Positions 1-64,000 of a stretch of DNA of 64,000 nucleotides are shown in pieces (the stretch's first letter is position 1; every line of letters begins with the position of its first letter). Made by a program: the position numbers and the translations under genes. Location: NCBI RefSeq assembly GCF_000384655.1, contig NZ_ARQI01000128.1, forward strand, positions 1 through 64,000, read 5' to 3'. Under the pieces are notes generated by a model. That model was given only the letters and a program-made list of their open reading frames with translations, ran no database searches and was not told the origin of the DNA. The stretch is from Brachyspira innocens ATCC 29796. GTDB lineage: Bacteria; Spirochaetota; Brachyspiria; Brachyspirales; Brachyspiraceae.

Positions 1-89
1 TATTCCATAATTTCAAAAGGTATTGCCAACAGATCTGCAGGATAATCTATTTTTCCGTAAAGTGCTGAAAACTTTTCTAACTCTGCCAT
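1..89 (-). CDS. Unknown protein, N-terminal fragment (runs off window)
   Basis: Only the first 29 codons are inside the window; the peptide begins MAELEKFSALYGKIDYPADL. The ATG at 89 overlaps the stop of a tiny upstream ORF (TAATG), and a weak AGGCGG-like ribosome site lies about 9 nt upstream. I do not recognise the family and cannot assign a function. It is minus-strand, like the next gene to the right, but a gap of about 450 bp containing an inverted repeat separates them, so shared transcription is uncertain. Confidence 0.5.
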   Translation of the reverse strand, partial: MAELEKFSALYGKIDYPADLLAIPFEIME

Positions 90-139
90 TATTCTATACC
101 GCCTAATATATTTTTATAAGTCAATTTTCGTACTAACAT
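89..139 (-). CDS. Tiny ORF, 16 codons, coupled to the truncated gene
   Basis: ATG at 139 follows a strong GGAGG ribosome site (147-151) with 7-nt spacing. The peptide reads MLVRKLTYKNILGGIE and its TAA overlaps the ATG of the next gene. It could be a translationally coupled leader, or the true N-terminus of the downstream protein separated by a frameshift. The strong ribosome site supports translation; the function is unknown. Confidence 0.35.
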   Translation of the reverse strand: MLVRKLTYKNILGGIE

Positions 140-539
140 TAAACCGCCTCCGTGATTGTATTTTTTTAAAAATATTCCTCCTTCTGCAGTGATAAAAATT
201 ATTAAAGCAAAGAACTGCCTAAATGATTTAAATAAATTTATGCTGCATTTGTTTTTGATATTTTTCAGCAGGAATGCTGACTGATGAAATAAACTCTGTT
301 CTTTATCTAAAAAAGTCAAGCATAACTTTTTAGTTGCAATTATTATCGAGATTTTTAAGGATTGTTTTTGTTTTAAATCTAGTATGCGATTAACACATAC
401 TAGATTTTTTAATTTGTCAATTTGTATTTTGAGAGAAGATTGTAAAACTTGTACCGCTTTCCATAGTCTTAGAAAATTCGTTAAAATTAAAAATTTTCAG
501 TATATACTGATTGTACAGTAAAAATAATTTTTATAAAAA
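140..539. other. Intergenic region with inverted repeats
   Basis: I see no convincing gene here. The stretch holds a 12-bp hairpin at 375-407 (listed separately) and a perfect 12-bp palindrome CAGTATATACTG at 498-509, just past the 3' end of the neighbouring membrane-protein gene. The rest is AT-rich. Confidence 0.6.
375..410 (+). terminator. Terminator-like hairpin
   Basis: Arms AAATCTAGTATG (375-386) and CATACTAGATTT (396-407) pair perfectly around a 9-nt loop, and a run of six T ends at 410 on the plus strand. No plus-strand gene lies upstream in the window, so it may act on a transcript entering from outside, work in both directions, or be an operator for the leftward gene. Confidence 0.5.
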
Positions 540-1244
540 TTACTTATCAATATTAAATTTCTCTTTTATCAAAGATACAAACTCTACCCTTTTATCAATA
601 TACTGCCCCATAATACCTATAACTTTTCCCATTGTAAAAGCAGCAAGTACAGTACCTATTCCAAGACCTTTTATATGTCCTAAAAATACAAATGTAATTA
701 TAGCAGTAGTTAAAAGACAAGTTACATCAAAAATTATCTTTACTTTAGAATATGGAACACTTATTATATTTGAAAGCTCTCTAGGAAATAAATCAGTAGG
801 TATAATCGGAAGTTTGCATCTGTTTGATAAAGCTATACCAAAACATAGAAGAAAATAACTTATTACAAAATATATTATTCTGTATGTAACATTTAATGGC
901 AAATGACTTATCCACATTTCATGTATATCAATAAATTTACCAAAACAAAAACCTACTACAAAACTAAACAAATATTCCCCTACAAACTTTTTTCTAAGTA
1001 TCATAAGTACCAATACTAATATACCCTGAAAAATATATGTAAAAGTACCAAGAGATATATTTGTTATTACCTCTGAGAAAGCATAAGGTACGCTTGAAAT
1101 AGCTGATATTCCAGAGCCTGAATAAAGCATTAATACAACACCAAAACTATTAATAATAACAACAATAATTAAAGCCAATTCTCCGCTTATTATGAAATTT
1201 CTGTTTTGTTTATGAAATGATATATCATTTTCTGCCGCAGTCAT
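540..1244 (-). CDS. YczE/YyaS/YitT-like membrane protein (DUF6198 type)
   Basis: A 234-residue integral membrane protein. Hydrophobic segments lie at about residues 17-40, 66-84, 90-107, 121-140, 167-190 and 195-214. Glycine-rich turns such as GTVLAAFTMGKVIG and the PTDLFPRELS loop fit the YczE/DUF6198 family, whose transport or other role is not established. The ATG at 1244 follows a GAGGAT ribosome site. It appears to be a single-gene unit, because a terminator and about 350 bp separate it from rsgA. The family assignment rests on pattern recognition. Confidence 0.7.
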   Translation of the reverse strand: MTAAENDISFHKQNRNFIISGELALIIVVIINSFGVVLMLYSGSGISAISSVPYAFSEVITNISLGTFTYIFQGILVLVLMILRKKFVGEYLFSFVVGFCFGKFIDIHEMWISHLPLNVTYRIIYFVISYFLLCFGIALSNRCKLPIIPTDLFPRELSNIISVPYSKVKIIFDVTCLLTTAIITFVFLGHIKGLGIGTVLAAFTMGKVIGIMGQYIDKRVEFVSLIKEKFNIDK

Positions 1245-1590
1245 ATATTTATCCTCTTTAGATATAGTACGTATAGTTATTATTTTTTTAACGCTAATAT
1301 TATATAACTAACTGCATATTAATCAATAGTAAATTTAAAAGAATTATAAAAACAGTTTAATTAAGATATAATTATTTTTGATTATTTATAAATTTATACA
1401 TAATTTATAAATCCATTCTTTACAAAATCAATTAAATAATTAAAAATTATTTATTAATTTTGTTATTCTTAATTCTTCGTAATTTTATTTAATGCCATTT
1501 TTTATTATTACTATATATAAACTTAATAAAAAATAGCTAATAACTTCTTTTGTCAGTTATTAGCTGCTCGTTTACAGCATTAATCAAATA
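1245..1590. other. AT-rich intergenic region
   Basis: It holds the upstream region of the leftward membrane-protein gene and, at its right end, the rsgA terminator (1524-1565). I see nothing else: no ORF with a ribosome site and no repeat shared with other parts of the window. Confidence 0.6.
1524..1565 (-). terminator. rsgA intrinsic terminator
   Basis: On the minus strand an 11-bp perfect stem (arms 1555-1565 and 1535-1545, AGCTAATAACT type) with a 9-nt loop is followed by ATTTTTTATT. It begins about 25 nt past the rsgA stop. Confidence 0.8.
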
Positions 1591-2682
1591 CTACTTATTA
1601 ATTTTTTTATTCCTATTTCTATGCTTTGTTATTTTTTTTAAAGCCATTTTTCTATCTTTCTTTATTTCTATAGAACTTTTTTGCAGTTCTCTATTTTCAT
1701 TAAGAAGTGTTATATAAGCATCATATCTCTCATAAGGTATATCATCATTCTCAAGAAGTTCTAATATATAACAGTCTGGTTCATGCTGATGTGTACAGTC
1801 TTTAAACTTACATCTTTTTGCATATTCTTCTAAATCTTCAAAAGTTTTCTTTATTCCTTTATCATCTTCCCAAAGACCTAGATTTCTCAATCCGGGGGTA
1901 TCTATTACTACACCGCCGCTATCTAAAACTAAAAGTTCTCTATGTGTAGTCGTATGCATTCCTTTAAAATCATACTCTCTTACTTCCTGAGTTTTCATTT
2001 TCTCATCTTTTAATAGATAATTAATAATAGTAGATTTTCCAGCCCCAGAAGCTCCTATAAATACTGATGATGTATCTTTTTTAATATATTTTAAAAATGT
2101 ATTAGCATTTTTACCAGTCTTTGAGCTGTAAGCAAAAGCTGTTTCATTTGGATAAGTTTCTTTTATAAGAGCTAATAATTCTTTATATTCTTCATCTTCA
2201 TATAAATCAATTTTACTTATTGCAATTATTGGCTTTATACCAGAAGTATGAACTACTGACAAATATCTTGCAATGGCTGACATTGGCATTTCATTATCAA
2301 TACCTACTATAATAAAAGCATAGTCAATATTGCTTACTATAGCCTGAATATCATTTTTTTTAATATTAGCTTTTCTATATAAAATATTTTTTCTAGTGAG
2401 TATTGTATCAATAAAAGCATTGTTATCAGATTTTTTCATTAATACCCAATCACCTACTACTGGAAGTTCGCTTTGTATCTCGGAATTATATCTAATTTTT
2501 CCTTTGATTCTTGCTAAAAACTCACCTTCATCGGAAAAAAGCGTGTAGTATCTTTTATTAATCCTTATCACTCTTGCAGGTACAAGTCCTTCATTATCGA
2601 TTTCTTCCAAAGAATTAATATTCAAACTCTTAAGTGCCAATTTCTCAAAATATTCATCAAAGCCTATATCTCTTATTTTCAA
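1591..2682 (-). CDS. rsgA: Ribosome small-subunit-dependent GTPase A
   Basis: RsgA is a circularly permuted GTPase that acts in late 30S subunit maturation. An OB-fold occupies roughly residues 32-100. SKID (156-159) stands where the G4 motif is expected and precedes the P-loop GASGAGKS (210-217) and DTPG (261-264), which gives the permuted order. A zinc knuckle follows at C291, C296, H298 and C304, with the spacing usual for the family. The C-terminus is Lys/Arg-rich, consistent with RNA contact. The start is a TTG at 2682 behind a GGGG ribosome site. At 363 residues it is slightly longer than most homologues. It is transcribed alone, with its own terminator. Confidence 0.95.
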   Translation of the reverse strand: MKIRDIGFDEYFEKLALKSLNINSLEEIDNEGLVPARVIRINKRYYTLFSDEGEFLARIKGKIRYNSEIQSELPVVGDWVLMKKSDNNAFIDTILTRKNILYRKANIKKNDIQAIVSNIDYAFIIVGIDNEMPMSAIARYLSVVHTSGIKPIIAISKIDLYEDEEYKELLALIKETYPNETAFAYSSKTGKNANTFLKYIKKDTSSVFIGASGAGKSTIINYLLKDEKMKTQEVREYDFKGMHTTTHRELLVLDSGGVVIDTPGLRNLGLWEDDKGIKKTFEDLEEYAKRCKFKDCTHQHEPDCYILELLENDDIPYERYDAYITLLNENRELQKSSIEIKKDRKMALKKITKHRNRNKKINK

Positions 2683-2771
2683 TATTTATAACCCCATAAA
2701 AAATTCTATGATTATATAATACTAAATATAAAAATATTTGTCAATTTTTTAATATTATGAATTGATATTAA

Positions 2772-2806
2772 AATAGAGATGAATATATAAAATACACATC
2801 TCTATT
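2772..2806 (-). terminator. Hairpin after the metal ATPase gene
   Basis: Arms AATAGAGATG (2772-2781) and CATCTCTATT (2797-2806) pair over 10 bp. On the minus strand the stem leads into TTTTAATATC, a weak U-tract, so this is a probable terminator of the ArsR-ATPase operon. Confidence 0.55.
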
Positions 2807-2828
2807 ATAAACTTATCAATATTATAAA

Positions 2829-4772
2829 TTAATGCCCGCAATCACAGTCAGTTACTTTTATATCGCAGACTTTAGTATCAACATTAATATTTTCATTTTT
2901 TTCACCCAAAGGATAAAGAAGCCTTAAAGCATTTAATACCACTATCACAGTTACTCCAGTATCTGCAAATATAGCAAGCCACATACTAGCAAGCCCTAAA
3001 GCACCCAATATAATAGCACCAAATTTTATTACCAATGCTAGAAGAATATTTTGCAAAACTACAACATGATTTTTCTTAGCAAGTTTTATAGCAAGAGCAA
3101 CTTTAGAAGGCTTATCGTCCATAATAACAACATCAGCATTCTCAATAGCAGCATCAGAACCAAGACCACCCATAGCAATACCTATATCAGCACGTGCCAA
3201 AGAAGGAGCATCATTAATACCATCGCCTACAAATATTGAAGCTTTGGAATCTTTCATCATGCCTTCTAATACATTAACTTTATCTTCAGGCAAACATCCG
3301 CCTTTAAATGAGTTTATGTTCATCTCTTTAGCAAATGCTTCAACCCTATTAATATTATCCCCGCTTATCAATGCAGTTTTTATATTCATAGAGTTTAATA
3401 ATGATATAGCCTCTTTAGTATCATCTTTCACGCTGTCATCAATTAAAAAACCTCCTGCATATTTTGAATCTATAGCTATATGAACATTAATATTTTCTCT
3501 ATAATTAGAAGTATCAATATTATTCTGCTTTAATAAATTAATACCTCCTATAAGTATATTTTTATTTTCTATTACAGCAGAAGCTCCTTTACCGCTAATA
3601 TCCTTATGAGATGAAATCAGACTGTCATTTATAGTACCATTATGATGATTTTTATAATGTTCCACTATAGATATGGCAATAGGGTGAGATGAACCTGTTT
3701 CAGCATAAGCAGCATATTTAATCATAGTTTCATCATCGTATACACCAGTATTGTATATTTCTTTTATAGCAAACTCACCTTTTGTAAGAGTACCTGTTTT
3801 ATCAAAAATCACTTTATCAGCTTTAGCAAGTAAATCTAAAAATACTCCGCCTTTAACCATTATACCAAATTTAGAAGCCCTTCCTATAGAAGCAAAATAT
3901 GTTAAAGGAATACCCACCATAAAAGCACAAGGACAAGACACTACAAGCAAAGTTAAAGAACGCTGAAACCAATTAGCAAAAACCTCTTTACCGTATATTA
4001 ATGTAGGTATAACTGTGAGAAAAATTGCACCAAATACCACTATAGGAGTATAAATACCAGCAAACTTGCTTATAAACTGCTCAATATTGGCCTTTCTGTT
4101 TTGAGAGTCTTGAACTAATTTAAGTATTTTAGCAATAGAAGACTCAGCATATGCTCTAACAACTTTTGCTTTAATAGTGTTATCACCGTTTATAGTACCC
4201 GCTAAAATTTCATCATTAACCTTAACACTTCTAGGCATACTCTCACCTGTCAATGCCTTAGTATCAATCCAGCTTTCACCCTCATATATAACAGAGTCAA
4301 GAGGTACTTTTTCAAAAGGGTTAATTATTATATTATCCCCAATATGAACCTCTGATATATCTGCTTTTTCAATATTTCCGTTTTCTCTTATAATGTTTGC
4401 TGAGTCTGGTCTTATAGCCATTAATGCAGCTATTGTACGTTTTGATTTATCAACGGCCATATCTTCAAAATACTCACCTACCCTATAAAACATAAGTACA
4501 GCTAAAGCCTCTGGAAGCTGATGCAGTATAATGGCTCCCACTGTAGCAACGCTCATAAGGAAACTCTCACGCATGAACTTTCCCTTTATAAAATCTAAAG
4601 CCGCATTCTTAAAAACATCTCTTCCCAAAATAAGATATGGTATAAAGAAAATAATATACTCTGTTATACCATGTATTTTGTTATGCAAAGCATAGAGTAA
4701 TACTAAAACAACAAGTCCTAAAAAAATCTCAATTAAAAATAAAAGCCTTTCTTTATTCTTTAACATGCTCAT
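2829..4772 (-). CDS. Heavy-metal P1B-type ATPase, zinc/cadmium/lead class
   Basis: An inner-membrane exporter of divalent metal ions. Visible motifs are TGES (175-178, actuator), CPC (280-282, membrane metal site), DKTGTLT (324-330, phosphorylated Asp), SHP (362-364) and GDGIND (516-521). K583 and D604 in the last helices fit the P1B-2 (ZntA/CadA) class. The usual N-terminal HMA domain is missing: the protein starts almost directly with a membrane helix. Instead, a short C-terminal tail carries C636, C643, C645 and H647, a plausible metal-binding end. It overlaps the ArsR gene by 20 bp. The start could instead be M3, which is better spaced from GGGGG. Confidence 0.93.
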   Translation of the reverse strand: MSMLKNKERLLFLIEIFLGLVVLVLLYALHNKIHGITEYIIFFIPYLILGRDVFKNAALDFIKGKFMRESFLMSVATVGAIILHQLPEALAVLMFYRVGEYFEDMAVDKSKRTIAALMAIRPDSANIIRENGNIEKADISEVHIGDNIIINPFEKVPLDSVIYEGESWIDTKALTGESMPRSVKVNDEILAGTINGDNTIKAKVVRAYAESSIAKILKLVQDSQNRKANIEQFISKFAGIYTPIVVFGAIFLTVIPTLIYGKEVFANWFQRSLTLLVVSCPCAFMVGIPLTYFASIGRASKFGIMVKGGVFLDLLAKADKVIFDKTGTLTKGEFAIKEIYNTGVYDDETMIKYAAYAETGSSHPIAISIVEHYKNHHNGTINDSLISSHKDISGKGASAVIENKNILIGGINLLKQNNIDTSNYRENINVHIAIDSKYAGGFLIDDSVKDDTKEAISLLNSMNIKTALISGDNINRVEAFAKEMNINSFKGGCLPEDKVNVLEGMMKDSKASIFVGDGINDAPSLARADIGIAMGGLGSDAAIENADVVIMDDKPSKVALAIKLAKKNHVVVLQNILLALVIKFGAIILGALGLASMWLAIFADTGVTVIVVLNALRLLYPLGEKNENINVDTKVCDIKVTDCDCGH

Positions 4773-5121
4773 ACCCCCAAGTATAAATTTTTTCTATATG
4801 TTCATCATCAAGCCTGTAAAATACATGAAGCCCTACTTTTCTTTTCTTTACTACCCTAGCCTGCCATAGCATTTTTAAATGCTGTGAAACAGAAGGCTGC
4901 TTCATATCAAGCAGAGATGATAATTCATGCACACATAATTCTTTTTCGCTTAATGCTGATATTATTTTTAATCTGGTAGGGTCTGAAAACACCGAGAAAA
5001 ATCCAGCCAAAAGCGAAAACTCTTCATCATTCGGAAGTTTTGGAATAAGCGATGATATATTCTCATCTGATGAAGTAACTTCGCAGTCATCATCATTATT
5101 AATAAAGTCTTCTTTTCTCAT
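4753..5121 (-). CDS. ArsR/SmtB-family metal-sensing repressor
   Basis: A 122-residue winged-helix repressor. The recognition region is LDMKQPSVSQHLKML (71-85). The C-terminal helix has D106-x-H108-x10-H119-x2-E122, exactly the alpha5 zinc-site pattern of SmtB/CzrA, so zinc sensing is inferred. The alpha3 position reads ELCVHE (C63, H65) instead of the CadC-type ELCVCE; with C13 near the N-terminus a second metal site is possible. It is the first gene of a two-gene operon with the efflux ATPase, and a long palindrome lies directly upstream. Metal binding should release that operator and switch on efflux. Confidence 0.92.
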   Translation of the reverse strand: MRKEDFINNDDDCEVTSSDENISSLIPKLPNDEEFSLLAGFFSVFSDPTRLKIISALSEKELCVHELSSLLDMKQPSVSQHLKMLWQARVVKKRKVGLHVFYRLDDEHIEKIYTWGYEHVKE

Positions 5122-5134
5122 TTGAGTCCGCCTT

Positions 5135-5172
5135 TATATAAGTATATTATAATATAATAATATACTTATATA
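5135..5172 (-). promoter_or_regulatory. Probable ArsR/SmtB operator
   Basis: A perfect 15-bp inverted repeat, TATATAAGTATATTA (5135-5149) and its complement (5158-5172), with an 8-bp spacer, lies 13 bp upstream of the ArsR start codon. It resembles the AT-rich palindromic operators of SmtB/CzrA/CadC repressors. Its position suggests that it overlaps the promoter, giving autoregulation of the metal-efflux operon. Confidence 0.8.
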
Positions 5173-5503
5173 GTTATTAAGTCAATATCAGAAAATAAAT
5201 TTTTTTAATATTTTTATTATTTTTCAAAAAAATTGTGTAAAAATGAAAGTAAACATTATTTAACAATAGCTAGTATATTAATTGGTTTAACAAATAAAAA
5301 TTACATAAGAATTTTTTTTTAATATTTTATTTACAAGCTAAAAAATTATAATTTGATTATTATTTTTTAAAAATCAAAAAAAAATAAAATAATATTTTTA
5401 TGAGAGATAACAGAAAAATCAATTTTTTCTTTAATATCTAAAAAAACACATCGAAAAAAAATAAAAAAAATAATTTTTTTTAGGCAAAAATAATTGCTTG
5501 CTA

Positions 5504-5532
5504 TTGACATAAAATATAAAGCCCGCTAGCAT
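5504..5532 (+). promoter_or_regulatory. Sigma70-type promoter of the lipoprotein gene
   Basis: TTGACA (5504-5509), a 17-bp spacer and TAGCAT (5527-5532). Transcription would start near 5539, giving an untranslated leader of about 208 nt. Confidence 0.6.
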
Positions 5533-5746
5533 TTAAGTATGATTGAATTAGAAACATTGATAAAAAAGTTAGTAAAAAACTTTGTAAAGTTGAATTACAG
5601 AAATAGTAAAGATAAAACTTTACAAATAAAAACAATCGAATCATAAATTTTCATTAACACATATCAAAAGTTTCTAATATTATTAAAGCAGTAAACATTA
5701 GCAATAATGTTTATAATAAAAAAAATTTATATAAGGAGTTCACTAT

Positions 5747-6395
5747 ATGAACAAAAAGATTTTAACACTATTTTTAGTAGTTGCAGCATCAGCAATACTA
5801 GCAGTAAGCTGTAACAACAAGACAACAGACCCAGTAAAAAACACAGGAGGCAGTACAACACCTACAGGACAAGAAGGCAGCAGTACAGGAACTACACCAA
5901 CAACTACACCTTCAGGTGGAGAAACAACAACTACTACACCTGCAGGCGGTAAAGAAGAAGTACAAAAAACAAAAAATAGAACTATCAAAAGTAGAAGAAG
6001 CTATAAAAGGACTTGCAGAAGTAAAATCTAAAACTGATGAAGACAGTGTTTCATTTGCTAGTGCTAAAATAACAGATGGAAAAATAGCTTTAAGAGTAAA
6101 AGATAAAACTCCTAGTGGTGATTCACAAATCAAAACAGCAACTCTCAAAACAGCTTTAACAGAAGCTTTAAAAAAATTATCTGTAGATGGATTAACTATA
6201 GAAAATGATGCTGATAGCTTTAAACCTACTACTTCTAGTCAAACACCTGCTTCTATAAATTTAACTATAAAACCAGCTGATGATAAACATGAATTAGATA
6301 AAACTACTTTTGAAGCTGCAAAAGTAACTGTAGAAGGAAATGGTTCTGCAAAAATAGTATTAGAATTTACTCCAGAACAAAATTGGGTAGACTAA
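5747..6395 (+). pseudogene. Lipoprotein gene interrupted by a +1 frameshift in an A-tract
   Basis: The 5' part starts at ATG 5747 behind AAGGAG and encodes a lipoprotein signal ending in LAVSC (C22), then a Thr/Gly/Ser/Pro-rich linker. That frame stops at 6031. The rest of the protein continues without stops in the next frame to 6395 (IELSKVEEAIKGLAEVKS onward, ending NWVD). The switch point is at two A6 tracts (5964-5969 and 5971-5976). Deleting one A joins the frames into a protein of about 215 residues. The internal ATG at 5916 has no good ribosome site. No homology is recognised. It may be a true pseudogene, a phase-variable gene or a sequencing error; one intact ancestral gene is strongly supported. 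Confidence 0.75.
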
Positions 6396-6864
6396 TTAAA
6401 AACAGTAAGTTACTTTTTATGAAATAGTATGCTTGCCATACAAAAAATTGAATTTTAAGGTGTGGGCATATAATATGTGTCTGCACCTAATTAAAAAAAG
6501 TAATTGGGATTTTTATAAAAAACAGAAATAATAATTAAACCCTTAAATAATAAGACATTTAATTTCTTTCTTCAAGCATAAAAGCATAGATTATTTTTAT
6601 TGGCAGGTATATAGTATTATATCCCTGCCATACAAAAAATTGAATTAAATACATCATATAAGCTATAAGCAAAAAAGTCAATATCTTAATCAAATTTTCT
6701 TTAAATAAATAACATATATAATAGCAAATTATTTACTTTTGATATATAATCTTTAATATTTTTCATTTTTTAACGATTTTCTGATTTTACAAAAAATTTA
6801 CACAAATTTATAAAGTTAACATAATGATTAATAAATAATATTATTAAAGGGAAATTTTTTAGTT
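6396..6864. other. Intergenic region with a repeated 21-mer and a hairpin
   Basis: No gene is seen. A 21-bp sequence beginning TGCCATACAAAAAA occurs at 6434-6454 and again at 6626-6646. The second copy overlaps the right arm of a hairpin at 6601-6630. The region separates the broken lipoprotein gene from the DUF4954 gene. Confidence 0.6.
6434..6646 (+). repeat. Direct repeat pair (21 bp) with an associated hairpin
   Basis: Two identical 21-bp copies lie 192 bp apart (6434-6454 and 6626-6646). A near-perfect 13-bp stem, arms 6601-6613 and 6618-6630 with a GTAT loop and one mismatch, abuts the second copy. There is no T-run afterwards, so it is not a classical terminator. It may be the remains of a duplication or a small mobile element. 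Confidence 0.55.
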
Positions 6865-8850
6865 ATGTACATTTTTAAAAAACAGGATGAGGATTTTAGA
6901 AACCTTACAAAAGAAGAGATTAACTTTCTAAAATCTCAAGGTTGTTCTTCTCAGTCTTGGGAGAAAATACTAATCAAAAACGTAGATTTAAGCAGAATAA
7001 AAGATGTTCAGTTTCATGGCAGAGTAAAAATTAATGCTCTTAACGGAAATGTCAGATATCATAAAAAACTTAAAGTACCAGCCTCTATTAACAGAGCCAC
7101 TTTAATAGATGTATTTATAAACGGAAATGTGTATATAAATAATATAGGAAGATTTATAGCAAATTACAAAATAGAAAAAGGCGTTATAATAGAGAATGCA
7201 GGATCTATATATATGGAAGGAAAAAGCAGTTTCGGAAACGGAGTTGAAACCTCCCCTATTATGGAAGGAGATGGAAGAAGCGTTAAAATCTTTAATAGGC
7301 TTAATTCTCATATAGCATATTTGGTTGCAATATACAGACATAAAAAATTAATGCGTGAAAAAATTAATACTATGATAGATGATTATACAAATCAAAAAAC
7401 AAGAAAATTCGGTAAAATTAAAAAATACGCAAAAATCATAAATGCAAGACTTATAAAAAACTCATTAATAGATCCATATACCACTATAGAAAATACCGAT
7501 GAAATTAATAATACAACAGTAATCAGCACAAAAGAATGTCCTTCATATATAGGAACTTCTGTTATATTAAAAGATTCTATTGTACTTAAAGGTGCAGATA
7601 TTACAGACAGTACGGTAATAAAAAAGGCTTTTATAGGCGAAGGAGTAAGACTTGCAAGACAGTTTTCATGTGAGGACTCTCTTCTTTTTGCAAACTGCGA
7701 AGGTGAGCATGGAGAGATGTTCTCTATATTTGCAGGTCCTTATACAGTTACTCATCATAAAGCAACACTTTTAATAGCGAGTCATTTTTCATTTTTTAAT
7801 GCTGGAAGCGGAACTAATCAAAGCAATCATATGTACAAATTAGGACCATACCATCATGGTTTTATGGAAAGAGGATGCAAAACTGGAAGTAATTCATACA
7901 TTTTATGGCCTTCTTATATAGGAGCTTTTTCAACTGTTATAGGGGCTCATTATGATAATGTTGATACTTCTGATTTTCCTTTCTCATATATAACTGAACA
8001 TGGATATCATCAAACAAGACTAATACCAGCATTAAATTTATTCGGTGTTGGACTTTCAAGAGATGAAAATAAATGGAAAGACAGAGACAGAAGAAAAGGC
8101 GATAAAAAAGATTTGATAATATTTGATGTGTTTAGTCCATATACTGTTTCAAGAATGATTAAATCTGAAGAGATATTAAAAAATATTAAAGAAAAAAAAT
8201 ATAATAATGATGATAAAAACTTTTTAACATACAAAAATATGATAATAAAAAAATCTTCTTTAGATAAATACTCAAAAAGATATTCTATAGCAATAGATTT
8301 ATACTTGCATAACAAAATACTTTCATATATAAAAAGCTCTAAAAATATAGATGAGATAATATCAAATTTGGAATATGATAAAAATAATGTATTTGAGAAT
8401 TGGTCTGATATTGGCGGGCTTATATGTGCTAAAGATAGAGTTGATAATATAATAAAAGACTTAGAAAATGACAAAATAAATGATATAAAAACTCTTACGG
8501 AAAGATTTGAAAAATTATACAATATATACTCTGAAGACGAAAAATCTTGGGTTATGAACTGTATTAAATCAAGATATAATATAGAAAGTATTAATAAAGA
8601 TAATATAAAAAAATTATTAGATGAGCATAAAATATTATTAGAAAAAGCGTATGATATATTTTATAAAGATGTTGAAAAAGAGTATGATATAGCAAAAATG
8701 GTTAGTGCTGGAATAGACGATAAAACTATGATGGAAAAAGATTTTGAGGCTGTGAGAGGTACTGTTAATGATAATACTTTTGTTGTAAAATATAAAAAAG
8801 ACATGGAAAATAAAATAAATGATATTAATAATTTAATTAATATATTATAA
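6865..8850 (+). CDS. DUF4954 family protein (left-handed beta-helix type)
   Basis: A 661-residue protein with the hallmarks of DUF4954: the opening LTKEEINFLKSQGC and a long central region rich in hexapeptide-like turns (residues about 30-380). The latter includes AGPYTVTHHKATLLIASHFSF and GSGTNQSNHMYKLGPYHHG, which are strongly conserved in the family. Such folds often occur in nucleotide-sugar acyl- or nucleotidyl-transferases, but no reaction is established here. The last 250 residues are Lys/Asp/Asn-rich and helical. It is cytosolic, with no signal peptide. It precedes prmA by 25 bp and is probably cotranscribed. Confidence 0.8.
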   Translation: MYIFKKQDEDFRNLTKEEINFLKSQGCSSQSWEKILIKNVDLSRIKDVQFHGRVKINALNGNVRYHKKLKVPASINRATLIDVFINGNVYINNIGRFIANYKIEKGVIIENAGSIYMEGKSSFGNGVETSPIMEGDGRSVKIFNRLNSHIAYLVAIYRHKKLMREKINTMIDDYTNQKTRKFGKIKKYAKIINARLIKNSLIDPYTTIENTDEINNTTVISTKECPSYIGTSVILKDSIVLKGADITDSTVIKKAFIGEGVRLARQFSCEDSLLFANCEGEHGEMFSIFAGPYTVTHHKATLLIASHFSFFNAGSGTNQSNHMYKLGPYHHGFMERGCKTGSNSYILWPSYIGAFSTVIGAHYDNVDTSDFPFSYITEHGYHQTRLIPALNLFGVGLSRDENKWKDRDRRKGDKKDLIIFDVFSPYTVSRMIKSEEILKNIKEKKYNNDDKNFLTYKNMIIKKSSLDKYSKRYSIAIDLYLHNKILSYIKSSKNIDEIISNLEYDKNNVFENWSDIGGLICAKDRVDNIIKDLENDKINDIKTLTERFEKLYNIYSEDEKSWVMNCIKSRYNIESINKDNIKKLLDEHKILLEKAYDIFYKDVEKEYDIAKMVSAGIDDKTMMEKDFEAVRGTVNDNTFVVKYKKDMENKINDINNLINIL

Positions 8851-8875
8851 TATATAAAAAATATTTGGAGTTGTT

Positions 8876-9745
8876 ATGCTGATATATTCATTATCTATAA
8901 AATTAGAAAGAGGGTTTGAGGATATAATAGAGGCTGTTATAGAAAGCGGTCAATTAAATATATTGGGTTTTAATATAGAGTTCCCAATAGAAGACAGCTC
9001 TTCGTCTATAGTAAATATATATAATGAAACAGAAGATATATTAAAAAATAATCTCTCTATAATAGAAGAAAATATAAAAGATATTGCGAGTTATACTTTA
9101 ACTACAAAACAGTTAAAATCAGAAGAATATTTAACTTCATATATAGAGTTCTTAAAGCCTTTTGATATTGGAAATATAACTATAGTGCCGAACTTAAAAG
9201 ATTTTCATAATGAAGAAAGTGCTAATCCTCTTTATATAGCAAAACAGTATGCATTCGGAACAGGTACTCATGAAACTACTTCTCTTGCTCTTGAGATGAT
9301 TAATGAATATGCTGATAATAACGATATAGCCTCAAAGAGTATTGCTGATATTGGATGCGGAAGCGGTATATTATCATTATTTGCATACAAACTTGGGGCT
9401 AAAAATATTACTTCAATAGATATAGACAATGATGCTGTTAATTGTACTCTTGATAATGCTTCATATAATAATATAAAAATAGATAATGTTATACTTGGAA
9501 GTGCTAAAGATTTAATTAATATGCATCTTAAATTTGATTTGGTTATTGCCAATATAGAAACTGATATATTAATAGAAATACTTCCAGACTTAAAGTCTTT
9601 ATTAAAAACAGATTCTGCTTTAATATTATCAGGTATATTATTAGAAAAAGAATCATTTATGAAAAATGCTATAAGAGAAAATAAACTAAATATTATTTTA
9701 AGAAAATCAAAAAATGATTGGATATCTTTAATGCTTAAACAATAA
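8876..9745 (+). CDS. prmA: Ribosomal protein L11 methyltransferase
   Basis: PrmA transfers methyl groups from S-adenosylmethionine to ribosomal protein L11. The C-terminal Rossmann domain shows AFGTGTHETT (substrate/SAM loop, about 122-131), DIGCGSGILS (SAM motif I, about 159-168) and VIANIETDILIEILP (motif IV, NxE instead of the usual NIL). The N-terminal 110 residues form the family's substrate-recognition region and are weakly conserved. The ATG at 8876 follows TTGGAG. At 289 residues it is close to the usual length. Confidence 0.9.
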   Translation: MLIYSLSIKLERGFEDIIEAVIESGQLNILGFNIEFPIEDSSSSIVNIYNETEDILKNNLSIIEENIKDIASYTLTTKQLKSEEYLTSYIEFLKPFDIGNITIVPNLKDFHNEESANPLYIAKQYAFGTGTHETTSLALEMINEYADNNDIASKSIADIGCGSGILSLFAYKLGAKNITSIDIDNDAVNCTLDNASYNNIKIDNVILGSAKDLINMHLKFDLVIANIETDILIEILPDLKSLLKTDSALILSGILLEKESFMKNAIRENKLNIILRKSKNDWISLMLKQ

Positions 9746-9786
9746 ATAATTAAAAAATAAAATAATAAAAATTTACGGAGTATATT

Positions 9787-11085
9787 ATGGAATTAATAGA
9801 TTTAGTAAAAAATGCAAAAGAAGCAGCGTATATATTACAATCGCTTGATACAGATATAAAAAATAAAGCCTTACTTGAAATAGCTAAAAAAATAGAAGAA
9901 AATAAAGATAAAATATTTGAAGCTAATAAAAAAGATTTAGAATACGCCCAAAAACTTCTTGATGAAAATAAAATTTCTAAATCAATGTTTAACAGATTAA
10001 AACTAGATGAAAATAAATTAATAGATGTTGTTTCTGGTATAAGAGATGTTGTTAAACTTGAAGATCCTATTAATAAAGTATTATTAGAAACTGAGCTTGA
10101 CGACAATTTAATATTAAAAAAAATATCCTGCCCTATTGGATTAATCGCTGTAATATTTGAAGCTCGTCCAGACGTTATATCACAAATATCTTCTTTATGT
10201 ATCAAGTCCTCTAATGCCGTTATACTTAAAGGAGGAAGCGAGGGAGAAAATACCAATAAAGCAATATTTAACATAATAGAAGAGACTCTAAACAATATAA
10301 AAGAATTTCCAAAGCACTCTGTTAATTTAGTATTCACTAGAGAGGATATAAAAGAATTATTATCAATGGACAAATATATTGATCTTATAATACCAAGAGG
10401 AGGCAACAGTTTAGTACAGTATATAAAGTCAAATACCAACATACCTGTATTAGGACATGCTGACGGTATATGCCATTTATACATAGACGAATCTGCCAAT
10501 CAGGAAAAGGCTTTAAAAATATGTTTGGACTCAAAGGCTCAGTATCCAAGTGCATGCAACGCTGTTGAAACTATACTCATAAACAAAAATATTGCTTCAG
10601 AATATTTGCCAAAACTTTATAATCTCTTCAAAGAAAATGAAATAAAGATGAATGGTGATGAAGAAGTAAAAAAAATACTTAATCAATCAGATATAGGTGA
10701 AGTAAAAGAGTGGCATTTGGAATACGGAGACAAAGAAGTATCATTAAAAATAGTGAAAGATACAGAAGAAGCATACAATCATATTAACAAATACGGCTCT
10801 CATCATACAGATTCAATAATATCCGAAGATAAAAACAATATAGAAAAGTTTATGACATTTGTTGATTCTGCTAATGTGTACTCTAATGCTTCTACAAGAT
10901 TTTCAGACGGATTTAGATACGGTTTCGGTGCGGAAGTGGGAATATCTACAAACAAAACGCATGCAAGAGGTCCTGTAGGTTTGGAAGGTTTAACAATATA
11001 CAAGTACAAAATTTTCGGCAACTACCAGATAGTTAATGATTACGTTACTCATAAATCTAGCTTCAAGCATAAGAGAATAAAATAA
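9787..11085 (+). CDS. proA: Gamma-glutamyl phosphate reductase
   Basis: ProA reduces gamma-glutamyl phosphate with NADPH to glutamate semialdehyde, the second step of proline synthesis. The aldehyde-dehydrogenase-like fold is visible in GLIAVIFEARPDV, NAVILKGGSE and IIPRGG, with the catalytic cysteine in YPSACNAVET (about residue 256). The C-terminal GRFSDGFRYGFGAEVGIS-like block is typical. At 432 residues it is full length. The ATG at 9787 follows CGGAG. proB is not adjacent, which is unusual but not rare. A probable terminator follows at 11144-11179. Confidence 0.95.
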   Translation: MELIDLVKNAKEAAYILQSLDTDIKNKALLEIAKKIEENKDKIFEANKKDLEYAQKLLDENKISKSMFNRLKLDENKLIDVVSGIRDVVKLEDPINKVLLETELDDNLILKKISCPIGLIAVIFEARPDVISQISSLCIKSSNAVILKGGSEGENTNKAIFNIIEETLNNIKEFPKHSVNLVFTREDIKELLSMDKYIDLIIPRGGNSLVQYIKSNTNIPVLGHADGICHLYIDESANQEKALKICLDSKAQYPSACNAVETILINKNIASEYLPKLYNLFKENEIKMNGDEEVKKILNQSDIGEVKEWHLEYGDKEVSLKIVKDTEEAYNHINKYGSHHTDSIISEDKNNIEKFMTFVDSANVYSNASTRFSDGFRYGFGAEVGISTNKTHARGPVGLEGLTIYKYKIFGNYQIVNDYVTHKSSFKHKRIK

Positions 11086-11143
11086 AATATAAACAATATA
11101 AAAATATCAAATAAAATAATGCAATAATATAAATACAAAAAAT

Positions 11144-11184
11144 AAAGCTGATAGCTAAAAAATTTGGTTGTCAGCTTTTCTATT
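11144..11184 (+). terminator. Probable proA terminator
   Basis: AAAGCTGA (11144-11151) pairs with TCAGCTTT (11171-11178) and is followed by TTCTATT. The loop is 19 nt, so it is a moderate terminator. Confidence 0.55.
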
Positions 11185-11222
11185 AAGTTCATATCTAATA
11201 ATAACTTTGCATTTATAATTAA

Positions 11223-11581
11223 TTTATGCTGGAACAATTTTATTTTGTCAACTGATGCACTTTATATAGAATTATAAACTTTTTTGCCGCATACGCTCTG
11301 CAGGCTTAGCAACAGTTCTTTTGCCGTCTAGGTACCTATTGACGCTGTACACATGCGACAGAAGGAAATACCATTAGGTATGGCGCGGCACAAAGAACCT
11401 TATATCCTCAATGAACTCAGATACACTTCTCGAAAGACCGCATTTTTAACCCCAAAACAGTTATTATAATACATTTAAAACTTATTTTATTAATACTCAA
11501 TAATACTTCATACTATTCATAAATTATAATTACATTTATAAATAGCTCAAAATTGACAAAATATATTTGTTTAGGTATATA
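11223..11581. repeat. Intergenic repeat element A with outward promoter-like ends
   Basis: Terminal inverted repeats lie at 11231-11251 and 11553-11577; both contain AACAA-N6-TTTTGTCAA in the inward reading. The core (about 11281-11450) is far richer in G+C than its surroundings. It shares blocks with element B: CAGTTCTTTTGC (11313-11324), CACATGC 37 bp later (11350), and AAAGACCGCATTTT (11433-11446). GTTCTTTTGCCG (11315-11326) can fold back on 11386-11398. Each terminus reads outward as TTGACA, a 17-bp spacer and CATAAA (left) or TATATA (right). I see no transposase gene, so a non-autonomous repeat is likely. Confidence 0.7.
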
Positions 11582-11599
11582 TAATTTTTATTTAAATAA

Positions 11600-12316
11600 C
11601 TAAAGAATAACTCCAACTGTAAGCATTCTGCCCACCTGTACACCATCACGCCTGTATGAATAAAACTCTTTATCATATGTATTAAGTGAAGAAATTTCTA
11701 TATTATCTTTTAAAACGCCTAAATTAATTATTTGATCTCTTATTTCAAGTCCATTATCAAAATGCCATCTATTATTAATAATAGTTTTATTTTTAAAATA
11801 TACAGCAACCTCCTCCCCTACTTCATAATTATTTAAAGCTATATAAGGAGCAATATAAACATACATTTTTGAAGGTTCAGCATTATATTCTTTTATCATT
11901 AATTCAATAGTTTTTGGTACTATCTTATCGCGTGTTCCTTTCCAGCTAGAATGAACAGCAGCAATGGACTTTGTCTTATTACAATATATGATAACAGGAG
12001 CACAATCAGCGGTCTGCACAACTAAAGGTACATTTTTAAGATTTGTTATTAAAGCATCAGTATTTTCTACAAGTTTTTCTCTTCCGCCAAACTTATTAAT
12101 ATTATTTTCATCTATCTTTTCTATATTTACCTGATGAACCTGATGCATAAAAATGGATTTATTTATATCAAGATTTATATATTTAAAAAACTCATCTTCT
12201 TTTTTTCTTCTGTATTCGACAGTTACATCTTTAGCCTCGATATCTCTGCCTTTGGCAAGCACTGCTATATATATTTTATTATTGTCATTTTTTGAAGGAT
12301 AAAAAATATCAGGCAT
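11600..12316 (-). CDS. pgeF: Peptidoglycan editing factor PgeF (YfiH/laccase-domain family)
   Basis: This family removes incorrectly incorporated residues from peptidoglycan precursors; it was earlier annotated as polyphenol oxidase and has purine-nucleosidase-like activity in some members. Metal/active-site motifs are HQVHQ (about 58-62), TADCAPV (about 104-110) and AVHSSWKG (about 120-127). The closing SYRRDG-QVGRM segment is typical. The common CIG motif region reads PYIALNNYEVGEEV. At 238 residues it is full length. The start overlaps the upstream coiled-coil gene by 8 bp, so the two are translationally coupled. Confidence 0.88.
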   Translation of the reverse strand: MPDIFYPSKNDNNKIYIAVLAKGRDIEAKDVTVEYRRKKEDEFFKYINLDINKSIFMHQVHQVNIEKIDENNINKFGGREKLVENTDALITNLKNVPLVVQTADCAPVIIYCNKTKSIAAVHSSWKGTRDKIVPKTIELMIKEYNAEPSKMYVYIAPYIALNNYEVGEEVAVYFKNKTIINNRWHFDNGLEIRDQIINLGVLKDNIEISSLNTYDKEFYSYRRDGVQVGRMLTVGVIL

Positions 12317-12545
12317 TTTTAAGCCTTTTTATCTCAGCTTCCAATTCTTTTACCCTATTAGTTAATTCTTTAGTCTCATTTCTTGATTGTTCCATAATAT
12401 TTTCATATAAAGTAAAAAATTTTTGGGCATACTCTAGTTTTTGTTTTAATTCGTTTATCTCTTCTTTATAAATATCAATTTTAGAAGAAAGAAGCTTGTT
12501 ATCTTCCTGCAATTCTAAAATGATGTCTTTATCGCTGTATTCCAC
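12309..12545 (-). CDS. Small coiled-coil protein
   Basis: A 78-residue protein that is nearly one continuous heptad-rich coiled coil (about residues 8-76), rich in Glu, Lys and Leu. The start is a GTG at 12545 behind GAGGA with 9-nt spacing. It is coupled to pgeF by an 8-bp overlap. No family is recognised; ZapA/YneF-like scaffolds of similar size exist, but I see no diagnostic residue. A role near cell-wall or division machinery would be only a guess from the neighbour. Confidence 0.65.
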   Translation of the reverse strand: MEYSDKDIILELQEDNKLLSSKIDIYKEEINELKQKLEYAQKFFTLYENIMEQSRNETKELTNRVKELEAEIKRLKNA

Positions 12546-12626
12546 TTCCCTAAAGTCCTCAATTATTTAATATCATATTATCTATTATGTACATTATAAA
12601 ACGATTGTCAAGTATAATTGAATAAT

Positions 12627-12672
12627 AATTATTGCAGTAATTAAAAATAAAATCATAATTACTGCAATAATT
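12627..12672 (-). terminator. Long hairpin after leuB
   Basis: A 17-bp perfect stem (arms 12627-12643 and 12656-12672, core ATTGCAGTAAT) with a 12-nt loop lies just past the leuB stop. There is no strong T-run on either side. It may stabilise or terminate the leu transcript. Confidence 0.55.
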
Positions 12673-12688
12673 TATATTTATAGACTTA

Positions 12689-13777
12689 TTATATATTAGA
12701 TACTATAATATCACCCATTTCAGAACATCTCACCTGCTTATACAAATAAGTCATCATATTATGTTTAGGCATAATATCAGCTGTTCTGTATCCTTCATCT
12801 ATAGCCTTGTAAACAGCATCTTCTATGGCTTCTGCTTCATTAAACATACCAAAAGAATATCTAAACATCATAGCAAGAGAAAGTATAGTACCTATAGGAT
12901 TGGCCAAATCTTTTCCAGCAATGTCTGGAGCAGAACCATGTATAGGCTCATACATACCAATAGAACCATCAGAAAGACTAGCTGAAGGTGCCATTCCTAT
13001 AGAACCGCTTATAATACTTGCCTCATCAGAAAGTATATCTCCAAACATATTTTCTGTAACTATAACACCAAATTGTGAAGGATTAGCAGTTATCTGCATA
13101 GCTGCATTATCAACATACATGTCATTATACTGAACATCGCTGTATTCTTTAGAAAGAGTGTTCATAATTTCACGCCATAATTTTGAAGTATGAAGAACAT
13201 TAGCTTTATCTACAGAAGTTAAAGGTTTTTTAAGATTTCTAGCCAAATCAAAAGCTACTTTTCCTATTCTTAATATCTCATCTTCTTTATAAACCATAAG
13301 GTCAGTTGCCTGTCTTACACCATTAACTACTTCAAATTTATGCTCACCAAAATATACTCCTCCAGTAAGCTCTCTTACAATAACAAAATCAATAACATCT
13401 TTGCATATACTTTCTTTAAGAGGAGAAGCATATTCTAAAGATTTTAATATTTTTATAGGTCTTATATTAGCATAAAGCTTCATTTCTTTACGTAGTTTTA
13501 ATAAACCTCTTTCTGGTCTGTTTTCTGGGGCTACTTTATCCCATTTAGGACCTCCCACAGAACCTAAAAGTACAGAATCGGACTTAATACATTTTTCCAA
13601 ATTTTCATCAGTAAGAGGAACTCCGTATTTATCAATAGAGCATCCTCCCATATCAACATATTCTAAATTAAACTTATGCGAATATTTTTCAGCTATTTTA
13701 TTTAATACATCAATAGCCTTGTCTACTATCTCTGGACCTACTCCGTCTCCTTTAATAACAACAATATTTTTTTCCAT
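12689..13777 (-). CDS. leuB: 3-isopropylmalate dehydrogenase
   Basis: LeuB oxidises and decarboxylates 3-isopropylmalate with NAD, the third step of leucine synthesis. GDGVGPEI (10-17) and LLGSVGGPKWD begin the family pattern. The substrate loop RPERGLLKLRKEMKLYANIRP carries the conserved arginines, and YEPIHGSAPDIAGK with ANPIGTILSLAMM forms the cofactor site. At 362 residues it is normal length. It is the last gene of leuA-C-D-B and starts 6 bp after leuD, so translation is probably coupled. Confidence 0.96.
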   Translation of the reverse strand: MEKNIVVIKGDGVGPEIVDKAIDVLNKIAEKYSHKFNLEYVDMGGCSIDKYGVPLTDENLEKCIKSDSVLLGSVGGPKWDKVAPENRPERGLLKLRKEMKLYANIRPIKILKSLEYASPLKESICKDVIDFVIVRELTGGVYFGEHKFEVVNGVRQATDLMVYKEDEILRIGKVAFDLARNLKKPLTSVDKANVLHTSKLWREIMNTLSKEYSDVQYNDMYVDNAAMQITANPSQFGVIVTENMFGDILSDEASIISGSIGMAPSASLSDGSIGMYEPIHGSAPDIAGKDLANPIGTILSLAMMFRYSFGMFNEAEAIEDAVYKAIDEGYRTADIMPKHNMMTYLYKQVRCSEMGDIIVSNI

Positions 13778-13783
13778 AAATAA

Positions 13784-14272
13784 TTACCCCTTATTCTTTA
13801 TAGAGTTTAAAAGCCCATTGGAGTTAATTATATTTTTAATAAACTCTGGGAAAGGCTCTGCTTTATAGCTTTCATTTTTAGTAATATTTGTTATAACGCC
13901 GCTGTCAAAATCAACTTCAACTTCATCTCCATTGTCTATTTTTTTGCTTGCCTCTTCGCATTCAAGTATTGCAAGCCCTATATTAATAGAGTTTCTGTAA
14001 AATATTCTAGCAAAAGAAGAAGCTATAACGCATGATATACCAGATTCTTTAATGGCAATAGGAGCATGTTCTCTTGATGAACCGCATCCGAAATTCTCTC
14101 CTCCTACCATTATATCGCCTTTCTTTACCTTATTTACAAAATCTTTATCAATATCTTCCATACAATGAGCTGCTAACTCTTTATGATTTGCAGTATTTAA
14201 ATATCTTGCTGGAATAATAACATCAGTATCAACATTATTTCCATATTTATGAACGAAACCTCTAGCTTTCAT
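13784..14272 (-). CDS. leuD: 3-isopropylmalate dehydratase small subunit
   Basis: LeuD is the swivelling-domain partner of LeuC in isomerising 2- to 3-isopropylmalate. [13 protein letters not shown] and [15 protein letters not shown] (about 57-71) are diagnostic. The 162-residue length is that of the short, archaeal/clostridial-type subunit, matching the LeuC form beside it. It starts 44 bp after leuC and ends 6 bp before leuB. Confidence 0.95.
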
Positions 14273-14316
14273 TTAATTAATCTCTCCTATCTTATTATAA
14301 TCATTTGTTATAATCA

Positions 14317-15564
14317 TTATTTAGGCTCTGTTATATATCCAGTCAAAGCACTGTATGCAGCAGTGGCAGGACTAGCCAAATATACTTTAGAAGTTTTATC
14401 TCCCATTCTTCCTACAAAGTTTCTATTAGTTGTAGTAACAGCAACCTCATCATGGGCAAGTATTCCCATATATCCTCCCAAACAAGGTCCGCAAGTAGGA
14501 GTAGATACTGCACAGCCTGCATCAATAAATATATCCATATAGCCTAGTTTGATGCATTCTTTATAAACCTTCTGAGTAGCTGGTATAATTATGCATCTTA
14601 CATTTTTAGCTATTTTCTTTCCTTTTAAAATATTGGCAGCAGTAGCCATATCAGACAATCTGCCATTAGTACAAGAACCAATAACCACTTGATCAACTTT
14701 TATATCTTTTAATTCTTTAGCATCTTTTGTATTTTCTGGTAAATGAGGACAAGCAACTGTAGGCTCTATTGAAGCTAAATCAATATCATATTCTTTCTCA
14801 TATACCGCATCATCATCAGCTTTAAAAATAGTATAATCTCTTTTTACTATATCTTTTAAATATTCTATAGTTTGATTATCAACCTCAAATATTCCGTTTT
14901 TAGCACCTGCCTCAATAGCCATATTAGCGATACAAGCCCTGTCGTCCATAGTAAGAGCTGAAACACCTTCTCCCCTAAACTCCATAGATTTATATAAAGC
15001 TCCGTCAACACCTATCATACCTATAATATGAAGTATAACATCTTTACCAGATACATTTGGTTTTAATTTGCCTTTAAGATTAAATTTAATAGCAGAAGGC
15101 ACCTTAAACCAAACCTGACCTGTAGCCATAGCAGCGGCCATATCAGTACTTCCAACACCTGTAGAAAAAGCCCCGAAAGCTCCATAAGTACAAGTATGAG
15201 AATCAGCACCTATTATAACTTCACCAGGAGCAACTAATCCTTTTTCTGGTAAAAGTGCATGCTCAACTCCCATATCTCCTACATCATAATAGTTGGTAAT
15301 ATCATATTTATTTGCAAAATCTCTGCATTGTTTGCATTGTTCTGCAGCTTTAATATCTTTATTAGGAGCAAAGTGATCCATAACCAAAGCTATTTTTTCT
15401 TTATCAAAAACCTTATCAAAACCATATTTTTCAAATTCATTAATAGCAACAGGACTTGTTATATCATTTCCTAAAACCAAATCAGTTTTAACCATAATAA
15501 GTTCGCCTGCCTCAACCTTATCAACACCTGCATGTGCTGCTAAAATTTTCTGAGTAATAGTCAT
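14317..15564 (-). CDS. leuC: 3-isopropylmalate dehydratase large subunit
   Basis: LeuC carries the [4Fe-4S] cluster of isopropylmalate isomerase. [20 protein letters not shown] and [11 protein letters not shown] are signatures, and [10 protein letters not shown] supplies the paired cluster cysteines, with the third in GSCTNG. At 415 residues it belongs to the shorter HacA/archaeal-type group, not the enterobacterial form of about 470. The ATG at 15564 follows AAGGAT, only about 20 nt after a strong terminator hairpin that separates it from leuA. Confidence 0.95.
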
Positions 15565-15578
15565 AATTTTATCCTTAA

Positions 15579-15620
15579 ATTAAAAAAGGGCTTTTACAAT
15601 TTTTTAATCGTATAAGCCCT
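15579..15620 (-). terminator. Intercistronic terminator between leuA and leuC
   Basis: On the minus strand, AGGGCTTATAC (15610-15620) pairs with GTAAAAGCCCT (15587-15597) with one T-T mismatch around a 12-nt loop, followed by six T. It lies inside the 68-bp leuA-leuC gap and ends about 18 nt before leuC. It should lower or condition leuCDB expression. Confidence 0.75.
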
Positions 15621-15632
15621 ATTATATATTTA

Positions 15633-17132
15633 TTATAATTTATTCAAGCCGTTAATATAAGCCATCAAACTGGCCTCAATAATATCTGTACTAACTGCCC
15701 TTCCTATAACTGTTTTATCATCAGAAGACAATCTGACAATAACCTCTCCCAAAGCATCTTCACCTTCTGTAATAGCCTGTATAGAATAATTAACTAATTT
15801 AGCTCTGTTTGAAGTAAGAGAATCAATAGCCCCAAATGCCGCATCTATAGGACCATTTCCTTTACCTATAGCCTCAACAATATTTTCTTTATTGTCAAGT
15901 ATAGATACTGAAGCAAAAGATGATATAGAATCACTATCATTAACCATAAAGCTTTTTAAAGTATACATAGGATTTTCTACAGAAGCATTATTTCCTATTA
16001 GCAAAGCCTCTATATCAGTATCAGTAACTATTTTTTTCTTATCTGCTAAGTTCTTAAACTTAATAAAAGCTTCTTCTAAAGCCCTATCATCAATATCATA
16101 ACCTAAAGATTCTATTCTGTCTTTAAAAGCATGCTTTCCAGAATGTTTACCCAATACCATTTTATTTTGAGGTATTCCTATATCTTCAACATTCATAATC
16201 TCATAAGTAGAACGTTCTTTTAATACTCCATGCTGATGAATGCCAGCCTCATGAGCAAATGCATTAGCACCAACTATAGCTTTATTAGGAGCAACTACCA
16301 TACCTGATATAGTAGATAATAATTTTGAAATTTTATAAATACGTTTTGTATTAACATCAGTATAGGCATCATAAAAATCTTTTCTAGTTTTAATACCCAT
16401 TACAACTTCTTCCAAACTAGTATTACCCGCACGCTCTCCTATACCGTTAATAGTACATTCTACCTGAGTAGCACCAGCCAAAACAGCCGATAAAGAATTA
16501 GCAGTAGAAAGTCCCAAATCGTCATGACAATGCACAGATATATCAACATTATCTATACCCTTAACATTAGCTTTTAAATATTTTATAAGCTCAGCCATTT
16601 CTAAAGGAGTAGTATATCCTACAGTATCTGGAACATTGATTGTAGTAGCTCCGTTTTCTATAGCTGCAGAATATGCCTGAACTAAAAAGTCTTTATCACT
16701 TCTTGAAGCATCTTCAGCAGAAAACTCTATAAACTCAAATTTTGTTTTAGCATAAGAAACAGATTCTTTTATTGTTTCCAATACCTGCTCTCTGGTCATC
16801 TCTAATTTATGCTTTAAATGTATATCGCTTGTAGCTATAAAAGTATGAAGCATTGGGTGTTTAGCTTCAGCAAGTGCTTCATAGGCTCTGTCTATATCTT
16901 TTTTATTGCATCTTGCCAAACTAACTAGCTTAGCATTTTCTACAACCTTGCTTACTTCTCTTATAGCATTAAAGTCATCATCAGAACATATAGCAAAACC
17001 AGCTTCTATAACATCAACGCCCAATTTATCAAGCTCGGCTGCCATTTCTAACTTCTCTGCCAAATTCATAGTACAACCAGGAGATTGTTCTCCATCTCTT
17101 AAAGTAGTATCAAAAATCTTAATCTTTCTCAT
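15633..17132 (-). CDS. leuA: 2-isopropylmalate synthase
   Basis: LeuA condenses acetyl-CoA and 2-oxoisovalerate, the committed step to leucine. It opens with the TIM-barrel signature IFDTTLRDGEQSPG (5-18) and has the metal site HCHDDLGLSTANSL. GINGIGERAGNTSLEEVVM and AHEAGIHQHGVLK are family motifs. The last ~115 residues form the regulatory leucine-binding domain (allosteric feedback inferred from the family). At 499 residues it is full length. It is the first gene of the leu cluster; an outward promoter in repeat element B (17207-17235) faces it. Confidence 0.96.
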   Translation of the reverse strand: MRKIKIFDTTLRDGEQSPGCTMNLAEKLEMAAELDKLGVDVIEAGFAICSDDDFNAIREVSKVVENAKLVSLARCNKKDIDRAYEALAEAKHPMLHTFIATSDIHLKHKLEMTREQVLETIKESVSYAKTKFEFIEFSAEDASRSDKDFLVQAYSAAIENGATTINVPDTVGYTTPLEMAELIKYLKANVKGIDNVDISVHCHDDLGLSTANSLSAVLAGATQVECTINGIGERAGNTSLEEVVMGIKTRKDFYDAYTDVNTKRIYKISKLLSTISGMVVAPNKAIVGANAFAHEAGIHQHGVLKERSTYEIMNVEDIGIPQNKMVLGKHSGKHAFKDRIESLGYDIDDRALEEAFIKFKNLADKKKIVTDTDIEALLIGNNASVENPMYTLKSFMVNDSDSISSFASVSILDNKENIVEAIGKGNGPIDAAFGAIDSLTSNRAKLVNYSIQAITEGEDALGEVIVRLSSDDKTVIGRAVSTDIIEASLMAYINGLNKL

Positions 17133-17206
17133 TGTTAAAACCCTTATAATAAAAACATCATTTATAACTAAAGATGCTTTGGATTATAAAAAATATTTAA
17201 TTATAA

Positions 17207-17235
17207 TATATACTTAAACAACTATAGTTTGTCAA
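17207..17235 (-). promoter_or_regulatory. Promoter in the left end of element B, facing leuA
   Basis: Minus strand TTGACA (17230-17235), a 17-bp spacer and TATATA (17207-17212). Transcription would start near 17200, about 70 nt before the leuA ATG. It lies inside the element's terminal repeat, so leuACDB may be driven by a repeat-borne promoter. Confidence 0.6.
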
Positions 17236-17513
17236 AAAATATTTTTTAAATTCAAAATATTTGCGGGGCTTTGCCCCCGCTCTGCGTGCCTTCGGCAACC
17301 CCAGTTCTTTTGCGACCCTAAGAAGTCCTGTTGGTTGGCACATGCACATCCCGCCTGCGGCGAGAACCAAAAAGACTGCATTTTAGCACAAATTCAATAA
17401 TTTATCCTACATATAAAACATAATTAGTGCTTATTAGTATTATTTTTATATTTGCACTTTTTGCGGCGGGAAAAAGTTGAATAAAAAATTACAAACTTAA
17501 AAATGTTTAGCAT
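17207..17513. repeat. Intergenic repeat element B between leuA and ilvC
   Basis: Left end TACTTAAACAAC... at 17211-17235; a diverged inverted copy lies at about 17487-17513. The GC-rich core (17262-17385) contains a GCGGGG/CCCCGC hairpin and the element-A blocks CAGTTCTTTTGC (17302-17313), CACATGC 37 bp later (17339) and AAAGACTGCATTTT (17371-17384). CAGTTCTTTTG can pair with CAAAAAGACTG (17368-17378). The remaining 70-80 bp on each side are AT-rich. It fills nearly the whole 387-bp gap, and I see no ORF. Confidence 0.7.
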
Positions 17514-17519
17514 ATATTA

Positions 17520-19078
<1,559 letters not shown>

Positions 19079-19097
19079 TTTTTACTCCTACTATTTA

Positions 19098-20771
19098 TTA
19101 ATCTACTATTATATCATCTATAGTTCCACCAGCTGGTATCATAGGCAAAACTCTTAAATCTTTATCTATAATGCATTCTATCCATACTGGACATTTACAT
19201 TTTAATGCCTCTTCAAAAGCCTCTTCAAATTCTTTTATAGTTTCACATCTAAAGCCTTTGGCACCGAAACCTTCAGCTACTTTTATATAATCCATTTTTT
19301 TATTTATATCAGTGCTTGAATATCTTTTATCATAAAATATAGTCTGCCATTGTCTAACCATACCTAATGTACTGTTATTAAGTATAATAGATATAACTGG
19401 AAGATCATATTCAACAGCAGTAGCTACTTCATTTAAGTTCATATAAAAAGAACCGTCTCCTGTTATATGTATTACTCTTCTATCTGGTTTGGCAAACTGA
19501 CATCCTAAAGCAGCACCATATCCAAATCCCATAGTACCCAAACCTCCACTTGTGATAAAACTTCTAGGCTTGGTATGCCTTATATACTGAACAGCCCACA
19601 TCTGATGCTGTCCTACATCTGTAACATATATAGCTTCATCTTTAGTTTTATTTCCTATTATGTCCATAACTTTGCTAGGATAAATTCCGTCTTTATTGGT
19701 ATTTCTATCAGAATCCTCTTTCATCTCTTTGGCTCTTAAATCTGATAAATATTTTACCCATTCATCATCATCTACTCTTTTTACCAATTTATTAAATCTA
19801 TCTAGTACATCATTCAAATCACCAATTATACTATAATCAACATTAACGTTTTTATTAATCTCGCTTTTGTCTATGTCTATATGAACCTTTTTAGCAGCTC
19901 CTCCAAATTTAGAAGTATTTAAAGCAACTCTGTCACTGAACCTTGTACCAACAGCAAGGATTAAATCAGCTTCATTCATTACTTTATTTGCTGTAGCAGA
20001 GCCATGCATTCCTAAAAGTCCAATATTTAATTTTTCATTATATCCTAATACCCCAGCCCCCATTAATGTATGTACTGAAGGTATATTGGAATTAATCATA
20101 AACTCTCTTAATTTATCGCTTGAGTCTTTTGCCCCCCCACCGAAATATATAATAGGTCTTTTAGATTCATTTATTAATTTAGCAACTAACTCTATTGTTT
20201 TTTCATCTTCTGCACTTATTTCAACTGGTTTTGGAGAAAATTTTTCTCTTTTAGTAAACTCTGTTTCTGCTAATGTAAAATTTTTAGGTATATCTATCAA
20301 AACAGGTCCTTTTCTTCCATTATTGGCTATTGCGAATGCTTTTCTTATGGTGTTTGCAAGTTCATTAATATCTCTAACAACAAAATTATGTTTAGTTATA
20401 GGCATTGTTATACCAGCAATAAAAACTTCCTGAAATGAATCTTTGCCTATTAAAGTTTCTGGAACATTGGCAGTTATTGCAATCAAAGGCACACTATCCA
20501 TATAAGCAGTAGCTAAAGGCGTTACTAAATTAGTTGCACCTGGTCCGCTTGTAGCAATTACAACACCAGTCTTTCCGCTTGCTCTAGCATAACCGTCAGC
20601 AGCATGGCATGCTCCAACCTCATCTACAGGCATTATATGTTTTATTTTATCTCTATATTTAGAGATAGCATCGTATATAAATAATGCAGCACCGCCCGGA
20701 TATCCGAATACAGTGTCTACTCCTTCTTCTATTAAAACTTCCATTATTATTTCTGAACCATTCAACTTCAT
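19098..20771 (-). CDS. ilvB: Acetolactate synthase large subunit
   Basis: A thiamine-diphosphate enzyme making acetolactate and acetohydroxybutyrate. TATSGPGATNLVTPLATA-type and FQEVFIAG blocks plus the cofactor motif GDGSFYMNLNE...NNSTLGMVRQWQ are clear. The catalytic Glu is present, but its context is VDEVGACHAADGYARA where acetolactate synthases normally have (R/K)HEQGA; His and Gln are replaced. At 557 residues it is full length. The ATG at 20771 follows AAGGAG. It lies 126 bp downstream of an Ile/Leu/Val-rich leader peptide that probably controls it. Confidence 0.95.
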   Translation of the reverse strand: MKLNGSEIIMEVLIEEGVDTVFGYPGGAALFIYDAISKYRDKIKHIMPVDEVGACHAADGYARASGKTGVVIATSGPGATNLVTPLATAYMDSVPLIAITANVPETLIGKDSFQEVFIAGITMPITKHNFVVRDINELANTIRKAFAIANNGRKGPVLIDIPKNFTLAETEFTKREKFSPKPVEISAEDEKTIELVAKLINESKRPIIYFGGGAKDSSDKLREFMINSNIPSVHTLMGAGVLGYNEKLNIGLLGMHGSATANKVMNEADLILAVGTRFSDRVALNTSKFGGAAKKVHIDIDKSEINKNVNVDYSIIGDLNDVLDRFNKLVKRVDDDEWVKYLSDLRAKEMKEDSDRNTNKDGIYPSKVMDIIGNKTKDEAIYVTDVGQHQMWAVQYIRHTKPRSFITSGGLGTMGFGYGAALGCQFAKPDRRVIHITGDGSFYMNLNEVATAVEYDLPVISIILNNSTLGMVRQWQTIFYDKRYSSTDINKKMDYIKVAEGFGAKGFRCETIKEFEEAFEEALKCKCPVWIECIIDKDLRVLPMIPAGGTIDDIIVD

Positions 20772-20897
20772 AACAAACTCCTTATATTATTTTATAGCCT
20801 TTTTAAATTTTATTGTTATATTTCTATTTATAGAAACTTTATTGTAAAAATTATATTAACTTAAATGTATTATATATTTTTTAGATTATAGATTATA
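20772..20897 (-). other. Spacer between the ilv leader peptide and ilvB
   Basis: This 126-nt AT-rich mRNA segment contains a small TTTCTA/TAGAAA hairpin (20821-20836) and the ilvB ribosome site AAGGAG (20778-20783). No classical terminator with a U-run is visible. The ribosome site can pair over 5 bp with the CUCCU of the leader's Leu codons (within 20926-20932), which suggests control of translation instead of termination. This is only an inference. Confidence 0.45.
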
Positions 20898-21047
20898 TTA
20901 TAACAGGATATTGACAAGAATAGAGAGGAGAATATTGAGAATAATACTTTTTATAGATTTATTAGAATTATTAAAATTAACTTCAGATGAGATTTGTTTA
21001 ATAAAAACAGAATCATAGGTCATACTGTAAGCAGGTGACATTTTCAT
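20898..21047 (-). CDS. ilvBNC leader peptide, 49 residues, Ile/Leu/Val-rich end
   Basis: ATG at 21047 follows a strong AAGGAG site; the stop is TAA at 20898. It opens MKMSPAYSMTYDSV and ends IILNILLSILVNILL, where 12 of 15 residues are Ile, Leu or Val, the very amino acids made by the ilvBNC and leu genes downstream. Several of those codons (CTC three times, CTG, GTC, ATC) end in C or G, unlike the TTA/ATA/GTA habit of neighbouring genes, as expected of a stalling sensor. I infer a leader peptide of the ilv/leu attenuation type. The response mechanism (transcriptional or translational) is not settled by the sequence. Confidence 0.8.
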   Translation of the reverse strand: MKMSPAYSMTYDSVFIKQISSEVNFNNSNKSIKSIILNILLSILVNILL

Positions 21048-21076
21048 CTTCTTTCTCCTTTCGATATTTGATACAT

Positions 21077-21104
21077 ATTATAATATTTTTGAGTAATATT
21101 GCAA
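21077..21104 (-). promoter_or_regulatory. Promoter of the ilv leader-ilvBNC operon
   Basis: Minus strand TTGCAA (21099-21104), a 16-bp spacer and TATAAT (21077-21082). Transcription should start near 21070, about 23 nt before the leader-peptide ATG. Confidence 0.7.
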
Positions 21105-21148
21105 TACTTAAAAACAATTTTTTTATTAACTTTTAATGTTTATTATAA

Positions 21149-21176
21149 TTGACAATATAAATTATTTTAGTATACT
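21149..21176 (+). promoter_or_regulatory. Promoter of the SanA/YdcF-like gene
   Basis: TTGACA (21149-21154), a 16-bp spacer and TATACT (21171-21176). It diverges from the ilv leader promoter, with about 45 bp between the two -35 elements. Confidence 0.7.
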
Positions 21177-21203
21177 AATCATAAAGTTAATAATGCAGGA
21201 TTT

Positions 21204-22022
21204 ATGAAGATATTAAAAAACAGATACAAGAAAAAAATATTGGAAATAAAAAATAATAAATCTATTATAAAAGAGAGTATTAAAAATAAATCTTTTTTTA
21301 ATAGAGTTATTAATTATATCATTTTTATATTTTTATCCGCATGCAAATTTATACCAGAAATTATAATACTTTCTATTTTTTTCATATTAACATTGTATTT
21401 ATCAGTATCATTATACTCAAAAAAATATATATACTCTTCTATAGAAAAAATACCATATAATGATGTAGCTTTGGTACTTGGCACAAGCAAATATCTTCAT
21501 AACGGAAAGATAAATATGTATTTCAAATTCAGAATGGATGCAGCTTATGAACTATATAAAAGCGGAAAAGTAAAGTATATACTTGTAAGTGGTGATAACA
21601 GATACAGATCCTACAATGAACCCAGACAAATGCGTCTTGATTTGATAAAATTAGGCGTAGATAAAAAACATATATTCCTTGATTTTGCTGGATTTAGAAC
21701 TAGAGATTCTATTATAAGAGCTAATAAAGTTTTTGAACTAACTAATTTTACTATAGTATCTCAGCCTTTTCACAATGAAAGAGCAATACTTATAGCAAGG
21801 CAGAAAAAAATTGATGCAATAGCATATAATGCACATAATGTACGAAAATTATATAGATTAAGACAATTTCCAAGAGAAGTAGGAGCTAGAGCTTTAATGT
21901 TTATTGATATTATATTAAACAGACCTCCGAAATTCTATGGAGACACTATAAAAATAGAAGAGCATGAAAATACTATTATAAATAAAAGCAATAAATTCGA
22001 TAAATCAAAAATAAAATCATAA
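21204..22022 (+). CDS. SanA/YdcF-family membrane-anchored protein (DUF218)
   Basis: A 272-residue protein with a basic N-terminus, a hydrophobic stretch at about 35-72 that anchors it in the inner membrane, and a DUF218 domain (about 85-225). DUF218 motifs visible are VALVLGTSKYLHNGKIN, YILVSGDNRY, DFAGFRTRDSIIRA and IVSQPFHNERAI. SanA-type proteins affect envelope barrier function; the enzymatic activity is not settled. The C-terminal tail is charged. The ATG follows CAGGA. It probably heads a two-gene unit with gltS 43 bp downstream. Confidence 0.8.
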   Translation: MKILKNRYKKKILEIKNNKSIIKESIKNKSFFNRVINYIIFIFLSACKFIPEIIILSIFFILTLYLSVSLYSKKYIYSSIEKIPYNDVALVLGTSKYLHNGKINMYFKFRMDAAYELYKSGKVKYILVSGDNRYRSYNEPRQMRLDLIKLGVDKKHIFLDFAGFRTRDSIIRANKVFELTNFTIVSQPFHNERAILIARQKKIDAIAYNAHNVRKLYRLRQFPREVGARALMFIDIILNRPPKFYGDTIKIEEHENTIINKSNKFDKSKIKS

Positions 22023-22065
22023 CAAATAAATAATAAAAACAATTCAATTTTTAAGGAAACAAAAT

Positions 22066-23490
22066 ATGACATCTCAAATTTTAACTCAATTACTTCAGGC
22101 ATTATCTTTACTTTCAGTGCTTCTTCTTTTGGGGGTATTTTTAAGGGCTAAAGTAAAACTATTTCAAAAACTATATCTTCCAGCCTCAGTAATAGGAGGT
22201 TTTATAGGGCTTTTAATATCTCCTGAAATATTAGGCAGATTATCAAGCATATCAATATCAGAAGAATATATAAAAACCTATTCTCTTTTGCCCGGTATTT
22301 TATCTGTTCCTATATTTGCTGCTGTGCCTTTGGGAATGTTTTTAAACGAAAAGAAAAATATAAAATCATTATACCCTACAAAGGTATTAATAGCATTTGG
22401 TATATTTCAATGTGCAAGTATGCTTCAGTCGGCTATAGGATATGCTACCAATATGTTATTTACAAAAATAAGCCCAGAAATAGGAATGTATAGAACTTTC
22501 GGATATGAACTCTCTGCTGGTTTTGCTGGAGGTCATGGACTTGCTGCTGCTACTGGAAAACTGCTTGAAGGTTTTGGAATACCTCAATGGGAAATAGCTC
22601 AGGGGGTTGCTTTAACTACTGCTACTATAGGGCTTGTAGGAGGTATGATATTTGGTATTATATTTATAAATATTGCTGTTAGAACAAATAAGACAAGCGT
22701 TATAAAAAAAATAGTTAATGAAAATACTGAAAACATAAATAAAATAGATAGAAATATGGAAAGAGGATATAACAGTGATATAAATACTCAAGCAAGTTTA
22801 GGACGGGAAACTTTTTTAAGCAGCTCTATAGAAACTATTACTTTTCATTTGGCTATCATATTTGCAGTATGCGGTATTGCCTATATAGTTTTAAACTTTA
22901 TAAAAAAAATAGGTATAGCTGGTTTGGACGTTCTTCCAGTATGGACTTATTCTATGATAATAATGTTTATTTTAAATATGCTAATAAAGAAATTAAAACT
23001 TCAGTGGATGGTAGATTCAAAAGTAAAGGCTAAAATAATGGGTACATTAAGCGACTTTGCTATAGTGTCTGCAATAACAAGCCTGCCTATAAAAGCCATC
23101 ATACATTATATAGCTCCTATAATAGTTATGTGTATAGCAGGGTTTATATTTACTTATTTAATAGTATTCATATTTAATAATATGCTATTTAAAAATGATT
23201 ATGCATTTGAAAGAGCTATAATTTCTTGGGGTACTTTAACAGGAGTATTAATAACTGGAATGACGCTTCTAAAAATATGTGACCCAGAATATAAAAGCCC
23301 TGCTCTGACAGAGTTCTCTCTCGGATTTTCTCTTATGTCAGTTACTGGTCTTTTAATAGTGCCTATACTTAATACTGTACTTGCTGTAGGTTCTACTTGG
23401 GATAATTTCATCACTGCTATAATAAGTTCAGCACTTTATTTAGCATTTGCATTTATAGTGTATTTTTTTCAAAGAAAGGTAAAAGCATAA
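22066..23490 (+). CDS. gltS: Sodium/glutamate symporter family protein
   Basis: An integral membrane transporter of 474 residues with 10-12 helices, split into two homologous halves. The N-half has LYLPASVIGGFIGLL and YELSAGFAGGHGLAAATG; the C-half has RAIISWGTLTGVLITGM. These glycine-rich re-entrant segments are typical of the GltS family, which imports glutamate with sodium. A charged cytoplasmic loop (about 206-255) is longer than in E. coli GltS (401 residues). Substrate is inferred only. The ATG follows AAGGAAAC. Confidence 0.85.
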   Translation: MTSQILTQLLQALSLLSVLLLLGVFLRAKVKLFQKLYLPASVIGGFIGLLISPEILGRLSSISISEEYIKTYSLLPGILSVPIFAAVPLGMFLNEKKNIKSLYPTKVLIAFGIFQCASMLQSAIGYATNMLFTKISPEIGMYRTFGYELSAGFAGGHGLAAATGKLLEGFGIPQWEIAQGVALTTATIGLVGGMIFGIIFINIAVRTNKTSVIKKIVNENTENINKIDRNMERGYNSDINTQASLGRETFLSSSIETITFHLAIIFAVCGIAYIVLNFIKKIGIAGLDVLPVWTYSMIIMFILNMLIKKLKLQWMVDSKVKAKIMGTLSDFAIVSAITSLPIKAIIHYIAPIIVMCIAGFIFTYLIVFIFNNMLFKNDYAFERAIISWGTLTGVLITGMTLLKICDPEYKSPALTEFSLGFSLMSVTGLLIVPILNTVLAVGSTWDNFITAIISSALYLAFAFIVYFFQRKVKA

Positions 23491-23548
23491 AATATATATA
23501 TATTAAACTTTTATTAAAAATAAAATTAATGAATATTTAAAATTTTAG

Positions 23549-23704
23549 TATGTACCTAAACAAATATAGTTTATCAAAAATATATTTTGTTTTTAATATC
23601 TTAGGCTTTATACTTATGAATAACGCAGTGTGGCGGATAAAGCCTTACAAATATATAATTTTAAAAATTTATTTTTTAACAAATTGTAATTGTTTAGGTA
23701 CAAA
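23549..23704. repeat. Intergenic repeat element C (150 bp, MITE-like)
   Basis: Perfect 12-bp terminal inverted repeats, GTACCTAAACAA (23552-23563) and TTGTTTAGGTAC (23690-23701), extend imperfectly to about 40 bp each. An internal hairpin pairs AGGCTTTAT (23603-23611) with ATAAAGCCT (23637-23645). Each end again reads outward like a promoter: TTGATA-17-TACATA (left) and TTAACA-17-TACAAA (right). The termini match elements A and B, but the GC-rich core is missing. It lies between the convergent gltS and dsbD genes. Confidence 0.75.
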
Positions 23705-25453
23705 CTATAAAGTTTTAATTATTTTCTCTAAATCTTCTTTGACACTCAAAGCCATTTCATCATCAAAACTTGAAAATGAATTTTTTGTGTATAATATGTT
23801 CTTGTCGCTGTCAATAACTATTATCCAAGGAAGCCATTTAACATTATACTCATCAGAAATATTTTTGTATTTATCAACATCAACTTCAGTGAAAATCAAA
23901 TTATCATCTATAAACTTTTTAAGCTCATCATGAACAAATACTTTCTCTTTAAGCTCATAACAATTAGCACACCAAACAGCAGAAAAATCTATAAGTATTG
24001 GTTTGTTACTTTGTTTTGAAATCTCTAATGCTTCATTGTATGATATAGTATTTGAAACTTCACTTTTTTGTTTTATAAATCCGTAAGTGCTTCCTAATAC
24101 TATTGATATTATAACCACAGAAACAAATATTTTTATTTCCAATGCACTTAACATAGCTGATTTATTTTTTATTATGTAAACTAATACTGCAAATACTAAT
24201 ATTGTAACAGATGCTAATATATAACTTATTTTATTAAAGCCCAAAACTCCAAAAAGTATATTAGCATAATAGAAACTTATTATCATCATTAGGAAAGTGA
24301 AAATATATTTAACATATACCATCCAAGTTCCAGCTTTAGGCATTTTTGTAAGTATTGAAGCGAATGTACCAAGAACAAATAATACAGAAGCAAAACCCAA
24401 AGCATAAACAGCCATGTAAAGAGCAGCAAATACAGGATTAAGAAAACCAATTTCTAAAATAACTGCTATTATAGGAGCAGCACAAGGAGTAGCAACTATT
24501 CCAGCAAGAAGTCCCATTATATATTTATGAAATAATGACTGATTTTTTTTGCTGTATGCATTTGTTTTTGCTGACTGTAAAAAACTAGGAGCTTTAATCT
24601 CGTAAAAACCTGCCATTGAAAAAGTAAAATACAAAAATAGCAATACCAAAATTGTTAAAATAATAGGATTATATCCAATGCTTCCAAATAGAATAGTTTT
24701 ATGAAAAGCAAATCCAGCAACAGAAACCACAGCACCTAAAAGAGTATATGTTGTGATTACCCCTAATGCAAATAATAGCGAAGCTAATACACTTGATTTT
24801 TTATTGTTTTTGTCATCAGTTGTTGTTCCTAAAATAGATACTGTTATTGATAGTAACGGATAAGTGCAAGGAAGAAGTACAGATGCAAGCCCTGCTGCAA
24901 ATATCAAAATCAATGTTATAAATATATTATTACTTCCTTTTATATAATTTTCTATAGAGCTGGCGTTTTCTGGTTTTTCTTCTGTTATATTATTTTTTTG
25001 TATATCAATTTCTTCTCCGTATATTACTTTACTTTGAGGCTGCAAACATACATTATCTTTTGCTGAGCATAATTGATAAGATACTTTTATAAAGTTAATT
25101 TTATTTATATCAATACCTTCTAAAATAAACTCAGTCTCACCTTTTATTATAATATCATCATGATACTTTTCACCTTTAGGATATATTGTATTAATTTGTT
25201 TATTGTCTGCAAAAAATAGTATTTTATTTGCTATGCTTGACTCTAAATATGCATAATAATTATTTGGTATATTTGCTTTTACTGATAATTTATTATTATT
25301 CGTAATTAATGTAAAAGAGATTTCAGCATTTTTATTTAAGCTGTCAAATGCATTCAAATTCATTAGATTATTATTTTGAGCCAAAGAAGTATATGCAGTA
25401 ATAAAAATTACAATTATAATGTACTTTAATACTTTAAATTGATTGTTATTCAT
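23705..25453 (-). CDS. dsbD: Thiol:disulfide interchange protein DsbD
   Basis: DsbD moves electrons from cytoplasmic thioredoxin across the inner membrane to periplasmic thiol proteins. Seen in order: a signal peptide (about 1-25); a periplasmic domain with a Cys pair (LCSAKDNVCLQ); a membrane domain with one Cys in each half (LLPCTYPLL and ATPCAAPII); and a C-terminal thioredoxin domain with WCANC. At 582 residues it is standard. I chose ATG 25453 (MNNNQFK) because CGGAG lies 8 nt upstream; an ATG 24 bp further upstream lacks a good site. Confidence 0.93.
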   Translation of the reverse strand: MNNNQFKVLKYIIIVIFITAYTSLAQNNNLMNLNAFDSLNKNAEISFTLITNNNKLSVKANIPNNYYAYLESSIANKILFFADNKQINTIYPKGEKYHDDIIIKGETEFILEGIDINKINFIKVSYQLCSAKDNVCLQPQSKVIYGEEIDIQKNNITEEKPENASSIENYIKGSNNIFITLILIFAAGLASVLLPCTYPLLSITVSILGTTTDDKNNKKSSVLASLLFALGVITTYTLLGAVVSVAGFAFHKTILFGSIGYNPIILTILVLLFLYFTFSMAGFYEIKAPSFLQSAKTNAYSKKNQSLFHKYIMGLLAGIVATPCAAPIIAVILEIGFLNPVFAALYMAVYALGFASVLFVLGTFASILTKMPKAGTWMVYVKYIFTFLMMIISFYYANILFGVLGFNKISYILASVTILVFAVLVYIIKNKSAMLSALEIKIFVSVVIISIVLGSTYGFIKQKSEVSNTISYNEALEISKQSNKPILIDFSAVWCANCYELKEKVFVHDELKKFIDDNLIFTEVDVDKYKNISDEYNVKWLPWIIVIDSDKNILYTKNSFSSFDDEMALSVKEDLEKIIKTL

Positions 25454-25648
25454 TATTATTGCTCCGTTTTTTATCATATATTTTGTTTGTGTAATATAAC
25501 ATTTATAGCAATAAGTTTGTTAAAAGTCAATAGTTTCATCAAAATTAAAACATAAACTATAAAATTATATTATTCTAAAAAATACACAGTGAAAATTACG
25601 GAGAAATAAATAAAAATAAGAAAATATTTTTTGCATAAAAAATTAATA

Positions 25649-26236
25649 TTATTTTAGTTTTTTATCTTCTAAAGCCTTCATTAAATAAGCCATATTTATA
25701 CCAAGATTTTTTATAGTTTTTATTCCTTCTTCATCATTTTTTACATCTTCAATATCTTTACCAAAAGCAAAAGTCCAATAGCTTGATCCTGCTAAAAACA
25801 TATCCTGAATAATTAAAAAATGATTCATAGCATCAATAGCATTCAAAGCTCCGCCTCTCCTCAAAGCACAAACAGAAGCACCAGCTTTATATTTAAATAA
25901 GTTTTTATCCCTATGCATATCAGAAATAACAGATGCCCTCTCTAAAAATGCCTGAAGATTAGAAGAAATATTTGCACTATAAACAGGAGATGCTAGTATG
26001 ATGCCATCGGCATTTTTCATCTTCTCAAAATATTCCTGAAAATTATCATTTCTATGCACGCAGTTAGTTTTTTTAGCACAGCCCCAGCATGCTTTACAAG
26101 GTTCTATCACTTGTCTTGCTAATTGTATCATTTCGGTTTCAATTCCTTCTCTGTTAAGCTCTTCAAATATTATGTTTACAAGAATAGCAGTATTTCCATC
26201 TTTTCTCGCACTTACATTAATAGCTAATACTTTCAT
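25649..26236 (-). CDS. NADPH-dependent FMN reductase / iron-sulfur flavoprotein family
   Basis: A 195-residue flavodoxin-like protein. The FMN phosphate loop is NVSARKDGNTAILV (8-21), and ASPVYSANISSNLQAFLERA contacts the isoalloxazine ring. A cysteine cluster, CKACWGCAKKTNC (about 48-60), matches the CxxCxxC-x5-C pattern of iron-sulfur flavoproteins and of related oxidoreductases without a cluster, so an Fe-S centre is possible but not proven. The role is probably electron transfer or quinone/azo reduction. It starts 72 bp downstream of the aldo/keto reductase gene and may be cotranscribed. Confidence 0.85.
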   Translation of the reverse strand: MKVLAINVSARKDGNTAILVNIIFEELNREGIETEMIQLARQVIEPCKACWGCAKKTNCVHRNDNFQEYFEKMKNADGIILASPVYSANISSNLQAFLERASVISDMHRDKNLFKYKAGASVCALRRGGALNAIDAMNHFLIIQDMFLAGSSYWTFAFGKDIEDVKNDEEGIKTIKNLGINMAYLMKALEDKKLK

Positions 26237-26308
26237 TTTTTAACACCTCTTTTAATATATAAAAATTAATATTTAAACATTATTTTTTAGTTTTTATTTA
26301 TTATAAAA

Positions 26309-27259
26309 CTATTTCATATTCTCTTCCCAATCTCTTACTGTTTTTATATTAGTATCATCTGCCAATTTTTCTAAATATTTAATTTCATCTTCTTTTAAGA
26401 TAATATTTATAGCCTCTTTTGCTTCTTCAACTTGATGTACTTTTGTAACTCCGATAATTGGCAATGTTCCTTTAGATATAGCCCAAGCAATGCTAACTTG
26501 TGCGGGGCTTGCATTATATTTTTTTCCAACAGTTTTTAAGCCTTCAATCAATGCTTCTAATTCTTTTAAGTGAGAATTGTAAGCTTTATCTCTCGCAGTA
26601 TCTTTTTTGAATGGATTTGAAATATTATATTTTCCTGTTAATGCTCCTTGTTCTAAAACCATATAAGAGAAAAACGTAATGCCTTTATCTTTGGAATATT
26701 TTAATATACCAGAGTTTTCAGAAAATCTATCTAATAGGCTAAAATGATTTTGAATAGCTGATATTTTTAATCCTTCTTTTTCAAGTATCTCTTCAGCCTC
26801 TTTGATTTGTTCCATATTGAAATTTGAAAGCCCTATATTTTTTACTTGTTTATCTTTAGCTATTGGTATTATATAATTTATCCATTTTCTAAAGTCTAAA
26901 GGGTTATGAATCCAATAAATATCTATTTTATCAGTATGAAGACGTTTTTTACTTTCATCAAGCATTTCTTGAATAGGATTATCAGATTTTCCAGCTATTT
27001 GAGGAGTAAATTTTGTTGAGATTATGATATCATCTATATTTGATAAAGTTTTAATAAAATTACCCAATATACGCTCTGATGTACCTTCTCCATAAACTGC
27101 AGCGGTATCCCATAAATTTAAACCTAATGACATTGCTCTATCAAATACAGGTTTTAATTCTTCTTCAAATAAACTATTTCCAAAAACTTGATCTCCTCCT
27201 GCAAAACCTGCACCCCAAGACCAAGCTCCTAATGCTATTTTAGGCATTTTTATTTCCAT
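26309..27259 (-). CDS. Aldo/keto reductase
   Basis: A 316-residue (alpha/beta)8 NADPH oxidoreductase. The catalytic tetrad is visible: Asp and Tyr in LWDTAAVYGEG (about 49-59), Lys in IISTKFTPQ and His in YWIHNPLDF. The sequence NIGLSNFNMEQIKEAE and the C-terminal cofactor block KGTLPIIGVTKVHQVEEA fit AKR families near YghZ/Tas. Substrate cannot be read from the sequence. The ATG at 27259 sits behind AAAGGAG. Confidence 0.92.
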   Translation of the reverse strand: MEIKMPKIALGAWSWGAGFAGGDQVFGNSLFEEELKPVFDRAMSLGLNLWDTAAVYGEGTSERILGNFIKTLSNIDDIIISTKFTPQIAGKSDNPIQEMLDESKKRLHTDKIDIYWIHNPLDFRKWINYIIPIAKDKQVKNIGLSNFNMEQIKEAEEILEKEGLKISAIQNHFSLLDRFSENSGILKYSKDKGITFFSYMVLEQGALTGKYNISNPFKKDTARDKAYNSHLKELEALIEGLKTVGKKYNASPAQVSIAWAISKGTLPIIGVTKVHQVEEAKEAINIILKEDEIKYLEKLADDTNIKTVRDWEENMK

Positions 27260-27420
27260 AAAATGAACTCCTTTATAGTTATTAAATTATTTTGGATTAT
27301 AAGTATTTTTTTTATAATATCAAATATTTAATTGTTATATTTAATTATGCTTAATAGGTATGGAAGTAAAATTATTATATTTATTAATTATTGATATTTT
27401 TATTACAAAAGAAAATAGTT

Positions 27421-27455
27421 AAAATAAAAAAGCCGCTGTAAATAACAGCAGCTTT
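27421..27455 (-). terminator. Terminator of rpsF-ssb-rpsR
   Basis: Minus strand AAAGCTGCTGT (27445-27455) pairs with ACAGCGGCTTT (27429-27439), with one G-T wobble and a 5-nt loop, and runs into TTTTTTATTTT. Confidence 0.85.
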
Positions 27456-27480
27456 CATGATTTTTATATTTCAGTAAAAA

Positions 27481-27816
27481 TTAATATCTAGTTTCATAAG
27501 GTAAAAGTGCTATATTTCTAGCTCTTTTAATAGCTTTAGTAACTAATCTTTGATGTTTAGAACAAGTACCGTTTAAGCGTTTAGGTATAATTTTACCGCT
27601 GTCTTTAACGTATCTTTTTAATAATTTAATATCTTTATAATCTAATACATCAATATTATTTTTGCAGAAATAGCAAACTTTTTTCTTAAAGAATTTTTTT
27701 CTTCCGTCTTTTTCGTTAGGTTCTTTGCTGAAATGAGGTTTTCTCTCACCTTTAGCTTTTACTTCTTCTTCGTTATTATTATTATTTTCAAGATTTTCAG
27801 TATTTTCTAAATCCAT
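27481..27816 (-). CDS. rpsR: 30S ribosomal protein S18
   Basis: The S18 core (about 42-111) contains KKVCYFCKNNIDVLDYKD, GKIIPKRLNGTCSKHQR and the closing ARNIALLPYETRY. The Cys pair CYFC and the CSKH residues form the zinc-binding (C+) version. An acidic, Asn/Glu-rich extension of about 40 residues precedes it, so at 111 residues it is longer than the usual 75-85. It is the last gene of rpsF-ssb-rpsR, 32 bp after ssb. rplI, often next, is absent. Confidence 0.96.
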   Translation of the reverse strand: MDLENTENLENNNNNEEEVKAKGERKPHFSKEPNEKDGRKKFFKKKVCYFCKNNIDVLDYKDIKLLKRYVKDSGKIIPKRLNGTCSKHQRLVTKAIKRARNIALLPYETRY

Positions 27817-27848
27817 TGTTTTATTCTCCTAAAAAATTGAATTAATTA

Positions 27849-28280
27849 TTAAAATGGTACTTCATCGTCATCATCTGAGAAACTTCCCAAATCTACACCT
27901 GAAGATGAAGGAGAGTATGTAGTATCCATAGTACTTCCTGCCGCAGCTGCATTAGTAGAACCAAGCATCTGCATATTCTGCATAATAATTCTTACTTTGG
28001 ATCTTGCAGCATTAGTATCCTTATCCTGCCATCTTTCCTGTCTTAAAGTACCCATTATAGCAACTTGTTTTCCTTTTGTAAGGTATTTGCTTACAGTTTC
28101 AGCCATTTTTCCGAAAGCAACTACATCAAAGTAATTAACTTCTGTAGCATTTTTAGTACTTACATAATAATTATTTGCTATGGAAAACTCTGCAACAGCA
28201 CTTCCGCTAGGCAGATATTTTGATACTGGATCTGCTGTGAGTCTTCCTATTAAAGTTACGCTATTAAAATCTGTTGCCAT
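27849..28280 (-). CDS. ssb: Single-stranded DNA-binding protein
   Basis: SSB coats single-stranded DNA in replication and repair. The OB-fold occupies about residues 3-105 (NSVTLIGRLTADPV, VNYFDVVAFGKMAETVSKYL, GTLRQERWQDKD). A Gly/Ser/Ala linker leads to the acidic tip DDDDEVPF, which matches the canonical DDDIPF partner-binding tail. At 143 residues it is a compact SSB. It lies between rpsF and rpsR, the conserved order in many bacteria. Confidence 0.96.
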   Translation of the reverse strand: MATDFNSVTLIGRLTADPVSKYLPSGSAVAEFSIANNYYVSTKNATEVNYFDVVAFGKMAETVSKYLTKGKQVAIMGTLRQERWQDKDTNAARSKVRIIMQNMQMLGSTNAAAAGSTMDTTYSPSSSGVDLGSFSDDDDEVPF

Positions 28281-28296
28281 AAAAATAAACCTTTAT

Positions 28297-28644
28297 TTAA
28301 GCCTCTTTAGAAGCTTCTTCACTATTATTTTCTTTATTAACTTCTTTTTTATTTTTTTGTATTATTTCATCTAAGCGTACAATTATAAATCTTAATATGC
28401 TAAGTTCATAACGAAGTTCTTTTTCAATATGAGCCAAATTATTACCATCGCATCTAAAATGATAGTAATAGAATTTGCCTTGATTAACTTTGCGTATTGG
28501 GTAGCTTAGATTATGAATACCATAATCAGCTTCATTAAAAATTTCTGCATGATAGTTTTGAAGAATAGTTTTGACATGATCTTTAGCACTTTGATGCACA
28601 GCGTCATTGATTTCTGTTACGAATAGTATTTCGTATTCTCTCAT
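28297..28644 (-). CDS. rpsF: 30S ribosomal protein S6
   Basis: S6 binds S18 on the 30S platform. MREYEILFVTEIN (1-13), NLSYPIRKVNQGKFYYYHFRCDG and LRYELSILRFIIVRLDE fit the family. A basic/acidic tail (KKEVNKENNSEEASKEA) extends it to 115 residues. It heads rpsF-ssb-rpsR; the ATG at 28644 follows AAGGAG. A long hairpin lies 20 nt upstream in the leader. Confidence 0.95.
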   Translation of the reverse strand: MREYEILFVTEINDAVHQSAKDHVKTILQNYHAEIFNEADYGIHNLSYPIRKVNQGKFYYYHFRCDGNNLAHIEKELRYELSILRFIIVRLDEIIQKNKKEVNKENNSEEASKEA

Positions 28645-28664
28645 TTATTAACTCCTTGGACAAA

Positions 28665-28695
28665 GCTTCTTTAAACCAATGATTTTTAAAGAAGC
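28665..28695 (-). promoter_or_regulatory. Leader hairpin upstream of rpsF
   Basis: GCTTCTTTAAA and TTTAAAGAAGC pair perfectly over 11 bp with a 9-nt loop, between the likely promoter and the rpsF ribosome site. No U-run follows, so it is not a terminator. In several bacteria the S6:S18 complex represses its own operon through a leader stem; I do not see the CCG motif reported there, so this role is only possible. Confidence 0.5.
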
Positions 28696-28912
28696 GAAGT
28701 ATATAATTATTTATTTTACTATAATAAATGATTTTTATCAAAAAGTCAAGAATATTTATCTTCACAAAATATTATATATTATCTATCTTACTATTATTAT
28801 GTTACTTGAAAGCGAGTAAAAGTTGAAAAAAATGACTATAAGTAAACATAATGCATTTGATTTTATTATTCAATATAGTATAATATAAATAATAAAAATC
28901 TTGGAGAACAAA

Positions 28913-29812
28913 ATGAAAAAATTACTAGTTATGTTTTTGTTGGTAGCTATATCAATATCAGTTCATGCATACCAAACGGTTCCTTTCATGTTTAATGATT
29001 TAGTACCTTATGGAATCACTCCTGATGAAGTTAATGAGATATTAATGGCTTCTAATTTTTCTTCAGCAGCTGCTGAGCCTGTAAGCGGTACATTCTATGT
29101 AAGCAGATATCCAGACCCTGATTTAGTATGGTATAATCCTCATACTATGAAATGGATAAATGTTAAATTTACTACTAATGATGTTTCAGAACTTTTCACA
29201 AGAGATGAAAATATCTTATATTTTAATTTCATTGTTACAAATGAATTTAAATGTATGACAGTTAGAGCCGATGCTATCAATGAAGAAGCCACTTTAGCTG
29301 GAAAAGAAACTAAATGGGCTTATAAATTCTTCTTTCATGAAGATAAATTATTTGCTGTAAGTGCTGTTTATGAAGGCGATTATACTTTACAACAGTATAA
29401 AGAGAGAAATGAAGGTAATGAATATGCTCACCCTGGTTATGTAATGTCAAGAGGTTTATTCAGCAGAACTTTAGGCGGTTTCCATATGAAATACGGCGGT
29501 TTCCACAACAGCGGATACACTACTTTTGATGATTTTACTTCTATGAGATATGGTAACTATGCTAATAAAGCTGCTAATACTTCTTTAGCTGTTTATTATG
29601 CTACTTACGGCGGTAAAAATATTAACTTTGTTGCTTCTTATGTAGATAATTTCAGAATGGCTCCTATAGCAAGCAGATTCCAAAAATCATATTATGAAAA
29701 CTATTTTGATTTTGCTGATGTTCCTGTAGGAATACCTCCAGAAATCAAACCTCCAAAAGATGATGAAAATACTGAGGACAACAACACTCAAGCTACTGAA
29801 AACGCTCAGTAA
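28913..29812 (+). CDS. Secreted protein of unknown function
   Basis: A protein of 299 residues with a signal peptide (MKKLLVMFLLVAISISVHA, cut predicted after A19). I chose ATG 28913 because TTGGAG just upstream is the ribosome site; a TTG at 28901 is in frame but lies within that site. The mature protein is rich in aromatic residues and Gly (LGGFHMKYGGFHNSGY near 186-201) and ends in a Pro/Asp/Glu/Thr-rich tail. I do not recognise a family. It probably acts in the periplasm or at the outer membrane. It has its own promoter (TTGATT-16-TATAAT, -10 at 28879) and a strong terminator. Confidence 0.75.
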   Translation: MKKLLVMFLLVAISISVHAYQTVPFMFNDLVPYGITPDEVNEILMASNFSSAAAEPVSGTFYVSRYPDPDLVWYNPHTMKWINVKFTTNDVSELFTRDENILYFNFIVTNEFKCMTVRADAINEEATLAGKETKWAYKFFFHEDKLFAVSAVYEGDYTLQQYKERNEGNEYAHPGYVMSRGLFSRTLGGFHMKYGGFHNSGYTTFDDFTSMRYGNYANKAANTSLAVYYATYGGKNINFVASYVDNFRMAPIASRFQKSYYENYFDFADVPVGIPPEIKPPKDDENTEDNNTQATENAQ

Positions 29813-29830
29813 TTAATAATTAGTTTAATA

Positions 29831-29868
29831 AATAGAGAGTCTATAATCTATAGGCTCTCTATTTTTTT
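29831..29868 (+). terminator. Terminator of the secreted protein gene
   Basis: A 15-bp stem (29831-29845 with 29849-29863, one G-T wobble, core AGAGAG/CTCTCT) with a 3-nt loop is followed by seven T. Confidence 0.9.
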
Positions 29869-29907
29869 ATAATCAGTTTTTTAATATTGAAAAACATATT
29901 ATTTATT

Positions 29908-29936
29908 TTGCAAAAAACATGCTTATATGATATAAT
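29908..29936 (+). promoter_or_regulatory. gatA promoter
   Basis: TTGCAA (29908-29913), a 17-bp spacer and TATAAT (29931-29936). The start would be near 29943, 44 nt before the gatA ATG. Confidence 0.7.
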
Positions 29937-29986
29937 TTTTACGATTAAATAACTTTTGTTATATTTTTGTTTAAGAGGTTTTTACT

Positions 29987-31435
29987 ATGGAGTTACAGCA
30001 ATTAAGCATAATTCAAATTAGAGAGAAATTAAAAAATAAAGAAATAGATGCCCCTGCATTAGTTGAATCTATTATAAAAAGAATAGAAGATGATGATAAA
30101 AGAGAAGATAAAATACATGCCTATCTTGAAGTTTTTAAAGACGAGGCATTAGAACAAGCTAAAAAAGCTCAGGAAAGAATAAATAACGGAGAAGACTTGC
30201 CTCTTCTTGGAGTTCCTTTGGCTATTAAAGATAATTTATGTTATAAAGATCATTTAATGACAGCTTCTTCAAAAATGCTTGAAGGATATAAAGCTCCATA
30301 TACAGCTCCTACAGTTCAAAGATTAATAGATAACGGTGCTATTATTATAGGAAGAACTAATATGGACGAATTTGCTATGGGAGGAACTACAGAAACTTCC
30401 AATTACGGCATAACTAGAAATCCTAGAAATATAGCTTATGTACCTGGTGGATCTTCAGGCGGTTCTGCTGCTGCTGTTGCTGCTGATTTTGCATTCGGAG
30501 CCTTAGGAAGTGATACTGGAGGATCTATAAGACAGCCTGCTTCTTTCTGCGGTATAGTTGGAGTTAAACCTACTTACGGAAGAGTACCTAGACTAGGCTG
30601 TATTGCTATGGCAAGCAGTTTAGACCAAGTAGGACCTTTAACTAAAGATGTTAAAGATGCTGCTTTGATGACAAAAATCATTGCAGGTTTTGATCCTAAA
30701 GAATCTACTACTTTAAACATTCCTGTTCCAGACTATTTAGCTTCTTTAGACGGAAATATTAAAGGAATGAAAATAGGTCTTGCTAAAGAGTATTATGATA
30801 CTGATTTAATAGCTTCAGATGTAAAAGAAAACATTATGAATGCTATAGGAAAATTAAAAGATCAAGGTGCTGAAATTGTTGATATAAGTCTTCCTAATGC
30901 TAAATACGGTTCAAGAGTTTATACTGCTGTTATGACTGTAGAAGTTGCTTCAAATATGGGAAGATATGACGGTATAAGATATGGATATCACCCTAAAGGC
31001 GATTTTAATTTAGATGAATATTATTATACTTCAAGAAGTGTCGGACTTGCTTTTGAAACTAGAGCTAGAATATTATTCGGTACTTTAATGACTGGTAAAA
31101 GATTTTTCTATAGCCATTATCAGCATGCACTAAAAGTGAGAAAATTAATGCAGATGGATTTTGATAATGCATTCAAAAATGTAGATGTTATAATATCTCC
31201 ATCTTCTCCTGTAACTGCTGGACTTTTAGGTACTAGAGACCAAACTGACAGTGCTTTGAGTTTCTTGGCAGACAGCTACACTTCTAACATTAATTTAGTA
31301 GGACTTCCAGCTATGAGCGTACCTTGCGGTTATGATAAAAACAATATGCCTATAGGTATACAGTTTATAACTAAACAGTTTAATGAAACTGATATGTTTA
31401 GAATGGCATATGCTCATGAATTAGCTAACAAATAA
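29987..31435 (+). CDS. gatA: Glutamyl-tRNA(Gln) amidotransferase subunit A
   Basis: GatA releases ammonia from glutamine for conversion of Glu-tRNA(Gln) to Gln-tRNA(Gln) in the GatCAB complex. The amidase triad is visible: K81 (AIKDN), S156 in the GGSSGGS motif (154-160) and nucleophile S180 (SDTGGS). The sequence [26 protein letters not shown] follows. At 482 residues it is full length. It stands alone between a promoter and a terminator; gatB and gatC are not adjacent. Confidence 0.95.
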
Positions 31436-31467
31436 TTTTTTAATAATTTCAATAATAAAAAAATAAT

Positions 31468-31499
31468 AAGGAGGTATAAAAGCCTCCTTTTTTATTTTT
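31468..31499 (+). terminator. gatA terminator
   Basis: AAGGAGG (31468-31474) pairs with CCTCCTT (31483-31489) and leads into TTTTTTATTTTT. Confidence 0.85.
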
Positions 31500-31611
31500 G
31501 ATGAATTAAAAAAGGATAGTTATATTTTACAAATTTTATTTATCATTATTTACAATTAATTTAATTCCTATATAATATATAAAAAATAGTTTTAATTTAG
31601 GATTAATTATT

Positions 31612-32742
31612 ATGAGCAAAGTTGCTGTTATAAAATGCGAAAATTATAATTTAGAAGAAGTAAAAAACGCCATTAAAAGAGCTTTAGACCTTCTTGGAGG
31701 AATAGATTTATTTGTTAAAGAAAATGACAAAGTACTATTAAAACCCAATTTGCTCGCAGCAGAAACAGCAGAAAGATCCGTTACCACCCACCCTATTGTA
31801 TTTGAAGCTGTGGTATCTATACTTCAGGAAAAAACAAAAAATATTTCTTACGGAGATTCTCCAGGTGTTGGAAGAGGAAGCAGTGTTGCATCAAAGGCTG
31901 GTATAGATGAGGCTGCTAATAGATTAAATGTTCAGTATGCTGATTTTGAAGAACCTGTTGGAGTTACATACGAAAATGGAGTGCAGGAGAAAAGCTTTAC
32001 AATAGCTAAGCCTATTCAGGAAGCTGATGTTATAATAAGTCTGCCTAAATTAAAATCACATGCCCTTACAACTATGACTGGTGCTGTAAAAAATCAGTTT
32101 GGATGCATACCAGGGTTTAGAAAAGCTGAATATCATTTAAAGCTGCCTGATTTTGAAGATTTTTCAACTATGCTTCTTGATTTGAATAAACTTGTAAACC
32201 CTAAACTTTATATAATGGACGGCATTCTAGCAATGGAGGGAAACGGACCTAGAAATGGAAGCCCTAGAAAAATAAATGCTATATTAGTATCAGATGATGC
32301 AGTGGCATTAGATTATACAGCTTCACAGATAATATCATTCGATTATAATACTATACCCACTTTAAAAATGGGATTTAAACATGGTTTTTGCAATAAAGAT
32401 GATATAGAAGTATTAGGAGATGGCATAGAAAGCGTAAAAGTTACAGATTTTAAAAAACCGCATAAAGGTTTAGGAATAGGAAGAAGTTTGATGAAATTAA
32501 GCAAATTCCCTATAATAAAAAGAATATTTGCTACTATTATACCAAAACCTGTAATAGATAAAAGTAAATGCGTAAAATGCGGAGTATGTGTTAAAGTATG
32601 TCCTGTAACACCATTAGCACTTAATTTTGATAAAAAAGGCAAAAACTCTCCTCCAGAATATTACTACAAAAACTGCATATCATGCTATTGCTGTCAGGAG
32701 CTCTGTCCGCATAAAGCTATATTTTTAAAAAGAAAGTTTTAA
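31612..32742 (+). CDS. DUF362 protein with two C-terminal [4Fe-4S] ferredoxin motifs
   Basis: A 376-residue cytosolic protein. The DUF362 domain (about 1-290) has LLKPNLLAAETAERSVTTHP, SYGDSPG and KLKSHALTTMTGAVKNQFG, which are typical. Two ferredoxin clusters follow: CVKCGVCVKVCP (about 320-331) and CISCYCCQELCP (about 356-367), with CxxCxxCxxxC spacing. The role is probably electron transfer; the specific partner is unknown. A TTTACA-16-TATAAT promoter (31549-31576) lies upstream. Confidence 0.88.
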   Translation: MSKVAVIKCENYNLEEVKNAIKRALDLLGGIDLFVKENDKVLLKPNLLAAETAERSVTTHPIVFEAVVSILQEKTKNISYGDSPGVGRGSSVASKAGIDEAANRLNVQYADFEEPVGVTYENGVQEKSFTIAKPIQEADVIISLPKLKSHALTTMTGAVKNQFGCIPGFRKAEYHLKLPDFEDFSTMLLDLNKLVNPKLYIMDGILAMEGNGPRNGSPRKINAILVSDDAVALDYTASQIISFDYNTIPTLKMGFKHGFCNKDDIEVLGDGIESVKVTDFKKPHKGLGIGRSLMKLSKFPIIKRIFATIIPKPVIDKSKCVKCGVCVKVCPVTPLALNFDKKGKNSPPEYYYKNCISCYCCQELCPHKAIFLKRKF

Positions 32743-32814
32743 AAAACTTTTATTTTACATTTTGAGCCTTACATAATAATTTTTATATGCATAAACATTA
32801 TAAAAAGTATATTA

Positions 32815-34179
32815 CTAATGGGCAAACTTGCTTAATATAGTTGTAGCAAGTACCAAATATATAGCTGTACCGCTTATATCACATATAGAAGTTACCAAAG
32901 GTACGCTGCTTGTAGTAGGATCTTTTTTAAGCTTTACAAATAAAAAAGGAAGGCATAAACCTATTAAACTTCCTATAACTACAACTAGAACCATAGAAAG
33001 CGACACAACCAATGCTATCATCAAACCGCCTCTAAAAACAGCTATTAATGCTACAGCAATACTCATAGTAATGCCAAGCGTAAGAGAAACAAGTATTTCT
33101 TTACACAGCATAAAAAACCAATCACTTTTTTTTACATCACCAACAGATAAACTTCTTATTATAAGAGTAGAAGACTGTGCACCTGCATTTCCTGCACTAT
33201 CTATCAAAAGTGGTAGGAAAAATATTAGAGAAACATACTGACTTATTGTCTCTTCAAACATACCTATAACGTACCCTGATATAATATTAACAAATACCAA
33301 AATAAAAAGCCAAGATATACGCCTTTTATATAAAATTAAAGGATTGGTCTGTTTTATATTTCCGTCAAAATCATCATCAATACTAATAGCACCCAATTTG
33401 TGAAAATCTTCTGTATCTTCTTCTTCTGCAATATCAAATATATCATCTATGGTAACTATTCCAATCAAAGCATTTTTGGAATCCACAACAGGTATATAAA
33501 GCAAATCATATTTTCTTCCTATGCGTACAGCTTCCTCTTGGTCTGAATATACTGATAAATATATAATATCCGTATGCATAAGCTCCTCTATTTTCTCATC
33601 ATGAGAAGCAAATAACAAATCTTTTAATAAAATATATCCTAATAATGTTTCTTTTTTATCTACAACATATATCACTTCAAAAGTTTCTGAATCTTTACCG
33701 TATTTTCTAATATAGTCTAAAGTCTGCTTTACAGTATATTCTGGAAATACATCAATATATTCAGGCGTCATTATACGTCCTATACTGTCTTCAGGATATC
33801 CCAACAACTGCCTTGTAATATTAAGGTCTTTCTCCCCCATTAAAGAAAATATCTTTTTTGTAATATCAGCTGGAAGCTCCTCAAAAAGTGAAGTTCTGTC
33901 ATCTGGACTCATATCATGCATAAGTTCTTTAAGCTCATTATCGCTCATAGAAACTATGATTTTTTCCTGTTCTTCTGGCTCAAGCTCTGAAAATACATAT
34001 GCGGCATTTTCTCTAGATAAAAGTCTGAAAACTATACTTCTGTTTTTATCATTATCCAGTATACGTATAATATCCACTACTTCAGCAGCATGCATATTAG
34101 AAAGCAAATACTTAAGTTTATCCCATCTCTGATTTTCTATAATATTAATAATTTCCGTATATTCTTTGTTTTCTATCAT
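32815..34179 (-). CDS. mgtE: Magnesium transporter MgtE
   Basis: A 454-residue magnesium channel/transporter. The N domain (about 1-130) contains the repeated helical DMSPDDRTSLFEELP pattern. The tandem CBS domains (about 135-255) follow, including IDVFPEYTVKQTLDYIRK and YIPVVDSKNALIGIVTIDDI. A plug helix then leads to five membrane helices (about 285-450), with FFLPLLIDSAGNAGAQSSTL and PFLFVKLKKDPTTSSVPLVTSICDISGT carrying the pore Asp. The gene is divergent from pfkA and convergent with the DUF362 gene. No M-box-type riboswitch is evident upstream. Confidence 0.95.
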   Translation of the reverse strand: MIENKEYTEIINIIENQRWDKLKYLLSNMHAAEVVDIIRILDNDKNRSIVFRLLSRENAAYVFSELEPEEQEKIIVSMSDNELKELMHDMSPDDRTSLFEELPADITKKIFSLMGEKDLNITRQLLGYPEDSIGRIMTPEYIDVFPEYTVKQTLDYIRKYGKDSETFEVIYVVDKKETLLGYILLKDLLFASHDEKIEELMHTDIIYLSVYSDQEEAVRIGRKYDLLYIPVVDSKNALIGIVTIDDIFDIAEEEDTEDFHKLGAISIDDDFDGNIKQTNPLILYKRRISWLFILVFVNIISGYVIGMFEETISQYVSLIFFLPLLIDSAGNAGAQSSTLIIRSLSVGDVKKSDWFFMLCKEILVSLTLGITMSIAVALIAVFRGGLMIALVVSLSMVLVVVIGSLIGLCLPFLFVKLKKDPTTSSVPLVTSICDISGTAIYLVLATTILSKFAH

Positions 34180-34307
34180 AATTTTTTTTATATTTTGTAT
34201 ATCAATTCTTTTATTATTATTATATAATATATAACATTATATAATATAATAAAAAAAATCCAATAATATACTTGAATATTATGAAAAAATAAAGGAGTTA
34301 TTGTAAT

Positions 34308-35288
34308 ATGTCTGATATAAAAAAAATTGGTGTATTAACAAGCGGCGGAGATGCCTCTGGAATGAATCCTGCTATAAGAAGTGTTGTAAGAACTGCAATA
34401 GCCAATGGTTTGGAAGTAATGGGAATTAAAGAAGGATATCAAGGACTTATGTATAATGATGTATACCCGATGACAGCTGGAAGTGTAGGCGGTATTATTA
34501 ATCATGGCGGTACAATATTATTTTCTGCAAGATCGCCTGAGTTTCAAACAGAAGACGGTATGAAAAAAGCTGCTGATAATATGAGATATCATGGTATGGA
34601 TGCTTTAATAGTTATAGGCGGAGACGGAACTTATAAAGGTGCTTTGGATTTTTATAATCATCACCCTGATTTTCCTATAGTGGCGATACCTGGTACTATT
34701 GATAATGATATTTTTGGTACTGATTATACTATAGGTTATGATACAGCTGTTAATGTAGCAATGGATGCTATTGACAAATTAAGAGATACTGCTACAAGCC
34801 ATGGAAGATGTTTTGTTGTTGAAGTTATGGGAAGACATGCAGGATACATCGCATTAGAAGTGGGTATAGCTTCAGGGGCTGAAGATATACTAATACCTGA
34901 GACTCCTACTGATATGGATAAAATAGTAGAAGAACTACAAATAGCTAAAAAAAGAGGAAAAAAATCTTCCATTATAGTTGTTGCTGAAGGCGATGAGTCT
35001 GGCGGTGCTATGGAAGTAGCTAAACAAATAGAAGGTAAAACGGGTTTTGATACACGTGTTACTATACTCGGACACATGCAAAGAGGAGGTTCTCCTACTT
35101 CAAGAGAACGTTTAATGGCTGCAAGATTCGGATATATTGCTGTTAAGGCTTTACTTGAAGGTAAAAAAAATGTGGCTGTTGGTATTTGGAAAGGAGAATA
35201 TACTTACACTCCTTTAACAGATGCTGTAAAAAAAGTGCCTAAAGTTGATCCTATAGACTTAGCACTATGCAGAACACTTGCTATATAA
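34308..35288 (+). CDS. pfkA: ATP-dependent 6-phosphofructokinase
   Basis: PfkA phosphorylates fructose 6-phosphate, the committed step of glycolysis. GGDASGMNPAIRSVVR (11-26) binds ATP phosphate. GGDGTYKG has Gly, not Asp, at the position that separates ATP from pyrophosphate enzymes, and PGTIDNDI has Gly where PPi enzymes have Lys; both indicate ATP use. VEVMGRHAGYIAL and GHMQRGGSPTSRER are substrate motifs. At 326 residues it is standard. The ATG follows AAAGGAG. Confidence 0.95.
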   Translation: MSDIKKIGVLTSGGDASGMNPAIRSVVRTAIANGLEVMGIKEGYQGLMYNDVYPMTAGSVGGIINHGGTILFSARSPEFQTEDGMKKAADNMRYHGMDALIVIGGDGTYKGALDFYNHHPDFPIVAIPGTIDNDIFGTDYTIGYDTAVNVAMDAIDKLRDTATSHGRCFVVEVMGRHAGYIALEVGIASGAEDILIPETPTDMDKIVEELQIAKKRGKKSSIIVVAEGDESGGAMEVAKQIEGKTGFDTRVTILGHMQRGGSPTSRERLMAARFGYIAVKALLEGKKNVAVGIWKGEYTYTPLTDAVKKVPKVDPIDLALCRTLAI

Positions 35289-35321
35289 TTTGAGAAATTG
35301 ATAAATAGAGGATTAGATATT

Positions 35322-36074
35322 ATGATAGAAAACAAGTCCGTTTTAGGTGTTAGAATAGATAATTTCAAAGCAAGTCTTGAAGAAATATTAGATTACCTTA
35401 AATATGGAAAAAATATACTCATAGTATCTTTGGACGTGCATCAATTATTAAAAGTTCATTATAATAAAAAATTAAAAGAGATTGTTAATAATGCTTCTTT
35501 TGTAATTGCTGCACACCCATCTATAGCTAAAGCATATAAATTTATACATAAAGAAGAATTAAATTATATAAATAATTTTATTTTATTTTCAAAAGTTCTA
35601 GACTACATAGAAAATAAAAAAATGTCTATGTTTTTGTTTGGAGATGAAGAAAAATATTTCTTTACTATATCTGAAAAAATAAAAAAAATATATCCCGGTA
35701 TATATATGATGGGGAATTATCAAAATACAAAAGACAAAAAAGAATTAGATAAGGCATTTATAGGATTTAAAAAAATAGAGCCTGATGTATTTTTAATATA
35801 TATGAACTTCAAAAAATCTTTATATTGGTTCAACAATAATAAAGAAAACTTAGACATGAAATTCTGCATACCTTTCAAAAAACCTCTTGACAGTTTTGCA
35901 GGAAAAATAAAGCCTCCAAGTATGGAAATACTAAATAAAGATAAAAACGAAAGATTTTATCTTAAAAAAAATATATTCAGAATATTTTTATATTTTAATT
36001 ATATGAGATTCTGGATATTAGTATTCTTTGAAAAAATAACAACAAAAAAGCCTAAAGAAAACATCAATTCTTAA
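35322..36074 (+). CDS. WecG/TagA/CpsF-like glycosyltransferase, divergent
   Basis: A 250-residue protein beginning MIENKSVLGVRIDNFKASLE, which resembles the opening of WecG/TagA/CpsF enzymes (nucleotide-sugar glycosyltransferases using lipid-linked acceptors). The usual central ADG(I/V) motif is replaced by AAHPSIAKAYKF, while FLFGDEEKYFF and EPDVFLIYMNFKKS occupy the GxP...DxxxV(G/A)xGxPKQE regions without the catalytic signature. Activity is therefore doubtful. The C-terminus is hydrophobic and basic (FRIFLYFNYMRFWILVFF), possibly peripheral to the membrane. It follows pfkA by 33 bp; the ATG at 35322 has AGAGGA upstream. Confidence 0.6.
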   Translation: MIENKSVLGVRIDNFKASLEEILDYLKYGKNILIVSLDVHQLLKVHYNKKLKEIVNNASFVIAAHPSIAKAYKFIHKEELNYINNFILFSKVLDYIENKKMSMFLFGDEEKYFFTISEKIKKIYPGIYMMGNYQNTKDKKELDKAFIGFKKIEPDVFLIYMNFKKSLYWFNNNKENLDMKFCIPFKKPLDSFAGKIKPPSMEILNKDKNERFYLKKNIFRIFLYFNYMRFWILVFFEKITTKKPKENINS

Positions 36075-36144
36075 TTTTAATAAATAATTATATTACTTAT
36101 TATTTTAAACTTAATAAAGTACAAAGTATATATAAACAGAATAA

Positions 36145-37185
36145 TTAATTAATAGCTAAAAGTGTTTCCTGTAAAGCCTGCATATACTCTCTTGCTCTTG
36201 ATGCATTAGGATTAGCAGGATATTCTGATACAAAATTATCTAAAGCCTTATAAGAATCGGAATATCTTCCAACTTTGAAATACGATAAACCTATATAAAG
36301 AAGTGCCTCAGCGTCTAATGTATAAACATTATTAAGTCTAACCCTATTATAATAATCAATAGCTCTGTTATAATTTTTTTCATTATAATAAGACTGTGCT
36401 ATCCTAAATAAAGCCTCTTCAGCATACTCTGTTCTAGGAAATAATTCTGCTATTTTTGTATAGTACATTCTCGCTTTTGTATAATTTCCTTCTACAAAAG
36501 TTTTATGTGCCATTGCAGGAACTTGTATTAAATATGTTCTTACAACTTCATCATAATATACGCTTGTTTTATTATATTTAAGGAAATCTTCATAAGTTTC
36601 AAAAGCTCTGTCATATTCATTCATATTAAAATACACTCTTGCTCTTCCTAAAACTGCTAACTCTCCGTCAGCTCTTAAAAAATAACTTAATGCTTCACCG
36701 TATTTTTTTTGAAGGAAAAGCTGGTACCCGTACTGAATATTCATTTTTGAAGCCAAATCTTTATCTGCTGTCTTTAAGTTTTCCTGCAATTTTGAGATTA
36801 TATAAGGATCGGCACTATTTTCCAATCTTGAAATATCCGCATAGGCTAAAACTGCATTTGTAGAATAATATGCAAAATTAGGATTATTGATTATGTCTGT
36901 AAGTCTCTCTTTTGCCAAAGAATATTTTTTTAATCTTTTTAATGAATCTGCAACCATAAAATATGATTCTGCTATATTGGTTATAGGTCTGGATCTGCTG
37001 TCTATGGATAAATATTCATTTAAATTATTAATAGCATCTTCATAATTTTCTATCTCATAGCTTCTTTTACCTTTCTGAAAATATCTTTCTGGAGAAGATA
37101 AGGCAGAAACCTTTGTAATAAATACTCCGCCTAAAATAGCTACTATTGTTATAACAGATGCCAAAACTGCTGCATAAGTCTTCAT
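36145..37185 (-). CDS. TPR protein with N-terminal membrane anchor
   Basis: A 346-residue protein. Residues 5-30 are hydrophobic (anchor or uncleaved signal), followed by TPR repeats: YFQKGKRSYEIENYEDAINNL (about 35-55), a middle helical region, EEALFRIAQSYYNEKNYNRAIDYYN and ALLYIGLSYFKVGRYSDSYKALDNF. The pattern and periplasmic orientation recall YbgF/BamD-type scaffolds, but no specific family is certain. It is the second gene of a pair, starting 17 bp after the other TPR gene. Confidence 0.8.
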   Translation of the reverse strand: MKTYAAVLASVITIVAILGGVFITKVSALSSPERYFQKGKRSYEIENYEDAINNLNEYLSIDSRSRPITNIAESYFMVADSLKRLKKYSLAKERLTDIINNPNFAYYSTNAVLAYADISRLENSADPYIISKLQENLKTADKDLASKMNIQYGYQLFLQKKYGEALSYFLRADGELAVLGRARVYFNMNEYDRAFETYEDFLKYNKTSVYYDEVVRTYLIQVPAMAHKTFVEGNYTKARMYYTKIAELFPRTEYAEEALFRIAQSYYNEKNYNRAIDYYNRVRLNNVYTLDAEALLYIGLSYFKVGRYSDSYKALDNFVSEYPANPNASRAREYMQALQETLLAIN

Positions 37186-37202
37186 AAATATTTACACTCC
37201 AA

Positions 37203-38165
37203 TCATAAATCGCTTAAAACCTGATTAATCCAAAAATTAACCTCTTGGGCATTATAAGTTTTTATTCTGTTAAAAACTCCCAATGCATTATTCTTCCTTC
37301 CTAAATATTTATAGCATTTTCCTAAAAGCAAATTAATCTTATAATAAATATCATTATTAATATTTCTTGCCGATATTGGCTCGAGAATATTCGCGGCTGA
37401 TAAATAATTTTTATTTTTAAACTCTGCCAATGCCCTATTATAATCACTATTATATTTACTGATTAAAGATGACGAAGAAGCATTATTATTATTATTATTA
37501 TATCTATTTGTTACAGAATATATATTAGTCAATGTATACACATTTGTAACTGAATATACATTAGTTTGTATATATGTATTTGTTATATTATTAGTATTAA
37601 ATACAGTATTTGAAATTTGGTTGGTATTATACGTATATACTGAATTAGTATTTGAAGCTAAATTATTATTAGTATACACCTTAATATTAGAAAATCCATT
37701 AAAAACTATTGATGATGTATCAACATTATCTTTTGCACTATAAAAAATTAAATCATCTGCATAAGAAACAACTGCATAATAGTATTTAGATGATAATATT
37801 GGTCTGTCTAATATAGAATAATGTTTAGAAGCATTAGTTGCTTTTATATAATCTACAACAGAAGAATCTATTAAAGAAGATTTCCCTATTATAGGATTTA
37901 TACTTCTGTAAAGATAGTATACTACACTTCCGTCATTTATACCGTCCCACTCTATAATTAACGTATTACTATTTGTTTCTGAAGCTGATATCCTTATATT
38001 TTTTGCAAATCTTTCAGCATTTGGAAGATTATTTATCAAATCTTCATTGTATATAGATGATGATGTTTGAGTATACAATACATTTATAGATATATAGAAA
38101 AATATTATGCTTACAAAAGCAAATATTAAATATATTCCATTTTTTTTAGTTCTTATTTTTTTCAT
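37203..38165 (-). CDS. TPR protein with a Thr/Asn/Tyr-rich linker
   Basis: A 320-residue protein with an N-terminal anchor (about 12-32). A fibronectin-type-III-like segment (about 50-150, with TLIIEWDGINDGSVVYYLYRS) follows, then a low-complexity linker (about 165-230) made of repeated TN-x-Y-S/T-x-TN units and a six-Asn run. The end is a TPR-like helical domain (about 235-320). The Asn run is encoded by a pure triplet repeat (37482-37499). It heads the pair with the next TPR gene; the ATG at 38165 follows AAGGAT. Function is unknown; an envelope scaffold is likely. Confidence 0.75.
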   Translation of the reverse strand: MKKIRTKKNGIYLIFAFVSIIFFYISINVLYTQTSSSIYNEDLINNLPNAERFAKNIRISASETNSNTLIIEWDGINDGSVVYYLYRSINPIIGKSSLIDSSVVDYIKATNASKHYSILDRPILSSKYYYAVVSYADDLIFYSAKDNVDTSSIVFNGFSNIKVYTNNNLASNTNSVYTYNTNQISNTVFNTNNITNTYIQTNVYSVTNVYTLTNIYSVTNRYNNNNNNASSSSLISKYNSDYNRALAEFKNKNYLSAANILEPISARNINNDIYYKINLLLGKCYKYLGRKNNALGVFNRIKTYNAQEVNFWINQVLSDL

Positions 38166-38274
38166 GCAGTTATCCTTATATACACTGCAAAAATTCTCGG
38201 AAATGAAATATATAAAATTTAATATAGCAAAATACTAATTAAAACAATGTATACAAATACATTATAATATACTT

Positions 38275-38339
38275 AAATAAAAAGGCTTAAAAATTACAAT
38301 TTATTTACTTTAATAAAATAATTATAATCTTTTAAGCCT
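38275..38339 (-). terminator. DUF368 gene terminator
   Basis: AGGCTTAAAA (38330-38339 on the minus strand) pairs with TTTTAAGCCT (38283-38292) across a 37-nt AT-rich loop, followed by TTTTATTT. Confidence 0.6.
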
Positions 38340-38364
38340 ATATAACTTATTAATATCATTAATA

Positions 38365-39225
38365 TTATATCTTCTCCATAACAATAGCCACCAAAAATCC
38401 AACACACATAGAAATAACAGTAGAAGCAAGCATAGGAATACTTAAAGCTGTTATATTAGGCCATAAACTTAGAAAAGATACTATTATAATACCAAGTACA
38501 AAGCCAAATAATATAGATTTATATTTTTGAAGTAATACCGTCACCAATTTGGATATACTAAATATACCTATAACAACGCCAAAACCCAAGAATATTAAAG
38601 GTATCAATAAAGATAAATTAAAAGTTTCAACAAATGCTGATATAAAGTATGATATATTCTCATATTCCCCTAGTATTAATAACAGTAAAGAACCTGATAT
38701 ACCAGGTATAACCATAGCTACAGCAGCAGCAATACCGCATAAAAATAATTTGATACCATAAAGAATTGAAAAAGATCCAGTATATATGGCAGTATCACTT
38801 ACAGGCTTATTAATATCAAAATACACAAATATAGACATAATAAAAGCCCCAAGTACAAATGCTATAAATACTTTAATATTAAACTCTTCTACAGTCTTTG
38901 TTATAAATGGAAATGAACCTAATATAAGTCCCACAAAAAATATTCTTGTAGGAATAGGATAATGGGTAAATGTATAATTAATGAGTTTAAGAAATAATAC
39001 TATAGAAATGGCAGCTCCAATTGCAACAGGTATTAATACTTTCAAACTCTCTTTAATGTCAGACCATTTAAGTTTTATTAATGCTTCAGGCAGAATGGAT
39101 ATTGAATATGTCAGTTTTTCATATATTCCAAGTACAAAAGCAATAGTACCTCCTGAAACTCCCGGAATAGCATTTGCGATCCCTATAGCCATTCCTTTTA
39201 TAAAATATGATATGTAATTTCTCAT
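38365..39225 (-). CDS. DUF368 family membrane protein
   Basis: About 286 residues and 8 or so helices. The family hallmark occurs twice: GIANAIPGVSGGTIAFVLGIYEKL near the N-terminus and AAVAMVIPGISGSLLLLILGEYENI in the second half, showing an internal duplication. Some DUF368 members are implicated in flipping undecaprenyl phosphate; applying this here is inference. I chose ATG 39225 (MRNYIS) since GAGGAAACG precedes it; an in-frame start 72 bp upstream lacks a site. Confidence 0.88.
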   Translation of the reverse strand: MRNYISYFIKGMAIGIANAIPGVSGGTIAFVLGIYEKLTYSISILPEALIKLKWSDIKESLKVLIPVAIGAAISIVLFLKLINYTFTHYPIPTRIFFVGLILGSFPFITKTVEEFNIKVFIAFVLGAFIMSIFVYFDINKPVSDTAIYTGSFSILYGIKLFLCGIAAAVAMVIPGISGSLLLLILGEYENISYFISAFVETFNLSLLIPLIFLGFGVVIGIFSISKLVTVLLQKYKSILFGFVLGIIIVSFLSLWPNITALSIPMLASTVISMCVGFLVAIVMEKI

Positions 39226-39283
39226 CGTTTCCTCTTTTTTAATAAGTTTATTAAATTTATTTTTTATATATTCATAATTTTCA

Positions 39284-39320
39284 TAAAAAAATGCCATGAA
39301 TATAAAATTATACTCATGGC
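39284..39320 (-). terminator. ridA terminator
   Basis: GCCATGA arms (39314-39320 and 39293-39299) with a 14-nt loop are followed on the minus strand by ATTTTTTT. Confidence 0.75.
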
Positions 39321-39344
39321 TATTATGTAATTCAAATTTATTAA

Positions 39345-39728
39345 TTAGCTTATAACAGCTATTATTTCAACTTCTACTAATGCATCTTTTGGAAGAGATT
39401 TTATTGCAACTGTACTTCTTGCAGGAGGATTTTCTGGGAAATATGCAGCATATACTTCATTGAATGCAGCAAAATTAGCCATATCAGTTAAAAAGCAAGT
39501 AGTTTTTATAATATTAGCCATAGTTAAATTTTCTGATTCTAAAAGACCTTTTATATTTTCCATAACTCTTTCAGTTTGTTTTTTTATATCATTTTCAGCC
39601 ATATTTCCGCTTACTGGATCCAAAGGTATTTGACCTGAAGCAAAAATGAAATTTCCGCTTTTCACAGCTTGTGAATAAGGTCCTATAGCCTGCGGAGCTT
39701 TGTGTGTTTTAATGATTTTTTTATCCAT
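39345..39728 (-). CDS. ridA: RidA family reactive-enamine deaminase
   Basis: A 127-residue YjgF/YER057c/UK114 protein. RidA hydrolyses reactive imine/enamine products of threonine dehydratase and so protects PLP enzymes. Signatures are APQAIGPYSQAVKSGNFIFASGQIPLDP (11-38), CFLTDMANFAAFNEVYAAYF and PPARSTVAIKSLPKDALVEVE, with the substrate Arg in PARST. It is monocistronic with its own terminator. Confidence 0.94.
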   Translation of the reverse strand: MDKKIIKTHKAPQAIGPYSQAVKSGNFIFASGQIPLDPVSGNMAENDIKKQTERVMENIKGLLESENLTMANIIKTTCFLTDMANFAAFNEVYAAYFPENPPARSTVAIKSLPKDALVEVEIIAVIS

Positions 39729-39921
39729 AATACTAATTCTCCTTTCTATTTTTATATATTTTTTTTCATTACTTTATTATGTTAATTATAATTAGTTTTT
39801 GCAAAATATCAAGTAATTAAACATTATTTTTAAGAATTAAAAATAGTATTAATTGACAATAATAAAAATTATATTATTATTAATAGCAGTATTTTTTTAT
39901 ATTTTATAAGGTTATTTGTCT

Positions 39922-40773
39922 ATGAAAATAAACTCTTCAACTATACTAACTGCATTATTCGCTTCTCCATGCAGACATAGTATATCACCTATTATGCATA
40001 ATGAAGCATTTAATAAACTTAATCTTAATTACACTTATTTAGCTTTTGAAGTAGATAAAAATAATTTAAAAGACGCTGTAAACTCTATAAAAATATTAAA
40101 TATGAGAGGCGTAAATCTATCAATGCCAAATAAAAAAGAAGTAATAAAATATCTTGATAAAATATCAGAGGCAGCAGAACTCACTCAAAGTGTTAATACT
40201 ATAGTTAATGATAATGGAATACTCACAGGATACTCTACTGACGGAGAGGGTTTTATAAAATCATTAGAAGAAGAAAATATATTTATAAAAGATAAAAACA
40301 TAACAATACTAGGTACTGGAGGGGCTTCTATAGCTATAATATCACAGGCAGCTTTGTACGGGGTAAAAGATATATATGTTTTTAAAAGAGATACAAACTG
40401 GAGTGAACAAAAAAAGATTATTGATAATATAGCAGAAAAAACTAACTGCTCTATAGAACTATTTTCACTTGAAAATAAAAATATTTTAAAAAGAAAAATA
40501 GATAACAGCAGTATATTAATTAATGCCACAAGTATTGGTATGAAAGAAGATGTTTCTTTGATAGAAGATAAAACTTTTTTTAGAGATGATTTAGTTGTAA
40601 GCGACTGTATATATAGTCCTGCAAAAACAAAATTACTTAAAATAGCTGAGAAAGAAGGATGTAAAATAATAAATGGCATGGGAATGTTATTATATCAAGG
40701 GGCACTAGCATTTGAACTTTGGACTAATGAAAAAATGCCTGTAGAATATATAAAAAATATTATATTTAAATAA
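39922..40773 (+). CDS. aroE: Shikimate dehydrogenase
   Basis: AroE reduces 3-dehydroshikimate with NADPH. The N-terminal substrate domain has SPCRHSISPIMHN (13-25) and the catalytic Lys in GVNLSMPNKKEV (about 67), with Asp in GYSTDGEGF (about 106). The nucleotide motif is LGTGGASIAIISQA. The closing NGMGMLLYQGALAFELWT is typical. ATG 39922 is preferred over a TTG six bases upstream because of spacing from AAGG. Adjacent aroD suggests an aro operon. Confidence 0.93.
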   Translation: MKINSSTILTALFASPCRHSISPIMHNEAFNKLNLNYTYLAFEVDKNNLKDAVNSIKILNMRGVNLSMPNKKEVIKYLDKISEAAELTQSVNTIVNDNGILTGYSTDGEGFIKSLEEENIFIKDKNITILGTGGASIAIISQAALYGVKDIYVFKRDTNWSEQKKIIDNIAEKTNCSIELFSLENKNILKRKIDNSSILINATSIGMKEDVSLIEDKTFFRDDLVVSDCIYSPAKTKLLKIAEKEGCKIINGMGMLLYQGALAFELWTNEKMPVEYIKNIIFK

Positions 40774-40824
40774 ATCTAATAATTGTAAAATTGCTAAGTA
40801 TACACAAATGAGAGGATTTAGAAA

Positions 40825-41565
40825 ATGAAAAATATAGTAAAAGTAAAAAATATAAAATTAGGACAAGGAACACCAAAAATATGTATACCAGTAGTAGAAA
40901 AAAATGAAAAAGATATAATAAAATACATAAAAGAAATAAACAAACTTCCTGTTGATATTATAGAGTGGAGAGCAGATTTCTTTATAGATGACACTTCAAA
41001 TTTTGATTATATAATATCCATCTCTAATGAAATAAAAAAAACAACAAACAAGCCTGTATTATTTACATTAAGAAGCATAAAGGAAGGCGGAAATATAAAA
41101 TATAATAATTCTATAATAGATTTATATGTCAGCATTATAGAAAATAAATGTTTTGACTTAATAGATTTAGAATTATCAACATTGAAAGATGATAATATAA
41201 AAAAATTAATAAAATTATCAAAAGCAAATAATATAAAAACAATAATATCAAATCATGATTTTAATAAAACACCTTCAAAAAAAGAGATAATATCAAGAAT
41301 AAAAAAAATGATAAAATTAAAATGCGATATAGCAAAAGTAGCATACATGCCTAAAACCAAAAAAGATGTAATAACATTATTAGATGCTTCAAATGAAATA
41401 AAAGATTTTCCTATAATAGCCATATCTATGGGAGAACTTGGAATTATAAGCAGAATATTCGGCTCTATACTAACATTTGCCTCAGCTAAACGTTCATCAG
41501 CACCAGGTCAATTAGAAGCTATGAAACTTAAATATATTTTAGACAGCATTTATACAAAAAATTAG
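40825..41565 (+). CDS. aroD: 3-dehydroquinate dehydratase, type I
   Basis: A Schiff-base class I enzyme making 3-dehydroshikimate. The barrel motifs are IIEWRADFF (about 45-53), FTLRSIKEGG, the catalytic His in IISNHDFNKTP (about 143) and the Schiff-base Lys in CDIAKVAYMP (about 172). The C-terminal block is SMGELGIISRIFGSILTFASAKRSSAPGQL, here cited by region (about 203-232). At 246 residues it is standard. It begins 51 bp after aroE and makes the substrate of that enzyme. Confidence 0.94.
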   Translation: MKNIVKVKNIKLGQGTPKICIPVVEKNEKDIIKYIKEINKLPVDIIEWRADFFIDDTSNFDYIISISNEIKKTTNKPVLFTLRSIKEGGNIKYNNSIIDLYVSIIENKCFDLIDLELSTLKDDNIKKLIKLSKANNIKTIISNHDFNKTPSKKEIISRIKKMIKLKCDIAKVAYMPKTKKDVITLLDASNEIKDFPIIAISMGELGIISRIFGSILTFASAKRSSAPGQLEAMKLKYILDSIYTKN

Positions 41566-41654
41566 ATTTTTTTATATTTTTTCATATCAGCGACAAAATC
41601 TGTCATAGCCTCCTACTATAATCATAATATATGATTAAAAAAAGGAGAATGATT

Positions 41655-42509
41655 ATGAAAAATATATCATCAAAAAACAATAATGAAATAATAAACAATA
41701 AACTAGAAGTTCTATATGATTTCTTTGAAAAGAATAATATAACTAAATTAAAAAAATATAAAAAAGAAGATTTATTAAATATCAAAGATTTGGATTTAAG
41801 CAGTATTAAACTTAAATATATACCAGATGAAATAAGTATATTAACAAATCTTAAACGTTTAGATATATGCAATAATGATATAGATAAATTTCCAGAATGT
41901 ATATTGTCGCTAAAAAACTTAAAATATTTAGATATTAGTTTTAATAAAATAAAATCAGTACCAAAAAAAATTATTGTCTTGCAGGATATAGAAGAAATAG
42001 ATATATCTAATAACATGTTAAAAACTTTTCCTAAAGAAATATTTGAACTAAAAAAATTAAAAACTCTTAATCTGTCTGGATATTCATTAGATGAAATTCC
42101 TAATGAGGTATTTTCTTTATCAAAATTAGAAGAATTAGATATATCAAATAATAATATAGAAAATATATCTAATAAAATTTCAAGATTAACCAATTTAAAA
42201 AAACTTTATATTAATAATAACAAAATAAAATCTATTCCCAAAGCAATAACAGAGCTTCCAAAATTGAAAATTTTATCATTGCTGGATAATAATTTGAAAG
42301 TTATAAGTAAATATATAGGAAATATAAATACTTTGGAAGAGTTCTATTTCAGCAGCGATTCATTAATAACTATAGAAAATGATTTTTATAATTTAGAAAA
42401 TTTAAAAAGGCTTTATATAAAAGGAAACTTATCATCTTTACCAAGTGAAATTTATAAATTAAAGAACTTAAAATATTTATATATAAATGGCATGATATTA
42501 AAGAGCTGA
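41655..42509 (+). CDS. Leucine-rich repeat protein
   Basis: About 284 residues, mostly LRR units of 23 residues (LxxLxxLDISNNxIxxIPxxI type), beginning near residue 40 and continuing to the end: about nine to ten repeats. There is no signal peptide or anchor, so it is probably cytosolic, acting as a protein-binding scaffold with unknown partner. I chose ATG 41655 because AAGGAG (41642-41647) is 7 nt upstream; earlier in-frame ATGs overlap or precede that site. Brachyspira-type genomes tend to carry several such proteins. Confidence 0.85.
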   Translation: MKNISSKNNNEIINNKLEVLYDFFEKNNITKLKKYKKEDLLNIKDLDLSSIKLKYIPDEISILTNLKRLDICNNDIDKFPECILSLKNLKYLDISFNKIKSVPKKIIVLQDIEEIDISNNMLKTFPKEIFELKKLKTLNLSGYSLDEIPNEVFSLSKLEELDISNNNIENISNKISRLTNLKKLYINNNKIKSIPKAITELPKLKILSLLDNNLKVISKYIGNINTLEEFYFSSDSLITIENDFYNLENLKRLYIKGNLSSLPSEIYKLKNLKYLYINGMILKS

Positions 42510-42524
42510 TAAATTTAACTATCA

Positions 42525-42567
42525 ATAAAAAAATAAGACAAGAGTATGTATTTACCCTTGTCTTATT
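42525..42567 (-). terminator. Terminator of the binding-protein genes
   Basis: AATAAGACAAG (42557-42567, read on the minus strand) pairs with CTTGTCTTATT (42532-42542). The stem runs into seven T on the minus strand. On the plus strand it may also end the LRR transcript, but without a U-run. Confidence 0.8.
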
Positions 42568-42584
42568 CTCAATGATATCTATGG

Positions 42585-43439
42585 CTACTTTATAATTAAG
42601 TCTTTACCAAACCATTTTACTGATATATTAGAAGCTGTTCCATCAGATTTTATCTCATCTAATATTTTATCAATTTCTTCTAAAAGTTTTTTATCAGATT
42701 TTTTTATCCCTACAGCATATAAACCATCTGTAAAAGGAGTGCTGTATACTATAGTAAAAGGAGCATTTTTTTGAGAGATATAATACTCAGCAAACACATC
42801 GTCTATTATCACAGCATTTAATCTCTCATTTTGCAAATCAGCAAGTGCATCAATATTTCCATTATACTGACGTAATTCTTTTATCTGTGAAACTATAGGG
42901 TGATTTGCTATTTGTTCATAATTACCGCCGTATTGAACACCTACAACTTTACCTGCCAAATCATCTATGGAATTAATGCTTTCATCACCATTATGTTTAA
43001 CAATAATAAGCATATTATTCAAATATGGCTTTGAAAAATTCATGTACAATTTTCTTTCATCGCTGATATTAAGCCCATTCCAAAGTACATCTATCTCCCC
43101 ATTAGTCAAAATGGATGTAGATTTTCCCCAATCTATGGATTTAGCTTCAAGCTGAACTCCCATACGTTTAGTAACTTCTCTCGCTAAATCAATATCAAAG
43201 CCAACTATTTCGCCATTATCTCCTACAAATCCCATTGGAGCAAAAGTTTCATCTAAACCAAGTACTAATTTTCCTGCATTTTGTACTCTTGATAAAGAAT
43301 TATCTTCTTCCAGAACTTGAATATCATCTTCCTCAACTATATCGATATTATTTAGAGGCTCATTTTTATTATCTTCTTTAGAACATGAAACGCTCAATAA
43401 TAAAAAGAAAGCCAATATAATAACTGATGTTTTTTTCAT
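42585..43439 (-). CDS. Amino-acid ABC transporter substrate-binding lipoprotein (copy 1)
   Basis: A 284-residue family-3 solute-binding protein. The lipoprotein signal ends LLSVSC (C19). An acidic linker precedes VQNAGKLVLGLDETFAPMGFVGDNGEIVGFDIDLA, which is the entry to the binding fold; WNGLNISDERKLYMNFSKPYLNN is family-typical. It is a paralogue of the next gene upstream (43473-44294), sharing nearly every motif. Both are likely to serve the permease and ATPase encoded just to the right. The ligand is probably a polar amino acid; its identity cannot be read. Confidence 0.9.
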   Translation of the reverse strand: MKKTSVIILAFFLLLSVSCSKEDNKNEPLNNIDIVEEDDIQVLEEDNSLSRVQNAGKLVLGLDETFAPMGFVGDNGEIVGFDIDLAREVTKRMGVQLEAKSIDWGKSTSILTNGEIDVLWNGLNISDERKLYMNFSKPYLNNMLIIVKHNGDESINSIDDLAGKVVGVQYGGNYEQIANHPIVSQIKELRQYNGNIDALADLQNERLNAVIIDDVFAEYYISQKNAPFTIVYSTPFTDGLYAVGIKKSDKKLLEEIDKILDEIKSDGTASNISVKWFGKDLIIK

Positions 43440-43472
43440 TTTTATTTTTCTCCATAATAAAAAATATAATTA

Positions 43473-44294
43473 TTATTTTAAAACTATATCTTTAGCAAAC
43501 CATTTCTGAGATATTTCAGCAGCCTTTCCATCAGCTTTCATCTCATCCAATATTCTGTCAACCTCTGCCAAAAGTTTTTCATCACTTTTTCTAAATCCTA
43601 CACCGTATAACTCTTCTGTTAAAGGACTATTATCCACTACAACAAAAGGTGCTTTCTTTTCTGATATATAATACTGAGCAGCTACTTCATCTATAATAAC
43701 AGCATCTATTCTTTTAGCCTGCAAATCCAAAAAAGCATTTACATTAACATCATATCTGCGTATTTCTTTAGCATTTTTACTTGCAGGATCAGCAGTTAAT
43801 GCTTCATCATTACTTCCAACCTGAACACCCAATACTTTTCCTGCCAAATCATCTTTAGAATTAATAGCAGCATCATCAATAGCTTTTACTATAACAAGTC
43901 TGTTATTAAGATAAGGTTTAGAAAAATTAATCTGCTGTTTTCTAGCTTCATTAATAGTAACACCATTCCAAAGCACATCAACATCGCCTTTATTAAGACT
44001 TAATATAGAACTAGACCATTCTATAGGTTTTATCTCTAATGTTACACCAAGTCTTGAAGCAACTTCTTTGGCTAAATCAATATCAAAGCCTACAACTTCT
44101 CCGTTTTCATCTCTAAAACCCATTGGAGCAAAAGTATCGTCCAAACCTAATACTAATTTACCAGCGTCTTTTACCTTTTGAAGGGAGTTATCTTCAGCTG
44201 ATTCTGATGCTGTATTATTATTGCTTCCTGAATTATTACAGCTTATAATTACTGCAAAAGAAGCCAATAATAAAAAAGTTAATATACGTTTCAT
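43473..44294 (-). CDS. Amino-acid ABC transporter substrate-binding lipoprotein (copy 2)
   Basis: A 273-residue family-3 binding lipoprotein; the signal peptide ends AVIISC (C19). The core VKDAGKLVLGLDDTFAPMGFRDENGEVVGFDIDLA parallels copy 1 (given here by region, about 42-76), and both end in a KWF-(A/G)-KD-hydrophobic tail. The pair arose by tandem duplication. It is the promoter-proximal copy; a TTGACT-17-TACAAT promoter lies about 190 bp upstream. 33 bp separate the two genes. Confidence 0.92.
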   Translation of the reverse strand: MKRILTFLLLASFAVIISCNNSGSNNNTASESAEDNSLQKVKDAGKLVLGLDDTFAPMGFRDENGEVVGFDIDLAKEVASRLGVTLEIKPIEWSSSILSLNKGDVDVLWNGVTINEARKQQINFSKPYLNNRLVIVKAIDDAAINSKDDLAGKVLGVQVGSNDEALTADPASKNAKEIRRYDVNVNAFLDLQAKRIDAVIIDEVAAQYYISEKKAPFVVVDNSPLTEELYGVGFRKSDEKLLAEVDRILDEMKADGKAAEISQKWFAKDIVLK

Positions 44295-44555
44295 AGTTTT
44301 TTCTCCTTAAAAAATTTTGTATTTATAATATTTTTAATTAGCTTGTAAAAATAATTGGCTCATAAATTAATGACTTTTATCGATGATTAGCATAATGAAA
44401 TGATAAAAAAAGAGTATGAGAAATATTGTATAAATAATAATTATTCATAAGTAACTCCATAACCTACTTCATTGCTATGTATTGTAATACTATTTAAGAA
44501 AATAGTCAATATTTATTTGAGAATTAATTTATAATTTTTGATTTTTAGTAAAATA
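44295..44555. other. Gap between the binding-protein and ATPase genes
   Basis: It carries the promoter of the binding-protein pair (44481-44509) and an AT-rich leader of about 180 nt. I see no gene or strong terminator for the ATPase transcript, so read-through is possible. Confidence 0.5.
44481..44509 (-). promoter_or_regulatory. Promoter of the binding-lipoprotein pair
   Basis: Minus strand TTGACT (44504-44509), a 17-bp spacer and TACAAT (44481-44486). It lets the binding proteins be made independently of the permease and ATPase. Confidence 0.6.
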
Positions 44556-45338
44556 TTATTTATGAAATATTTTATTTAAAAAATCTTTAATTCTATCATT
44601 ACTCTGATTATTAAAAAAATTATCTGAAGTATCCATAGCGATAATTTTTCCGCCGTCCATAAAAGCGATATTTGTAGAAAGTTCATGCACAAAACTTATT
44701 TCATGACTTACAACTATCATAGTCATTTTTTCTTTAGCAAGCTCTTTTAATACAGATAAAACCTCACCTATTAATTCTGGGTCTAATGCTGATGTAGGCT
44801 CATCGCAAAGAAGTATTTCTGGTTTCATAGCCAAAGCCCTTGCAATTGCAACTCTCTGTTTTTGCCCTCCTGATAATTCATTAGGATAACTATCTTTTTT
44901 ATGTTTAAGCCCTACACTATCTAAAAGTTTTAATGCCTCTTCAATAGCTTCATATTTATTCTGCTTCTTTACTATAATAGGAGCTTCTATTATATTTTCT
45001 AATGCTGTCTTATGAGGAAATAAATTAAAATGCTGAAATATCATACCTATTTTTTCTTTACGCTTCATAAAATCTGTATGGGGAATATTTAATGCCTTTT
45101 CTCCTTCTTTCTTACAAAATAAAACTTCATTATCTATATAAACCTCTCCATAGTCTGGCTCTTCTATCTGTATAATATTTCTTAAAAGCGAACTCTTCCC
45201 AGCTCCTGAAGGTCCTATAATAGAAAGTATATCTCCTTTATTAACCGTAAATGATACTCCGTTTATAGCTGGAGTGTCTTTATAATGCTTTTTTATATTT
45301 ACAACTTTCAAATTAGTTTCTTTAGTTTCTGATGACAT
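44556..45338 (-). CDS. Polar amino-acid ABC transporter ATP-binding protein
   Basis: A GlnQ/HisP-type ATPase of about 260 residues. Walker A GPSGAGKSS, Q-loop IFQHFNLFPHKT, signature LSGGQKQRVAIARAL and Walker B ILLCDEPTSALDPE are all present, followed by the H-loop VVSHE. I chose ATG 45338 (MSSETKE), with TGGAGAAG upstream; this start overlaps the permease 3' end by 17 bp, which implies translational coupling. Confidence 0.93.
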   Translation of the reverse strand: MSSETKETNLKVVNIKKHYKDTPAINGVSFTVNKGDILSIIGPSGAGKSSLLRNIIQIEEPDYGEVYIDNEVLFCKKEGEKALNIPHTDFMKRKEKIGMIFQHFNLFPHKTALENIIEAPIIVKKQNKYEAIEEALKLLDSVGLKHKKDSYPNELSGGQKQRVAIARALAMKPEILLCDEPTSALDPELIGEVLSVLKELAKEKMTMIVVSHEISFVHELSTNIAFMDGGKIIAMDTSDNFFNNQSNDRIKDFLNKIFHK

Positions 45339-45972
45339 ATTTCTTCTCCAATTGTCTGAATACAAGAACCAAAACAGAAGTAAAAAGCAGGTATATAATA
45401 GCTGCTATAAAAAATGGAAGTAATTTATAATCTCTAGTAAGTATTTGTCTTGCATGAAGCATTAAATCTCCTATACCCAATACTATAACCAAAGCAGTAT
45501 CTTTTATTAAGTTAATAGCTTCATTAGAAAGCGGAGGAAGTACTCTTCTTACCGCCTGAGGAAGTATTATTCTAGTCATAATCTGTCTGTAGCTTAAATT
45601 AAGAGCAAAACCAGCCTCATACTGACCTTTCTCTATACTTTCAATACCAGCTCTGAATATCTCCATAAGATATGCAGAATAATTAAGTATAAAAGTTACA
45701 GCAGCAGATGTAAAAGCTGGAAAAGCTATCATATTATTGGTCATAAGAGGAAGACCATAATAAAAGAATATAAGCTGAAGTATTAAAGGAGTTCCTCTGA
45801 ATATCCAAGCATATATATCAAAAATATACCTTACAAACTTTGGAGCACTAAACTGCAATGCTGCAAAGAGCATAGACAATGGAAGAGAAAATATTGCCGT
45901 TACAAAGTAAAGACATAAAGTGGTATACGTTCCCTTTAATAGATACAAAGTAGTAGATATTACATAATCCAT
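45322..45972 (-). CDS. Polar amino-acid ABC transporter permease
   Basis: A 216-residue His/Glu/Gln/Arg/opine-family permease with about five helices. The cytoplasmic coupling loop reads EAGFALNLSYRQIMTRIILPQAVRRVLPPL, matching the EAA motif that docks the ATPase. GTPLILQLIFFYYGLP is also typical. It is the first gene of the permease-ATPase unit. Only one permease is present, so a homodimer is expected. Confidence 0.93.
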   Translation of the reverse strand: MDYVISTTLYLLKGTYTTLCLYFVTAIFSLPLSMLFAALQFSAPKFVRYIFDIYAWIFRGTPLILQLIFFYYGLPLMTNNMIAFPAFTSAAVTFILNYSAYLMEIFRAGIESIEKGQYEAGFALNLSYRQIMTRIILPQAVRRVLPPLSNEAINLIKDTALVIVLGIGDLMLHARQILTRDYKLLPFFIAAIIYLLFTSVLVLVFRQLEKKYVIRN

Positions 45973-46499
45973 AAATAAAGCCAGTAAATATAATATAAAA
46001 GTTAATTGAAATACAATTATAATACTATTTGTAAAAATATCAATAAGAAAAATAAGCTATTTATGTTTAAGAGATATTGCATAGGAAGCACATATATTGC
46101 ATTTAAGTATTCCTTAATTTCTTAAAGTATAATATAGTAGTGTCATAATTTAAAAAAGAGTGTATTCTTTGTAGTTACAAAAATTATTATATTTTATTAA
46201 TTTTTGATTAGAAAAATAATAAAATTTTATTTAGTGCTATTATGCATACTTTAAACATTACAATTGTATCAAGGTGAAATATTATGTTTTAAATAAATAT
46301 TTACTATAAGTAATACTATACTATACGTCCTGAATAAATATATGCAAAATATTAAAGTATACAATTTATATTTATCATAATTTTATTTTCCAATAGTAAT
46401 AATTACTAATATTAAATTTTAAAACCTATACTATTTTATTTTTAACTTTATTGATAATCTCTACTATCTTTTTTTCTGATTTATGTTATATTGTTTCAC

Positions 46500-46556
46500 A
46501 GGTATTCCTTTTTGTTTGTTGTGATAATTTAAATTATAAGGAATACCTTCTTTTTT
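46500..46556 (+). terminator. Terminator-like hairpin upstream of the pyr promoter
   Basis: AGGTATTCCTT (46500-46510) pairs with AAGGAATACCT (46538-46548); TCTTTTTT follows. No plus-strand gene is visible directly upstream. Confidence 0.45.
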
Positions 46557-46610
46557 AAACCAAAAATGTGCAATCTATGGCTCTTAAACAATGTTATATG
46601 AAATTTAAAC

Positions 46611-46651
46611 TTGATTTTTTTGCACACTCATGATATAATCCGTTCAATTTG
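46611..46651 (+). promoter_or_regulatory. pyrB promoter with AATTTG start region
   Basis: TTGATT (46611-46616), exactly 17 bp, then TATAAT (46634-46639). The expected start is 46646, giving a transcript beginning AAUUUG (46646-46651). That is the same initially transcribed sequence that allows UTP-sensitive reiterative transcription at E. coli pyrBI. Confidence 0.75.
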
Positions 46652-46670
46652 AGATAAAATAGGATTTAAT

Positions 46671-46865
46671 ATGAAAACTATATTTTTAGAATATAAGATT
46701 ATTTTTTATTTATTACCCTGTTTTATTCATTTGTTTAAATTAACAAATTTGGAATTTTTTAAAAATCAAGGAATAAAGTTGTTATCTTTAACAATTTTAT
46801 TCCTTTTTTTTATTCCAAAATCAAAAAACTATTATCATAAATTATTTTTAAGGGAGCAAAAATGA
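46671..46865 (+). CDS. pyrB leader peptide (64 residues) spanning an attenuator
   Basis: ATG 46671 lies about 25 nt into the predicted transcript, behind AGGA. The product (MKTIFLEYKIIFYLL onward) is rich in Phe, Ile, Leu and Lys because the RNA is U- and A-rich. The terminator at 46768-46811 lies inside this ORF, and its TGA overlaps the pyrB ATG (ATGA). In E. coli pyrBI, a 44-codon leader works the same way: when UTP is low, RNA polymerase pauses in U-tracts and the translating ribosome disrupts the terminator. I infer a regulatory ORF, not a functional protein. Confidence 0.72.
   Translation: MKTIFLEYKIIFYLLPCFIHLFKLTNLEFFKNQGIKLLSLTILFLFFIPKSKNYYHKLFLREQK
46768..46811 (+). terminator. 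pyrB attenuator (intrinsic terminator in the leader ORF)
   Basis: A 16-bp stem (46768-46783 with 46790-46805, one G-U wobble, core AGGAATAAA/TTTATTCCT) has a 6-nt loop and a run of eight T (46804-46811). It ends about 50 nt before pyrB, so transcription must pass it. Confidence 0.88.
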
Positions 46866-47941
46866 AAAACTTTATATCCATCAAAGAGTTATCAAAAGAA
46901 GAAATTATTGAGGTATTGGACACTGCTAAAAAATTGGATAACACTGACAGTGATGAAAGAAGAAAAATTATGGACGGTAAAATTATGACCAGCATATTCT
47001 TTGAACCTTCCACAAGAACAAGATTATCATTCACTTCAGCAGCTTACAGAATGGGATGTAAAGAATTAGGATTTGACAACCCAGATAAAAGCTCTATAAT
47101 GAAAGGTGAATCTTTGAGAGATACTCTTATAATGGTTTCTGCTTATTCTGATATTATAGTTATGCGTCATAATATAGACGGTGCTGCCAAATTCGCAGAA
47201 GAAGTTACAAATTGCCCTGTTATAAATGCTGGAGACGGCTCTAATGAACACCCTAGCCAAACGCTGCTTGATTTATACACTTTAAGAGATGAACTTGGAA
47301 GTATTGAAAATAAAAAAATAGCTTTTGTAGGGGATACAAAATATGGAAGAACTGTTCATTCATTATCCAAAGCTTTGAAAATGTTTAATGGAGAACTTTA
47401 CTTTGTTTCACCTGATATTATACAAATACCTGACTATATATTAAAAGAATTAGACCAAGCTAAAATAAAATATAAAAAACTTAACAGCTATGAAGAGATA
47501 TTAAAAGATATAGACTGCCTATATATGACAAGGATACAGAAAGAAAGATTTGATAATATTAATGAATACGAAAAAGTAAAAAATGCTTTTAATATATCAA
47601 GAAAAGATATAGAAGGAAAATGCAAAGATAATATGATAATAATGCACCCTCTTCCAAGAGTAGATGAAATTAATATAGACCTAGATAATACTAAATATGC
47701 TAAATATTTTGTACAGGCTAGAAACGGAGTTCCTACAAGAATGGCTATGCTTGCACTTGCTACTGGAATAATAGAGTCAAAAGCAAAAAGAAAAGAAATA
47801 GACTATGAAGTAGTAGAAAATAAAGAAATGGTTTGTACTAACAGTAAATGTGTTACTCACTTTGAACAGACAAAAAATAAAGTAGCAAAAAGAAGTTACG
47901 GAGATTTCTGCTACTACTGTAATAGAGAAATAGGAAAATAA
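46862..47941 (+). CDS. pyrB: Aspartate carbamoyltransferase fused to a PyrI-like zinc module
   Basis: PyrB makes carbamoyl aspartate, the first committed step of pyrimidine synthesis. Carbamoyl-phosphate site STRTR (50-54), HPSQ (130-133) and MHPLPRVDEI are intact. After the usual end (about residue 305-310), a C-terminal extension contains C325-x4-C330 and C350-x2-C353, the same pattern as the zinc domain of the regulatory chain PyrI. No nucleotide-binding allosteric domain of PyrI is present. At 359 residues the protein is about 50 longer than a normal PyrB. It is coupled by ATGA overlap to the leader ORF and followed by pyrC. Confidence 0.95.
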   Translation: MKNFISIKELSKEEIIEVLDTAKKLDNTDSDERRKIMDGKIMTSIFFEPSTRTRLSFTSAAYRMGCKELGFDNPDKSSIMKGESLRDTLIMVSAYSDIIVMRHNIDGAAKFAEEVTNCPVINAGDGSNEHPSQTLLDLYTLRDELGSIENKKIAFVGDTKYGRTVHSLSKALKMFNGELYFVSPDIIQIPDYILKELDQAKIKYKKLNSYEEILKDIDCLYMTRIQKERFDNINEYEKVKNAFNISRKDIEGKCKDNMIIMHPLPRVDEINIDLDNTKYAKYFVQARNGVPTRMAMLALATGIIESKAKRKEIDYEVVENKEMVCTNSKCVTHFEQTKNKVAKRSYGDFCYYCNREIGK

Positions 47942-47962
47942 TATTTTATAATCTAACAATAA

Positions 47963-47999
47963 TTGATAGTAAAAGTATAATTAATGCTTTTATTATCAA
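47963..47999 (+). other. Intercistronic hairpin between pyrB and pyrC
   Basis: TTGATAGTAAAAG (47963-47975) pairs with CTTTTATTATCAA (47987-47999) over 13 bp with one G-U pair. No U-run follows. It may mark RNA processing or stability between the two genes. Confidence 0.5.
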
Positions 48000-48041
48000 A
48001 AATTATCTCTAAACAATCATCAATATAATAAAGGCAGTAAT

Positions 48042-49259
48042 ATGATAATAAAAAATGCTAAAATAATAGAAAGCAGCAATATAGTTTCCATCATAATAAA
48101 AAATGAAAAAATAAAAGAAATAGATTTTGACAATAATTTTCAAAACTATAAAGATGATGATATAATAGACGCTAATTATAATTATGTGATTGCAGGTATA
48201 ATAGATCCTCATGTTCATATGAGAGATCCCTGTCTTACTCAAAAAGAAGATTTTAATTCTGGAAGCAAGGCTGCAGCAAGAGGCGGAGTTACTTCTTTTT
48301 TGGATATGCCTAATACCATACCAAATACTATCACAAAAGAAAATCTAATTGCTAAAAAAAATATGATGATAGGAAAATCTTATGTTGATTATGGTTTTCA
48401 TTTTGGCGGAAGTAAAGCAGATAACAGTGATGATATAAAAAATATTATTAATGATGCAGCATCTACAAAAATATTTTTTAATGCCTCTACTGGAAATATG
48501 CTTGTAGAAGATGATAAAATATTAGAAAATCTATTTGAAAGTTCTAAAATAGTTACAGTACATGCAGAAGATAAAATGGCTGACAAAGCAATAGAAATAG
48601 CTAAAAAAACAAAAACACCATTATATTTATGCCATATATCATTGGAAAGCGAAATCAATTCACTAAAAAAAGCAAAAGATTCTGGAATGGTGATTTATGG
48701 AGAGGCAGCTCCTCATCATTTATTTTTAAATACTGAAGATGTTAATAAAAATGAAAAAAATAAAATGCTTTTAAGAATGAAGCCAGAATTAAGAGAAAAA
48801 TCTGATAATAAAGCATTGTTAAACGCAATATTAGATTCTACAATAGATACTATAGGAACAGATCATGCTCCTCATTTGATAAGCGAAAAATTGCAAAAAC
48901 TTACTTTCGGAGTACCTTCTGTAGAACATTCATTAGAACTAATGCTAAACAAAGTAAATGATGGTACAATGGATTTAAAATTATTAACTAAAATTATGAG
49001 CGAAAATGCTTCAAAAATATTCGGGATAAAAAATAAAGGCATGTTAAAAGAAAATTATGATGCCGATTTAGTAATAATAGATATGAAAGACCATTCTACA
49101 ATAGAAGAAAAAGATATAATTACTAAAGCAGGCTGGTCTCCTTATATAGGTTTTAATAGAGGCGGTAAAGTATTAACTACTATAGTACGCGGAAACAAAG
49201 TATATAATAATGGTATATTTACTGATAAATTTATAGGCAAAGAAATAATTTATAATTAA
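48042..49259 (+). CDS. pyrC: Dihydroorotase
   Basis: PyrC cyclises carbamoyl aspartate to dihydroorotate, the step after PyrB. This is a type I amidohydrolase of 405 residues. The metal ligands are in DPHVHMRDP (about 55-63), the carboxylated-Lys region in STKIFFNAST, His in VTVHAED and CHISLES, and Asp in GTDHAPH. It follows pyrB after 100 bp containing a hairpin, so it is likely cotranscribed and subject to the same attenuator. Confidence 0.94.
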   Translation: MIIKNAKIIESSNIVSIIIKNEKIKEIDFDNNFQNYKDDDIIDANYNYVIAGIIDPHVHMRDPCLTQKEDFNSGSKAAARGGVTSFLDMPNTIPNTITKENLIAKKNMMIGKSYVDYGFHFGGSKADNSDDIKNIINDAASTKIFFNASTGNMLVEDDKILENLFESSKIVTVHAEDKMADKAIEIAKKTKTPLYLCHISLESEINSLKKAKDSGMVIYGEAAPHHLFLNTEDVNKNEKNKMLLRMKPELREKSDNKALLNAILDSTIDTIGTDHAPHLISEKLQKLTFGVPSVEHSLELMLNKVNDGTMDLKLLTKIMSENASKIFGIKNKGMLKENYDADLVIIDMKDHSTIEEKDIITKAGWSPYIGFNRGGKVLTTIVRGNKVYNNGIFTDKFIGKEIIYN

Positions 49260-49293
49260 TTTTTAAAATTATAATTCTAAAAAATAAAAATTA

Positions 49294-50505
49294 TTATCTT
49301 AATTTTATTATGATATCAACTCTTCTATTTTTTTGTCTTCCCTCTGCTGTATCATTAGAAGCGATAGGCTCTTCATCAGCAAGACCTTTATAGGATAATT
49401 TGTCATGCTCAAGATTAGGAAGTATATAATCTGCTACAGATTTAGCTCTCTTTTCTGATAATTCCTGATTATATTCTTTTCTTCCAGTATTATCTGTATG
49501 CCCTTCAACTATAATTTCTCTGTCTGGATAAGTTTCCTTAATAGCTTTTACAATATTATCTATAGTGTTTTTAGCTTCTGCTTTTAATGTGTAAGAATCA
49601 GTATCAAATAAAATCTCTCCAAGTCTTACAACCAACCCTTCTGGAACTGTATCTATAGTAACATTATCATCATCATACAAATCATCTTCTAATTTTTTTC
49701 TATTGTAATCTTCTTCTTCTTTAGTAATAGAGTCATAAATTTTATATGTGCTTATAATATTCATTTTATATTGAAGACTTGCATACGATAATTCTCTGCC
49801 GTATCCGAATAATATCTGATATCTTTCCTGCTGAGAAACTGGAATATTTTTATCCATATCCCAAAGAAAAGTACCATAATTAAATCCGTATATTCTTTCT
49901 GGATACCCTTTTCTTGAAAGTCCAGCCTGAAGTAAATCTTTATCAGTCATAATATGATATTGTATAACAGCATTTCTGCTTCCATCATCATTAGTTTCAA
50001 TATTTGCAAATAAATAGTCTGCTGATAATGCCATAGTAAGATTAGGAGCATTATTTACTTTAATAATCTCAATAGATTCTCTGTTCCAAGATTCTGTAAG
50101 TTTAATTTCATTATCTGGAAAAGTAGGAACATGCCTTACATTTGGCATAAAGTAATTATAAGGCACTTCAAATTTACCATTAGTATGTATAATAAAATCG
50201 CTTGTATACTCTTCGTCAAGATGAAAAACTTTTTCACCTTTCATCATTCTGAAAATTTTAAATACTCCGCTAACTCTGTATCCGCCTTTAGGTGCAATAG
50301 CAATAACAGTTAAATCAACAATATTTCTTTCTTTATATGTACTTGTTAATATACCATTCTCATAATATTCAACATCAGCAGTTTTAACAGATTCTATTCT
50401 TTTACCTTTCTCCAAATTCCAATAGAACTTATGAGTTATTTCAGAAAATACTATACTAAAGAGTAATAGCTGAAATATCAATACAAAAATACTAATTCTT
50501 TTCAT
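49294..50505 (-). CDS. OmpA-family envelope protein
   Basis: A 403-residue secreted protein (signal at about 1-20). The first 260 residues are beta-rich with no family I can name. The C-terminal OmpA peptidoglycan-binding domain (about 290-403) has LFDTDSYTLKAEAKNTIDNI, VEGHTDNTGRKEYNQELSEKRAKSV (by region, about 331-355) and NRRVDI. The Asp and Arg that hold diaminopimelate in homologues are present. It is the distal gene of a minus-strand series and lies 22 bp after the chemoreceptor gene. Confidence 0.88.
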   Translation of the reverse strand: MKRISIFVLIFQLLLFSIVFSEITHKFYWNLEKGKRIESVKTADVEYYENGILTSTYKERNIVDLTVIAIAPKGGYRVSGVFKIFRMMKGEKVFHLDEEYTSDFIIHTNGKFEVPYNYFMPNVRHVPTFPDNEIKLTESWNRESIEIIKVNNAPNLTMALSADYLFANIETNDDGSRNAVIQYHIMTDKDLLQAGLSRKGYPERIYGFNYGTFLWDMDKNIPVSQQERYQILFGYGRELSYASLQYKMNIISTYKIYDSITKEEEDYNRKKLEDDLYDDDNVTIDTVPEGLVVRLGEILFDTDSYTLKAEAKNTIDNIVKAIKETYPDREIIVEGHTDNTGRKEYNQELSEKRAKSVADYILPNLEHDKLSYKGLADEEPIASNDTAEGRQKNRRVDIIIKLR

Positions 50506-50527
50506 AATGAAACTACGTTATTATAAA

Positions 50528-53383
50528 TTATTTATTTTTTACTCTATTACTTTCCTTTCTTAACTCTTTTAACCTTTTCTTTTCTTCTTTAACTCTTTGT
50601 TTTTCTGCCTTACGTTCTAATTTTAATCTAGCTTTATCTACAGAGGCAGTTTTCACTTTATCTTTAGCTATTTCTTCCTCGGTTTTTTCAGTTTTGAAAG
50701 ATATAACTAATTTATAAAGCTGTAAGAATATATATTGAAGTTCTTTAATTCTCTTATCCATAACTTCCATATTATTACTGCTTGTAGTAGAAAGATTAGA
50801 AACATTCTCTATAGAGTTTACAAGCTCTTTCATGTCAGTTTCTGTAGCATTAACAACATTAACAACATCTTCAGCCAATTTATCAACACTAGAAATATTC
50901 TGACTAACAGCCGAACTCATCTGCATTTGTTTAAGAGAAAGCTCCTGAACATCTTCAGTGATATTATTCAAGTTAGTAATATTCATTAAAATTTCACGTC
51001 TTCCTATATCAAGCTCATCATTAGCCCCTGATATAGTAGCTATTAAATCGGCAAGAGTATTAGAACCTTCCAAAATCTTTTCCATAGATTCAGAACTTCT
51101 AAAAGCTAAAGATACCGTTTTATCTATAGCCTGAGTAGTTTCTTCAATAATTTCGTTAATTATTTTAGAGTTCTCACCTGTATCTTCTGCCAATTTTCTA
51201 ATTTTATCAGCAACAACTGTAAAACCTCTTCCATGCTCACCTGCATGTGCTGCTTCTATTGCGGCATTCATAGCCAAAAGGTTTGTCTGTTCAGCAATAT
51301 TATGTATAACTTGAGTAATATTTGTAATCTGTTTAGAATACTCTTTAATACTTTGAATAGAATCTACAACAGATTCACCTATATTACTTCCGTCCTGAGC
51401 TTCTGTATAAAGTATTTTAGCATAATCATTTGCCTTTGTAGCTCCATGGCTTACAGTAACAATATTTGCCATCATTTGCTGTACAGAACTACTTGTTTTA
51501 GATACCGCTTCTGACTGTAGTTTCATTTTATTGTTAATATCATTGATATTTTCTAATAACAACTGAACTGTTTCATTAACTGCGGTAAATCTAGTTCTCT
51601 GCATAAAACTTACTCTAGCAGCATTTGCTGAAGATTCGGCTATTTTATTAGAATTTTCAAGTTCTGTTTCAAATTCCTTATATATGGTATTAAAATCACT
51701 TATACTAATACTAATAGAAGCTCTCATGTTTTGAATATTTCCAGTTAAAGTATAAGCATTGTTTTTTACGCTTACAATAATATTTTTTACTTTATCCAAG
51801 AATTTATTAAAAGAGTGAACCAATTCTCCTGATTCATTATTACTAATAATAGGAAGCCTTATAGTTAAATCTCCTTCACCTTCACTAATAGAATCAGAAA
51901 CATTTTTAGCAAATACAAGGGTTTTTCTTAAAGAAAGAATTAAAGCAAGTATTACTATTAAAAATGCCAATAATCCCAAATAAATTGCTATTGATGATTT
52001 AATGATAGTTTCTCTGAATAATTTATTATTATAAGCATTAGTATGCTGCCACAAATTAATAATATACAAATTATTAAAGATAGAATATTTAATTGCAAAT
52101 TTGTTTGTATTTTTTATAGGAATAATTTTAATATTGCTGATATTATTTCTATAATTATTATTTCTAGTGTCTTTAATATCTGCAGAAACAACCGCATTAT
52201 CTAAATCTCTTTGCATAGCTCCTAAAGCTGCAGGATTATTTGAAGCCTTTATAATATATAAATCGTCTGTTATAAAAATATCCAAATTATTTTTAAAAGC
52301 TATATCGCTCAATATATCCTGATAAACTGAACTTCTCACTTCTAAACTAATCAAACCAATATTTTTATTATTCAATATAATAGGCTCATAAATATAAAAT
52401 ACATCTGAATTAGGTATAATATCAACTATAGAATTAGTACCGTCATACATCTTTGCCAAATTATTTCCAGAAAGATTAGGTCTGAGATTAGTACTTATTG
52501 TAACCAAATTATTTACATCATATTTCCACTCTATAGCTAAATTATTCATACCCTCAGTATTAAGAGATATGTTAATATTATCAAAATCTCTTATAAAAAT
52601 AGAAAAACCAGAAATATTATGATCATTAGCATATCTTGTGCTTAAATATGAAGACAATGTTTCTACATAATTATTTAATGTATAAATATCGCCTCGTATA
52701 ATATTCATATATGTGGATATATTATCTGCAACAGTAACATATTTAGACATACCATCATAAAAATTATTGATAAAATCATTAGCGTAACCTTTTTTCAACA
52801 TCATATCATATTGACTGTCATAAACTATTTCTGATCTGTAATGCAAACCATTAATTAATGTAACAATAAATATCATAGTGGCCATAGAAGTAGGAAGAAA
52901 ACTATAAACCATAGGCAAATAATACTCTTTTCTGCCAGTCTTCTTATATAAAGGTCTTACTAATATATTAAAAAATATAGATGAAAATGTCATAGCTATA
53001 GTAATCAGAAATATTACCATTGTCAGACGTATATTAACTATTTCAAATAATGTAACTCTTTTTGTTAATAGGTGTATAGTATATGATACAATTGCTACCA
53101 AAATTACAGCAATACCTGATTTAATAACAAATATTTTTCCTAATGGTATATACTTTCCTCTTTCTACTTTTAAGCAGTCAAAAAACATACTAATAGGAAT
53201 AACTATCATCAATAGAAGAATAAATAAATATACATAACCTATCAATGAATTTTCCAACTGATAAATAGTTTTTAGTAGGATAGAGTATGAACCTACTGAT
53301 ATGCAGGCCATTATGATAAAAGATATTGGTATATAAAATTTTAATCTTCTTTTTAGTTTATCTTCATTTACTTGAAAAAGCAT
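50528..53383 (-). CDS. Methyl-accepting chemotaxis protein with a multi-pass N-terminus
   Basis: About 951 residues. About five hydrophobic segments fill residues 15-180, followed by a sensor region (about 190-460, Cache-like: [14 protein letters not shown] then [16 protein letters not shown]). One more helix lies at about 465-488, then HAMP ([13 protein letters not shown]) and the signalling domain with the hairpin [25 protein letters not shown] (about 695-720; cited by region). The C-terminus is a Lys/Arg/Glu-rich tail of about 45 residues. A five-helix front module is unusual, since most receptors have one helix before the sensor. ATG 53383 follows AGG. Confidence 0.88.
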
Positions 53384-53462
53384 ACTATACAACCTATAAA
53401 ATATTTTGAATACTATTTAAACTATCGGTATAATACTATTATTATTTAGCAGTAATAATATA

Positions 53463-54902
<1,440 letters not shown>

Positions 54903-54946
54903 TTATTGTTTTTTTTCATTGTTCCTATTTTATACCTATTAAAAAC

Positions 54947-55876
54947 TTATTCAAGTACCTTTATCATTTCTTTGTGAATTTTTTTATTACTTGCTATATA
55001 TTGTTTTTTTGAAAATATATTATATTCTTTCATATTTATGTTGCTTACCATTCCGCCTGCACGTTTTAGTATAACTGTTCCTGCACATATATCCCAAGGT
55101 GAAAGTCCGTATTCAAAAAATCCGTCTGCAGCTCCTTCAGCTACCATACATATATCAAGTGCCGCAGAACCGTCACGCCTTAATGCCAGACTTCTTTTTA
55201 CCATATTAGCAAAATCTACCATTCTATCATGCAAGAAATCATCATCTACACTGGCATTATAATAAAAACCAGTTATTATCATTGATTCTGCTAGCTTATT
55301 GCTGCTGCTTACTCTAATAACCTTATCATTTTTATAAGCTTTAGATTTTATATGTGCCTTATAAACTGTGTTGGTTAAAGGAGCATAAACAACACCAAGT
55401 ATAGGTATACCTTTATAAGCAAGACCTATTGATACACAATAAAAAGGATATCCATGTACAAAATTACTGGTTCCGTCTATAGGATCTACTATCCAAGTAA
55501 ATTTTTTTTCTTCAGAACTATCTGAAGCACTTGATTCTTCCCCATAAAAACCAAATGTAGGATAGCATTTTAATAAATATTCTCTAATAATCTTTTCATT
55601 TTTTAAATCAACTTCCGTAAATAAATCTGTTTTTCCTTTTTTGGATATACTTTTAGGACAGCCGAAATATTTCAAAGAATATTTACCCGCTTTTACAGCT
55701 GCTTTTTCTGCAGATTTTAAGCATTTATTTAATTTAGATTTTGGAATATCATTTATTTCTTTTAATATATTATTGTATTCTATTTCTTTTTCTGATAATG
55801 ATGTTTTAGGCTTTTCTTTGCTTATAGAAATACCTTTAATACCTTTCATAATTAATGTTATAATATCATCTATCAT
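54947..55876 (-). CDS. Inositol monophosphatase family protein
   Basis: A 309-residue magnesium-dependent, lithium-sensitive-type phosphatase (SuhB/IMPase family). Metal ligands are in FGFYGEES (Glu pair), IVDPIDGTSNF (Asp, Asp) and SPWDICAG (Asp). About 45 extra residues at the N-terminus are charged and helical. The substrate may be inositol or another sugar phosphate. It lies 13 bp downstream of the MCE gene and is probably cotranscribed. Confidence 0.9.
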   Translation of the reverse strand: MIDDIITLIMKGIKGISISKEKPKTSLSEKEIEYNNILKEINDIPKSKLNKCLKSAEKAAVKAGKYSLKYFGCPKSISKKGKTDLFTEVDLKNEKIIREYLLKCYPTFGFYGEESSASDSSEEKKFTWIVDPIDGTSNFVHGYPFYCVSIGLAYKGIPILGVVYAPLTNTVYKAHIKSKAYKNDKVIRVSSSNKLAESMIITGFYYNASVDDDFLHDRMVDFANMVKRSLALRRDGSAALDICMVAEGAADGFFEYGLSPWDICAGTVILKRAGGMVSNINMKEYNIFSKKQYIASNKKIHKEMIKVLE

Positions 55877-55889
55877 TATTATCTCCTAC

Positions 55890-56669
55890 TTATTTCTTTT
55901 CTGTTTCTCTAAATAGTAAAGTTGAAGGATTATCTCTTAATTTTTCACTAAATATTCTCATATTGTTTATTATTTCATTAATATTAGTCTGCAAAGTAGT
56001 ATCTTTCATCACAGCTCCAGCAGTACCTTTTCCATTTTCTACATCTGATATAATATAAGATAAATCCCTAGTTATATTATTAATATGAGATAAACTATCA
56101 TTAACATTTGAAATAGCTTTTGTTATAGTTGTTTCATTAGTACCTATAATATCTGATATCATATTTATAGTCTGTGCCAAATTAGTTATTACTGATGAAA
56201 ACTCCTGAAAATTCAAATCCTTTCCTATATCACCAATAGAACCCAATGTAGTTTCTATACTGAAAGGCTCAACTCCTTTTATTACACTGCCTGCTGCTAT
56301 ACTTGTCATACCAGTAGTTGTAGTAGAAGGAGGAGATACCATTATATACTTCTCTCCAAGTCCTAAACCAACTGTCTGTATAGAAAATTTTGTTCCTTCA
56401 GGTATTACAACTGTTTTATCTGTTATAAATAAAGTTACTCTAATAGTACCATCTGGATTAATACTTATTTTTTCAATAAAACCTATCTGTATACCGCCGC
56501 CTCTATATGAAACTTTACCATTTTCCTGCAAATCACCTATAAATACATAATCCACATAAAGCCTGTATCCGTCTCCTTTTAACTTTATCTTACCAAGAAG
56601 TATTATAGCACCTACAAATAGTACTAAAGTTATGATAAAAAATATACCTAATTTTACTTTATTTTTCAT
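55890..56669 (-). CDS. MlaD-like MCE domain protein
   Basis: A 259-residue protein with one N-terminal membrane helix (about 7-27) and an MCE domain (about 36-115; VSYRGGGIQIGFIEKISI). The remainder is helical and Ile/Asn/Ser-rich. MCE proteins form hexameric rings that carry lipids between membranes. It starts 41 bp after an ATPase of the same system. The permease (MlaE) that normally sits with these genes is not adjacent. Confidence 0.9.
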   Translation of the reverse strand: MKNKVKLGIFFIITLVLFVGAIILLGKIKLKGDGYRLYVDYVFIGDLQENGKVSYRGGGIQIGFIEKISINPDGTIRVTLFITDKTVVIPEGTKFSIQTVGLGLGEKYIMVSPPSTTTTGMTSIAAGSVIKGVEPFSIETTLGSIGDIGKDLNFQEFSSVITNLAQTINMISDIIGTNETTITKAISNVNDSLSHINNITRDLSYIISDVENGKGTAGAVMKDTTLQTNINEIINNMRIFSEKLRDNPSTLLFRETEKK

Positions 56670-56710
56670 AATAGTTTTCCTTATCCTAAAAATTATATAT
56701 AAAAAATGAA

Positions 56711-57493
56711 TTAATCCTTTGGTCTTATACTTTCTATATCTTCACCCTTTTTTGCTATACTGCTCATAAAAAAGAATTTTAAATGAGGGTTATCAGTTTC
56801 ACCCAAATGATCAGGGTCTCCACCCTCAATAATCTGCCCCTTATGAAGCATAACAACTCTGTCTGACATTCTAAACACACTTGTCATATCATGAGTTATA
56901 ACAATACTTGTAACATTAAGAACAGACTGCATTTTTACTATCAAATCATCTATAACCCTAGACATTACAGGGTCTAATCCAGTAGTAGGCTCATCATAAA
57001 GAAGTATTTGAGGATCCATAGCAATAGCACGTGCCAAGCCTACACGTTTTTTCATACCGCCTGAAAGTTCTGAAGGCATTTTATGTTCGATATTGGGCAT
57101 ACCTACCATTTCAAGAACTTCTGCTACTTTTACTTTTATTCTATCTTCAGGCATGTCTTTTTTTATTCTTCTAAGCCCAAAACTTACATTTTCATACACA
57201 TTTAATGAGTCAAATAATGCTGCACCTTGAAAAACCATAGCAAATTTCTTTCTCACTTCTGTAAGTTCATTATCAGAAATTTTATTTATATCCTGCCCGT
57301 CTACAACTATAGATCCAGAATCAGGCTGAAGCAAACCTATTAAATGTTTTATAAGTACACTTTTACCGCATCCTGAATTTCCTATAACAGACAGAGTCTC
57401 GCCTCTATTAACCTTAAGATTAACTCCATTAAGCACTCTTTGAGGTCCAAAAGTCTTATAAACATCTTTTAATTCTATAATAATATCACTCAT
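56711..57493 (-). CDS. MlaF-like ABC transporter ATP-binding protein
   Basis: A 260-residue ATPase. Walker A GNSGCGKSV, Q-loop FQGAALFDSLNVYENV, signature ELSGGMKKRVGLARA and Walker B LLYDEPTTGLDP match the lipid-transport (Mkl/MlaF) subfamily. The C-terminal extension after the H-loop (VVMLHKGQIIEGGDPDHL) is as in MlaF. It begins 1 bp after the manA stop, so translational coupling with manA is likely. Confidence 0.92.
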   Translation of the reverse strand: MSDIIIELKDVYKTFGPQRVLNGVNLKVNRGETLSVIGNSGCGKSVLIKHLIGLLQPDSGSIVVDGQDINKISDNELTEVRKKFAMVFQGAALFDSLNVYENVSFGLRRIKKDMPEDRIKVKVAEVLEMVGMPNIEHKMPSELSGGMKKRVGLARAIAMDPQILLYDEPTTGLDPVMSRVIDDLIVKMQSVLNVTSIVITHDMTSVFRMSDRVVMLHKGQIIEGGDPDHLGETDNPHLKFFFMSSIAKKGEDIESIRPKD

Positions 57494-57494
57494 A

Positions 57495-58472
57495 TTATAT
57501 AGCTACCTTTAGAAATTTTATACAATTATCACTTTTTATTATATAATTTCCCAAACTGGCTGGTATCAAAACCGTTTTTCCAATATGAAGTTTAATAATA
57601 TTATCTGGAATATCCGATTCTATCGAACCGTTTCCATCGATAACCATAATTATTTCAAAACTCTCTTTATTGGTTTTAGAAGAATACATGCCATTAACAA
57701 TATATTCATCTGCTGTAAAGTATTCATTAGAAAATACTCTATTAATTTCTAATGATGCATCTTTAAATTTATTTTGTTTAGATGATTTTAGGCTAAATGC
57801 ATTAATATCTTTTATAACATTAAAAGAATCTTCTATATGAAGCTCTCTTGAGTTTCCATTTTTATCAACTCTATTCCAATCATAAAGCCTATATGTAACA
57901 TCGCTTGGAGTTTGTATCTCTGCTATAACAGCATTTCCTAATATAGCATGTATGCAGCCGCTTGGTATATAAAAGGCATCTCCCTTATTTATATGAAAAT
58001 AATTGAATTTATCTTCTATATTTTCTTTATTAAGCAAAGCTCTATTTAAATTTTCTTTAGTAATATTTTCTTTTAGTCCTATAAGAAGCTTAGCATTATC
58101 TAATGCATCAATAACATACCACATCTCATTTTTACCATGTTTATTATGCCTTTTATTAGCATATTCTTCATCGGGGTGTACTTGTATAGATAATTTATCT
58201 CTTGCATCTATGAGTTTTATTAATAGCGGAAAATAATCCTCTTTACATTTTGTTCCAAGAAGTTCAGAACCATATTCTTTTACCAAACATGATAAAGTCT
58301 TTCCTTTAAGGTCGCCATTAGACACTACACTATTATCATTAGGCAAATCGCATATTTCCCAACTTTCTCCTATAGCTTTACTTTTATCAAAAGGCTTTGA
58401 ATATATGGAAGCCAATGAATTGCCACCCCAAATAACTTCTTTTGGTATTTCATTAAATTCTAGCAAATACAT
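57495..58472 (-). CDS. manA: Mannose-6-phosphate isomerase, class I
   Basis: ManA interconverts mannose 6-phosphate and fructose 6-phosphate. The zinc ligands appear in IQVHPDEEYA (His and Glu, about 96-105) and GDAFYIPSGCIHAIL (His, about 172). At 325 residues it is the short, Gram-positive-type form. It ends 1 bp before the MlaF-like ATPase, so the two share a transcript although their roles differ. Confidence 0.93.
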   Translation of the reverse strand: MYLLEFNEIPKEVIWGGNSLASIYSKPFDKSKAIGESWEICDLPNDNSVVSNGDLKGKTLSCLVKEYGSELLGTKCKEDYFPLLIKLIDARDKLSIQVHPDEEYANKRHNKHGKNEMWYVIDALDNAKLLIGLKENITKENLNRALLNKENIEDKFNYFHINKGDAFYIPSGCIHAILGNAVIAEIQTPSDVTYRLYDWNRVDKNGNSRELHIEDSFNVIKDINAFSLKSSKQNKFKDASLEINRVFSNEYFTADEYIVNGMYSSKTNKESFEIIMVIDGNGSIESDIPDNIIKLHIGKTVLIPASLGNYIIKSDNCIKFLKVAI

Positions 58473-58510
58473 AGCTTAATTATATAAGATAAAATAAATA
58501 ATTCAATATA

Positions 58511-58948
58511 CTATAATTCAAAATATTCTTTTATTTTACACTCTCCTATAATTTTTACATTATTATTAGAAAGCAAATCAGCACAAATGCCATTACCTTT
58601 TATCAATACCTTATTAAAAGTGCCGTCATATATTTCTCCAAATCCGCAAGAAGGGCTTCTCTCTTTTAATATAGCTAATTCAGCATTATATAACTTTGAT
58701 AGTTTAAGCACCTCATTAGCACCATTAATAAAATTTTCTGTTACATCTTCATTATCTTTATTGATAACATTTCTATTAATAATTTCAGCAGGTTTTCTAG
58801 GCGTAGGAAGACCTCCTAACTGTTCGGGACATATTGGAATAAGATTATAACCTTTAGATATTAGTTTTATAAGAATATCTGATTTATTATCATTACCATC
58901 ATATCTGCATTTTACACCCAAAAGACATGCACTTACTAATATATTCAT
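58511..58948 (-). CDS. DUF523 family protein
   Basis: A 145-residue protein beginning MNILVSACLLGVKCRYDG; VCPEQLGGLPTPR-type (here ICPEQLGGLPTPRKPAEI) and LKERSPSCGFGEIYDG are the diagnostic DUF523 blocks, with conserved Cys residues that could hold metal. Function is unestablished. ATG 58948 follows AGAGAG; an in-frame GTG 9 bp upstream overlaps that site. It lies 38 bp upstream of manA and may head that operon. Confidence 0.85.
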   Translation of the reverse strand: MNILVSACLLGVKCRYDGNDNKSDILIKLISKGYNLIPICPEQLGGLPTPRKPAEIINRNVINKDNEDVTENFINGANEVLKLSKLYNAELAILKERSPSCGFGEIYDGTFNKVLIKGNGICADLLSNNNVKIIGECKIKEYFEL

Positions 58949-59255
58949 AATAGACACTCTCTATACTTTTGATTATTCATTATAACTTAAAATCATTTTA
59001 TTTACAGCAATGTAATTTTTTTTATATTATTTTTTAAGTCAAATAAATTTTATAATACTTGTCTCAAAATCAAATTAATAAATATTCATAATATTTTACT
59101 TTTTAGTATTTTTATTTTTATGATTGCATCTTTACCTTGTATAAACTAGTTTGTATACATACTTCATTTTTGCATCTAAAATATATAAAATACAAAACAT
59201 TATATTTATAATTTTATCAAATACTTATTAAACGAGTTTAATAAATAATCAAAAC
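58949..59255. other. AT-rich intergenic region
   Basis: Between divergent genes (DUF523 and the Rpn-like nuclease). I see no gene or notable repeat; the plus-strand promoter begins at 59256. Confidence 0.6.
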
Positions 59256-59284
59256 TTTACTTTTATATATATTTTTTGTATAAT
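59256..59284 (+). promoter_or_regulatory. Promoter of the Rpn-like gene, probably leaderless
   Basis: TTTACT (59256-59261), a 17-bp spacer and TATAAT (59279-59284). The start site would coincide with the ATG at 59291. Confidence 0.55.
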
Positions 59285-59290
59285 AACACT

Positions 59291-60232
59291 ATGAAAGATT
59301 TAGATAGATTAAAACAAATATTAAATGAGCCTGTTACAGTTGATAATTTAAATAGAATTAATGACTATTTTATACGCTATTTATTTTCACATACAGGCAA
59401 TGAAAATATAGCTTTAAACTTTATTAATGCCGTATTTAAAGATTTAAACTTTGAAACTTTTAAGAAAATAGAAATATTAAATCCATTTAACATAGCAAAA
59501 AATTATGATGAGAAAGAATCAATAGTTGATATAAAAGCAACAACTGAAACAGGTATAACTGTTTTAATAGAAATACAATCTAGAGGAAATGAAGATTTTA
59601 TAAAAAGAGCTTTATACTATTGGGCTTATAATTACAGTTCTAGTTTAAATAGAGGTTCTTTTTATGATGAATTAAAACCTACTGTAAGTATCAATATTAC
59701 AAATTTTATATTAACAGATGAAGATAAAGTACATAGCTGTTATGTTTTAAAAGAATTAAATAACAATAAAATTCTCACAGATCATTGTCAATTGCATTTC
59801 CTTGAGCTTCCTAAATTCAATTTAAAAAATATTTCTGCAATAGAAACTTTAGACAACATACATAAAGAATTTATTTCTTGGGTAAAATTTTTTAAGGGGG
59901 AAGATATGTCTATCTTAATGAAAGAAAATACCATATTTGAAGAAGTAGAGAAAAAATGCCAGACTTTTGTTAATGACAGCCCAGTAATGGATAAATATAA
60001 AAAACGCGAAGTAGACACATATTTTTTTAATAAGAGTATAGAATTAGATATGAAAAAAGCTAAAGAAGAAGGTATAAAGGAAGGCATAGAACAGGGCATA
60101 GAAAAGGGAATAGAGAAAGGAGAAAGAAATAAAGCAGTATCTATGGCAAAAAATATGAAAGTTAGAGCTATGGATATTAATCTTATCAGTGAATTAACAG
60201 GATTGAGTATCAAAGAAATAGAAAAATTATAA
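59291..60232 (+). CDS. Rpn-family PD-(D/E)XK nuclease / putative transposase
   Basis: About 313 residues. The nuclease motif is visible as ESIVDIKA (Asp) and VLIEIQSRGNEDFIKRALYYWAYNY (E-x-Q, by region, about 88-112). The C-terminus has Rpn-type repeated helices (KEGIEQGIEKGIEKGE) and ends SIKEIEKL. Rpn proteins promote RecA-independent recombination in E. coli and are widespread in Brachyspira-like genomes. I chose ATG 59291; it has no ribosome site and the -10 box ends only 6 nt before it. Confidence 0.88.
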   Translation: MKDLDRLKQILNEPVTVDNLNRINDYFIRYLFSHTGNENIALNFINAVFKDLNFETFKKIEILNPFNIAKNYDEKESIVDIKATTETGITVLIEIQSRGNEDFIKRALYYWAYNYSSSLNRGSFYDELKPTVSINITNFILTDEDKVHSCYVLKELNNNKILTDHCQLHFLELPKFNLKNISAIETLDNIHKEFISWVKFFKGEDMSILMKENTIFEEVEKKCQTFVNDSPVMDKYKKREVDTYFFNKSIELDMKKAKEEGIKEGIEQGIEKGIEKGERNKAVSMAKNMKVRAMDINLISELTGLSIKEIEKL

Positions 60233-60501
60233 TATAGTTATGCAATTTTTTACAAAATTAAGTTAGCTATAGTCTAGTGATAAAAAGACTGGTTGGATTT
60301 AGAAGCATGTAACAAATCAGGCTATGTACTTCATAATGGAAAATACTCTTATAAAAATAAAAACACTAAAAATTTAAATAGTACAATTAGTTATTAATTT
60401 AGTTTTTAAACAACTCTAATAATTAGCTTGACAATAGTATTATATTAAATTATAATTTACTAAAATAAAATTATTTAAAATTAAAAGAGGTTTTATTATC
60501 T
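60233..60501. other. Intergenic region with a possible gene remnant
   Basis: A reading frame from about 60280 to 60395 (DWLDLEACNKSGYVLHNG onward) is open but begins right after three consecutive in-frame stops, with no start codon or ribosome site. It looks like a decayed 3' end of a gene. The frr promoter follows at 60428. Confidence 0.35.
60428..60456 (+). promoter_or_regulatory. Consensus promoter of frr-uppS-cdsA
   Basis: TTGACA (60428-60433), exactly 17 bp, TATAAT (60451-60456): a perfect sigma70-type match. Start near 60463. Confidence 0.85.
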
Positions 60502-61050
60502 ATGTCAAAAGAATCGTATAAAGACAGAATGGAAAAAGCTATTTCAAGTTTGCAAAATGATTTAAAAGGTATAAGAACAGGAAGAGCTAATGCTTCTATA
60601 CTAGACGGAGTTAAGGTAGAGGCCTATGGAAGCAATATGCCGTTAAAACAAGTTGGAAATGTTTCTACTCCAGATTCAAGAACTATTATGATACAGCCAT
60701 TCGATAAAGGATTGGTTAGCGACATAGAAAAAGCTATATTAAAAGCTGATTTAGGTTTTAATCCCTTCAATGACGGCGGTAATATAAGAATAGTTGTGCC
60801 AGAACTTACAAAAGAAAGAAGAGAAGAATTAAAAAAAGGTGTAAGACATAGAGGCGAAGAAGCTAAAATAGCTGTACGCAACATAAGAAGAGATGAAAAT
60901 GATAAAATAAAAAAAGAATTGAAAGATAAAACTATCACTGAAGATGAATCAAAATCTCAAGAGAAAAAAATACAAAATGAAACAGATGCCTATATTAAAA
61001 AAATAGATGAAATGATTAACACAAAAGAAAAAGAATTAGATACTATATGA
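60502..61050 (+). CDS. frr: Ribosome recycling factor
   Basis: RRF splits post-termination ribosomes with EF-G. KDRMEKAISSLQNDLKGIRTGRANASIL (5-32), PFDKGLVSDIEKAILKADLGFNP and RREELKKGVRHRGEEAKIAVRNIRRD (by region, about 112-137) are family blocks. At 182 residues it is standard. It overlaps uppS by 4 bp (ATGA). The usual neighbour pyrH is absent. Confidence 0.97.
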   Translation: MSKESYKDRMEKAISSLQNDLKGIRTGRANASILDGVKVEAYGSNMPLKQVGNVSTPDSRTIMIQPFDKGLVSDIEKAILKADLGFNPFNDGGNIRIVVPELTKERREELKKGVRHRGEEAKIAVRNIRRDENDKIKKELKDKTITEDESKSQEKKIQNETDAYIKKIDEMINTKEKELDTI

Positions 61051-61763
61051 TTGAACAGAATACCCCCATACATGTAGCTATAATTATGGACGGCAATGGA
61101 AGATGGGCAAAAGCTCATAATAAAAGCAGAAGTTACGGACATAGAGCTGGAAGTGAAAATGTTATTAATATAGTCGAAGCCTCTGGAGAACTTAATATAA
61201 AATACTTAACTTTATATGCATTCTCCACCGAAAATTGGAAAAGACCCGAAGAAGAAAAAAAAGCTCTTTTTCAATTATTAAAAGAATTCTACAAAAAAGA
61301 AATAAAAAGACTGATTTCTAATAATATACTGGTAAAACATATAGGAGATATATCTCTTTTCCCAAAAGATACTATAAAAACTATAGAAGAAACAGAAAAA
61401 GAAACATTGGAAAAATGTAAAAATCCGATATTAACTGTAGTATTAGCTTTAAATTATGGTTTTAGAGATGAACTGAAAAATGCTTTAAAAAATATATGCT
61501 ATGATGCTAAAAATAATAAAATAGATATAGAAAATATTGATGAAAACTTTATTCAAAATTATCTATATACAAAAGATATTCCAGACCCAGATCTTATTAT
61601 AAGAACATCTGGAGAGGCAAGACTTAGCAATTTTCTTATGTATCAGGCCTCATACAGTGAGTTGTATTTTACTGATATATTATGGCCTGATTTCTCTAAA
61701 GAAGATTTTAAAAAAGCTATAGAAGAATATTCAAACAGAAATAGAAGATACGGAGGCCTATAA
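61047..61763 (+). CDS. uppS: Undecaprenyl diphosphate synthase
   Basis: A cis-prenyltransferase producing undecaprenyl diphosphate, the precursor of the lipid carrier for cell-wall synthesis. IIMDGNGRWAKAHNKSR (12-28) holds the catalytic Asp, and YLTLYAFSTENWKRPEEE, PDLIIRTSGEARLSNFL and FTDILWPDF are the other signatures. At 238 residues it is standard. The start overlaps frr (ATGA) and cdsA follows by 7 bp. Confidence 0.96.
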   Translation: MIEQNTPIHVAIIMDGNGRWAKAHNKSRSYGHRAGSENVINIVEASGELNIKYLTLYAFSTENWKRPEEEKKALFQLLKEFYKKEIKRLISNNILVKHIGDISLFPKDTIKTIEETEKETLEKCKNPILTVVLALNYGFRDELKNALKNICYDAKNNKIDIENIDENFIQNYLYTKDIPDPDLIIRTSGEARLSNFLMYQASYSELYFTDILWPDFSKEDFKKAIEEYSNRNRRYGGL

Positions 61764-61770
61764 TTTTATT

Positions 61771-62676
61771 ATGAAGAAAAGACTTATATCCGTAGCAGTT
61801 ACATTGCCGCTCTTTACCATAATATTGCTTTATGACAAAGTTATTTCTCTCTTTCATTTATTAATATTATCAATATCAATTTTTAGTGCTTCAGAAATAT
61901 TCTATATGGCTAAAGTTCACAGACAAAAAAACTTAAGAACTGTTGTTGCCACTATGATAGCCATGGTATTAGGATATATTATAACTATTTGCGGTATTAA
62001 AGTATTCAAAGGTGATTTTTCAGCACTTTATAAAATAATAGAAACAAAAAATCCGTCTATGGATCTATCATTAGTTATGGTTTTTGCATTAATAGCTGCC
62101 CTATTTATCATAAATATATTCAAAGTTAATGTCTCAACATTTGAAGAAAAAGGACGTGCCATATTAACAGCCGTTTTCTGCTTTATATATGTAGGTTTAG
62201 GAGTATGGCATATATCTCTTATGCGTTTTATGCCTAGCGGTAAATATTATATAGTTTTTATATTATTATGTGCTTGGCTAAGTGACACTGGCGGATATGT
62301 AATAGGAAGAAAATTAGGAAAACACAAACTTTCCAATAGTGCCTCTCCAAATAAAAGCTATGAGGGACTTATAGGAATGTTTATATTTACCATACCTATG
62401 GGGCTTTTATACTACTATTTATATTCTAATGGATATTTAACTCCAGTACTTGGGAAAAATATACCGCACTTTACATTGCCGCAAATAATACTACTAACTT
62501 CAATATTTACTCTAACAGGATTTCTTGGAGATATGGGAGAAAGCCTTATAAAAAGAATGTATGATACTAAAGATTCAAGTAAATTGTTTCCAGGTCATGG
62601 AGGAGTATTTGATATATTTGATAGCGTCATATTAACAGCTCCTATTTCGTATTACATATTCCTGCTCTTACAATAA
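61771..62676 (+). CDS. cdsA: Phosphatidate cytidylyltransferase
   Basis: CdsA makes CDP-diacylglycerol for phospholipid synthesis. A 301-residue, eight-helix membrane enzyme. The signature near the C-terminus, GDMGESLIKRMYDTKDSSKL...PGHGGVFDIFDS, is complete, and DTGGYVIGRKLGKHKLSNSASPNKSYEG precedes it (both by region). It completes the conserved frr-uppS-cdsA order; dxr, which often follows, is absent. Confidence 0.95.
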   Translation: MKKRLISVAVTLPLFTIILLYDKVISLFHLLILSISIFSASEIFYMAKVHRQKNLRTVVATMIAMVLGYIITICGIKVFKGDFSALYKIIETKNPSMDLSLVMVFALIAALFIINIFKVNVSTFEEKGRAILTAVFCFIYVGLGVWHISLMRFMPSGKYYIVFILLCAWLSDTGGYVIGRKLGKHKLSNSASPNKSYEGLIGMFIFTIPMGLLYYYLYSNGYLTPVLGKNIPHFTLPQIILLTSIFTLTGFLGDMGESLIKRMYDTKDSSKLFPGHGGVFDIFDSVILTAPISYYIFLLLQ

Positions 62677-62720
62677 ATTATAAAAAATACATATTATTAA
62701 TCTTTTTTAACTCAATAAAA

Positions 62721-62763
62721 TTGCTTTTTATAATATAAGTAGTATAATAAATTTACTTATATT
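62721..62763 (+). promoter_or_regulatory. Promoter and operator-like palindrome of the binding-protein gene
   Basis: TTGCTT (62721-62726), a 16-bp spacer and TATAAT (62743-62748). A 10-bp inverted repeat, AATATAAGTA (62732-62741) and TACTTATATT (62754-62763), flanks the -10 box, which would suit a repressor. Confidence 0.55.
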
Positions 62764-62779
62764 ACTAAGGAGTTATCAT

Positions 62780-64000
62780 ATGAAACATTATTTAAATCTG
62801 TTTCTAATCATTTTATTTTCTATAGTTCTTTTTTCATGTAACGGTACAGAAAAAAAACAGTCTGAAGTAGTAAAACTTCCTGCTATAGATGAAAATACTG
62901 AAACAGAACTTATTGTATGGGGATGGAATGTCGCTGCAAAAGCATTAGAAGAAACAGCTAAAACATTCAATGAGAAATATCCCAAAATAAAAATCACTGT
63001 ACAGGAATTCGGCGGAGCTGGACAATTGTACAAAAAAGCAGGGGTTGTATTATCTTCTGGACAAGGTGTTCCAGATATTATGCAGCTTGAAAGTGATTAT
63101 GTTCAAACTTATGCAGAAACTTATCCTCAGTATTTTTTAGATTTAAAATCATTAGCTCCAAAAGATATTGATATAAAAGTTGATCCTTCTAAAGTATCTA
63201 CAAGCTATGATACAGAAGGAAAATTAGTATCAATAGCTTGGGATTCTGGTCCTGTAGTAGTATTTTATAGAGCAGATTTATTTAAAGAAGCTGGAATTGA
63301 TCCTAACAGCATCACTACTTATGATGAATATATAGCTGCAGGAAAAAAATTCCAAGAAAAATTTCCTAATATAAAATTCCTAGGAAATATGTTTATTCAA
63401 GATGACGGAGTATGGAGAAATTTGATGGTTCAAAATAATACATACTACTTGAATAGAAACGGAGAAGTTACTATATCCTCACCTGCTGCTGTAGAAAGTA
63501 CAAAAGTATTAAGAAGTTTTTTAGATGAAGGTATAATGGCTAACACTGTTAATTGGGACGGTTCTATTAGGGCTAACAAAAGCGGAGAAGTAGCCACTTA
63601 TATATCAGGTGCTTGGTGGGCTGGTACTATAAAAGATCAAATGCCAGAAATGAAAGGAAAATGGGCTATTATGCCTATGCCTGCTTATTCTAAAGGAGGC
63701 GTTAGAGCTTCTTCTCATGGCGGTTCTACTTTAACAATTACAGCTTCAGACCCTATAAAACAGGCTGCTGCTTGGGCTTTTATAGAACATTCTTTATTAA
63801 ATGTTGACAGTCAATTACTTATGTATAAAAATTATGGATTATTCCCATCATATCTGCCAGTTTATGATGATCCTAGATTCCAAGAAGCTGATGAATATTT
63901 TGGAGAAGGATTTAATCAAATGTTAGGGGATATAACTAAACAGATACCTGCTGCAATTTATACTTCATCTGATTACTCTGAGATTCGTAATATATGTGTT
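62780..64000 (+). CDS. Extracellular solute-binding lipoprotein, sugar ABC type (3' truncated)
   Basis: The gene starts at ATG 62780 behind AAGGAG and is open to the window end (407 codons). The lipoprotein signal ends VLFSC (C20). The mature protein has ELIVWGWNVAAKALEETAKTF, VPDIMQLESDYVQTYAE, VVVFYRADLFKEAGIDPN and KGKWAIMPMPAYSKGG, typical of family-1 (sugar) binding proteins. Permease genes would be expected to the right. The sugar cannot be named. Confidence 0.92.
   Translation, partial: MKHYLNLFLIILFSIVLFSCNGTEKKQSEVVKLPAIDENTETELIVWGWNVAAKALEETAKTFNEKYPKIKITVQEFGGAGQLYKKAGVVLSSGQGVPDIMQLESDYVQTYAETYPQYFLDLKSLAPKDIDIKVDPSKVSTSYDTEGKLVSIAWDSGPVVVFYRADLFKEAGIDPNSITTYDEYIAAGKKFQEKFPNIKFLGNMFIQDDGVWRNLMVQNNTYYLNRNGEVTISSPAAVESTKVLRSFLDEGIMANTVNWDGSIRANKSGEVATYISGAWWAGTIKDQMPEMKGKWAIMPMPAYSKGGVRASSHGGSTLTITASDPIKQAAAWAFIEHSLLNVDSQLLMYKNYGLFPSYLPVYDDPRFQEADEYFGEGFNQMLGDITKQIPAAIYTSSDYSEIRNICV

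Follow-up and report, generated by a model that had tools for sequence, protein, structure and literature searches.

A conserved Ile/Leu-rich leader peptide before ilvBNC in Brachyspira, a probable amino-acid sensor without the usual transcription terminator

Leader peptides in the control of branched-chain amino acid genes

Most known cases of amino-acid attenuation come from proteobacteria, Actinobacteria, and Firmicutes. The enterobacterial ilv/leu attenuators ilvL, ivbL, and leuL combine leader peptides containing codons for branched-chain amino acids (BCAA) with terminator hairpins, and leader peptides of the tnaC type act in a Rho-dependent manner, with the free ligand serving as signal. 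A terminator hairpin is also employed by the attenuator of ilvBNC in Corynebacterium glutamicum (PMC11857589). In the LEU element of Actinobacteria, a run of Leu codons pairs with the Shine-Dalgarno (SD) sequence of leuA in a pseudoknot-based structure (Seliverstov et al., 2005; PMC1262725). BCAA-rich upstream ORFs (uORFs) preceding ilvB have been described from Corynebacterium, several phyla, and Leptospira by Narunsky et al. (2023; PMC10272879), who call for experiments. According to the same study, the ilvB-II motif controls ilvBNC, and the Leptospira ilvB motif, which has a structural model of its own, contains a BCAA- and Thr-rich uORF in which three or more Val codons follow one another (PMC10272879).

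The ilvB gene of Brachyspira innocens ATCC 29796, contained in the window analyzed here (the whole stretch of 64,000 nucleotides, with a GC content of 28%, from a genome of 3.28 Mb), is preceded by a short Ile/Leu-rich ORF which belongs to the BCAA leader-peptide attenuators in the broad sense, but lacks the intrinsic terminator of the classical ones. It resembles ilvL, ivbL, leuL, and the C. glutamicum attenuator in the position of a BCAA-codon leader directly before a BCAA operon and in the stalling logic it would follow, and differs from them by the missing terminator hairpin. By analogy, the LEU element appears to be the closest mechanistic precedent, which the Brachyspira leader resembles without being identical to it and without any implication of shared ancestry: codons of the leader ORF pair, here by prediction, with the SD sequence of a downstream BCAA gene, and no terminator is needed. 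The LEU element is located directly before leuA in Actinobacteria, whereas the Brachyspira leader is located at ilvB and is additionally predicted to pair with its own SD sequence. The closest taxonomic precedent is the Leptospira ilvB motif, which shares with ilvB-OMG, ilvB-II, and the Brachyspira leader a BCAA-codon-rich uORF before ilvB and likewise stems from a spirochaete, but the Brachyspira leader is rich in Ile and Leu and has no Val run. The literature searched held no report of a leader peptide in Brachyspira, and Leptospira was the only lead from a spirochaete.

The leader ORF, its conservation, and its rare codons

An earlier note on this DNA had described a 49-codon ORF with a strong ribosome site, located behind a TTGCAA-16-TATAAT promoter and ending in IILNILLSILVNILL upstream of ilvB. 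All of these elements are present at the following positions of the window:

21099 to 21104, minus strand: -35 element TTGCAA of the leader/ilv promoter; TTGCAA or TTGTAA is kept in 23 of 24 orthologous loci
21077 to 21082, minus strand: -10 element TATAAT, 16 nt from the -35 element; a spacer of 16 or 17 nt is kept in 23 of 24 loci
21055 to 21060, minus strand: leader SD sequence AAGGAG (SD1), followed by AAA; predicted to pair with the regulatory codons (AGGAGAA with UUCUCCU)
20898 to 21047, minus strand: leader peptide ORF, ATG start, 49 codons plus TAA, read from the sequence; an equivalent ORF is found at 24 of 24 Brachyspira ilvB loci
20901 to 20945, minus strand: regulatory codon block IILNILLSILVNILL, rich in CTC, ATT, GTC, ATC, and CTG, C-rich and G-poor, defined by codon counts

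The ORF translates to MKMSPAYSMTYDSVFIKQISSEVNFNNSNKSIKSIILNILLSILVNILL, with 7 nt between SD1 and the ATG and 126 nt between the leader stop and ilvB, and its final 15 codons are ATT ATT CTC AAT ATT CTC CTC TCT ATT CTT GTC AAT ATC CTG TTA. A consensus promoter by itself is not significant here (7 seen, 7.0 expected from shuffles); the arrangement TTG(C/T)AA-16/17-TATAAT is located 21-46 nt upstream of the leader start codon in 23 of the 24 orthologous loci. The overall fold stability of the leader is the same as that of shuffled sequences (z -0.11), and Rfam covariance models, including the T-box, gave no match at gathering score anywhere in the window. As judged from NCBIfam naming, the leader heads a same-strand cluster ilvB-ilvN-ilvC-leuA-leuC-leuD-leuB:

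19098 to 20771, minus strand: ilvB, acetolactate synthase large subunit (TIGR00118, 665 bits, above cut-off)
18551 to 19078, minus strand: ilvN, acetolactate synthase small subunit (TIGR00119)
17520 to 18515, minus strand: ilvC, ketol-acid reductoisomerase (TIGR00465)
15633 to 17132, minus strand: leuA, 2-isopropylmalate synthase (TIGR00973)
14320 to 15564, minus strand: leuC, 3-isopropylmalate dehydratase large subunit (TIGR02083)
13787 to 14272, minus strand: leuD, 3-isopropylmalate dehydratase small subunit (TIGR02084)
12692 to 13777, minus strand: leuB, 3-isopropylmalate dehydrogenase (TIGR00169)

The search for ilvB covered the window's own genome, 25 other genomes of the genus, and three of the same family, and yielded 24 Brachyspira loci with upstream sequence (all such loci of the genus, window included). 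Each of them carries, directly before the operon, an SD-preceded ORF of 24-52 codons with BCAA codons, which ends 92-134 nt upstream of ilvB. In the alignment of the main clade (17 genomes), every gap within the leader ORF is a multiple of three. This and the retention of the rare codons indicate an ORF under selection; frame decay in relatives, which would have spoken against the proposal, was looked for in the 24 loci and not seen. The N-terminal part varies strongly (19 synonymous and 285 non-synonymous codon differences to the reference within the main clade), and its larger share is absent in the B. pilosicoli clade, where the leader comprises only 24 codons (MKSFF...SIILLSLIIIL). Despite this divergence, the Ile/Leu-rich end persists, as in ILNILLSILVNILL, FLNILLSILLIIL, INILILLSIILNILL, and similar sequences. 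The comparison of related genomes suggested earlier therefore bears out a retained Ile/Leu-rich end with rare codons in the 24 loci, but the description as "Ile/Leu/Val-rich" has to be narrowed to its Ile/Leu part, with several species having no Val in the block at all. One genome of the same genus (G019, 2.0 Mb, completeness 99%) is the only one without an ilvB match and possibly represents a BCAA auxotroph.

The codons of the block deviate strongly from those typical of the genome, as taken from 49 long ORFs of the window. There, CTC and CTG make up only 1.6% and 1.9% of the Leu codons, GTC 1.3% of the Val codons, and ATC 4.1% of the Ile codons, for which ATA is prevalent (65%). Across the terminal 16 codons of each of the 24 orthologous leaders, by contrast, Leu is encoded by CTC in 51 of 125 cases (41%) and by CTG in 24 of 125, all 14 Val codons are GTC, and ATA accounts for just five of 129 Ile codons. 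The N-terminal part of the leader does not exhibit this Leu/Val bias, and the rare C/G-ending codons noticed before are thus a genuine feature of the end block. One gene each was found for tRNA-Leu with the anticodons CAA, UAG, UAA, and GAG and for tRNA-Ile with GAU, and the sole tRNA-Val found has the anticodon UAC. By the usual decoding rules, these genes imply that the block is read by tRNA-Leu(GAG) and tRNA-Ile(GAU), and not by the tRNAs which serve the commonest codons.

A non-regulatory reading, in which the ORF encodes a small protein (of the membrane) with a function of its own or is open by chance, would agree with the hydrophobic C-terminus and with the missing NCBIfam match of the peptide. 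Yet its N-terminal half is almost free to vary and largely dispensed with in the B. pilosicoli clade, the ORF always adjoins ilvB, and the extreme codon bias is confined to the Ile/Leu block, which makes this reading very improbable. We are highly confident that the Ile/Leu-rich rare-codon ORF of Brachyspira represents a regulatory leader peptide, and it is probably an amino-acid sensor which switches on the BCAA genes in starvation.

A CTG codon shortly before the stop is invariant in all 24 leaders, even though CTG is so rare among Leu codons in general; it is located at 20904-20906 (minus strand) in the window, as second-last codon, and is the last codon in other species. Pairing with SD sites (see below) does not explain it. 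It would fit a peptide-mediated ribosome arrest, for which a conserved C-terminus would be favored, or a rare-codon stall which alters mRNA stability or the coupling of transcription and translation, with any SD pairing being incidental. However, the C-termini of the peptides differ among species (SILVNILL, SILLIIL, SLIIIL, SIILL), an uncommon trait among sequence-specific arrest peptides, and codon identity is conserved at least as well as the residues. Accordingly, we regard such a stall or arrest as improbable.

A protein search for a second copy of the leader in the genome returned only its own locus and a chance match (E 0.08). The codon pattern for ILLS(I/L) occurs at five sites of the genome; the other four were not leaders in the contexts viewed, one of them being the complement of the SD sequence of a small gene at 39345-39728. 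A 76% match to C121 was dismissed as AT-rich noise.

Terminator search in Brachyspira and its sister genus

The earlier note had assigned the control of ilvBNC to ilv/leu attenuation, which it described as better known in enterobacteria. The regulatory leader itself is borne out by its presence at 24 of 24 loci and by its rare codons, but the classical mechanism is not: scanning from the leader to position +30 of ilvB revealed an intrinsic terminator at none of the 24 Brachyspira loci, and under relaxed criteria matches appeared only within the N-terminal coding part of the 24 leaders. The same criteria do detect a terminator with a 13-bp hairpin and a U-run in a locus of the sister genus (L034), which served as positive control. 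A mutually exclusive antiterminator hairpin is likewise missing, since there is no terminator to compete with, and the consensus of the main clade folds only into codon-SD pairing and small hairpins. The spacer contains the following structure:

20820 to 20837, minus strand: spacer hairpin of 7 bp, GUUUCUA-UAAA-UAGAAAU, conserved and predicted by RNAalifold, not a terminator

This hairpin (GUUUCUA-NNNN-UAGAAAU) has a variable loop, a single G-C pair, and no U-run. The inverted repeat is kept in the 17-genome main clade and was not seen in the B. pilosicoli clade; it could form an RNA hairpin or a DNA operator. Transcription attenuation of the E. coli ilv/leu kind, with an intrinsic terminator and an antiterminator, would account for a correctly placed leader peptide carrying regulatory codons, and the sister genus seems to practice it, but with no terminator-like site in Brachyspira it is hardly credible for this genus.

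In L034, an Ile-run ORF (MQSLLVIIIIAILVAFYSVTQREA) is followed by the canonical intrinsic terminator and then by ilvB (positions 1330-1468), a layout from which this leader is likely to be a classical attenuator. The Brachyspiraceae therefore appear to hold both forms of the leader, one with a terminator and one without. Another locus, L033 (genome G028), contains an ORF rich in Ile and Leu (MLFKIKKNVSLKKEIINIILDIILKIILQ...), which has an SD sequence AAGGAG of its own and is located about 120 nt upstream of, and overlapping, the ilvB start at 1501, suggesting a possible translational coupling, as judged from the gene layout; a gene with an ilvD-like end is located immediately upstream. In L035 (genome G027), ilvD directly precedes ilvB. 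Among 79 other, distant genomes, eight (from Clostridia, Oligosphaera, and others) show Ile/Leu/Val-rich, SD-preceded short ORFs before ilvB, a count without a chance control; these candidate leaders are L110, L116, L127, L129, L145, L151, L154, and L157.

Pairing of the regulatory codons with Shine-Dalgarno sites

Apart from their rarity, the codons of the block are characterized by their complementarity to two SD sequences, SD1 of the leader and SD2 of ilvB. The additional features are:

20926 to 20932, minus strand: UUCUCCU within the block (codons ATT CTC CTC), predicted anti-SD sequence; paired in 17 of 17 sequences in the RNAalifold consensus helix
20778 to 20783, minus strand: SD sequence AAGGAG of ilvB (SD2), the proposed regulated site, from the sequence and the accessibility model

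UUCUCCU, as contained in ATT CTC CTN, is complementary to the leader SD (AGGAGAA) and, via CUCCU, to the ilvB SD (AGGAG). When given the 17 main-clade sequences, RNAalifold predicted the CUCCU:AGGAG(ilvB) helix unprompted in all of them, in one case with a G-U pair. In the short-leader clade of five genomes (L022, L024, L026-L028), the complementarity to the ilvB SD is UCUCCUA:UAGGAGA, and RNAalifold predicts that the block and SD1 form an 11-bp helix containing a single bulge. Complementarity of the regulatory codons to a downstream SD, as expected of a translational attenuator, is thus present in both clades, and 21 of the 24 loci retain the complementary bases at identical codons; L029, L031, and L032 have lost CUCC and retain a weaker match, which contains G-U pairs or is shorter. 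The helices are conserved, but show no compensatory base changes and are therefore unproven. The energy of the duplex with SD1 is better than that of synonymous recodings with genome-typical codons at 18 of 24 loci (p<=0.03), but the complementarity does not exceed that of within-block shuffles of the observed synonymous codons (p about 0.1-0.8), so the pairing may be a by-product of the choice of rare C-ending codons. For the ilvB SD, the duplex of the main clade consists of a 5-bp core only (p 0.01-0.20 against recoding).

From this complementarity we infer a mechanism in which ribosome stalling, pairing in vivo, and translation as the regulated step would act together. The leader would be translated from its own SD, and its last 15 or so codons would offer rare Ile/Leu(/Val) codons (CTC and CTG for Leu, GTC for Val, ATT/ATC instead of ATA for Ile), whose bases UUCUCCU would double as anti-SD sequence. 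With charged tRNAs available, ribosomes would move past the block and new ones would load at the leader SD, leaving the block free to pair with the ilvB SD AAGGAG and ilvB poorly translated. If Leu or Ile became scarce, a ribosome stalled on the block would mask the anti-SD sequence, and the ilvB SD would open.

Modeling of the ilvB SD agrees with this scheme. With the leader SD covered by an initiating ribosome, the ilvB SD is predicted to be unpaired in 9% and paired to the codon block in 87% (means of the 24 loci); when the regulatory codons are occupied by a ribosome, the unpaired fraction in the same model is 46%. In a stricter masking test, an initiating ribosome was present in both states, and a second one was positioned either at the stop codon or on the regulatory codons. 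Shifting the latter from the stop to the regulatory codons made a fully open ilvB SD more probable at 22 of 24 loci, with a geometric mean of 80-fold, and recoding the block with typical codons as masking control lowered the gain to 1.6-fold. In the model, it is therefore these codons that cause the predicted effect, which does not by itself demonstrate selection for it. The genome of the window is one of the two exceptions (0.74-fold, stop versus stall) and shows a gain in accessibility only against RNA without a terminating ribosome, likely because, as judged from its predicted structure, a second UCCU near its stop may also pair with the ilvB SD. We favor translational attenuation, since 21 of 24 loci preserve the complementary bases at identical codons and it is on these bases that the predicted effect depends, and we give even chances to the leader acting on the translation of ilvB.

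The observed composition of the block would also suit a Rho-dependent attenuator, in which the C-rich, G-poor segment serves as rut site: a ribosome stalled for want of Leu or Ile would hide it, and once the block is cleared, Rho would stop transcription in the spacer of about 126 nt. A gene for Rho is encoded (TIGR00767, 644 bits), and the segment over the stall codons has the expected character: in the window genome, the final 60 nt of the leader contain 12 YC steps at 20% C and 5% G, a YC count unmatched at so little G by any 60-mer of coding sequence from the window genes sampled. The lack of an intrinsic terminator is consistent with this reading, which explains the C-ending codons no less well than SD pairing. 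On the other hand, a rut site in the block would be masked by the pairing predicted with SD1, neither the spacer hairpin nor the conservation of CUCC is needed, and L031 and L032 show a weak C bias (13-15% C). Moreover, the composition of the block is not independent evidence for Rho, because its richness in C and U follows from Ile/Leu codons ending in C or T. The resulting system would be similar to tnaC in that the ribosome position over a C-rich segment, the putative rut site, could control the access of Rho, but would differ in sensing tRNA charging rather than a free ligand. Although we consider Rho-dependent attenuation, the main rival, rather unlikely, it could act together with sequestration of the ilvB SD.

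Translational attenuation could also take the form of a two-way switch, in which one stretch of rare Ile/Leu codons is both a sensor of tRNA charging and the shared anti-SD sequence of two start sites, shutting the leader SD when it is unused and the ilvB SD during normal translation of the leader, while a stalled ribosome frees both. We put this forward tentatively, as somewhat less probable than its opposite. If true, a terminator-free amino-acid attenuator would be fixed across a spirochaete genus, with an intrinsic terminator retained before ilvB in a sister genus. If the codons do double as anti-SD sequence, the codon choice of a leader peptide would be explained by RNA pairing together with tRNA supply. 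As the peptide and its rare codons are kept throughout the genus without the classical terminator, the way in which an AT-rich genome attenuates with no GC-rich terminator becomes directly testable by synonymously altering a few codons of a single short ORF.

Inspection by eye of the region upstream of ilvD revealed no obvious leader. The gap between ilvC and leuA amounts to about 390 nt, and co-transcription of leuA with ilvBNC is uncertain. This gap contains an element at 17240-17400 (minus strand) with 47% GC within the 28% GC window, which includes a GCGGGGGCAAAGCCCCGC hairpin resembling a terminator. The element recurs elsewhere in the genome in about 40 partial copies with 70-100% identity, identifying it as a dispersed repeat which may separate leuA from ilvBNC.
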